NCBI GenBank assembly: GCA_031279205.1
Contig: JAITIX010000026.1
Location: 1 to 33,883, forward strand
Direction of reading: 5' to 3'
Length of the DNA: 33,883 nucleotides
Source of the DNA: Treponema sp.
GTDB lineage: Bacteria; Spirochaetota; Spirochaetia; Treponematales; Breznakiellaceae
Shown in pieces: positions 1 through 33,883 of the stretch (positions are counted from its first letter, which is position 1; each line of letters opens with the position of its first letter). Position numbers and translations under genes: made by a program. The notes beneath the pieces are model-generated. The model did not search any database and was not told the origin of the DNA. It saw nothing but the letters and a program-made list of their open reading frames with translations.

Positions 1-162
1 CCTGTTGCGGCGATTCAGCCCGATCCGGGAGGTTTTGTCAGCGTTTTGGTACTGGATATGGATGCCTATACAGAAAAGCACGGCAATAAGGCGATACGAA
101 AAAATCTGACGATTCCCGCGTGGCTTAATACCTTTGCGGAACGGGAGAACGCCACTTCTTGA
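1..162 (+). CDS. HicB-family antitoxin-like protein, C-terminal part (5' end outside window)
   Basis: The frame is open from the first base to TGA at 160-162 and gives 53 residues. The visible part has the HicB layout: the end of a partial-RNase-H-like domain, a short linker, then the start of a ribbon-helix-helix strand and helix (NLTIPAWLNTFAE). HicB proteins neutralise the HicA mRNA interferase and repress their own operon. The family normally continues for about 15 more residues after this point (a second helix); here the protein stops at ENATS, so the DNA-binding end looks truncated, perhaps by a frameshift near 150-160. The gene lies inside the element whose integrase follows on the other strand, which fits toxin-antitoxin cargo. 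The hicA partner, if present, is left of the window. Family assignment is from the motif only. Confidence 0.6.
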   Translation, partial: PVAAIQPDPGGFVSVLVLDMDAYTEKHGNKAIRKNLTIPAWLNTFAERENATS

Positions 163-205
163 CTGGGGAAACGCTTGACGGCTTTCCACATCCTACCTAC
201 GCGCG

Positions 206-230
206 GTGGCGCAGTATCCCGCCGCGCCAC
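206..230. terminator. GC-rich hairpin just past the integrase stop
   Basis: GTGGCGC (206-212) pairs with GCGCCAC (224-230). It begins 8 bases beyond the integrase stop on the minus strand and could end that transcript, but no T-run follows, so terminator function is uncertain. Confidence 0.3.
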
Positions 231-237
231 TGCTGTC

Positions 238-1467
238 TCACCCAGTCGCGATTGCCCGTTCCAGTTTATCCCGCGCCGCGCTGTAGTCTATCACCTGTGG
301 AACATGGCTGTACCGTTCCATCATGCGCCAGCTCTTATGTCCGGCCAACGCCTGTATCTCAAGATCGCTTATACCCGCCATGCGTCCTAACGTGATGTAG
401 GCGTGGCGTAGCCCGTGATAAGTGAGATGCCGCGCCTTGATCTGCGCCTCATCAATCCCGATAGCGGACATGGCGCGGCGGAACGCATCCCAAAACCACC
501 CCGCGCCGATAGGCGCATTGCCCACGCCAGGGAACACAAATCCCGTGCTGCCGCCTAACTTGCCGAGCGCGTCCGCAACTACTCGCGGTATCGGCACAAT
601 ACGCTCGCTTCCGCGCTTGGGCTGCTTATCCCCCTCAAGGTCGATCCAGTTGTGTTGTATCCTGATAATGCCGTCTCCGATGTCCTCCCAGCGCAAGCCC
701 CGAACTTCTCCACGCCGCATACCGCATAGCGCGGCAAGCAGTACCGCAAGCCGGTCTCTGCCGCTCTTTATCGGTGCGTGGATGAGCGCTTCTACCTCGT
801 CATTCGTCAAGACCCCACGCTCCCGTAGCCGCTCCCGCACCTTGTCTACTGACGCGAAAGGGTCTGCCGAAAGCTCTTGCCGTCTCACTGCGTACCGTAT
901 CGGCACCCGCATAGCGCTAATGACAGCATTGACACGCCGCCCCGATAGTCCTCGCGTCTCTATCACCCATAGCTTCCAGTCCTCAATCGCGCCCGCCGTG
1001 AGTGCGCCGAGCGACAGCCCGCGGAATCCTTGATACGTCTTGACATAGGTCTCTATGTTACGCCGGTTGTCTGCGATATATGCTACTGATAGCGCCTCGC
1101 CGTCTACTTTAGCTTTCTTGCGGGCGTAAGGGCTATCCGCGCGCCAAAAGTCAAGCAGATACTGAATGAAGCCCTTGCCCGATAGCTTGCCGGAGTTGGC
1201 GGCTACGGTCTCCGCTACAGAATGCGCCGGCACTGGCGATAACTGGCGCCTGAGGTAGTCGATGAGCAACATCGCCCCTGCTTGTGCCGCCGCCTTGGTT
1301 CGCGGCTCCCGGTACTGGGCAAGTTCCGGCGGCAAGTTGGCAAAACTCTTAGACTCCCACTTGGCGCATACCTCTACAGGTAAGCCTGATACTGGGTAGA
1401 TGGTAAGCTGATACCGCTTGGTATCAGGTCGGCGGTAGATATGATACGGTCCCGCAATCCTTGACAT
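238..1467 (-). CDS. Tyrosine-type site-specific integrase
   Basis: A 409-residue phage/island integrase that catalyses recombination between element and chromosomal att sites through a phosphotyrosine intermediate. The N-terminal arm-binding region (about 1-85) is followed by a SAM-like core-binding domain (about 95-205) and a catalytic domain. Catalytic residues are visible: Arg251 in GMRRGE, His351/Arg354 in TYHGLRHAY, His377 in LAGHKS and nucleophile Tyr386 in MERYSHV. Length is normal and the frame intact. A strong Shine-Dalgarno (AGGAGG) lies a few bases before the ATG. The gene reads away from tRNA-His and its start is about 100 bases from the tRNA 3' end, the usual arrangement for an element integrated in a tRNA gene. 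The exact integrase subfamily is not assigned. Confidence 0.93.
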   Translation of the reverse strand: MSRIAGPYHIYRRPDTKRYQLTIYPVSGLPVEVCAKWESKSFANLPPELAQYREPRTKAAAQAGAMLLIDYLRRQLSPVPAHSVAETVAANSGKLSGKGFIQYLLDFWRADSPYARKKAKVDGEALSVAYIADNRRNIETYVKTYQGFRGLSLGALTAGAIEDWKLWVIETRGLSGRRVNAVISAMRVPIRYAVRRQELSADPFASVDKVRERLRERGVLTNDEVEALIHAPIKSGRDRLAVLLAALCGMRRGEVRGLRWEDIGDGIIRIQHNWIDLEGDKQPKRGSERIVPIPRVVADALGKLGGSTGFVFPGVGNAPIGAGWFWDAFRRAMSAIGIDEAQIKARHLTYHGLRHAYITLGRMAGISDLEIQALAGHKSWRMMERYSHVPQVIDYSAARDKLERAIATG

Positions 1468-1489
1468 AATAGCCTCCTGTATAATCCGA

Positions 1490-1514
1490 CGATAACCCTA
1501 CGGTCAGGTTATCG
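1490..1514. repeat. Perfect 8-bp inverted repeat upstream of the integrase
   Basis: CGATAACC (1490-1497) and GGTTATCG (1507-1514) flank a 9-base centre, 23 bases before the integrase start. The position suits an operator or an arm-type recombinase site. The sequence gives no further clue. Confidence 0.5.
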
Positions 1515-1536
1515 GTCTATGACTGGATACAGGCGG

Positions 1537-1553
1537 ACTTGTAATTACTTGTA
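1537..1553. repeat. Short direct repeat in the att region
   Basis: ACTTGTA occurs twice (1537-1543 and 1547-1553) separated by ATT, between the integrase and tRNA-His. Short direct repeats here are typical integrase arm sites, but two 7-mers could also be chance. Confidence 0.35.
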
Positions 1554-1570
1554 CTACAAAAAGTTAGATG

Positions 1571-1643
1571 GGTGGATGACGGGTTTTGAACCCGCGACAA
1601 CCAGATCCACAATCTGGGACTCTACCACTGAGCTACATCCACC
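1571..1643 (-). tRNA. tRNA-His (anticodon GTG)
   Basis: The minus strand folds into a full cloverleaf. The acceptor stem GTGGATG pairs with CATCCAC, the D arm carries GTAGCTCAGTGGTAGAG, the anticodon loop is TTGTGGA with anticodon GTG, and the T arm carries GGTTCAAAACC. The extra G at the 5' end (1643) opposite C at 1571 is the G-1:C73 pair diagnostic of tRNA-His. CCA does not appear to be encoded. The 3' end faces the integrase, making the T-arm/acceptor region the probable attachment core. Confidence 0.95.
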
Positions 1644-1653
1644 ATTTACTCTT

Positions 1654-1682
1654 ACTATCCAACATACAGACCCATTTGTCAA
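1654..1682 (-). promoter_or_regulatory. Predicted promoter of tRNA-His
   Basis: On the minus strand TTGACA (1677-1682) and GATAGT (1654-1659) are separated by 17 bases. The expected start lies just upstream of the tRNA 5' end. Confidence 0.6.
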
Positions 1683-1717
1683 GCGACTCGGCTGTATATT
1701 TCTCCGTTAGTAAGTCC

Positions 1718-4132
1718 CTACTTCTTCTCCCTCATCTTCCGAAACGCCTCGGCAAACGGGTTGTACATGGTTCCATCGTCGGAACGAGGACGCTCGCTTC
1801 GTTCCCGATGCGGCGGCTCTGGCACAGCAGGCCTCTCTCCACCGCGTTCCCGATGCGGTAACGCGGGCTTGGCGTCGCCTGCCTCAGTTTCCACTTTCAC
1901 CACCACCCGTTTCTTGCCCACAACCGCCTCTTTCATGGGCAAAGCAGCCGAGACCGTGCCAATACTCGCCGGAGGCTGAGTCTTGCGGGAAAGACCGATA
2001 CGCCTGCGATCCATATCCAGACTGAGAACACGGAACTCAAACACATCACCCACCTTCACCACATCCATCGGGTCTTTCACAAAGTCGTTACTCAGCTCGG
2101 AAATATGAACCAGCGCCGTCTCCTTGATCCCCAGGTCAACAAACGCGCCAAAATCAACCACGTTCTTGATCTTGCCGGTGATGAGCATACCCTCATGCAA
2201 GTCCTCAAACGCAAGCACGCCCTTGCGCGTAAGCGGCTTAGGATAGCTCTCACGCGGGTCCCGGTTAGGCTTCTTGAGTTCGTCAACAATGTCGCTGATC
2301 GTGGTGTCGCCCACGCCATGCTGTTCCTTCAGCACCCTGATGACTTCAGTACTCAGATTGCCAGCGCTACTTGTGGAGAGAAGCGTTTCACGGATCGCCC
2401 GTGCCACGCCATAGTTCTCTGGATGAACCCAGGTGTTGTCCAGCGATTCAAGGCTTTCCGGTATCTTGAGAAAACCAGCGCATTGCTCAAAACTCTTTGG
2501 CCCCATGCCCGTAATCTGAATCAGCTCCGCACGACTCGTGATCTTCCCCTTGCCCTCACGGTACTTCACGATTTTCTTGGCAAGAGAACTGTTAATGCCA
2601 GACACATAGCGCAGGAGCGAAGCGCTGGCAGTGTTAAGATTCACCCCTACATTGTTCACCACCGAGGAAACAACCTCGTCCAGAGTCTCGGAGAGCTTTT
2701 TCTGATTCACATCATGCTGATACAGGCCAACGCCAATGGATTTGGGGTCAATCTTCACCAATTCCGCCAGCGGGTCTTGCAGGCGACGGCCAATGGAGAT
2801 AGCGCCGCGAATGGTCAGGTCAAGGTCAGGGAACTCCTCCCGCGCTATATCGCTTGCCGAATACACCGACGCGCCATCCTCATCAACCACCGTGTACAAC
2901 ACTTCAAGGTTATACTCCGCGATAAGCCGCGTTATAAGCTCCTGCACCTCGTGAGAGCCTGTGCCATTACCCACCGCGATAAGTTGTATGTCATAACGCT
3001 TGATCCCTTCGAGCAAAACCTTTTTCGCCTCTTCCGGTTTATGGTTATAGAAAACCACACTGCTCAGATACTTCCCCGTGTCGTCAAGAAAGGCGCATTT
3101 GGTTCCCGTTCTGATGCCTGGGTCTATACCCAACACCCGCGTTCCCTTGATAGGCTGCTGCATGAGCAGGTTTTTCAGGTTCTGGCTGAACACCGATATG
3201 CCATGTTCGTCAGCCTCGTCGCCCTTATCACCCCGAATCTCCCGAAGCACTGCCGGCGAAAGAAGACGCTTGAGTCCGTCCTCAATAGCTGTCGCGTGAT
3301 AGTCATTATTAATGAGGTACTTCTGTCGCAGGAGACGCACCGCCGTGTTCTCGTCAACATCAATCGTAAACTCAAGCGCCCCTTCCCGCTCCCCGCGGTT
3401 AATCGCCAGAATCCGGTGCGGCTTTATCTGAGACAGAGGCTCAGTATAATCCCAGTACATAAGGTAGGTGGACGTTTTCTTCTTTTCCTCGTCGCCAATA
3501 CCTTTGACAATGACCTGCCCATCTTTTTTATAGAAGGATTTGACCACGCTCCGGTTCTCCGGTTCTTGCGACACCCGCTCGGCAATGATGTCCATCGCGC
3601 CCTGCAAGGCATCGTCCACAGAACACACAGACAGTTCCGGATTTTCAGCGTTTTCACGCACAAACTCTACAGCCCTTGCCCTGAGCGCCTCTGCCTCAAG
3701 CTCCAGCATAGCCTCAGCCAGCGGTTCTAACCCCTTCTCCTGCGCGATCATGCCCCGCGTCTTCTTCTTCCGCTTATACGGCGCGTAGATATCCTCGATT
3801 TCCGCGAGAGTTGCCGCCTTCATAAGGTTATCATAGAGCGCCTCGGTGAGCTTTCCCCGCTCAAAGACCCCCCGAATCACCTCGATCCGCCTGGCCTCAA
3901 GGTTTTTCCCGCTCGTGAATAGGTGATCCACATCCCGAACCTGCACCTCGTCAAGACTGCCAGTTACCTCTTTTCGATACCGGGCGATAAACGGCACCGT
4001 GCTTCCCTCATTAAGAAGTCCAACCACCGCCGAAACCTGCCCTACCTTGACACTGAGTGTCTCCGCTATACGCTTCATCAGCGTAACTTCATTGACCAAA
4101 AGGCCGTCAATAAACTCCTGCGTGATTTCCAT
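1718..4132 (-). CDS. tex: Tex-family RNA-binding protein / transcriptional accessory factor
   Basis: Tex is a conserved nucleic-acid-binding protein linked to transcription and RNA metabolism. The longest frame opens at 4192, but I choose ATG 4132 (804 residues) because a promoter-like pair lies between the two (see 4143-4171) and no site has a Shine-Dalgarno. In long-frame numbering the domains are: N-terminal Tex helical region with TVPFIARYRKEVTG (65-78), YqgF/RNase H-like fold from GTRVLGIDPG (350-475), helix-hairpin-helix repeats (about 518-580), and an S1 domain (about 665-738, KIKNVVDFGAFVDLGIKE). After S1 comes a longer than usual arginine- and proline-rich tail with a repeated PHRERxxERP element, probably flexible and RNA-binding. 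The stop is TAG. Intact. Confidence 0.95.
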   Translation of the reverse strand: MEITQEFIDGLLVNEVTLMKRIAETLSVKVGQVSAVVGLLNEGSTVPFIARYRKEVTGSLDEVQVRDVDHLFTSGKNLEARRIEVIRGVFERGKLTEALYDNLMKAATLAEIEDIYAPYKRKKKTRGMIAQEKGLEPLAEAMLELEAEALRARAVEFVRENAENPELSVCSVDDALQGAMDIIAERVSQEPENRSVVKSFYKKDGQVIVKGIGDEEKKKTSTYLMYWDYTEPLSQIKPHRILAINRGEREGALEFTIDVDENTAVRLLRQKYLINNDYHATAIEDGLKRLLSPAVLREIRGDKGDEADEHGISVFSQNLKNLLMQQPIKGTRVLGIDPGIRTGTKCAFLDDTGKYLSSVVFYNHKPEEAKKVLLEGIKRYDIQLIAVGNGTGSHEVQELITRLIAEYNLEVLYTVVDEDGASVYSASDIAREEFPDLDLTIRGAISIGRRLQDPLAELVKIDPKSIGVGLYQHDVNQKKLSETLDEVVSSVVNNVGVNLNTASASLLRYVSGINSSLAKKIVKYREGKGKITSRAELIQITGMGPKSFEQCAGFLKIPESLESLDNTWVHPENYGVARAIRETLLSTSSAGNLSTEVIRVLKEQHGVGDTTISDIVDELKKPNRDPRESYPKPLTRKGVLAFEDLHEGMLITGKIKNVVDFGAFVDLGIKETALVHISELSNDFVKDPMDVVKVGDVFEFRVLSLDMDRRRIGLSRKTQPPASIGTVSAALPMKEAVVGKKRVVVKVETEAGDAKPALPHRERGGERPAVPEPPHRERSERPRSDDGTMYNPFAEAFRKMREKK

Positions 4133-4142
4133 AGTTAAGATC

Positions 4143-4171
4143 ATCATAGCAAGGCGCTCATGGCTGGGCAA
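4143..4171 (-). promoter_or_regulatory. Predicted promoter of tex
   Basis: Minus strand TTGCCC (4166-4171), 17-base spacer, TATGAT (4143-4148), then 10 bases to the ATG at 4132. The transcript would have only a few leader bases. This decides the tex start. Confidence 0.5.
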
Positions 4172-4266
4172 GCATTGTGTCATGACAAACAACGGCGCTC
4201 GTTTAACCCATCAAACATATCCCATCTATGTATAGTGCAGCATGTCTATCCCCGCATCTTCCGGAT

Positions 4267-4620
4267 GCACCTATTCATCGTGCAGGTACATCTATTCGTC
4301 GTGCAGGTACATCTATTCGTCGTGCAGGTATATCTATTTTGCTATACAGGTATATCTATTCGTCGTGCAGGTATATCTATTCGTTGTGCAGGTACATCTA
4401 TTCGTCGTGCAGGTATATCTATTTTGCTATACAGGTACACCTATTCGTCGTGCAGGTACATCTATTCGTCGTGCAGGTATATCTATTCGTCGTGCAGGTA
4501 TATCTATTTTACTATACAGGTACACCTATTCGTTGTGCAGGTACATCTATTCGTCGTGCAGGTATATCTATTCGTCATGCAGGTATATCTATTCGTCGTG
4601 CAGGTACATCTATTCGTCGT
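4267..4620. repeat. Array of 17 tandem 21/22-bp units with an 85-bp higher-order period
   Basis: Units begin at 4267 (degenerate, 19 bp), 4286, 4307, 4328, 4350, 4371, 4392, 4413, 4435, 4456, 4477, 4498, 4520, 4541, 4562, 4583 and 4604 (partial). The plain unit starts GTACATCTATTCG or GTATATCTATTCG and ends GTGCAG. Units 4, 8 and 12 (4328, 4413, 4498) are a distinct 22-bp form containing TTTTGCTATACAG or TTTTACTATACAG. They recur exactly every 85 bp, so the array grew in blocks of four units. There are no spacers, so it is not CRISPR. All plus frames happen to be open, but the 22-bp units shift frame every 85 bp, so protein coding is unlikely. Confidence 0.95.
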
Positions 4621-4777
4621 TGGGGAGTATGTAAACATCCCGGCGGTATGCCGGTGTTCTGGGGCTGTTGTCCGTGTCGGGCGTACTGTCCATCTGGGTT
4701 TCCTGGTTATGTTTCCCTATCTGGCGGGCATGTATCTGGGTAATGTCATTGATAATCCGCGCCTGAAACTCCGCCAT
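4610..4777 (-). CDS. Small hypothetical protein ending at the repeat array
   Basis: ATG 4775-4777 to TAG 4610-4612 gives 55 residues beginning MAEFQARIINDITQIHARQ and ending VYILPNDE. The first half is a plausible amphipathic helix; the middle is rich in Asp, Thr, Asn and Pro. GGAG lies about 9 bases before the ATG. No family is recognised. The last codons (ACGACGAATAG) are the same bases that end each downstream repeat unit, as if the array arose by amplifying the 3' end of this gene. It could equally be the surviving C-terminus of a larger lost gene. Confidence 0.35.
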   Translation of the reverse strand: MAEFQARIINDITQIHARQIGKHNQETQMDSTPDTDNSPRTPAYRRDVYILPNDE

Positions 4778-4805
4778 AGTTCCCGACTCCGGCGTTGGGT
4801 AGGAC

Positions 4806-5030
4806 GTGGTTGAAAAAAGGGCTAGAGCGGTCTGGGGAACAGGACAAGCTGCGGTGGGCTTTTTTATTGATTTGGAGGATCACGATTATTTGCGCGTTAT
4901 TGAAAAACATAACACGGAGGAACCGTCGTCCAACTTTGGCGCGCACGGGCGGCACTGCGGGGCGTTTTACTTGTCGGGATTTGAAGTGCGGATGCGGCGG
5001 TTGCGGCTAATGACAAAAAGACCCGCCTGA
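4806..5030 (+). CDS. Hypothetical small protein or gene remnant
   Basis: GTG 4806 to TGA 5028-5030, 74 residues, with an acidic middle (FFIDLEDHDYLRVIEKHNTEE) and a basic end. An in-frame TAG lies just upstream, so it cannot be much longer, and no Shine-Dalgarno precedes the GTG. A terminator overlaps its stop. The composition is protein-like but matches no family I know. A second frame (4795-5010) also spans the stretch, so the reading is uncertain. It may be the C-terminal leftover of a deleted gene. Confidence 0.3.
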   Translation: MVEKRARAVWGTGQAAVGFFIDLEDHDYLRVIEKHNTEEPSSNFGAHGRHCGAFYLSGFEVRMRRLRLMTKRPA

Positions 5031-5042
5031 GCGGGTCTTTTT
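5015..5042. terminator. Bidirectional intrinsic terminator
   Basis: AAAAAGACCCGC (5015-5026), loop CTGA, GCGGGTCTTTTT (5031-5042), with further T after it. The 12-bp stem carries A- and T-runs on both sides, so it works in either direction. It is about 100 bases past the metY stop on the minus strand. Confidence 0.9.
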
Positions 5043-5110
5043 TTTGCCAAGGGCCTTTTGTCAATCCACAGGCCTGCGTGGAGCGCGTTATGTCGCCACA
5101 GCGCCTTAAT

Positions 5111-5123
5111 GGTGTCAGACACC
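5111..5123. repeat. Palindrome GGTGTCAGACACC
   Basis: A perfect 6+1+6 palindrome just past the metY stop. The same core recurs at 25443-25455, with relatives nearby, suggesting a dispersed extragenic palindrome. Confidence 0.5.
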
Positions 5124-5142
5124 TTACGGGCAGGCGGCGGCT

Positions 5143-6444
5143 TTAGTTCCCGAAGGCCTGCTCCAAGTCTCCGATGATGTCGCGGATATTCTCAGTGCCT
5201 ATCGAGAGGCGTACTGTGTTCGGCTTGATGCCTTGTTCCGCGAGTTCTTCTGCTGTGCATTGGGAATGAGTCGTGGTTGCCGGATGTATGACAAGGGACT
5301 TCACATCCGCAACATTGGCGAGGAGTGAGAATATCTGAAGCCGGTCAATGAAGTCCTGCGCTTCTTTCTGACCGCCTTTGATCTCAAAGGTGAAGATGGA
5401 GGCCGCGCCATTGGGGAAGTATTTCTTGTAAAGCGCGTTGCTTGGATCGTCTGGCAGCGAGGGGTGATGAACCTTTTCCACTTTGGGATGCTTGGTGAGG
5501 TAATCGACGACTTTGAGTGCGTTTTCCACATGGCGTTCCACGCGCAGGGAGAGGGTTTCCACGCCCTGTAATAGGAGGAAGGCGTTAAACGGGGAGATGC
5601 ATGCGCCGGTGTCGCGCAGCAGTATGGCGCGCGCACGTATTGCAAAGGCTGCGGGGCCTGCGGCGGCGACAAAGGAGAGGCCGTGATAGCTGGGGCATGG
5701 CTCGGTCAGACCGGGGAACTTGCCGCTTGCTACCCAGTCGAATTTGCCGCTGTCCACGATGATGCCGCCGATAGAGTTTCCATGACCGCCCAGAAACTTG
5801 GTTGCCGAATGAACGATGATGTCCGCGCCATACTCGATGGGGCGAAGCAGGTAGGGTGTGGTGAAGGTTGCGTCCACGATGAGCGGGATTTTGTGGCTGT
5901 GCGCCAGTGTTGCCAGTGCCTCAATGTCGATGATGTTCGAGTTGGGGTTTCCCAAGGTTTCGATGAGAATTGCCTTGGTGTTGGGCTGTATTGCCTTGGC
6001 GAAACTGTCCACTCCTGACTCGTCTGGATCAACAAAGGTTGTGGTGATGCCGTAGAGCGGCAGGGTGTGGCGGAGCAGGTTGTAGGTGCCGCCGTAGATG
6101 GTTTTTTCGGCGACGATGTGTTCCCCGGTCTGTGCGAGGTTGAGGATGCTGTAGGTAATAGCTGCCGCGCCTGAAGCCAGAGCCAGCGCTGCCACGCCGC
6201 CTTCCAGCGCGGCGATACGTTTCTCCAGCACGTCCTGTGTTGAGTTGGTGAGCCGGTTGTAGATGTTACCTGGGTCTGTGAGTCCAAAACGTGCGGCTGC
6301 GTGTGCTGAGTTGTGGAACACATACGATGTGGTTTGATAAATAGGAACCGCCCGCGCGTCGCTTGCGGGGTCGGCTTCTTCCTGACCGATGTGAATCTGT
6401 TTGGTCTCAAACGCCCACTTGTCGATATTAGTTTTTTTCGCCAT
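5143..6444 (-). CDS. metY: O-acetylhomoserine (thiol)-lyase
   Basis: A 433-residue PLP enzyme of the Cys/Met metabolism family. It joins O-acetyl-L-homoserine with sulfide (or methanethiol) to give homocysteine (or methionine) and acetate in the cytosol. Diagnostic features are TKQIHIGQE at the N-terminus, YGGTYNLL (117-124, phosphate/PLP binding), ETLGNPN, the PLP lysine Lys216 in HSATKFLGGHG, and the long C-terminal HPATTTHSQ segment. Length and layout fit MetY better than cystathionine gamma-synthase or beta-lyase, which are about 40 residues shorter. AAGGAAA precedes the ATG. A strong promoter lies 50-80 bases upstream with a leader of about 45 bases; no SAM riboswitch or other structured leader is evident. 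It is monocistronic, ended by the terminator at 5015-5042. Confidence 0.95.
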   Translation of the reverse strand: MAKKTNIDKWAFETKQIHIGQEEADPASDARAVPIYQTTSYVFHNSAHAAARFGLTDPGNIYNRLTNSTQDVLEKRIAALEGGVAALALASGAAAITYSILNLAQTGEHIVAEKTIYGGTYNLLRHTLPLYGITTTFVDPDESGVDSFAKAIQPNTKAILIETLGNPNSNIIDIEALATLAHSHKIPLIVDATFTTPYLLRPIEYGADIIVHSATKFLGGHGNSIGGIIVDSGKFDWVASGKFPGLTEPCPSYHGLSFVAAAGPAAFAIRARAILLRDTGACISPFNAFLLLQGVETLSLRVERHVENALKVVDYLTKHPKVEKVHHPSLPDDPSNALYKKYFPNGAASIFTFEIKGGQKEAQDFIDRLQIFSLLANVADVKSLVIHPATTTHSQCTAEELAEQGIKPNTVRLSIGTENIRDIIGDLEQAFGN

Positions 6445-6497
6445 AGAATTTCCTTATATGAGGGAATAGCGCTTATTAATCTTACTAGCGCACTAGG

Positions 6498-6526
6498 ATA
6501 TTATCAGTCTCCGAATTGTATGTCAA
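6498..6526 (-). promoter_or_regulatory. Strong predicted promoter of metY
   Basis: Minus strand TTGACA (6521-6526), exactly 17 bases, TAATAT (6498-6503). It is the best consensus match in the window. The imperfect palindrome CTAGCGCACTAG (6484-6495) overlaps the expected start and could be an operator. Confidence 0.75.
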
Positions 6527-6569
6527 GAACACATGGGGTTATTCCAAAGTATTTTCCGTCTGGGGTGCC

Positions 6570-6614
6570 GCTACAGCCACCTGTAGCGCTGGTACAGCTA
6601 CCTGTAGCGCTGAG
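6570..6614. repeat. Two-unit 21-bp tandem repeat with hairpins
   Basis: Units 6573-6593 and 6594-6614 share 18 of 21 bases. The first contains the perfect hairpin GCTACAG-CCAC-CTGTAGC (6570-6587); the second contains TACAG-CTAC-CTGTA. It lies between metY and clpP, which are divergent. No T-run follows, so it is not an obvious terminator. Confidence 0.7.
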
Positions 6615-6712
6615 AGCCGGAGCGCGCCGTCTCTGGCGCTAACTTTGAATCCCTGTGGCTATTCCCCATTACCACGATCCCTGTGTATGATATGAGTGGA
6701 GGAAATGAAACC

Positions 6713-7327
6713 ATGCATTATATATGGACTAGATGTGAAGATGATGAGGAAGAGGATGAGAAGGAAGAGGGGAAGTCGATGGGTGCAGACCCGCTGTTGA
6801 GCAAGATGCTCAAAACCAGAACGATTCTGCTTTCTGGCGAGATAAAGAAAGAGCTTGCCGAGCGGACAATCCGGCAGCTTTTGCTGTTGGAAGATATGGG
6901 CGATGATCCCATCCGTATCTTCATTGATTCGCCTGGGGGCGATGCGGACGCGGGTTACGCGATCTTCGACATGATCCGCTTTGTGAAGCCGCCGGTCTGG
7001 ACCGTCGGCATGGGACTCGTGGCAAGCGCGGCGGCAATTATCCAGCTTGCAAGCCCCAAAGAGCAGCGAGTCGGCTTGCCAAACAGCCACTACCTCATCC
7101 ACCAGCCGCTTTCGGGTATACGGGGCGTGGCAACGGACATCGAGATTCATGCGCGCGAACTGGATAAACTGCGCGACAAGATTAACCACCTCATCGCCGA
7201 AGAAACCGGCGCGCCATTTGAGCAAGTCGAGAAAGACACTGACCGCGATTACTGGATGAACGCCGACGAAGCCGTCAAATACGGACTCATCTCCAGAGTC
7301 ATCACCACGCGCAGCGAACTCTCATAG
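6713..7327 (+). CDS. clpP: ClpP-family serine protease (paralogue with acidic N-terminus)
   Basis: Proteolytic subunit of an ATP-dependent Clp protease; it would form a tetradecameric chamber fed by a ClpA/C/X ATPase. The Ser-His-Asp triad is visible: Ser105 in GLVASAAAI, His130 in YLIHQPL, Asp179 in DTDRDYWM, and the oxyanion segment DSPGGDADAG. The frame is open from 6683, but GGAGG at 6696-6700 and a TATGAT -10-like box at 6686-6691 place the start at ATG 6713 (204 residues). Residues 9-19 are almost all Asp/Glu, where typical ClpP carries the axial hairpin. SAAAI replaces the common SMGA after the serine. Some spirochaetes carry two ClpPs and this looks like the non-classical one. First gene of clpP-ndk-pepF, with ndk 8 bases downstream. 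Confidence 0.92.
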   Translation: MHYIWTRCEDDEEEDEKEEGKSMGADPLLSKMLKTRTILLSGEIKKELAERTIRQLLLLEDMGDDPIRIFIDSPGGDADAGYAIFDMIRFVKPPVWTVGMGLVASAAAIIQLASPKEQRVGLPNSHYLIHQPLSGIRGVATDIEIHARELDKLRDKINHLIAEETGAPFEQVEKDTDRDYWMNADEAVKYGLISRVITTRSELS

Positions 7328-7335
7328 AGGATGAT

Positions 7336-7788
7336 ATGACAACACAGGAAAGAACTTTTGTTATGCTGAAACCCGGGGTCTTACAACGCCGAATCGTCGG
7401 AGACGTACTCAGTTGCTTCGAGCGCAAGGGACTCAAGATTGTCGCGCTTAGGATACTGCGTATGGATAGGGCTATGGTCGAGGCGCATTACGCGGAACAC
7501 AAGGGACGGGACTTTTACGACAAACTGGTGGAATACACCCTGTCAGGCCCCGTGATCGCTATGGTTATTGAAGGCGAGGAAGCCATCAGCGTAACGCGCC
7601 GTTTAGCGGGACCAACTGATTTCCACGAATCACAGCCCGGCACCATACGCGGGGACTTTGCGGCAAGAACACGGCTAAACATCGTCCACGCATCTGACTC
7701 AGCGGCAAGCGCCGCGCGGGAAATAGCGCTTTTCTTCAAAGCCCAAGATATTTGTGAATGGGAGGATGCCAATGCCCAGTGGTTCTAA
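7336..7788 (+). CDS. ndk: Nucleoside diphosphate kinase
   Basis: 150 residues. It transfers the gamma-phosphate between NTPs and NDPs to balance nucleotide pools, through a phosphohistidine. The signature NIVHASDS gives active His118; RTFVMLKPGVLQRR and GPTDFHESQPGTIRGDF (a variant of the usual TxPxxAxPGTIRGD) form the nucleotide site. GAGG lies 6 bases before the ATG. It sits between clpP and pepF and overlaps the pepF start by 17 bases. Intact. Confidence 0.96.
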   Translation: MTTQERTFVMLKPGVLQRRIVGDVLSCFERKGLKIVALRILRMDRAMVEAHYAEHKGRDFYDKLVEYTLSGPVIAMVIEGEEAISVTRRLAGPTDFHESQPGTIRGDFAARTRLNIVHASDSAASAAREIALFFKAQDICEWEDANAQWF

Positions 7789-9586
7789 GGTTCCTCACTG
7801 GAACTTGAATTCGATTTACCCCTCGTTTGACGCGCCAGAGTATAAGGGCGACCTGACGCGGCTTGGAGTCAGCACTGATACGCTCCTTGCCCTGCTGGGA
7901 AAGCCGCTGGATAACGAGCCGGAGGCTTTGCTGCGCCTCATCACTGCTTACGAGCAGGCGCACGATATTGCAGATAACCTCCTCGCCTATGCCGAGGCGG
8001 TTTACACGACTGACACCCGCGCGCCGTGCGCGCTTGCCGAAGTCAACGCCATTGAAGCAGCTTGTTTACCGCTGAGGAAGGCGGCGGTTGTTTTCCGTCA
8101 GCGCTTAAGCGAGGCCGCTGACTCAATGTCGCGTCTGCTTAACGATCCACAGCTTGCGCCATACGCTTTCTTTGTTAATAAAGAGATTACCGCAGCCCGT
8201 TTCCAGCTTTCCCCTGAAATGGAAGAGCTTGCCAATGACCTTTCCCGCTCCGGCGGCGACGCATGGACGCGGCTCCATGAGGCAATCTCCTCAACCGCTT
8301 CGGCGCTGTGGAACGAACAGAGCGGTGAGCGAAAAACCGTTATCCAACTGCGTAGCCTTGCCACCGATCCTGATCGGAGCGTGCGTGAGAAAGCCTTTTT
8401 GAAGGAAATCGAGGTGTGGAAATCCGTTGAGATACCCCTTGCCGCAGCGCTTAACGGCGTGAAGGGCGTAAGCATCACGCTGGACACGCGGCGTGGCTGG
8501 AATTCGCCCCTGCAAAAGTCGGCGTTTCAGTCGCGCGTCAGTGAAAAAACCCTGAACGCCCTCATTGCCGCGCTGGAAACGTCCCTGCCCCTGTTCCGCC
8601 ACTACCTCAAGGATAAGGCGCGGGCGCTTGGTGTTGAGCAGTGCGCCTTCTACGACCTGTTCGCCCCACTTGGCGCTGAAAGCCGGAAGTGGACGTGGGA
8701 AGAAACGGCTGACTATATTCCCAAGCGCTTCGACGCCTTTGACCCTGATATGGGCGCTTTTGCCCGCTGTGCCTTTGAATCTGCCTGGATAGACGCGGAA
8801 CCTCGCGCCGGCAAGGTCGGCGGCGCCTACTGCACAGGCTTCCCTCTCGCTGGTGAGTCGCGGATACTCTGCAACTTCGACGGCTCTTTTGACGCGATCT
8901 GCACAGTCGCCCACGAGCTGGGACACGCATGGCATCACGAGCTGATAAAAGACCTGCCGTCCAGCCTTGTCCACTATCCCATGACGCTGGCGGAAACAGC
9001 CAGCATCTTCGCCGAAACTCTCTTGTTCGAGAGCGCCCTCAACGACGCCCAACCATCTGCGCGGGCAGCCCTCATCGAAAGCAACCTCAAGGATGCTTGT
9101 CAGGTTATTGTTGACATACTCTCCCGTTTCTACTTTGAATGCGCCCTGTTTGAGGAACGCCGCCGCGCCGAAGTTTCCTCAGCCCGCCTCTGTGAGCTTA
9201 TGCTTGACGCCCAGACCCGCACCTACGGCGACGGACTGGCAATACAGCACCCCTATATGTGGGCGGTGAAGGGGCATTACTACAGCCCTTCGCTGGCGTT
9301 TTACAATTACCCTTATGCCTTTGGCTTGCTCTTCTCGTTAAGCCTCTACGCCAAAGCCCAAGACAGCGGCGGCGCGACTTTCGCGCCAAGCTACCGCGCC
9401 TTACTCAAAGCCACAGGAAGCGCCAGCGCCGAAGAGGTAGCCCGTTCAGCCGGCTTCGATATTGAGCAGCAGGCGTTTTGGGATAAAGGCGTCGCCCTTA
9501 TCGCCAACCGCGTAGAAGCCTTCAGTGCGGAGGTTCAGAAACAGTTAAAGGCGCTTGCTGAATGCCGTCAACAACCCAGTCAATGA
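7772..9586 (+). CDS. pepF: M3-family oligoendopeptidase F-like metallopeptidase
   Basis: A 604-residue cytosolic zinc peptidase that cleaves short oligopeptides. The zinc site is visible: His381-Glu382-Leu-Gly-His385 in VAHELGHAWHH, with third ligand Glu408 in TLAETASIFAE. PHWNLNSIYPSFD at the N-terminus and AYCTGFP before the active site are typical of the M3B (PepF) branch. An upstream GTG (7754) is in frame, but GGGAGG at 7760-7765 fits ATG 7772, six bases later. The start overlaps ndk by 17 bases, implying coupling. The 3' end overlaps the convergent gene at 9522 by 65 bases. Intact. Confidence 0.95.
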   Translation: MPSGSKVPHWNLNSIYPSFDAPEYKGDLTRLGVSTDTLLALLGKPLDNEPEALLRLITAYEQAHDIADNLLAYAEAVYTTDTRAPCALAEVNAIEAACLPLRKAAVVFRQRLSEAADSMSRLLNDPQLAPYAFFVNKEITAARFQLSPEMEELANDLSRSGGDAWTRLHEAISSTASALWNEQSGERKTVIQLRSLATDPDRSVREKAFLKEIEVWKSVEIPLAAALNGVKGVSITLDTRRGWNSPLQKSAFQSRVSEKTLNALIAALETSLPLFRHYLKDKARALGVEQCAFYDLFAPLGAESRKWTWEETADYIPKRFDAFDPDMGAFARCAFESAWIDAEPRAGKVGGAYCTGFPLAGESRILCNFDGSFDAICTVAHELGHAWHHELIKDLPSSLVHYPMTLAETASIFAETLLFESALNDAQPSARAALIESNLKDACQVIVDILSRFYFECALFEERRRAEVSSARLCELMLDAQTRTYGDGLAIQHPYMWAVKGHYYSPSLAFYNYPYAFGLLFSLSLYAKAQDSGGATFAPSYRALLKATGSASAEEVARSAGFDIEQQAFWDKGVALIANRVEAFSAEVQKQLKALAECRQQPSQ

Positions 9587-10325
9587 TTACCACGAGGCGT
9601 TTCTCGATGGCTGAGGGAATGTCGATCAGTGAGGCAATAAAGTCTGAGGCATCGGCGGCGGCGACACTGTACACCAGTAAGCCTTCGTCGATGAACTCAA
9701 AGTAAAGCTGGGCAATGAAGCGCCGTTCTTTGATAACTGGTACAAGCAGGTACGTCAGGCTCCTGAAGTTAGTCAGGGTATAACGGAGACCCATTACGTT
9801 GGCGACAAGACTGCCTTCGTAGTAGGAATTACCAAAGTTGGCGTCCTTGAGACGCATATACACGTTCTCCGACACTGGGACCGTGGTGGATGGAGGCGGG
9901 TCGGGAATCGCGATGGTTTTTCGCGCGCTTTCAATACGGGTTGCCTGTTCAAACAGCGGGATATACTTGTCGCGGGTGAACGAATGGTACAAACGCCCCT
10001 CAAGACCGCGTACCTGACTCAAGGCGTTGTACACACGGATAAGCCCCACGCTTTTGTCCAGCGGAAGCACCCGCAGTGATTCCGCCAGAAACGCGGGCTT
10101 GGCGCTGAGTATCGGCTCACTAAGCGGGATGCCCGACCACGAGGCGGGTGTCAGACGCAGGATGGATGCTTGCTCGCTGAAAACAAACAGACCTTCGCTG
10201 GAAAAGACTTTAGCGCGCTGCTCTTCATCCACCTGACATAGCTCGGCAAAAGAACGGCTCTGACTCCACGCGGGAAACACGCCCCATACCAAGCCCGCTA
10301 ATAAGACCCACGCAAGTTTCTTCAT
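9522..10325 (-). CDS. Exported spirochaete protein of unknown function (DUF6675-like)
   Basis: From ATG 10323-10325 the product has 267 residues: a signal peptide (MKKLAWVLLAGLVWGVFPAWSQ) and then a soluble mixed alpha/beta domain, so probably periplasmic. No lipobox cysteine is present at the cleavage site. Segments such as DANFGNSYYEG, TYLLVPV and YSVAAADASDFIAS resemble, from memory, a spirochaete-restricted family (DUF6675); this needs a profile search. The frame continues upstream to 10379, but the signal peptide and the TAATG overlap with the preceding gene's stop fix the start. That overlap implies translational coupling to the sugar-phosphate transferase, hinting at a role near the cell surface. 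Its last 65 bases are antisense to the pepF end. Confidence 0.75.
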   Translation of the reverse strand: MKKLAWVLLAGLVWGVFPAWSQSRSFAELCQVDEEQRAKVFSSEGLFVFSEQASILRLTPASWSGIPLSEPILSAKPAFLAESLRVLPLDKSVGLIRVYNALSQVRGLEGRLYHSFTRDKYIPLFEQATRIESARKTIAIPDPPPSTTVPVSENVYMRLKDANFGNSYYEGSLVANVMGLRYTLTNFRSLTYLLVPVIKERRFIAQLYFEFIDEGLLVYSVAAADASDFIASLIDIPSAIEKRLVVIIDWVVDGIQQAPLTVSEPPH

Positions 10326-11764
10326 TAATACGCTCCTCGTCCTCGAAACACCGCAACAATGGTTTGATACAGTATCCATATATCAAGCCACACCGACCAG
10401 CTTTGCAGATAGTAGGTGTCAAACAGCACACGCTCGTTATAGTCCGTATCAGAACGCCCGGATACCTGCCACAGTCCGCTTAAGCCCGGCTTAACGGAAA
10501 AGATACGCTTGAAGTCTTCACCATACTTTGGCACTTCGTCTTGAACAATGGGACGTGGACCCACAAGGCTCATTTCACCCTTGAGTACGTTGATAAGCTG
10601 GGGGAATTCGTCAAGGCTGGTGCGCCTGAGAAAGCGTCCCACTTTGGTAACACGGGGATCGTTCTTGATCTTGTGGCTTGCTTCCCATTCTTCACGCATG
10701 GTGGGATTTTCGGCAAGCAGTCTCTGTAGAAGCGCATCAGCGTCAATCACCATCGAGCGGAACTTGTACGCCTTAAAGGGCGTGCCGTTACACCCAAGCC
10801 GGCTGTGTCCGTATAATACAGGTCCTGGGGAACTCACTTTGACCACGAGGGCAAGGAGTAAAAGCACTGGCAGTATAACCAGACCAACGATTATCGTGAT
10901 AACAATGTCCATAAAACGTTTTATAGCAAGGTTCCAGTCCATCTTCAAACGGTGGCTGGTAACAAAACCCAGAAGCCCGTCGAAGTCCCGCACCGTCATC
11001 CAGATATTTGTGGCGCGAAAGAAGTCGGGAATCAGCACGTTATACCTGAACGCCGATACCGAGTAGTTGAGCAGGCGCGTCAGTTCCTGCTCGTTAAGAC
11101 CTTGCATTGCCACTATCGCCATCTTGATATTGTAGCGTCGCACCAGTTTCTCCCCCAAGTTTAGGTCGTACAAGATCGGCACCCCGCGATAGGCATCAGC
11201 TTCAGACTCTTCAGACAGGATCAGCACCGGCACGTAGCCGCACTTAACGCTGTCAAGCAGACGATCAATCACCAGCTTACCCAGCGCTCCACTTCCGTAG
11301 ATAACCGCTGGTATGCCGCCCAAGCGCTTTTTCCGCAGCGCGTAGTGTGTAGCGCTCCGACACATAAGCAGTACAAAGGTAGAAAACACGAAGCTGATGG
11401 CAAAGGCGGCTGATATGGCGTCAAGTTGCTGGTTTTCTATGAAGCGGGATAGGATGATGCCGCCATGCACCATGAACGATGCGGTGGTAAAGCACTTGAA
11501 TTCTTCCGACGGCGCGAGCGATACCCCCGGATACAGATTGTATAGCTGAAAGATGAGCAGAAAAACCGGCACATAAGGCCAGTAGGTAACAAAGGACTTG
11601 AAGTTAATGATGGAATGGTCGTAGAGGTTGACGACAAAAAAGCCGGTGCCAAAGGAAAGCATTACCGCGATGAGGTCTGAAAAGACAAGGGCTATGGCTA
11701 TGATAGCAGAACTGGTATGATGATACCTCATACGATACCATGTATCAAATTCAGAAAGTGTCAT
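10325..11764 (-). CDS. Undecaprenyl-phosphate sugar-phosphate transferase (WbaP-type)
   Basis: A 479-residue membrane enzyme that transfers a hexose-1-phosphate from its UDP-sugar to undecaprenyl phosphate, the first step of exopolysaccharide or surface glycan assembly. The N-terminal half has about four membrane helices (about 18-48, 62-80, 95-107, 118-138) and then a Rossmann-like CoA-binding_3-type domain (about 150-275). The C-terminal catalytic domain (280-479) has the re-entrant membrane helix, YKFRSMVIDAD, RRTSLDEFPQLINVLKGEMS, GPRP, KPGLSGLWQVSGRSD and a terminal GRGAY. The sugar cannot be read from sequence. It has a leaderless-type promoter. A 111-bp stretch of this gene is duplicated at 12757-12867. 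Polysaccharide partner genes are absent, so it stands alone with the exported protein downstream. Confidence 0.92.
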   Translation of the reverse strand: MTLSEFDTWYRMRYHHTSSAIIAIALVFSDLIAVMLSFGTGFFVVNLYDHSIINFKSFVTYWPYVPVFLLIFQLYNLYPGVSLAPSEEFKCFTTASFMVHGGIILSRFIENQQLDAISAAFAISFVFSTFVLLMCRSATHYALRKKRLGGIPAVIYGSGALGKLVIDRLLDSVKCGYVPVLILSEESEADAYRGVPILYDLNLGEKLVRRYNIKMAIVAMQGLNEQELTRLLNYSVSAFRYNVLIPDFFRATNIWMTVRDFDGLLGFVTSHRLKMDWNLAIKRFMDIVITIIVGLVILPVLLLLALVVKVSSPGPVLYGHSRLGCNGTPFKAYKFRSMVIDADALLQRLLAENPTMREEWEASHKIKNDPRVTKVGRFLRRTSLDEFPQLINVLKGEMSLVGPRPIVQDEVPKYGEDFKRIFSVKPGLSGLWQVSGRSDTDYNERVLFDTYYLQSWSVWLDIWILYQTIVAVFRGRGAY

Positions 11765-11770
11765 TCAAGA

Positions 11771-11799
11771 ATCATCGTCAAAAGACTTGGTTTTGACAA
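11771..11799 (-). promoter_or_regulatory. Promoter of the sugar-phosphate transferase, with an overlapping forward -35
   Basis: Minus strand TTGTCA (11794-11799), 17 bases, GATGAT (11771-11776), then six bases to the ATG. The same box read on the plus strand is TTGACA (11793-11798), followed 17 bases later by TATGCG (11816-11821). The region is thus a back-to-back promoter whose forward arm no longer leads into an intact gene. It is copied at 12868-12921. Confidence 0.6.
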
Positions 11800-11835
11800 G
11801 AACCATGTTTTCTGATATGCGTTCTTGCGCGAGGG

Positions 11836-11908
11836 CTTGCTTTATAAAAGTAAACACGAAGGCTATCGTGGTTTATGATTCCCTTGACGAGAGTAGCCAT
11901 GTAATCGC
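11836..11908 (+). pseudogene. Flavodoxin 5' fragment, copy 1
   Basis: 11836-11855 matches the DNA upstream of the flavodoxin gene (compare 14315-14335). 11858-11908 matches its codons 2-17 (KAIVVYDSLDESSHVIA in translation). The start codon, Shine-Dalgarno and everything after codon 17 are missing. It is fused to the leader of the following gene. Confidence 0.7.
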
Positions 11909-11926
11909 AAGGGCAAGGAGGTATAT

Positions 11927-12592
11927 ATGGCACTAGCAGAGCAGTCAGGACAGTCGGAGAGGGGACTGACGCGTCAGGATGTCTTGGCAATGTTTCAGGA
12001 GACGGACAGGCGGTTTCAGGAAAGCAAGGAAGAACACGACCGGATGATTGCGGAGGCGGAGAAGCGGTCTCAGGAGGCGGAGAAGCGGTCTCAGGAGTTA
12101 GACAAGGTGATCAGGGAAATGGCTGTGCGGTTTGACCGGCTGGCGAAGAATGTTGGGGGTCTTAACCGGTCTATAGGAGAACTGATAGAAACCTTGATTG
12201 CCGTGCGGCTGTGGGAAAAATTTGCCGCGTATCCGTATCAGCTCAAAAGGGCTTATCAACGGGTTCCCATTTATGACGAATGGCATGAACTGCAGACAGA
12301 CATAGACATTCTGCTTTCTGATACGGAATGGTGTATGGCGGTTGAAGTGAAACGGGAAGCGGATGATAAAGACGTAGACCACCATCTCAAGCGCATGGAG
12401 CTGATACGCCGGTATCCGCCGCTGGAGGTAGTGGGTAAAAAGCTGATTGGAGCAATCGCTGGCGGAATAGTGTCGCCCGATACTGTTAAGTACGCCCATG
12501 AAGTAGGCTTTTTTGTGCTTACACTCGCGGGGGAATCGGTTGCCCTGCTGGATACTCCGGCAGGTTTTGTCGCCAGAGAGTGGCAGGTCTGA
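11927..12592 (+). CDS. Coiled-coil protein with a PD-(D/E)XK nuclease-like domain (DUF3782-like)
   Basis: 221 residues. An acidic, lysine-rich coiled coil (about 15-75), containing a perfect heptad duplication EAEKRSQ, leads into an alpha/beta domain. There TDIDILL (Asp125/Asp127) and AVEVKRE (Glu140-x-Lys142) form a PD-(D/E)XK-type constellation. Such proteins are abundant in cyanobacteria and some spirochaetes, often annotated DUF3782; their function is unknown and nuclease activity here is unproven. AGGAGG is placed well before ATG 11927. The gene is intact but sits inside the rearranged mosaic, flanked on both sides by flavodoxin fragments, which suggests it arrived with or triggered the rearrangement. 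Confidence 0.8.
   Translation: MALAEQSGQSERGLTRQDVLAMFQETDRRFQESKEEHDRMIAEAEKRSQEAEKRSQELDKVIREMAVRFDRLAKNVGGLNRSIGELIETLIAVRLWEKFAAYPYQLKRAYQRVPIYDEWHELQTDIDILLSDTEWCMAVEVKREADDKDVDHHLKRMELIRRYPPLEVVGKKLIGAIAGGIVSPDTVKYAHEVGFFVLTLAGESVALLDTPAGFVAREWQV
12053..12094 (+). repeat. Perfect 21-bp in-frame tandem duplication
   Basis: 12053-12073 and 12074-12094 are identical and encode one extra coiled-coil heptad in the nuclease-like protein. The identity implies a recent event. Confidence 0.9.
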
Positions 12593-12609
12593 GGGATGGA
12601 TAATGAAAG

Positions 12610-12755
12610 GATGTAAGACGCGTTTATATCCAACCTGCTCGGCGACTTTATGAAAGCATCGTAGTTTACGATTCTTTTGACGAGAGCAGCCATGTAATCG
12701 TGGAACGGATCAAGACAACCTTGGGCGCGGATACGCTGAGGCTGGAGCTTGTGGA
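12610..12755 (+). pseudogene. Flavodoxin 5' fragment, copy 2
   Basis: Matches 14344-14495 of the full-length copy. It holds the upstream palindrome (decayed to GATGTAA...TTTATATC), ATG at 12650 without its Shine-Dalgarno, and codons 1-36 (ends LRLELVE). The coding match stops abruptly where transferase DNA of opposite orientation begins. Codon 8 is GAT here, against TAG in the full-length copy. Confidence 0.85.
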
Positions 12756-12756
12756 G

Positions 12757-12867
12757 CGTAGTGCGTAGCGCTCCGGCACATAAGCAGTACAAAGGTAGAG
12801 AACACGAAGCTGATGGCAAAGGCGGCTGATACGGCGTCAGGTTGCTGGTTTTCTATGAAGTGGGATA
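12757..12867 (-). pseudogene. Fragment of the sugar-phosphate transferase gene
   Basis: 111 bp aligning without gaps to 11341-11451 (internal coding region, RFIENQQ...ALR) with a handful of substitutions. It joins directly to a copy of 11767-11820, so 315 bp of the original (11452-11766) is missing at the junction. No start or stop is retained. Confidence 0.92.
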
Positions 12868-12921
12868 AAGAATCATCGTCAAAAGGCTTGGTTTTGACAA
12901 GAACCGCATTTTCTGATATGC
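12868..12921. repeat. Duplicate of the transferase promoter region
   Basis: 54 bp matching 11767-11820 with a few changes. It keeps both arms of the back-to-back promoter. The forward arm now drives the CLC gene; the reverse arm points into the broken transferase fragment. Confidence 0.92.
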
Positions 12922-12922
12922 A
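12894..12922 (+). promoter_or_regulatory. Predicted leaderless promoter of the CLC gene
   Basis: TTGACA (12894-12899), 17 bases, TATGCA (12917-12922), six bases, ATG. The -35 is perfect and the -10 weak. There is no Shine-Dalgarno before the start. Confidence 0.5.
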
Positions 12923-12928
12923 AGATGT

Positions 12929-14269
12929 ATGAGAAAACGGCAACTTCACAAACAGACGCGCCATGCGAGTTTGGCGCGCGCCGCACTTCGCCACTGGTAT
13001 CATTCTCCTTTATTGCTTGTGCTGGAAAGCAGCCTTGTCGGTTTTGTCGCCGGCTTGGTGGTAGTCGCCTTCCGCTATGTTCTGGGTCAAGCTGACAATC
13101 TCAGAGTCTGGCTGTATAACAATCTTTTTCGTATTTCTACGCTTTGGCTTGTAGTTTGGGCTGTTTTTCTCACGCTGATCGGGCTATTTTTCGGTTGGGC
13201 TATTAAAGTCAGACCCATGATCAAGGGAAGTGGCATACCTCAGGTGAAAGGCGTCCTGCTTGGTTATGTTCAGATGCGCTGGATAACGGAACTGCCGCTC
13301 AAAATCATTACCAGCACGCTTGGCTTGGGCGCGGGGCTCTCAATGGGACGTGGAGGCCCATCCCTTCAGATTGGTTCGTATGTTGGCTTGGGTATGCTTC
13401 CTCTGTTCCGTCGTTCCAAAGAAGAAGAGAAAATCCTGATTGTCGCTGCCTCGTCTGCGGGGATCGCGGCGGCATTCAGTGCGCCACTGGCCGGCGTTCT
13501 GTTCGCGCTTGAGGAGCTGTGGCCATCGTTTTCGCCCCTGTTTATCGCCAGCGCCATGGCCGTGTCCATCGCAGCGGAAGCCACAGCCGCGCTTTTCTTA
13601 GGCTCAGGACCGGTCTTCTCCTTCGCGGGCATCATCACGCTGCCGCTTCAGAATATGCACTGGGTGGTTCTTCTGGGAATAGTTTGCGCGATTCTTGGCG
13701 ATGTGTTTAAACGCGCCCTCTACGTTTCGATGGATGTGTATAAGCGCTTTGACATTCCGCTCAGGTTCCGTCCACTTATTCCCCTGCTTTTGTCCATTCC
13801 TCTTGGCTTGTGTCTGTTTGATGTGCTGGGCGGGGGGCATAACCTGATTGAAGCGATTGCCCGCGGCGGCTATTCACTACGTTTGCTCCTGCTGCTTTTT
13901 GTCTGCAAGCTCGTGTTTACCGCGATCTGCTGTGGTTCTAGCACTTCTGGTGGCATCTTTTTGCCCCTGCTTGCCTGTGGCGCGCTTGTTGGCGCGGCAA
14001 TGGGCGAGGCGCTGGAACTGGGCGGCTTTATCAACGATAGCCAGAAGCTGAACTTCATCATACTCGGCATGGCAGCCTTTTTTACCAGCGTGGTCAAAGC
14101 GCCAATCACGGGTATGGTACTGATTCTTGAAATGAGCGGCAATTTTAGCAATATGGGGAACCTTGTGCTGGTCTGTCTGAGCGCCTTTGTCATGTCCAAC
14201 CTCATCATGTCCCATCCTGTGTATAGTGTACTGCTTGAACGAATGTTGCCCCCGCAAAAAACGCATTGA
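12929..14269 (+). CDS. CLC-family chloride channel/transporter lacking the gating glutamate
   Basis: 446 residues with about ten hydrophobic stretches in the inverted-repeat CLC fold; a homodimeric inner-membrane anion pathway. Family motifs are GSGIP (100-104), the helix-N motif GGIFLP (341-346), conserved Glu195/Glu196 in FALEELWP (equivalent to the internal proton glutamate region), and Tyr432 in HPVYSVLL (inner chloride-coordinating Tyr). The GREGP motif reads GRGGP (140-144), so the external gating glutamate is Gly142. In studied CLCs, loss of this residue uncouples chloride from protons, so channel-like conduction is inferred. No C-terminal CBS domains. The start is supported by a promoter six bases upstream. 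A strong hairpin ends the transcript. Confidence 0.93.
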   Translation: MRKRQLHKQTRHASLARAALRHWYHSPLLLVLESSLVGFVAGLVVVAFRYVLGQADNLRVWLYNNLFRISTLWLVVWAVFLTLIGLFFGWAIKVRPMIKGSGIPQVKGVLLGYVQMRWITELPLKIITSTLGLGAGLSMGRGGPSLQIGSYVGLGMLPLFRRSKEEEKILIVAASSAGIAAAFSAPLAGVLFALEELWPSFSPLFIASAMAVSIAAEATAALFLGSGPVFSFAGIITLPLQNMHWVVLLGIVCAILGDVFKRALYVSMDVYKRFDIPLRFRPLIPLLLSIPLGLCLFDVLGGGHNLIEAIARGGYSLRLLLLLFVCKLVFTAICCGSSTSGGIFLPLLACGALVGAAMGEALELGGFINDSQKLNFIILGMAAFFTSVVKAPITGMVLILEMSGNFSNMGNLVLVCLSAFVMSNLIMSHPVYSVLLERMLPPQKTH

Positions 14270-14301
14270 GTGTGTGAACCGAATGTTCGGTTCACACACT
14301 C
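14268..14301 (+). terminator. Terminator of the CLC gene
   Basis: GAGTGTGTGAACCGAA (14268-14283) and TTCGGTTCACACACTC (14286-14301) form a perfect 16-bp stem that overlaps the stop codon. It is followed only by TTGTT, a weak U-run. Confidence 0.75.
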
Positions 14302-14343
14302 TTGTTCAGTAGACTTGCTTTATACAAAAGTTAAATATAAAAA

Positions 14344-14364
14344 GATGTAAATTGCGTTTACATC
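14344..14364. promoter_or_regulatory. Operator-like palindrome upstream of flavodoxin
   Basis: GATGTAAA (14344-14351), TTGCG, TTTACATC (14357-14364): a perfect 8-bp inverted repeat 25 bases before the ATG. The equivalent site in copy 2 (12610-12630) is partly decayed. The regulator is unknown; flavodoxins are often controlled by iron or redox repressors. Confidence 0.55.
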
Positions 14365-14388
14365 CAGTATGCTCATTAAGGAGGCTTT

Positions 14389-14871
14389 ATGAAAGCTATT
14401 GTGGTTTACTAGTCCCTTGATGGGAACAGCCATTTGATTGCGGAACGGATCAAGGCAACGCTAGGCGCGGATACGCTGAAGTTGGAGCTTGTCGAAAGTA
14501 TGCCAAAACAAAGGGTTATGAAGCTGTTTCAAGGTGGGAAACAGGTACTCTTCGGTGATATGCCCGCGCTCAAACCGTACCAGCTCGATGTTTACCAGTA
14601 CGAGTTGCTCATACTCGGCGGGCCTGTGTGGGTTGGTTCCCCTGCGCCTGCGCTTATGAACTTTCTCCAGCAAACCAAGTTTAGTGGCAAAAAGGTCGCG
14701 CTTTTCTGTTGTCATGGCGGTGGTAAAGGCAGGACATTCTCCAAACTGCGGGACGCGCTCAGCGCTAACACCATTCTGGGCGAGATTGATTTTCCTAACG
14801 TAAGCAAACAGGATACCCAAAAACTGAACGCTAAACTGGACGCCTGGCTCAAGGATATTTCTACGCGCTGA
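14389..14871 (+). pseudogene. Flavodoxin, full length but interrupted by TAG at codon 8
   Basis: Starting at ATG 14389, with AAGGAGG in good position, the frame reads MKAIVVY-TAG-SLDGNSHLIAERI and then runs open to TGA 14869-14871, about 160 codons. Flavodoxins are FMN electron carriers. The N-terminal strand and phosphate-binding loop (VYxSLDGNSHLIA), GGPVWVGSPAPALMNFL and FCCHGGGKGRTF mark the fold. Flavodoxins usually have Tyr, Asp or Ser at this position; TAC or TAT to TAG is a single change. A TTG at 14434 could restart translation, but that product would lack the FMN phosphate loop. The rest looks well preserved, so inactivation is recent or the stop is read through. A sequencing error is the other explanation. 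Confidence 0.85.
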
Positions 14872-14885
14872 TATATCTGATATAC

Positions 14886-14925
14886 GGTAGTAGGCTCGTA
14901 CTGGTTCTGGTACGAGCCTACTACC
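14886..14925. terminator. Strong hairpin after flavodoxin
   Basis: GGTAGTAGGCTCGTAC (14886-14901), 8-base loop, GTACGAGCCTACTACC (14910-14925): a perfect 16-bp stem starting 15 bases past the stop. There is no clear U-run, but the position suits a terminator. Confidence 0.7.
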
Positions 14926-15270
14926 CGTTTGCGCCATAGGGGCCTGTTGCGTTTCTCCCTGCGGAGTAACAAAACCCAAAAAGTCAGCTACCATAACCTT
15001 ATGAACGTGGGATTTGTGGATGTAGACTGGAACACCCCTTGCTGTTTCTGGTTGAAATTAAGAGGAATAATTACTCGGAATGGGAGTAGAGTAATAGGGA
15101 CTCATTTGGTAGTAGTAGAAGCATAAGGAAGCTATAAAACATAGCAGAATTAGATTACGGATAAACGGCACATAACTTGATTCGTTGCCGTGGTCTGTAT
15201 GTTTCACTGCTAAAGCGGCTTCTGGGTTCCGTTCCACGATCTATCAAGGAAATCCTGTTCTCAAGCTCTC
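14926..15270. other. Gene-free stretch between flavodoxin and eno
   Basis: No convincing gene. Open frames (for example 65 codons at 14929-15126 plus) lack ribosome sites and family resemblance. The only structure noted is the inverted repeat ATTACTC/GAGTAAT (15070-15076, 15089-15095). The stretch may hold worn remnants of a lost gene. Confidence 0.6.
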
Positions 15271-15312
15271 AAAAACCAAAAGCCGTCTCAAAGGAGACGG
15301 CTTTTGGTTTTT
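15271..15312. terminator. Bidirectional intrinsic terminator of eno
   Basis: AAAAACCAAAAGCCGTCTC (15271-15289), loop AAAG, and its perfect 19-bp complement (15294-15312), with T-runs in both directions, 12 bases past the eno stop. Confidence 0.95.
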
Positions 15313-15323
15313 ACCCTAGTTCT

Positions 15324-16649
<1,326 letters not shown>

Positions 16650-16715
16650 TTACTTCGTAATTTGTCTTCTATAAAAAAAGAACATATACAACATATATAC
16701 AAGCATCTGATTCAG

Positions 16716-17591
16716 TCAACCACTCATGGCCGCACGACGCTCCCGTACTGCGCACAGATTTATCTCCAGTTCCTCCCGCTGTTCGCCAGCAATCAGCCCC
16801 TTGATCTTGCTCAGGCTTCCCTCAAACTGGCTGATACGCGCCAGTAGTTCCACTCGGTTTTCCAGAAAGATTTCCGTCCACATCGGCGCGTTCAACATGG
16901 CTATTCTCGTGAGGTCCTCGAAACTGCCGCCGCCAAAGCGCGTGATGTCAGTGTCTGGCTCGCAGTCAATGAGCGCGGCTGCAATCACATGACAGAGTTC
17001 CGAGGTAAAGGCGATCTTCCGATCGTGATCCAGTCCCGTGGTTTCGGTGATGCAGCTGAAGCCCATGCGGTGAATGACCGTCTTGAGAAAGCTCAGGTTC
17101 TCCGGCTTGTTTCGCACAAGCGGCGTCAGGATGTAGTTCTTCCCGTGAAAGTTACAATAAGCAGCATTGGCAAATCCGCCCTTCTCACTACCCGCCATAG
17201 GGTGGCCGGGAATGAAGTCAAGGTCATCGCGGAGACTTTGTTCCATAGCTGCAACAATACCACCCTTGATACCAGCAATGTCGGTGAGCAGAGCGCCAGT
17301 ACGAAACGCTGCCATGTACTGATTCATAAAACGAAGCAGAGTTGAGGGATTCAGGCAGAGAAACACCACATTGCAGCGCCCCAGCATGGCTTCCGGTTCG
17401 GTAAAACCCTCGTCAATCACACCTTCACCCAGAGCCGCGCCAATAGTCCCCGCGTCAATGTCGCAGGCAAGGAGTTGCCCAGATTCCCTAACGATTCTTT
17501 CTTTACGCAGAGCCAGCGCTATCGCGCCACCCATCAGCCCCAGACCGACGATGCCAACGGTACACTCCTCAATAGGCTTTTTGGGACTCAC
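16716..17591 (-). CDS. tyrA: Prephenate dehydrogenase
   Basis: 291 residues. NAD-dependent oxidative decarboxylation of prephenate (or arogenate) on the way to tyrosine. A Rossmann domain with GLGLMGG (16-22) is followed by HPMAGSEKGG (130-139, substrate loop) and a helical dimerisation domain containing FGGGSFEDLTRIA. There is no fused chorismate mutase and no C-terminal ACT domain, so feedback inhibition by tyrosine through ACT is not expected. It starts with GTG at 17589-17591, overlapping the aroF TGA (GTGA), which implies translational coupling and a two-gene operon. Confidence 0.93.
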   Translation of the reverse strand: MSPKKPIEECTVGIVGLGLMGGAIALALRKERIVRESGQLLACDIDAGTIGAALGEGVIDEGFTEPEAMLGRCNVVFLCLNPSTLLRFMNQYMAAFRTGALLTDIAGIKGGIVAAMEQSLRDDLDFIPGHPMAGSEKGGFANAAYCNFHGKNYILTPLVRNKPENLSFLKTVIHRMGFSCITETTGLDHDRKIAFTSELCHVIAAALIDCEPDTDITRFGGGSFEDLTRIAMLNAPMWTEIFLENRVELLARISQFEGSLSKIKGLIAGEQREELEINLCAVRERRAAMSG

Positions 17592-18613
17592 AGTGCTTTC
17601 CCCTCAAAAGCCGCGTACTGCTTCAGGCTCGCCATGAGCGCGCTGAACGCCTGTGGCGTGATGGACTGCTCGCCATCGCAGAGCGCCGCCTCCGGGTTGT
17701 TATGCACCTCCACCATGATGCCATCCGCGCCAGCGGCAATAGCGGCTTTGGACAGCGCGGGAACCAGCCAGCTTCTGCCTGCAGCGTGGCTGGGATCAAC
17801 AATAACCGGCAAATGACTCTGCTTTTTGATCACAGGAATCGCTGATATGTCCAGCGTATTGCGAGTGTAGTTCTCAAACGTGCGTATCCCGCGTTCGCAA
17901 AGAATCACCCGGTCATTGCCACCGGCCATAATGTACTCAGCAGCCATGAGCAGTTCTGTTACCGTACATGCCGCTCCACGTTTCAGCAGTATGGGCTTAC
18001 GGCAATGGCCCAGCTCTTTAAGCAGGGTGAAGTTCTGCATATTCCGCGCTCCAACCTGAATGATGTCAACCGCGTCAAATAGCTCAATCTGATGAATCCC
18101 CATAAGCTCGCTGACAAGAGGAAGTCCCGTGACCTTTTTCGCCTCAAGCAAAAGTTCCAGACCCTCACAGCCCAAGCCCTGAAAACTGTAGGGACTTGTG
18201 CGCGGCTTAAAAGCACCGCCCCGCAAGAACCCAGCGCCCGCCTGCTTCACCGCTTCCGCAATCGACACGATCTGCTCCTGTGTTTCCACCGAACACGGCC
18301 CAGCTATCACCCCGATCCTTCCCGCGCCAATGCTGGAAACCGCACCATCGTGCCGCCTAACCTCAACCAGCGTATCCTCCGGGTGAAAGAGCCGGTTCGC
18401 CCGCTTGTACGGCTCCTGCACACGAAGCACCTTCTCCACCCACTGGTGAGCCCGCAGCGACTCCTCGTCAATGTCCGTCGTGTCGCCCATCAGACCAAGC
18501 ACAATTTGCGACGTGCCTTCAGACACATTGACCTTGACGCCACGCTTTTCAAGCAGGCCGACAAAGCGCATCACCTCAATATGGGACGTTCCCCACTTCA
18601 TAGCGATAATCAT
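17588..18613 (-). CDS. aroF: DAHP synthase, type I-beta with N-terminal ferredoxin-like domain
   Basis: Condenses PEP and erythrose-4-phosphate to DAHP, the entry step of the shikimate pathway. From ATG 18613 the product has 341 residues, close to the Thermotoga-type enzyme: a regulatory ferredoxin-like domain (about 1-75, ending YKRANRLFHPEDT), then a TIM barrel with AGPCSVE, RGGAFKPRTSPYSFQGLG, QVGARNMQNF, LLKRG, ILCERGIRTFE and VDPSHAAGR. An in-frame TTG at 18649 would add 12 residues, but a -10 box six bases before ATG 18613 and the family N-terminus (MI/V-V/I-MK) favour the ATG. In Thermotoga this extra domain mediates inhibition by aromatic amino acids. Operon with tyrA. Confidence 0.93.
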   Translation of the reverse strand: MIIAMKWGTSHIEVMRFVGLLEKRGVKVNVSEGTSQIVLGLMGDTTDIDEESLRAHQWVEKVLRVQEPYKRANRLFHPEDTLVEVRRHDGAVSSIGAGRIGVIAGPCSVETQEQIVSIAEAVKQAGAGFLRGGAFKPRTSPYSFQGLGCEGLELLLEAKKVTGLPLVSELMGIHQIELFDAVDIIQVGARNMQNFTLLKELGHCRKPILLKRGAACTVTELLMAAEYIMAGGNDRVILCERGIRTFENYTRNTLDISAIPVIKKQSHLPVIVDPSHAAGRSWLVPALSKAAIAAGADGIMVEVHNNPEAALCDGEQSITPQAFSALMASLKQYAAFEGKAL

Positions 18614-18619
18614 TGCACC

Positions 18620-18649
18620 ACTATAGGGCAAAGTTTGTTCGTTAATCAA
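18620..18649 (-). promoter_or_regulatory. Predicted leaderless promoter of aroF-tyrA
   Basis: Minus strand TTGATT (18644-18649), 18 bases, TATAGT (18620-18625), then six bases to ATG 18613. There is no Shine-Dalgarno in between. It decides the aroF start. Confidence 0.6.
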
Positions 18650-18685
18650 TCAAGCACCTTTTCAGCGCGCCGCTCACAATTTTTA

Positions 18686-18714
18686 TTGTGTGAGCCGCTG
18701 AATTCAAGGATAAT
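18686..18714 (+). promoter_or_regulatory. Predicted promoter of the TolB/FGE gene
   Basis: TTGTGT (18686-18691), 17 bases, GATAAT (18709-18714). The -35 lies in an imperfect inverted repeat, GCTCACAAT (18672-18680) with ATTGTGTGAGC (18685-18695), a possible operator between the divergent aroF and this gene. A second -10-like TATACT lies closer to the start. Confidence 0.5.
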
Positions 18715-18753
18715 GATGAACGAAGTCCGACCTTATATACTAAGGAGAAAAGT

Positions 18754-20448
18754 ATGAGAAAAATCTTACTGCCTTTAATGTTGTTCTCTATTATAAGTAT
18801 CAGTCTCCATGCCCAGCTTAAACCACGTTTGGCCATACTGCCTTTTACTGGGGGTGAAACTAAAGATGGAGAAACTATCGCTATGTTGCTGTCGTATCAG
18901 CCGGAAATAGCCAATGTTTTTACCCTTGTTCCATGGAACGCTACTGTCACAGGTGTTTTAGCGGGACAAATACAAAAGGTAACAGGCTTGACTGATTCTA
19001 AAACCCTTGATGAACTGGGAACCAGCCTCAACGCTGACTATGTAGTGGCTGGCCATATACAAAAACTGGGAGATCGCAGCCTTATCCATATCACTATTGT
19101 AGACGTGAGAGAATTACAACAAATAGCAGGCGACTACCGTGAGTACCGGAGTATCGAGGAAGTTACCGCGCTTCTGCCTGATATGGCAAAGAAGCTCGCC
19201 AGCGCCATCAACTTTGATTCCACAACCCTGCCAAAACTCGCGATTCTGGAACTGAATACAATGGACAAACCAGTGGAAAAAAACGACGCAGCGGTTTTGT
19301 CTCAACTGCTGGTTACTGAGGTGGCAAACAGCAGAAAGTACGTCGTGATTCCCTTTGACAAGCCTTACCTCGAACAAATCATGGAAGAATATCACATTGA
19401 ACGCTATGCTGACTTCCGCAGTAACCCCAGTAGTATCAAGGCAATCGGTAAAGCGGTTAATGCCCAGTATGTGCTGGTCAGTGAGGTAAGAAGCCTAGGT
19501 TCCATTAATATGTTCATGGTATCCATACTCAATACCGAAGATTCCAGCCAATTAGTCGGGGGATATGTGAACTATCTCAACATAACCGACGGCCTGCACC
19601 TTATGTCTGAGCTTTCATACAAGCTAACGGGCGTACATTCTAGCATGAATGTCAACTTCATCCCTGAAAACTTCGTGAGACTAGGGGAGGCCAGCCTGCT
19701 CATAGGCAGTCCTGAATCCGAAGAGGGCAGAGATAAAGATGAAATCCAGCATGAAGTGAGTATCGACGCTGTTTATATAAGCAAGTATGAGGTAACTCAG
19801 CGGGAATATCAGGAGATCATGGGCAACAACCCAAGCAACTTCAAAGGGTCTGACCTGCCGGTCGAACAGGTAAGCTGGTATGACGCGATAGAGTATTGCA
19901 ACAAACGCAGTGAACGCGATGGCTTGATTCCCGCTTACACCATCAATAAAACACGCAGCGATCCGAGCAACCTCAGTGAGTTTGATACCATCCGCTGGCA
20001 GGTAATCTGGGATAAAACCGCCAATGGCTATCGTTTACCCACAGAGGCTGAATGGGAATACGCCTGCCGCGCCAGTACACGCACTCCGTTTAATACCGGC
20101 GCGAACATCATCACCAGCCTTGCCAACTTCGACGGAAACAATCCCTACAACGGCCCCAAAGGGGTATACCGTGAAAAAACCTTGCCTGTGGGAACATTCC
20201 CGCCCAATGCATTTGGACTTTACGACATGCACGGTAACGTGCGCGAGTGGTGCTGGGACTGGTACGGAACCTACTATACCGAAATTAAGGTCTCGCCAAG
20301 CGGCACAACAACCGGCTCCTACCGCGTAACCCGCGGCGGCGGCTGGTATGATGGCGCCACGTACCTCCGCTCAAGCTACCGCGACGCATACCCGCCTTCA
20401 TACCGAAACCACTACCTCGGTTTCCGTATTGTCCGATCTGACTTTTAA
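18754..20448 (+). CDS. Exported protein: TolB/CsgG-like domains plus FGE-sulfatase-fold domain
   Basis: 564 residues. A signal peptide (about 1-20, ends SLHA-Q) is followed by two related alpha/beta segments (about 24-150 and 160-295), each with a PRLAILPF- or PKLAILEL-type strand and a DYVVAGHI- or QYVLVSEV-type strand, as in TolB-N/CsgG-like sensors of the spirochaete envelope. Residues 303-564 form an FGE-sulfatase (SUMF1) fold: FIPENFVRLGEASLLIGS, YEVTQREYQEIMG, VSWYDAIEYCN, YRLPTEAEWEYACRA, GLYDMHGNVREWCWDWY, RVTRGGGW and LGFRIVRS. The active-site cysteine pair of true formylglycine-generating enzymes is absent between RGGGW and LGFR, so a binding or structural role is more likely than catalysis. 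AAGGAG precedes the ATG. argG starts 26 bases downstream on the same strand. Confidence 0.88.
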   Translation: MRKILLPLMLFSIISISLHAQLKPRLAILPFTGGETKDGETIAMLLSYQPEIANVFTLVPWNATVTGVLAGQIQKVTGLTDSKTLDELGTSLNADYVVAGHIQKLGDRSLIHITIVDVRELQQIAGDYREYRSIEEVTALLPDMAKKLASAINFDSTTLPKLAILELNTMDKPVEKNDAAVLSQLLVTEVANSRKYVVIPFDKPYLEQIMEEYHIERYADFRSNPSSIKAIGKAVNAQYVLVSEVRSLGSINMFMVSILNTEDSSQLVGGYVNYLNITDGLHLMSELSYKLTGVHSSMNVNFIPENFVRLGEASLLIGSPESEEGRDKDEIQHEVSIDAVYISKYEVTQREYQEIMGNNPSNFKGSDLPVEQVSWYDAIEYCNKRSERDGLIPAYTINKTRSDPSNLSEFDTIRWQVIWDKTANGYRLPTEAEWEYACRASTRTPFNTGANIITSLANFDGNNPYNGPKGVYREKTLPVGTFPPNAFGLYDMHGNVREWCWDWYGTYYTEIKVSPSGTTTGSYRVTRGGGWYDGATYLRSSYRDAYPPSYRNHYLGFRIVRSDF

Positions 20449-20474
20449 TGCTTCTATCTACATAAGGAGTTTTT

Positions 20475-21686
20475 ATGAAGAAAAAGATCGTGCTTGCCTA
20501 TTCCGGTGGGCTTGATACTACGGTGATCATCCCCTGGCTCAAGGAAAACTATGATTGCGACATTGTGGCAATCTGCGTTGATGTGGGACAGGAGGCTGAC
20601 TGGAAAACCATCACCGAACGGGCGCTCACAACAGGCGCAATCGCCTGCCATGTGGCTGATGTAAAAAAGGAGTATGTGGAAAACTACGTCTTCCCCACGC
20701 TCAAGGCAAACGCCATCTATGAGGACAAGTACCTGCTCGGCACTGCAACCGCTCGCCCCCTCATCGCTAAAGTGCTGGTTGACTATGCCCGCAAAGAAGG
20801 CGCGGCAGCCATTGCCCATGGCGCAACCGGCAAGGGTAACGATCAGGTGCGCTTCGACCTTGGCATCATGGCATTCGCCCCGGACCTTGAAATCATTGCA
20901 CCCTGGCGAATCTGGAACATCAAAAGCCGCGATGAGGAGATCGAGTTTCTGGAAAAGCGGAACATTCCTGTTCCCATGAAGAAGAGCGATTCCTACAGCC
21001 GCGACGACAACCTCTGGCACATTTCCCACGAAGGCCTTGAGCTTGAGGAACCGGGTAATGAGCCTGAGCTTGGGCGTATGCTCAGGATGAGCGTGCCACC
21101 TGAAAAAGCACCTGACAAGCCTGAGTATGTAGACATTGACTTTGAAAAAGGCATACCCGTTGCGGTAAACGGCACACGCCTTGAGGCAGTGCGTCTGGTA
21201 CAGACCCTTAACAAGATCGGCGGCACTCACGGCGTCGGCATCGTTGACCTCGTGGAAAACCGCATGGTTGGCATGAAGAGTCGCGGGGTCTACGAAACCC
21301 CTGGCGGTAGCATCCTCTACTACGCCCACCAAGAACTGGAACACATCTGCCTTGACCGGCAAACATACGCCTTTAAGCAGCAGGTCGCGCTCAAGATGGG
21401 AGAACTCATCTACGGCGGCTTGTGGTTCACCCCGTTGAGAGAGGCGCTTTCCGCGTTTGTAGACAGTACCCAAGAAACCGTAAGTGGCAAGGTGCGGCTC
21501 AAGCTCTACAAAGGCTCGATCAGTTCCGCAGGCGTCAGCTCTCCTTACTCCCTCTACAACGGCAGCATCGCCAGCTTCACCACTGGCGATCTGTACAACC
21601 ACGCTGACGCGCGCGGCTTCATCAGGCTCTATGGCCTTCCCCTGCTTGTCCGCGCCCTCATGCAACACGACCAGAACAAGCAGTAA
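20475..21686 (+). CDS. argG: Argininosuccinate synthase
   Basis: 403 residues, normal length. ATP-dependent ligation of citrulline and aspartate, the penultimate step of arginine synthesis. The N-type ATP pyrophosphatase P-loop AYSGGLDTT (8-16), [43 protein letters not shown] and [10 protein letters not shown] are all present. AAGGAG lies 7 bases before the ATG. It follows the TolB/FGE gene by 26 bases and may share its transcript; no argH is in the window. A clear terminator follows. Confidence 0.98.
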
Positions 21687-21693
21687 AATGCGC

Positions 21694-21719
21694 GGGCTTT
21701 GCTTGATAAAGCAAAGCCC
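21694..21719 (+). terminator. Terminator of argG
   Basis: GGGCTTTGCTT (21694-21704), loop GATA, AAGCAAAGCCC (21709-21719), then ACTTTT: a perfect 11-bp stem 7 bases past the stop. Confidence 0.9.
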
Positions 21720-21773
21720 CACTTTTCAGACCAAGCGTCTTATAGACAAATCTCCATCTTTCGACATGGGGAT

Positions 21774-21815
21774 AAACGGGTTCCCGTTCAACCCAAACGG
21801 GTTCCCGTTCAACCT
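21774..21815. repeat. Two-unit 21-bp tandem repeat of a palindrome
   Basis: Units 21774-21794 and 21795-21815 differ at one base. Each contains AACGGG-TT-CCCGTT, a 6-bp inverted repeat. It lies between the argG terminator and the 3' end of the convergent permease gene. Confidence 0.85.
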
Positions 21816-21895
21816 AACAGTAAGTAACGTGAGTTTGACGGGGAGAAAAGTCCGCAAATTGTATGAATGAACAAGAACATCATTTTTACATCAAA

Positions 21896-23239
21896 TCACT
21901 CGTAGCGTAAGACTTCTGCGGGTTTGGTCTGCGAAACTTTACCGGACGCTACCCAGGCCGCAACAAGGGCGGATAAAAAGCCGAACAGGAATATCAGGAA
22001 TACCTCAGAGGCAATAAGCCGCGAGGGAATCTCCTTGAGGTAAAAAACCGTTGGCGAGAAGATGGCGAAGCTGTCCATAGACCCGCGACCCAGAAGACCT
22101 GCCACCACATTCAGTATGCCGATGAACCAGTTCACAAGCGACTCAAGGCTGGCAAACAGGGGCGCAATGTTGGCGGCGATGATCAGTCCCAGAAGCAGGC
22201 CAGTTCCCGCGCCTGCAAGCCCGATGATAAAGCCGTCCCATATAAAGATGAGCCTGACCGCGTTTTCCCCTGCGCCAAGCGCGCGAAACAGGCCGATTTC
22301 CTCGCGCCGCTCAAGCACAGTCCGGCGCTGCGCTTGAAAGATGTTTATCCCAACGACAATGAAGATAAGTCCCACCAGTACGAACATGAGCAGTTTTTCG
22401 GTGCGAAGCGCGCTGAAGAACGCGCGGTTGTACGAGCGCCAACTGCTTAAGGTAAGCCCCTTCGTTTCTGGTAGGGCGTTCATCAGGTTCAGGATGTGGT
22501 TATCCTGCCAGCGGTTCTTCAGCTTAATGCCGAGGGAAATGGCTGGGCCGCCTAGTTCTTTGGCAGCGTCTAGGTTCACAAAGCCCCAACTGAGGTCATA
22601 GTCGTAGAAGCCGGAACGAAACATGCCGCTTACGGTGAAGGTGGAGTCAGCCGGCTCTGCGTCTTGGGGGAAAAGGCCAGCCACTGAGAGCAGCGTTACC
22701 TCATCGCCGATACGCAGACTCAGGCGCCGGCCTAGTTCCACGCCAAGCACAATGGAACGCTTATCTTTCAGGTTAAAACTTCCCTGCTCCATCTCCAGCT
22801 TGTTCCGCAGTCCCGCGTCTCGTTCCAGCGCGTCAACAGGCACTCCGCGTATCACGGCGGTCTGCTGTCCCGACTGTTTTCCCCGCAGTATCCCGTGGAA
22901 TTCCCGAAAAGGCGACACTGCGCTTACGCCATTCACGCTGGCAAGCCGCGTTTCAAGCGCTATCCGTTCCGCATCATCAAGCAGTGCGGACTCAACCCGT
23001 ATATGATATGACGATATTTCCAGAATACTTTCGATGAAGCCCAACTGGGACCCATTCATCACCGCGATAATAACGATGAGTGCCATAACCCCGATTGCGA
23101 TTCCTAGAATGGCGAGTATGGTGGATGGCGAGTGGCGTTGTCCCTTTGCCACATAACGGGATGCGACAAAGCCGATCCACTCTGTTTTCCGCGCCCACGG
23201 TGTGTTCCTGATGAGCTTTTTGATGGACTTAACAATCAT
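21896..23239 (-). CDS. LolC/E-type ABC transporter permease (FtsX-like)
   Basis: 447 residues with the MacB/LolC topology: one membrane helix near the N-terminus (41-62), a periplasmic domain (about 63-280), then three C-terminal helices (about 283-303, 329-358, 411-432) forming the FtsX domain. The N-terminus (WIGFVASRYVAKGQ) and the end (KPAEVLRYE) are typical of lipoprotein-releasing permeases, which extract lipoproteins from the inner membrane with the LolD ATPase. No LolD or second permease is adjacent, so the subunits must be elsewhere or the function differs. The hydrophobic insert before helix 4 (IFSPTVFYLKEIPSRL) is typical of the family. The start is set by a -10 box six bases upstream, without Shine-Dalgarno. 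Divergent from birA. Confidence 0.88.
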   Translation of the reverse strand: MIVKSIKKLIRNTPWARKTEWIGFVASRYVAKGQRHSPSTILAILGIAIGVMALIVIIAVMNGSQLGFIESILEISSYHIRVESALLDDAERIALETRLASVNGVSAVSPFREFHGILRGKQSGQQTAVIRGVPVDALERDAGLRNKLEMEQGSFNLKDKRSIVLGVELGRRLSLRIGDEVTLLSVAGLFPQDAEPADSTFTVSGMFRSGFYDYDLSWGFVNLDAAKELGGPAISLGIKLKNRWQDNHILNLMNALPETKGLTLSSWRSYNRAFFSALRTEKLLMFVLVGLIFIVVGINIFQAQRRTVLERREEIGLFRALGAGENAVRLIFIWDGFIIGLAGAGTGLLLGLIIAANIAPLFASLESLVNWFIGILNVVAGLLGRGSMDSFAIFSPTVFYLKEIPSRLIASEVFLIFLFGFLSALVAAWVASGKVSQTKPAEVLRYE

Positions 23240-23245
23240 GCTTTG

Positions 23246-23274
23246 AGTATAGTTGGGGTCTGTGCCTTTGAGAA
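23246..23274 (-). promoter_or_regulatory. Predicted leaderless promoter of the permease gene
   Basis: Minus strand TTCTCA (23269-23274), 17 bases, TATACT (23246-23251), six bases, ATG. Confidence 0.55.
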
Positions 23275-23316
23275 GGCTATCTAGGCTGCACCTATTTCAG
23301 TATCGTATGGTTATTT

Positions 23317-24090
23317 ATGCAAGAACTTTCAATCATTCACCCGTTTGGCGCACCGGTTTACTACTGCGATATGGTCGGCAGTACCATGGACGAGTCGCGG
23401 CGGCTTGCGGAACAGGGCGCTCCACATGGAACCGTATTGCTGGCGGATTTCCAGTCATCTGGTCGGGGTCGTGGTGCTCGTTTATGGCAGGCTGAGCGCG
23501 GGAAAAACCTTTTTTTCACGGTGTTACTGCGTTACCCGGATTATGCTGCCATCCATCCGGCGCTCACGTTGAGAACTGGTCTTGCAGTGGCGCTTGCCAT
23601 TGTTGATTTTGCGCCGGCGCTTGCCCCGATACTTCGGGTGAAATGGCCAAACGACATCATGCTTGGCTCCAAAAAGGCTGTGGGGATCATCACTGAAGCT
23701 GTTGGAACAAACGTGTATATTGGCGTTGGCGTTAATGTTGCTCAATCAAGTTTTCCGCCGGCTCTGGCTGGAAAGGCCACGAGTATAGTCCTTGCGCTGG
23801 GCAATCCGGAATTGGCAATCGACCGGTTTTCCCTGCTTGAAGTCATACTAGGCCGTCTCTTTGAGGAGATTTCGGAACCTGTAGGGGATTGGCGCGAACG
23901 GCTTTCAGCCCTGCTGTATATGAGCGGGGAACGGGTACGTTTTCTGGCTGGTGCCGCTGATGTTGGGGCGGAGGTGTTTGGGCAAATCGCGGGTGTGGGC
24001 TGTAACGGGGAACTCCTCATCCTGCCTGATGGCGCAAGTGAGCCGATCCCCTTCATCACCGGCGAGCTTGATGTGTATGGGGTAACTTAA
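23317..24090 (+). CDS. birA: Biotin-[acetyl-CoA carboxylase] ligase
   Basis: 257 residues. It activates biotin as biotinyl-AMP and attaches it to the carboxyl-carrier protein. The biotinyl-AMP loop SSGRGRGARLW (47-57; usually GRGRxGRxW), KWPND (109-113), AVGIITEA and VYIGVGVNV are all in place, with a small C-terminal SH3-like domain at about 210-257. There is no N-terminal winged-helix domain, so this is a monofunctional ligase and not a repressor. No Shine-Dalgarno is evident; TATGGT lies 5 bases before the ATG. serS begins 43 bases downstream. Confidence 0.93.
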   Translation: MQELSIIHPFGAPVYYCDMVGSTMDESRRLAEQGAPHGTVLLADFQSSGRGRGARLWQAERGKNLFFTVLLRYPDYAAIHPALTLRTGLAVALAIVDFAPALAPILRVKWPNDIMLGSKKAVGIITEAVGTNVYIGVGVNVAQSSFPPALAGKATSIVLALGNPELAIDRFSLLEVILGRLFEEISEPVGDWRERLSALLYMSGERVRFLAGAADVGAEVFGQIAGVGCNGELLILPDGASEPIPFITGELDVYGVT

Positions 24091-24133
24091 TTGTCTTTCC
24101 CCGCGCTGCTTCTTTGTGCTAGACTGCCGCATT

Positions 24134-25414
24134 ATGTTAGATTACCGGTTTATTGTTGATAATCTGGAGGCGGTGAAGCAAAACATTGCCGACCGATTTA
24201 TGAAAGCGGATGCGGATACGGTTGTATCGCTCTTTAACCGTAAAACTGCGCTTAGTACAGCGCTCCAGGACTTACAGCGACAGCGAAACGCCAATGCCTC
24301 AACCATGAAGGGGAAGCTGGAGGCGGGTGAACGCGCCCGGCTTATTGAGGAAGGCAAGCGGCTGAAAGACGCAATTGCCCAAAGCGAGGCTGAGTTTGCC
24401 ACGATTGAATCTGCGCTTGAGGCTGAGGCGCGGCGTGTGCCAAACATGGCGCATCCTGATGTTCCGGTGGGACACGAAGATAAAGATAATCTTGAGGTAA
24501 AACAGGTGGGCAAACCTACGCGCTTTGACTTTGAGCCTGTTGACCATGTAAAGCTTGGGCAAGACCTAGGCATCATTGACTTTGATGCTGGAACTAAGGT
24601 TACGGGAACCAAGTTTTATTATCTGAAGAATCAGGGCGTGTTTCTGGAACTGGGGCTGGTTCGCTACGCTCTGGATATACTGCAATGCAAGGGCTTTACC
24701 CCGTTCATTACGCCTGATCTGGCTAAAGAAGAAATCCTTGAAGGCATTGGCTTTAATCCGCGTGGGGAAGAGTCCAACGTGTACACTGTTGAGGGAGAGG
24801 GAACCTGTCTGGTAGGCACGGCTGAGATCACGCTGGGTGGCTATTACGCCAATACTATTCTAGTCAAAGATAAACTGCCGTTGCGTTTGGCTGGTTTATC
24901 CCACTGTTTCCGGCGGGAAGCTGGTGCGGCGGGTCAGTTCTCCAAGGGTTTGTACCGCGTTCACCAGTTCACCAAGCTGGAGATGTTTGTGTGCTGCCTG
25001 CCGGAAGAGTCTGACCGGATTCACGATGAACTGCGTTTAATAGAGGAAGAGATTTTCTCTGGGCTTGAGATTCCCTTCCGCGTGGTTGACACCTGCACCG
25101 GCGACTTGGGCGCGCCGGCCTACCGCAAGTGGGATATTGAGGCGTGGATGCCGGGCAGAAACGGTGGCGAGTGGGGCGAGGTTACCTCTACCTCGAACTG
25201 TACTGACTATCAGGCGCGGCGGCTTAACGTCCGCTACAAAGACGATGATGGCAAAAACCACTTTGTCCACATGCTTAACGGAACAGCCATTGCTGTTTCT
25301 CGCGCCATGATCGCGCTCATGGAAAACTTTCAGCAAGCCGACGGTTCGATACGCATCCCCCGCGCCCTTGTTCCCTACTGCGGCTTTGATTCCATTAAAC
25401 GTTACGGCGCTTGA
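24134..25414 (+). CDS. serS: Seryl-tRNA synthetase
   Basis: 426 residues. Class II synthetase charging tRNA-Ser. The N-terminal long coiled-coil arm (about 25-105) is followed by the catalytic core with motif 2 (CFRREAGAAGQFSKGLYRVHQF), CTGDLGAPAYRKWDIEAWMP, VTSTSNCTDYQARR and motif 3 (GSIRIPRALVPY). The open frame extends to 24116, but ATG 24134 gives the canonical MLDYRFIVDNLEAV start. A TAGACT box lies 8 bases before it, so the mRNA may be nearly leaderless, although read-through from birA is also possible. Intact. Confidence 0.97.
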   Translation: MLDYRFIVDNLEAVKQNIADRFMKADADTVVSLFNRKTALSTALQDLQRQRNANASTMKGKLEAGERARLIEEGKRLKDAIAQSEAEFATIESALEAEARRVPNMAHPDVPVGHEDKDNLEVKQVGKPTRFDFEPVDHVKLGQDLGIIDFDAGTKVTGTKFYYLKNQGVFLELGLVRYALDILQCKGFTPFITPDLAKEEILEGIGFNPRGEESNVYTVEGEGTCLVGTAEITLGGYYANTILVKDKLPLRLAGLSHCFRREAGAAGQFSKGLYRVHQFTKLEMFVCCLPEESDRIHDELRLIEEEIFSGLEIPFRVVDTCTGDLGAPAYRKWDIEAWMPGRNGGEWGEVTSTSNCTDYQARRLNVRYKDDDGKNHFVHMLNGTAIAVSRAMIALMENFQQADGSIRIPRALVPYCGFDSIKRYGA

Positions 25415-25564
25415 GTGTCTGACATCATCAGTTGGTGAGTGGTGGTGTCAGACACCACCACTCAGAACGTGGGTTTGGCCTCTGACACTAGCATTTGGCG
25501 TGTTTGGCTTGCTGAATCTGCGCGCTCGCTCAGAGTGTGGAGTGATGGTGTCAGGCGCCATCAC
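25415..25564. repeat. Cluster of TGTCTGACA-type palindromes, including a serS terminator candidate
   Basis: Four related motifs: GTGTCTGACA (25415-25424); a perfect 13-bp hairpin GAGTGGTGGTGTC-A-GACACCACCACTC (25437-25463); CTGACAC (25482-25488); and GTGATGGTGTC-A-GGCGCCATCAC (25542-25564, two mismatches). The second hairpin may stop serS transcripts, though no U-run follows. The shared core with 5111-5123 points to a dispersed palindromic repeat. Confidence 0.65.
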
Positions 25565-25623
25565 CACATAGAGCGCGACCCAGCGCCTCACGGTTGAGGT
25601 TTAATGCCCCGTCCCTTGAGGCT

Positions 25624-27132
25624 TTACTTACAACAGGGGCAGATGGCGAAGGGATTCTCGGTTTTGTAAGGCATGGTGGTCGGCTGATTAAAGGCAATAT
25701 CCGGCACGCCAAGATAGTCAAATATCGTGAAAAGCGACTTGCCGAACTTGCCGAAGGCTACTGCGCCGTGGTGTGGATAGCGTTTAGCAATGAGGACATG
25801 GCGATAGAAGCGTCCCATTTCGCTTATGGCAAAAATGCCAATGCCGCCGAAAGAGCGCGTTGCCACTGGCAGTACCTCGCCCTCGGCAATGTAGGCTTGG
25901 AGCGAACCATCAGGGTTTCCGTGCAGGCGGAAGAAGGTGATGGGTCCGCTTGCGATGTCGCCCTCAAGCGTACCGCGGGTGAAGTCAGGCGTGCCGCCAT
26001 TTTCTAGCGTACGGTTTTGGATAAGCTGGAACTTTAGCGCCGTGTCCTTGTCGTTGAGCTTACAGCGGGGCGTATTGCCGCAGTGGAAGCCCATGAATGT
26101 ATCCTTGAGCGTGTAGTTCCACTTCCCCTTGATGTCAGTTTCATAAAGGTCACGAGGTACCGAGTTATTGATATCAAGCAGGGTAACAGCATCCTGAGCA
26201 ACACACGCGCCGATGTATTCGCTTAACGCGCCATAGATATCCACCTCGCAACTGACCGGATAGCCGTGGCTCGACATACGGGAGTTGATGTAGCAAGGCA
26301 CGAACCCAAACGCCTGGGGAAACGCAGGCCAACACTTGTTGGCAAAGGCCACATACGTGCGCGCGCCTTTGTGTTGTTCAGCCCAGTCAAGCAGGGTAAG
26401 CTCGAACTGCGCCATCTTGGGCAATATATCCGGGAACTGGTTACCCGCGCCCAACTCTTTCTCCATATCCTTCACCACGTCTGGGATACGACTGTCTCCC
26501 TCATGCGCCTTGTAGGACACGAGGAGATCAAGCTCGGAATTCTCCTCAATTTCAACGCCAATGTCATAAAGGCCCTTAATGGGAGCGTTACAGGCAAAGA
26601 AGTCCTGGGGACGCGGTCCAAAGGTGATGAGCTTCAGGCTCTTCAGGCCGATAAGCGCTCTCGCCACTGGCACAAAGTCCTCAATCATACAGGCAATGTC
26701 GTCAGCGGTTCCCACCGGGTATTCGGGAATGATGGCCTTGAGCTTACGAAGACCCAGGTTATAGGAGCAGTTGAGCATCCCGCAGTATGCGTCGCCTCGA
26801 CCATTGATGAGATCAGCGCCGGTTTCCTCAGCCGCAGCCGCGTACATAACTGGCCCGGGGAAATAGCGGGCGATCAGGGTCTCCGGCGTCTCAGGCCCAA
26901 AGTTACCCAGAAAGACGAGGAGCGCGTTACAGTCCGCTGCCTTGACTTCGTCTACAGCCTTGAGCATATCCTTTTCGTTTTCGACTGTGGTTTTTGCCTC
27001 AAAAAGCTCAAGCCCCTTTTTGCTACACGCCGCAACCACTGCAGCCCGGCGTTTTTCCGACAGAGAAAGCACAAAGCAGTCCCGCGAAACAGCGATGATA
27101 CCGAGTTTTACCTCTGGAATGTTTTGAATCAT
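25624..27132 (-). CDS. L-fucose/L-arabinose isomerase-family protein
   Basis: 502 residues resembling the fucose/arabinose isomerase superfamily, which interconvert aldoses and ketoses with a Mn ion in the cytosol. Candidate metal ligands are Glu296 in VSCEVDIYGALSEY and Asp320 in VTLLDINNS, with His350 in GFHCGNTP; this spacing is typical of the family. The N-terminal Rossmann-like domain (about 1-170) contains LVFLGNFGPETPE. It ends CPCCK, an unusual Cys-rich tail. The true substrate cannot be told; many relatives are annotated L-fucose isomerase. GAGAGG precedes the ATG. It shares the neighbourhood with a glycosidase and an AraC regulator, which fits deoxysugar or pentose use. Confidence 0.85.
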   Translation of the reverse strand: MIQNIPEVKLGIIAVSRDCFVLSLSEKRRAAVVAACSKKGLELFEAKTTVENEKDMLKAVDEVKAADCNALLVFLGNFGPETPETLIARYFPGPVMYAAAAEETGADLINGRGDAYCGMLNCSYNLGLRKLKAIIPEYPVGTADDIACMIEDFVPVARALIGLKSLKLITFGPRPQDFFACNAPIKGLYDIGVEIEENSELDLLVSYKAHEGDSRIPDVVKDMEKELGAGNQFPDILPKMAQFELTLLDWAEQHKGARTYVAFANKCWPAFPQAFGFVPCYINSRMSSHGYPVSCEVDIYGALSEYIGACVAQDAVTLLDINNSVPRDLYETDIKGKWNYTLKDTFMGFHCGNTPRCKLNDKDTALKFQLIQNRTLENGGTPDFTRGTLEGDIASGPITFFRLHGNPDGSLQAYIAEGEVLPVATRSFGGIGIFAISEMGRFYRHVLIAKRYPHHGAVAFGKFGKSLFTIFDYLGVPDIAFNQPTTMPYKTENPFAICPCCK

Positions 27133-27197
27133 AGTTACCTCTCAAAAGTTAGTTATAAGATAATCTATTGTATGACCAGTTTTACCAGCGGTCAAGT

Positions 27198-28685
27198 TTA
27201 ACCATGATTGGCGCGTAATGCCGCAAGCGCCCGTTCCACCCGCGCAAGGGAGACTGGCGCTCCCAGTATGCGCACCGTACCGAAAAGCGGTGGGCTGACC
27301 CGCGCGCCCGTGAGCGCCACACGCAGTGGCATCATAAGATCGCCCAGTTTAACGCTGTGGGACGCAGCATAAGCCTTGATAAAGGCTTCGGCGTCAGTGT
27401 CATTGCGTGAGGCAAGCGGTTCAAGCAATTCCCGACCCAGTTCCAATAGCTCAATGGCCTTTGCTATATCCATCGTTTTGGGTAAAAACTCGCTTGTTTT
27501 GGGAAGTGGCGGTTCCACAAAGAGATAGCGGAGTTTTTCAGGTATCTCGTATAAAAACGAGACCCGCTCCTTGATAAGCGGGATGGCTTCGGTAAAGGCG
27601 CGGCGTTGGGAATCGTCTGGCGTAGCCTTGTTTTGCCCAAACAATCCCGCATCTATGGCGTGGGGTAGAGCCAGCGCCGCAAGGTCTTCGTCGCTCTTCA
27701 TGCGGATATACTGGCCGTTGTACCATTCCAGCTTCTTATAATCAAAGATCGCCGGCGCTTTATTCAGCTTCTCAAGGCTGAAACACGCCTCCAGTTCCTC
27801 AAGAGTATACAGGTCTTTGCCCTCAGTGTAGGACGCGCCGAGGAGCGCCACATAGTTAATCAGCGCCTCTGGCAGATAGCCCTGACGCCGGAACTCGTCA
27901 ACGCTGGTTGCCCCATGACGCTTGGAGAGTTTTTTGCCATCCTGCCCCATCACCATAGGTAAATGGCAGAATGCCGGTGGATTCCAGCCAAAACTCTGGT
28001 ACAGAATTACATGGAGCGGTGTTGACGGAAGCCATTCCTGCGCCCGTAGTACATGGGTGATACCCATGAGGTGATCATCCACCACATTGGCAAGGTGATA
28101 GGTTGGGAAGCCATCGGACTTGAGTAACACAGGATCAGGGTTAATGTCATTATTCTGCCATTCAATATCGCCGAGCAACTGATCGTGGAAGCCGGTTGTG
28201 TCATCAAGCGGGATTTTGAGCCGTATCACACATGACTCGCCGTCAGCCGCCCGTCTTGCAGCATCCTCATGCTTAACCACGCGGCAGTAGCGGTCATAGC
28301 CGGTTTCGCTGGAACGCGCCGCTTCCCGCTCCGAGCGCACGGCTTCAAGCCGCTCAGGAGAACAAAAGCAATAGTACGCCTTGTCTTTCTCGATAAGCTC
28401 CAGCGCGTATTGCCGGTAGAGGGCAAAGCGTTCTGACTGGGTATAGGGCGCGTAAGGCCCGCCAATGTCCGGACCCTCGTCCCAGCGCAGGCCCAGCCAC
28501 GCAAACGTATCATAAAGATTCTGGGTGTATGCCGCGTCAAAGCGTGAGCGGTCAGTATCCTCAAGCCGCAGGATAAAAGCGCCGGCACTGGCTTTGGCGA
28601 AAAGGTAGTTAAACAGGGCGGTTCTCATCCCACCAATGTGTTGTAAGCCCGTGGGAGAGGGCGCGTAACGGTCTCGTGTTATCAT
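27198..28685 (-). CDS. gltX: Glutamyl-tRNA synthetase
   Basis: 495 residues from ATG 28685. Class I synthetase charging tRNA-Glu (and possibly tRNA-Gln in organisms using the amidotransferase route). RYAPSPTGLQHIGGMRTALF holds the HIGH motif as HIGG (16-19) and KLSKR (252-256) is the KMSKS loop. FILRLEDTD and the helical anticodon-binding region (from about 320) are intact. The open frame continues to 28709, but the promoter below covers the extra codons and family alignment starts at MITRDRYAPSPTG. It is divided from the isomerase gene by 65 bases. Its promoter lies partly inside the 3' end of araC. Confidence 0.96.
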   Translation of the reverse strand: MITRDRYAPSPTGLQHIGGMRTALFNYLFAKASAGAFILRLEDTDRSRFDAAYTQNLYDTFAWLGLRWDEGPDIGGPYAPYTQSERFALYRQYALELIEKDKAYYCFCSPERLEAVRSEREAARSSETGYDRYCRVVKHEDAARRAADGESCVIRLKIPLDDTTGFHDQLLGDIEWQNNDINPDPVLLKSDGFPTYHLANVVDDHLMGITHVLRAQEWLPSTPLHVILYQSFGWNPPAFCHLPMVMGQDGKKLSKRHGATSVDEFRRQGYLPEALINYVALLGASYTEGKDLYTLEELEACFSLEKLNKAPAIFDYKKLEWYNGQYIRMKSDEDLAALALPHAIDAGLFGQNKATPDDSQRRAFTEAIPLIKERVSFLYEIPEKLRYLFVEPPLPKTSEFLPKTMDIAKAIELLELGRELLEPLASRNDTDAEAFIKAYAASHSVKLGDLMMPLRVALTGARVSPPLFGTVRILGAPVSLARVERALAALRANHG

Positions 28686-28691
28686 GGGCGG

Positions 28692-28720
28692 AGTATAGCA
28701 CCGTGCCATTCATACAGCAA
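28692..28720 (-). promoter_or_regulatory. Predicted leaderless promoter of gltX
   Basis: Minus strand TTGCTG (28715-28720), 17 bases, TATACT (28692-28697), six bases, ATG 28685. It lies just past the araC stop (28731). Confidence 0.6.
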
Positions 28721-28730
28721 GCATTGTGCG

Positions 28731-29636
28731 TTATGGCGCGTTACGCAATGGAGAACCATGGGATAGCTGTTTACGGGCTTGGTAAACCGAAGGATTGACG
28801 CCGATGTAGCACCTGAAAGCGCGGTTAAACGAGGCAAGGCTCTGAAAGCCGCATAAAAAGGCAATATCGGTAATCGGCATATCCGAACTGGCGAGACGGT
28901 TCTCAGCAGCGCGCAAACGTATCCTCGTGAGGTGTTCGTGAAAGCCCTGCCCTGTCTGCTCTTTCAAGAAACGGGTCAGATAAAATTTGCTCAAACCCAC
29001 TTCCCGCGCTGCATCTTCCAGCATAAAGGACGGGTCATCGTGGTTGTCATAGAGGCAGGAAAAGATGCGCTCCAGCAGTTGCGTGTTATTTTTCTTGTTA
29101 TAATGGATGCGGGAGCCTTGTTGCGGCGGCGGCGTGTTTCGTAGAAGGAGCGCCGCTATTTCGTAGAGCTTTGCCTTAATCAGTAGCCTGAAACCAGCCT
29201 CTTGGCGCTTGTACTCCGCGTCGATCTCCATGAGCAGACGCTCAAGGCCGTCATGCAGACTCTTGTCAGCACTCGCGCTGATAAGGGGACGTTGTCCAAA
29301 CACCGGCATCGTCAGTTCGCGGTTTTGCAACTCGACTAGCGCCTCGTTAAAAATGTCTGGCCCAAATTGAAAGATACGCACCGCCGAGTCCGCGCTTGAA
29401 TCAAAGAACCCGTGTATAAGCCCTGTATCAATCGCAACTATATCGCCCTGGTGTCCCGCCCAGGCCTTACCATTAATATCAGCGTTAAAACTGCCCTTGA
29501 GTACATACAGCATCTCCATACGCTCGTGCCAGTGCTGCGGAAACCAGAAGGGAACGCGAGGACTGTCCCATACCAGAAAGGGGAAGGTGCGCTCAATAGG
29601 TTTCAGAGGTTCTTTTTCATAAAATGGCTGGTTCAT
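28731..29636 (-). CDS. AraC-family transcriptional regulator
   Basis: 301 residues. An N-terminal cupin sensor (about 20-110; HWHERMEMLYVLKGSF and GDIVAIDTGLIHGF) is joined through a helical linker to a C-terminal pair of helix-turn-helix motifs (about 190-287; LEDAAREVGLSKFYLTRFLKEQ and ITDIAFLCGFQSLASFNRAFR). Such proteins usually activate neighbouring carbohydrate genes when bound to a sugar. The adjacent six-hairpin glycosidase and nearby isomerase are the likely targets. TATACT (29643-29648) lies six bases before the ATG with no Shine-Dalgarno; no convincing -35 is seen (TTAACG at 19 bases is the best). Transcribed toward gltX. Confidence 0.93.
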   Translation of the reverse strand: MNQPFYEKEPLKPIERTFPFLVWDSPRVPFWFPQHWHERMEMLYVLKGSFNADINGKAWAGHQGDIVAIDTGLIHGFFDSSADSAVRIFQFGPDIFNEALVELQNRELTMPVFGQRPLISASADKSLHDGLERLLMEIDAEYKRQEAGFRLLIKAKLYEIAALLLRNTPPPQQGSRIHYNKKNNTQLLERIFSCLYDNHDDPSFMLEDAAREVGLSKFYLTRFLKEQTGQGFHEHLTRIRLRAAENRLASSDMPITDIAFLCGFQSLASFNRAFRCYIGVNPSVYQARKQLSHGSPLRNAP

Positions 29637-29714
29637 AGAACCAGTATAACACGATTCGCGCTTTATACGTTAAAGTTGTTTTTATCAAAAGCACCGCAGA
29701 CACCATAACAAAAC

Positions 29715-31748
29715 TCACAGATACTTACTTAATCCCTCTGAACGTATGATGAACGAGCCATCGTCGGGGAAGCCAGGCGCGCTTGTACTGTCATCGTTGT
29801 CCCAACCCGCGGCCATCATTGCGACAGCAAGCAGAAGCCCACCATTGCCTGGCAGGTACAGGGGCAGGTCGTCGCGCTCGGCTTGGGCGTTGTGTCCGTT
29901 GCTGAGGTAGGTATTCTTCGGTGTGTGCGTAAGCAGCAAATCAACAGCTTCATGACGTAAGCCTAGGCGCGCCGCGCACATCGCCATCATAGGGAAATCC
30001 CAGCCCCACATTGAGGAAATATCCCAATCGCTTAAGACCCGTTTGAGCGTGCGTTCCATTGTTTCGTGATCTATACCTTCACCAGGCAGTACGCCCAGCA
30101 TGGCGAGCATGGATGGATGATCGGTGTAGAACGGCGCTTCCGTGAATGTAGCCGGGCAGTTTTCGTGAGCAATGTATACGCCGTCATTAATCGCGGGCGC
30201 GGCGAGTTTGTCGGCAACTTCGGCAAAACGCGAGTCAGGCGCTTCACCCAGCCGCGTGAGCCAGATATTCGCCATCCGTAGCGCCCAGCGGAAGTATTCA
30301 ACCTCAAACCCAGGGTTAAGCACTGCGCACGGGTCAAAGCGCTCCTGCGAAGGAACGAGCGGCGCTCCCAGCACATAACGCTCGCCGTCCCAATGAGCGA
30401 AGCTGACCATGAACTCAGCGGTTTTCAACACCACCTCACAGTATTCCTCAAGAAAGGCACGGCTTGGTTCGCAGCGATAGCAGAGTTCCGCCAGCATGAT
30501 GGGATGCGGCTGTTGCCATACCAGCAGCACCGCGATTGACGACGGCGAGTTATACCCCGATGGATCGCACATTTTAGGCCAGCGCGCGCCAATGTAACCC
30601 TGACGCGCGGCAATACCTAAGGCCACAGGCAGTATCTGCTTATAAAAGGAAAGACTCTTTTTCAGTTCAGCAACACGATTCCATAAGGCAAAGTGGGCGC
30701 TGTGCCAGTAGTGCATCTCAAGGTGGAACTTACCATACCAACTGTTGCAGGTCAGACCAGTCTCAGCAGGCGGGTACACGCCCCGGCTCTGTATCGCGGT
30801 GAGGTACTGGGAAAGCACAACACGCCGCTCAAGCTCAGCAGCGCGAGGATCGCGTGAGCCACTAAAGTCAATGGCCGCGCCCTGGTTCCAGTAGCATTCC
30901 CAAAACGCAATACACGCTTTCTTACTGCTTGAAAAGTCTTCCGGCAGATCGACGCGGTACTCTGGCGTGAAACGTATCGAACATTCAAGCGTTTCATCAA
31001 CGCCTCTCAGCGTAAGCGTGTGATTACTGTCAAACATCACAGTTCCACCCACGCCCACCAGAATCTGTGCCGCGTAACGCGTCTCGTCCATGACACGCTT
31101 CACTAAGCGACCTTGTTTACCCTGCCATTCCACACTCGTACGGTGTCTGCCATCCCCAACCGGCTCCTCACCCGCCTTCTTGTGGCTGGCATAGGGAAAG
31201 CAAAGCGTGAGCGCCAGCCCCTTGTTCACGAGACTCGATATAACACGAACACAGATCGTGTCCTCATCAGGGCGAACCAGCGTCTCAACCAGAACCAGCT
31301 TACCCTTCAGCAGAAAGCGTGATGTGAGGATTCCTTCCCAGAGCGAAAGTTCCTGCCGCTCCGCCGTGTAGTGTTCATAAGACACGCCAGCCAGCTTCAG
31401 CCCCAGCCGCGCCATGTTCGCGCGGTGGGCATTCTGCCGCAGTCCCCTGAACAGCAACTCCTGGTCATATTCATCAGTGGCATAGCCAACCGGACGCCCA
31501 AAGGTATCGTACTCGATAAGCCTGAGTTGCGTATCATCCTTTGGCGCGCCCGGATACCGGTGCCACAGCCACTCAGACATGGTGCAAAGGGGAAAAGCAG
31601 AAAAACTTCGCGGGAAACTTTGCAGTCCGGTAAAGTCAGCCGTGAAACAAAAACGCCCATTCCCCAGTGAAAGCGGCTCTGCTGTTTTGGTTTTGATGAA
31701 CACTGGATTGTGCCGGCTTACCAGTGCTTTTCTATCAATCATATTCAT
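29715..31748 (-). CDS. Predicted six-hairpin glycosidase (GH65/GH95-like)
   Basis: 677 residues. An N-terminal beta-rich region (about 1-290) and then an (alpha/alpha)6 toroid (about 300-640), the layout of GH65, GH95 and related clans. TCNSWYGKFHLEMHYWHSAHFALWNR resembles the strand-helix segment that carries active-site residues in these families, and MWGWDFPMMAMCAARLG and YLPGNGGLLLAVAMMAAGW form late toroid helices. There is no signal peptide, so it acts inside the cell on imported oligosaccharides. The exact family and substrate are not readable. The adjacent AraC gene and the isomerase make L-fucose or another plant sugar a reasonable guess. A second in-frame ATG lies two codons downstream. 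A TAGACT box sits 8 bases before the first ATG. Confidence 0.75.
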   Translation of the reverse strand: MNMIDRKALVSRHNPVFIKTKTAEPLSLGNGRFCFTADFTGLQSFPRSFSAFPLCTMSEWLWHRYPGAPKDDTQLRLIEYDTFGRPVGYATDEYDQELLFRGLRQNAHRANMARLGLKLAGVSYEHYTAERQELSLWEGILTSRFLLKGKLVLVETLVRPDEDTICVRVISSLVNKGLALTLCFPYASHKKAGEEPVGDGRHRTSVEWQGKQGRLVKRVMDETRYAAQILVGVGGTVMFDSNHTLTLRGVDETLECSIRFTPEYRVDLPEDFSSSKKACIAFWECYWNQGAAIDFSGSRDPRAAELERRVVLSQYLTAIQSRGVYPPAETGLTCNSWYGKFHLEMHYWHSAHFALWNRVAELKKSLSFYKQILPVALGIAARQGYIGARWPKMCDPSGYNSPSSIAVLLVWQQPHPIMLAELCYRCEPSRAFLEEYCEVVLKTAEFMVSFAHWDGERYVLGAPLVPSQERFDPCAVLNPGFEVEYFRWALRMANIWLTRLGEAPDSRFAEVADKLAAPAINDGVYIAHENCPATFTEAPFYTDHPSMLAMLGVLPGEGIDHETMERTLKRVLSDWDISSMWGWDFPMMAMCAARLGLRHEAVDLLLTHTPKNTYLSNGHNAQAERDDLPLYLPGNGGLLLAVAMMAAGWDNDDSTSAPGFPDDGSFIIRSEGLSKYL

Positions 31749-31756
31749 ATTGATGG

Positions 31757-31785
31757 AGTCTAATCATGGCAGAGTAAATGTTCAA
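31757..31785 (-). promoter_or_regulatory. Predicted promoter of the glycosidase gene
   Basis: Minus strand TTGAAC (31780-31785), 17 bases, TAGACT (31757-31762), 8 bases, ATG 31748. Confidence 0.5.
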
Positions 31786-31809
31786 CACACGACAGTCTAC
31801 TCGCTTATC

Positions 31810-31883
31810 GGCAACAGCGTGTCTGGCGCCAATCTCGAACATTACAGCGCATGACAGGCAACGGCGTGTCTGGCGCCAATCTC
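31810..31883. repeat. 27-bp direct repeat at the ABC gene 3' end
   Basis: 31810-31836 and 31857-31883 differ at one base and are 47 bases apart. The second copy encodes EIGARHAVA near the ABC ATPase C-terminus; the first lies just past its stop. This is a recent local duplication of the gene's tail. Confidence 0.9.
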
Positions 31884-32786
31884 TCGGAGCGTGGGAACCT
31901 CAGCGCGGCATTGCCTAACAGCATGGGGACAACGGGGCGCAAAGACACAGCCCACGGCATTACCAGCGCCAGGGTTCGCGACTTCACCCCGCAGCGCAAC
32001 AGCAGCAGCGCGTGACCTGCCCAAACGCGGGGCAGCAGCGATAAGGGCTTGAGTATAGGGATGCGCAGTATCACGAAAAAGTACGTCGCTGGGCGCAAGT
32101 TCCACCAGCTTACCCAGATACATCACCGCAACACGGTCGCAGAGGTACTCAATGACGCTCATGTCGTGGGAAATGAAGAGCATCGATAGATTACGTCCTT
32201 CGCAGCGACGATTCGCGCGGAGCAGGGCGAAAAGGTTGAGTAATTGCGCTTGTACCGAAACATCAAGGGCTGAGACCGGCTCATCAGCAATGAGTATCTC
32301 AGGATCAGACAGCAGAGCGCGAGCAATGGCGAAACGCTGAAGTTGACCTCCAGAGAGTTCCTGAGGATAACGGGGAAGCGTGTCTTCTGAAAGCCCGAAC
32401 TCAGCTATGAGTCGCCTGATTTTGGTATGTGCCGTTGCCGTATCCATATCATAGTAGCGGCAGACCTCGATGAGGGAAGCAATGAGGCGTAACTTAGGAT
32501 TGAACGACGCAAAAGGATTCTGGAATACCATCTGCATACGCTGCCGTGCCAGCGATAGTTTCCGGCGCGGCAGGCGCGTCAGCTCGATTCCCTTGAAGAC
32601 AACGCTCCCCGCGGTCGGCTCAATGAGCCGGAGCGCAAGCCTGCCGAGCGTAGATTTACCACAGCCGCTTTCACCAACAACGCCGAGAATATCGTCGTTA
32701 CCAATGGTCAGCGACACATCATCAACAGCGCGTAACAACGTCCGTCCTACCGGAAAATACTTTTTGAGCGATTTCAGTTCCAACAT
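31842..32786 (-). CDS. Oligopeptide/dipeptide-type ABC transporter ATP-binding protein (DppF/OppF-like)
   Basis: 314 residues. It powers uptake of peptides or other solutes by the Opp/Dpp class of importers at the inner membrane. Walker A GESGCGKST (38-46), Q-loop VFQNPFASFNP, signature LSGGQ (144-148), Walker B ILIADEP (164-170), His207 in SHDMS, and the class-specific Cys-rich C-terminal domain (CVFAPRCPHA, QCR, CHAL). GGGAGG lies 6 bases before ATG 32786, so the in-frame TTG at 32831 is not used. The usual partners (DppB, DppC, DppD, substrate-binding protein) are not adjacent; upstream is a repeat-rich stretch, so the operon seems broken or the subunit works with distant genes. Confidence 0.92.
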   Translation of the reverse strand: MLELKSLKKYFPVGRTLLRAVDDVSLTIGNDDILGVVGESGCGKSTLGRLALRLIEPTAGSVVFKGIELTRLPRRKLSLARQRMQMVFQNPFASFNPKLRLIASLIEVCRYYDMDTATAHTKIRRLIAEFGLSEDTLPRYPQELSGGQLQRFAIARALLSDPEILIADEPVSALDVSVQAQLLNLFALLRANRRCEGRNLSMLFISHDMSVIEYLCDRVAVMYLGKLVELAPSDVLFRDTAHPYTQALIAAAPRLGRSRAAAVALRGEVANPGAGNAVGCVFAPRCPHAVRQCRAEVPTLREIGARHAVACHAL

Positions 32787-32854
32787 GCTTTGCCTCCCAC
32801 ATGATGACAGCGTACTTTGTGGTACTACCAATGTCCAGTAGAAAAGGTGCGGTC

Positions 32855-32935
32855 TTACAAAACACGCTGGTACTTATCAAACGCGCAGTCTTTTCCACTG
32901 AACAGGACGCTTCCCTTTAAGATACACGCCTCCAC
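32855..32935 (-). CDS. Short open frame, possible remnant of an amidohydrolase-type N-terminus
   Basis: GTG 32933-32935 to TAA 32855-32857, 26 residues: MEACILKGSVLFSG, then KDCAFDKYQRVL. The pattern I-L-K-G-x-V-L resembles the first strand of amidohydrolase-family deaminases, but it is too short to be sure. An in-frame TAG lies two codons upstream. It may be what remains of a gene that once preceded the ABC ATPase. Confidence 0.2.
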   Translation of the reverse strand: MEACILKGSVLFSGKDCAFDKYQRVL

Positions 32936-32979
32936 GCCTCGCTATGAATTTTACGCCTATTCCCAGCTCCACTTTGAGT

Positions 32980-33198
32980 CTAGCGCCCCGCCAAGCGATT
33001 AACAACAACCGCCAAGCCGCAGAAAACAACCGCTAAATCACAGACAAAAACCGCTAAGCCGTAGACAACAACCGCTAAGCCGCAAACAAAAACCGCCAAG
33101 CCGCAGACAAAAACCGCTAAGCCACAGACAAAAACCGCTAAGCCGCAGACAAAAACCGCCAGACCGTAGACAAGGAGGCTTTTATATGACTTATACAC
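32980..33198 (-). CDS. Open frame through the second array: hydrophobic heptad repeat
   Basis: GTG 33198 to TAG 32980-32982, 72 residues built of GLAVFVC-type heptads after a short basic start (MYKSYKSLLVYG). It would be one or two membrane segments. No Shine-Dalgarno precedes it. In the four outer units (33088-33171) every base change between units is silent in this frame, which is odd for non-coding DNA, but the sample is small. I keep it as a low-confidence candidate. Confidence 0.2.
   Translation of the reverse strand: MYKSYKSLLVYGLAVFVCGLAVFVCGLAVFVCGLAVFVCGLAVVVYGLAVFVCDLAVVFCGLAVVVNRLAGR
32983..33171. repeat. Array of nine tandem 21-bp units
   Basis: Units start at 32983 (degenerate), 33004, 33025, 33046, 33067, 33088, 33109, 33130 and 33151. 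The consensus begins AAAAACCGCTAAGCCG and ends CAGAC. There are no spacers. Immediately after the array is AAGGAGG (33172-33178), a few bases before a six-codon frame. The rest of 32936-33500 holds no recognisable gene. Confidence 0.95.
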
Positions 33199-33368
33199 AA
33201 GATTAACGTAAGTTCAATGAGATTATGTATCCGCGAATGAACGCGAATCTTCAAGTTAGCCTTAAGGAATTCAGGAAACGCTGTATCATCCACAAACATA
33301 CTCTGCCCATGACGGCGCTTGGACGTAATTCAGCAAGGATTCTGATCTATAAAAAAAGTCGTGAGTAA

Positions 33369-33392
33369 AACTTACCTATATATGAGTAAGTT
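33369..33392. repeat. Inverted repeat in the lipoprotein upstream region
   Basis: AACTTAC (33369-33375) and GTAAGTT (33386-33392) around a 10-base AT-rich centre. It is flanked by GTGA and TCAC, which can extend the stem. A possible operator or the terminator of an unseen transcript. Confidence 0.4.
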
Positions 33393-33442
33393 CTTCACAT
33401 TAAACATGTATTTATAAACAAAAGTAAGTGAGAAATCATTCG

Positions 33443-33471
33443 TTGGCTTGGCATAGAACTTGCTATATATA
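33443..33471 (+). promoter_or_regulatory. Predicted promoter of the lipoprotein gene
   Basis: TTGGCT (33443-33448), 17 bases, TATATA (33466-33471), then about 30 bases containing AAGGAG before ATG 33501. Confidence 0.5.
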
Positions 33472-33500
33472 ACACAACTATCTCTTTTAAGGAGTTTGAT

Positions 33501-33883
33501 ATGAAAAGAAATGAATGGTTCTTTTGGGGCTTTTTAGTGTTGATCGCGGCAATGGTATGGACCGGCTGCGACAATCCGACTGCTGAACCGGATGGAACCG
33601 CTGACAATCAGGAAACAGATACCAGCGTTCCACCCGCGGTAGCCGCCGATCCGGGAAACGCGGCGGATGCCCCGCTTGTTCCCGCCTCCAAAGACGTGAG
33701 TACTCTGAGTCTCGCCAGTCCGGTACTTATTGTCTTTAGCGAAGCGGCCGCGGCCGCAGTAACGCCCGGCGCAAACGCGGAAGTGAACGCGGAAACAAAC
33801 CACGTAACCGTAACGCTTACTCAGGCGGACGCGAATATCGTGGTACAAGGGACGTGCGCAGACGGTTCGATCACCTTTACCGG
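33501..33883 (+). CDS. Lipoprotein of unknown function, 5' part (runs off the window)
   Basis: ATG 33501, preceded by AAGGAG at 8 bases, opens a frame that continues past the window end (127 complete codons). The N-terminus is a lipoprotein signal: MKRNEWFFWG, a hydrophobic core, then WTGC with the lipidated cysteine at 23. Next is a linker rich in Asp, Thr, Pro and Ala (about 24-65), an alanine-rich stretch (EAAAAAVTPGANAEVNAE) and the beginning of a beta-rich domain (NHVTVTLTQADANIVVQG). It is likely anchored in the envelope and facing the periplasm or the outside. No family is recognised from this part. Confidence 0.85.
   Translation, partial: MKRNEWFFWGFLVLIAAMVWTGCDNPTAEPDGTADNQETDTSVPPAVAADPGNAADAPLVPASKDVSTLSLASPVLIVFSEAAAAAVTPGANAEVNAETNHVTVTLTQADANIVVQGTCADGSITFT

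Follow-up and report, generated by a model that had tools for sequence, protein, structure and literature searches.

How did a chloride channel gene of an uncultured Treponema sp. come to be separated from its spacer by a 1,101-bp insert (11821-12921) containing fragments that resemble the neighbouring genes and one nuclease-like gene? The question was raised by a stretch of 33,883 nt (referred to here as the window) on one contig of a draft metagenome-derived assembly, which comprises 150 contigs and is 81% complete. The studied genome (G000) was compared with four congeners (G001-G004) in a set of five genomes from the genus, and a wider sample of 60 genomes was drawn from the taxonomic family. 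The closest records of the locus are Treponema metagenome-assembled genomes with the isolate names Gx481, Nm470 and Cd354, which we take to be termite-gut samples. Literature searches returned no account of either this locus or the nuclease-like gene family. The locus contains the following parts:

10325-11764, minus strand: T, intact WbaP-type undecaprenyl-phosphate sugar phosphotransferase (479 aa; Pfam Bac_transf, 2e-65; NCBIfam TIGR03022, above cut-off), parent of T'
11767-11820, no strand assigned: P, the 54-bp spacer that separates the divergent genes, first copy
11821-11908, plus strand: A, flavodoxin remnant with the leader from about 11836 and then codons 2-17, carrying an internal deletion
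11909-12599, plus strand: nuclease-like gene unit, composed of a leader with ribosome site, an ORF at 11927-12592 (221 aa) and a few bases past the stop
12603-12755, plus strand: B, second flavodoxin 5' remnant, running from the leader to near codon 35 and frameshifted by the loss of one base
12756-12867, minus strand: T', internal transferase fragment, a copy of 11340-11451 (95%)
12868-12921, no strand assigned: P', repeat of the 54-bp spacer, immediately preceding CLC, its position in the ancestral order
12929-14269, plus strand: CLC, intact ClcA-like chloride channel/exchanger (446 aa; Pfam Voltage_CLC, 1e-85; 81-84% identical in the four congeners)
14389-14871, plus strand: F, downstream flavodoxin, full length, with an in-frame TAG at codon 8

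Self-comparison of the region recovered every repeat named in the preliminary description. The transferase copy, reported as 12757-12867 matching 11341-11451, extends one base further (12756-12867 against 11340-11451) and shows 94.6% identity over 112 bp (E = 1.5e-45). The spacer copy P' is 92.6% identical to P over 54 bp (E = 9e-17), and the 315 bp reported as lost between T' and P' correspond exactly to 11452-11766. A genome search for the 111-bp transferase stretch identified two copies, both on the studied contig. The same self-comparison matched A, B and F to flavodoxin, in agreement with the threefold occurrence of its 5' sequence described before. The order and orientation of B-T'-P'-CLC are those of a tandem-duplication joint, with flavodoxin linked to the transferase interior and the copies direct. 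The trinucleotide GTA at the joint of B and T' is common to both parents, and at most a few bases are shared at the joint of T' and P'. No second CLC copy was matched in the genome, which is 81% complete, and deletion could have removed such a copy entirely. Tandemly repeated DNA is also present at 4268-4620 and 32988-33173 of the window.

The unduplicated order was preserved in the relatives. The transferase (minus strand), the 54-bp spacer and CLC (plus strand) are arranged in undisturbed order in all four congeners, and the alignments of G001-G004 are colinear across 11820|12922 without the insert, which is carried by the studied genome alone among the five. Because the four congeners align without a break through transferase, spacer and CLC, the insert is regarded as a gain in the studied genome. 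Flavodoxin follows CLC only in the studied genome and in two of the four congeners (G001 and G004), and enolase comes directly after CLC in G003. The flavodoxin stretch between CLC and enolase (14278-15249) is absent from G003, and G002 contains different genes after CLC; this is a variable spot. Since the congeners keep the transferase-spacer-CLC order, with flavodoxin after CLC in two of them, the fragments derive from neighbouring genes and not from unrelated sites, the alternative that had been named in the preliminary description.

The coordinates given earlier for the flavodoxin copies were essentially right, and their structure required several corrections. B matches 14337-14495 with 77% identity (E = 1e-27) and has lost one base, which shifts its frame. 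A matches B with 88% identity over 43 bp (E = 4e-9), matches the downstream copy weakly (76% over 51 bp, E = 3e-4) and matches the relative G004 with 80% identity (E = 5e-7); its alignment to flavodoxin outscored all of 500 shuffles. The leader of A is clear from 11836 and less clear from 11821. Some 55 bp are then missing from A, the ribosome site and start codon among them, and ACG stands where ATG is expected. F, previously taken as the full copy, contains a TAG at codon 8 (MKAIVVY*SLDGN), where TAT is found in both G001 and G004, whose orthologues are open. All three flavodoxin copies of the studied genome look broken, unless translation of F starts at 14434. A and B have seven derived changes in common, including Tyr8 to Asp, Gly12 to Glu and Asn13 to Ser, which indicates that both come from one already decaying remnant. 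The Gly-Asn of the flavin loop, retained by most of the family relatives inspected, is lost in both. Insertion of the nuclease-like gene between flavodoxin fragments, as proposed earlier, is likely, but a clean insertion is not borne out: the two fragments overlap by 43-50 bp, and a further deletion is present in A.

Private changes were compared by the Fisher test and branch lengths were obtained by maximum likelihood, with small counts throughout. Private changes affect 4 of 110 sites in T' and 2 of 54 in P', giving 6/164 for the two together, against 13/109 in flavodoxin fragment B (p = 0.013). The corresponding branch lengths are 0.048 and 0.17, respectively. T' and P' group with T and P by maximum likelihood; they were copied inside the studied lineage, because they have four states in common with the native copies that are found in no congener. 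B shares none of the four private states of the native flavodoxin (p = 0.08) and does not group clearly with it, the single-tree log-likelihoods for its placement on the flavodoxin tree lying within 1.3. Equal divergence of all duplicated parts is expected of a single event, not of stepwise duplication, and equal divergence was not found.

These results bear unequally on the earlier proposal that a module of transferase, promoter, CLC and flavodoxin was duplicated in tandem and then reduced by deletions. The origin of the pieces from neighbours, their order at the joint and the exact 315-bp deletion agree with it, but a single simultaneous duplication of the whole module appears doubtful, the flavodoxin remnant being about three times as diverged as the transferase and spacer remnants. 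The greater divergence of the flavodoxin fragment, its lack of the native private states and the changes common to A and B indicate two or more steps, or else a flavodoxin allele that had diverged. With so few sites, the unequal divergence may alternatively come from unequal mutation or from gene conversion that later acted on T and T'.

The insert is probably, by a modest preponderance of the evidence, lineage-specific debris of local duplication and deletion with one dispersed paralogue, formed through a multi-step history. It is an ordinary small chromosome rearrangement and not a new kind of element. We infer the following order of events. A duplication would first have joined flavodoxin (at about 14495) to the interior of T (at about 11340), so that a second T'-P'-CLC came to follow the first flavodoxin 5' end. 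Loss of the upstream CLC copy would then have brought P next to the flavodoxin leader, and the observed junction of P with that leader fits such a loss. T' would have lost its 315 bp, and a member of a dispersed PD-(D/E)XK-like family would have entered the flavodoxin remnant, which was partly doubled around the gene to give A and B. The flavodoxin piece would be older or come from a diverged allele, with steps that were not simultaneous, or T' and P' would have been kept similar to T and P by gene conversion. Spontaneous bacterial tandem duplications that are later trimmed by deletion are described in a published account (PMC11111574). The likeness to such cases includes direct copies of neighbouring segments, a joint between a gene end and the interior of an upstream gene, and decay of the redundant copies. 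The present locus differs from them in that remnants only are left, the unequal divergence points to more than one step, and an unrelated dispersed gene lies inside.

The divergence data would also accommodate an import, in which a block consisting of a diverged flavodoxin remnant interrupted by the nuclease-like gene arrived from another Treponema by recombination. On this view T' and P' are stretches of the host that were duplicated where the block integrated, as a single crossover would do. The flavodoxin remnant is more diverged than T' and P', lacks native-only states and has three states in common with G001, and the 54-bp direct repeats P and P' bracket the insert. This account is nevertheless rather unlikely: neither this flavodoxin version nor the block was found in any other genome among the 60 sampled from the family, and an outside source is required for a gene that is also present 1.4 kb away.

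Repair of a break in P by template switching, with patches copied in one step from flavodoxin, a nuclease paralogue, T and P, would explain why all sources but one dispersed gene lie within 3 kb and why the joints share little sequence. In its favour, too, the private changes acquired by A and B after their split look similar in density to those of T' and P'. The changes that A and B share and F lacks imply, against this, that the flavodoxin remnant diverged before A and B separated, and even the closest relatives of the nuclease copy within the genus reach only about 77% identity, which leaves no visible donor. One-step repair is unlikely on this evidence, and the stepwise duplication and deletion described above is preferred to it.

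The nuclease-like gene is the sole sizeable sense ORF of the insert. Its 221-aa product matched no Pfam or NCBIfam entry above cut-off, and scans against NCBIfam and PHROG returned mostly coiled-coil noise. An AlphaFold2 model (mean pLDDT 80, with 94-97 through most of residues 110-200) contains a PD-(D/E)XK core and a long N-terminal helix. VIA-align placed the model closest to the nuclease domain of NucS/EndoMS, with Z = 10.9 to the archaeal repair endonuclease 2vld (rmsd 2.7, 106 aligned) and Z = 10.7 to 5gke; the lower rows belong to the same superfamily, and the E values from Foldseek alone did not go below 1.3e-3. D127, E140 and K142 are invariant in 25 family sequences. The gene is accordingly described as a putative nuclease, with a predicted coiled coil and PD-(D/E)XK fold. 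Some members of its family weakly match the Pfam entries DUF3782 and PDDEXK_10; unlike proteins of the DUF3782, PDDEXK_10 or NucS kind, the studied protein has an N-terminal coiled coil and no family match above cut-off. The gene ends at 12578-12592 with ...GAGTGGCAGGTCTGA, compared with GAGTGGTAG in the paralogues, the usual stop apparently now being CAG followed by two extra codons.

The family is present in 49 of the 60 genomes sampled, with nine matches in the studied genome and 6-21 in the four congeners, some of which are contig-end fragments. Similarity between members is confined to the gene and a short leader, and the stretch shared with the closest paralogue in the studied genome is 11908-12599. 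Outside the ribosome-site region, the end of A resembles the leader of the nuclease paralogues no better than chance. Four contig pairs of the relatives (L108/L109, L088/L089, L101/L102 and L086/L087) carry near-identical nuclease-family 3' ends (94-99% over 173-463 bp), a pattern that suggests recent copying or conversion among the paralogues. Two copies lie head to tail at G001:C138 (L105, 1-1071), the first cut by the contig end. A short repeat in tandem arrays with steps of about 43 bp occurs in the studied genome at C15 (L072, around 10518-10597) and also at C4, C16 and C43.

Presence of the gene varies by place between species. The copies at C15 and C88 of the studied genome are missing at the matching place in comparable congeners; the C88 copy (L066, 5500-6370) is bracketed by a 41-nt near-repeat, partly of terminator-like hairpin sequence, and the apparently empty place in G004 (C4) has flanks that meet with a 4-bp overlap. 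Together with the predicted fold, this would suit a self-mobile, homing-like gene whose insertion left the flanking duplications as scars. Across 34 nuclease loci, direct repeats were seen at C129 and C88 and a near-repeat at a neighbouring copy in G003, G001:C98 was borderline, and G001:C145 was a slicing artefact. A general flanking-repeat rule was rejected, clear direct repeats being found at only three of the 34 loci, one of them being a neighbouring nuclease copy and another involving the hairpin sequence. The flanks of these loci held no clear excess of inverted matches. Because matches are limited to the gene and a short leader and direct repeats occur at few loci, nothing points to a mobile element whose ends are fixed, and self-mobility is very unlikely here. 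An insertion sequence or transposon was rejected as the source of the insert: no transposase was found in it by ORF listing and protein family search, and a repeat search found no inverted repeats of 25 nt or longer. It is very unlikely that the coiled-coil PD-(D/E)XK family of termite-gut treponemes spreads by cutting new sites, with break repair copying nearby gene pieces into patchwork scars. An assembly or binning artefact, for which the fragmented and incomplete metagenomic draft gives some ground, is highly improbable, since the copies differ by 5-23% and are not duplicated contig ends, the joints offer a de Bruijn assembler little shared sequence from which to invent them, and the relatives are colinear on both sides.

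The spacer core (GTTTTGACAAG) is identical across the four congeners. A promoter scan identified a leftward promoter-like TTGTCA-17-GATGAT in both P and P', and a possible rightward TTGACA with an extended -10 (TGATATGC), absent from the scan output, was read by eye. T and CLC each retain their own spacer copy, so transcription of the two genes may persist, and the first spacer copy precedes the nuclease-like gene, which has a ribosome site of its own. If the rightward promoter is real, T and CLC would each keep a promoter and the nuclease-like gene would gain one. When each neighbour gene keeps its own spacer, superfluous fragments around a divergent promoter can be passed on with both genes left intact. 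The multi-copy nuclease-like family is a more useful lead than the duplication debris itself. The locus also illustrates how a copied promoter can come to lie ahead of a paralogous nuclease-like gene, and both the inherited fragments and this placement are of local interest for the genome plasticity of termite-gut spirochetes.

Follow-up and report, generated by a model that had tools for sequence, protein, structure and literature searches.

An in-frame TAG codon in a flavodoxin-like gene of a Treponema draft genome: a probable recent gene loss

A flavodoxin-like gene in a draft genome of Treponema sp., a gut spirochaete, carries a TAG in frame at its eighth codon, and the question raised by this locus is whether the gene has been lost, whether the stop is read through, or whether the base is an artefact of the assembly. 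The window, i.e. the whole stretch of DNA that was analysed (33,883 nucleotides), belongs to contig C129 of a genome (G000) of 2.54 Mb, which is distributed over 150 contigs and is 81% complete. The best explanation, which we consider probable, is that a dispensable flavodoxin gene acquired a nonsense mutation very recently. Among the three options left by a first-pass annotation (very recent loss, rescue by read-through, or assembly error), the first is favoured, while read-through is disfavoured by the presence of RF1, by a search that found no CTA tRNA and by the use of TAG in this genome.

Structure of the interrupted gene

Read directly from the sequence, the whole frame comprises 160 codons (14389-14868), starts with an ATG at 14389 and is closed by a TGA at 14869-14871. 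The description of a TAG at codon 8 in an otherwise intact flavodoxin holds, both in the sequence itself and by comparison with homologues: 152 codons are open between the TAG and the TGA, where about 150 had been announced, and a Shine-Dalgarno sequence can be read upstream of the ATG, as had been stated. The upstream palindrome, which had also been described as preserved, is real in the window, but it is not conserved in the same form in the two congeners that possess the gene (Table 1), and it is for this reason a weak mark of a preserved promoter. A promoter scan of 14200-15350 found no sigma-70-like site. Just 3' of the flavodoxin stop lies a perfect inverted repeat (14886-14925) with 16-base arms and an 8-base loop, with no T run after it.

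Table 1. Positions of the features discussed, in coordinates of the window.
Feature	Position	Strand	Remarks
Second, shorter decayed copy of the flavodoxin 5' end	11858..11908	+	GAT at codon 8
Decayed copy of the flavodoxin 5' end	12603..12755	+	77% identical to 14337-14495; GAT at codon 8
Upstream palindrome GATGTAAA-5-TTTACATC	about 14345..14365		Imperfect in G001, absent from G004 (alignment)
Shine-Dalgarno AAGGAGG	about 14379..14385	+	Read from sequence
Flavodoxin-like gene, probable recent pseudogene	14389..14871	+	160 codons and TGA, interrupted at codon 8
In-frame TAG, codon 8	14410..14412	+	Sole interruption of the frame
SLDGNS, codons 9-14, phosphate-loop region	14413..14430	+	3' of the TAG, 5' of the next start codon
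145-aa ORF if restarted at TTG	14434..14871	+	Without first strand, without phosphate loop
Codon 42	14512..14514	+	Arg in window; Gly in G001, G004 and each of the 12 outgroup rows
Codon 82	14632..14634	+	Val in window; Ala in G001, G004 and each of the 12 outgroup rows; part of the PVWAGS motif
21-bp tandem arrays	4271-4620, 33002-33173, 6572-6612, 12052-12097, 21774-21814

The residues encoded after the TAG (152) match three Pfam families, Flavodoxin_5, Flavodoxin_4 and FMN_red, with scores that are only just above the cut-offs (PF12724, 28.3 with a cut-off of 27; PF12682, 25.5 with 24; PF03358, 27 with 24), and the intact orthologue of the congener G001 is above cut-off for PF12682 and PF12724. 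The nearest solved chain to the G001 protein by sequence is 2mwm_A (E 1.8e-9, residues 2-130), annotated as a putative trp repressor binding protein; the same protein scores far too low to be named by NCBIfam (43.3 bits for PRK07116.1, which requires 198). The likeness to the short flavodoxin-like proteins of these three families consists of the Pfam matches and, for the G001 orthologue, of the match to 2mwm_A, whereas the window copy departs from them by its stop at codon 8, by Arg in place of Gly42 and by Val in place of Ala82.

The flavodoxin loop S-x-x-G-N-S/C corresponds to codons 9-14; in flavodoxins, this is the loop that binds the FMN phosphate. The first strand and this loop are not in one translated frame, the TAG being located between them, and the next in-frame start after the TAG is the TTG at 14434 (codon 16). 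Translation might restart at this TTG, or the seven-codon frame might serve as a leader, to give a shortened protein with another role. A frame of 145 amino acids does remain open, but its product would have neither the first strand nor the phosphate loop that full-length homologues retain, the loss of the loop having been correctly foreseen, and later residues at invariant sites are changed too; we regard a shortened functional protein as very unlikely.

Orthologues and the ancestral codon 8

A search of 58 genomes, among them that of the window, gave matches to the flavodoxin at E ≤ 0.001 in 24, some of the matches being weak. The genus is represented by four further genomes, of which G001 and G004 possess the same 160-codon gene intact (89% and 86% identity, respectively); the TAG is premature relative to these 160-aa orthologues, and since they are open across the same frame, this is not a chance ORF. 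An alignment was composed of the window copy, G001, G004 and 12 other homologous loci (the outgroup rows), with weak, partial and contig-end-cut (L013) matches left out. Codon 8 is a Tyr codon in both G001 and G004, so that a single base separates the TAG of the window from the codon of its sister species. The ten outgroup rows with a letter in this column all display Tyr or Phe, and for the remaining two of the 12 the DNA reads Tyr.

The comparison with relatives that the first-pass annotation had proposed finds a sense codon at this position throughout, but does not support the GAT that had been put forward as original. GAT, encoding Asp, is indeed present in both decayed copies of the 5' end (11858-11908 and 12603-12755), as had been claimed; it comes from these fragments, which have further changes in common and do not represent the ancestor.

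Constraint and possible decay after the stop

Counts of nonsynonymous and synonymous changes unique to one branch were 8 and 8 for the window, 10 and 13 for G001, and 12 and 8 for G004, and these counts and the pairwise dN/dS values agree in showing no rate excess of the window branch over its sisters. As the window branch is not faster, any loss would be recent, with little time passed; the rate test neither proves decay nor excludes it. Only 11 of the 160 alignment columns are invariant when both congeners and every outgroup row that has a letter are considered. Two of the eight residue changes unique to the window (the stop aside), G42R and A82V, are located in these columns, compared with none of the 18 changes unique to G001 or G004 (Fisher p = 0.086). 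This excess, although small, is suggestive of decay but does not prove it. The PVWAGS motif to which Ala82 belongs presumably borders the flavin, as would be expected from general flavodoxin structure.

These observations also bear on the quality of the base itself. The TAG could have arisen from an erroneous consensus or base call, or from a minority strain's base in the metagenome assembly, in which case the gene would be intact in the population. Such an origin is consistent with a single base making the stop in a frame that is otherwise open, with the provenance of this base from one draft genome of the fragmentation and completeness given above, and with branch counts that look like those of a gene under selection. 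Against it stand G42R and A82V, which also hit invariant positions, and the state of the neighbouring genes: when ten window genes were compared with the congeners by tblastn (a set without enolase and the next two genes, and with stops disregarded where the hit was to an antisense ORF or the stop lay 5' of a start codon), a stop within coding sequence was found only in the flavodoxin. The nine other genes were clean, which argues that errors are not frequent in this region, and we consider an assembly error unlikely, although it is the chief rival of the preferred explanation.

Reading of TAG in the genome

Were the TAG read through or suppressed, a full-length flavodoxin would be produced, and if this lineage truly suppressed TAG, every annotation of the lineage would be affected. 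The frame 3' of the TAG is preserved and has a normal codon usage (score 0.172, with a gene mean of 0.166), as this reading would predict, but the genome argues against it. RF1 (prfA) is present in G000 (527.8 bits with a cut-off of 423.25). A search with RF00005 yielded 37 tRNA genes, and the check for suppressor tRNAs that had been suggested, carried out with ARAGORN on the RF00005 neighbourhoods, detected a CTA anticodon in none of the 37, the anticodon of tRNA-Tyr being GTA; as the genome is 81% complete, a suppressor tRNA may remain in its missing part.

The use of stop codons was sampled in 19 contig pieces (307,110 bases, the window included), which contained 200 non-overlapping ORFs of at least 150 amino acids. 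TAA terminates 85 of these, TGA 70 and TAG 45. In-frame open extensions of at least 100 amino acids follow TAA in 13 of 82 cases, TGA in 4 of 70 and TAG in 8 of 44; they are no commoner after TAG than after TAA, and are probably in-frame downstream genes. On this sample, with RF1 present, no CTA tRNA found and TAG as an ordinary terminator, genome-wide recoding of TAG was rejected. The base following the TAG of codon 8 is T, and a T after a stop codon is usually taken as a strong termination context.

The locus shares with known cases of UAG recoding (suppressor tRNA, pyrrolysine, code reassignment) only the in-frame UAG itself. It differs from them in that its genome encodes RF1, employs UAG as a common terminator and has no CTA anticodon among the 37 tRNA genes found, and in that the homologues carry plain Tyr or Phe instead of a special residue. 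Production of full-length flavodoxin by read-through or suppression is thus most improbable. A newly fixed but leaky stop, from which a little full-length flavodoxin would be made by near-cognate decoding as from a low-dose allele, seems to us just as implausible. When a draft genome shows an isolated in-frame TAG, caution is due before it is taken for recoding.

Gene neighbourhood and probable dispensability

The gene order in the window is ClC, flavodoxin, enolase. In G003, enolase directly follows ClC with 117 bases between them and no flavodoxin at the junction, and no flavodoxin match was found in that genome; in G002, another gene follows ClC. A Flavodoxin_4 search of G000 for another flavodoxin able to replace it found no second match. 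The flavodoxin gene is most likely dispensable in the lineage of the window.

According to the preferred explanation, a single-base nonsense mutation would have converted the Tyr codon at position 8 of a once-functional short flavodoxin into TAG. Translation from the preserved ATG would end after seven residues, as a consequence of which no flavodoxin would be made, and the lineage, which can do without the gene, would carry it as a very young pseudogene. We infer that termination at codon 8 is efficient, that the organism truly has this base and that the function is lost. The event is most likely gene loss of an ordinary kind, and nothing indicates that this bacterium inserts an amino acid at the TAG of codon 8. 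The locus resembles recent bacterial nonsense pseudogenes in that a single stop interrupts a frame that is open elsewhere, sister species keep the orthologue intact and the gene is patchy in the genus, and it shows nothing that would set it apart from them; it stands as a single record of the loss of a redox-carrier gene with a patchy distribution among relatives. In the titles and abstract openings consulted, no pseudogene or recoding precedent for this gene was found, which is no proof of absence.

Gene fragments and repeats in the surrounding DNA

The region 12603-12921 is a mosaic of neighbouring genes, composed of a piece from the flavodoxin 5' end (12603-12755, 77%), a piece from the inside of the sugar transferase gene (12756-12867, corresponding to 11340-11451, 95%) and a piece from the upstream region of the latter (12868-12921, corresponding to 11767-11820, 93%). 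The transferase and ClC genes are divergent and directly adjoining in G001, G002, G003 and G004. In the window, a 221-aa coiled-coil protein is encoded between them (11927-12592), which is also between the two flavodoxin 5' fragments; it has no Pfam match above cut-off and no NCBIfam match. Its family is multi-copy, with 9 matches in G000, 21 in G001, 6 in G002, 9 in G003 and 9 in G004. In-frame stops within relatives of this protein, TAG in the closest ones, were considered as a recoding lead, which was dropped because in the five loci read the stop is terminal and located two residues before the end of the query.

Tandem arrays with a unit of exactly 21 bp account for 22 of the 41 arrays in 307 kb of the window genome, their unit sequences being mostly unrelated, and 17 of the 22 lie outside ORFs of at least 200 amino acids, though such ORFs cover 78% of the bases. 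The part of the literature covered held no description of such arrays, the search giving only insect mitochondrial work. The same period was found in 10 of 11 arrays in pieces of G001, G002, G003 and G004 and in two of five arrays in 80 kb from other genera, and slippage or copying of a length-specific kind may lie behind these arrays.
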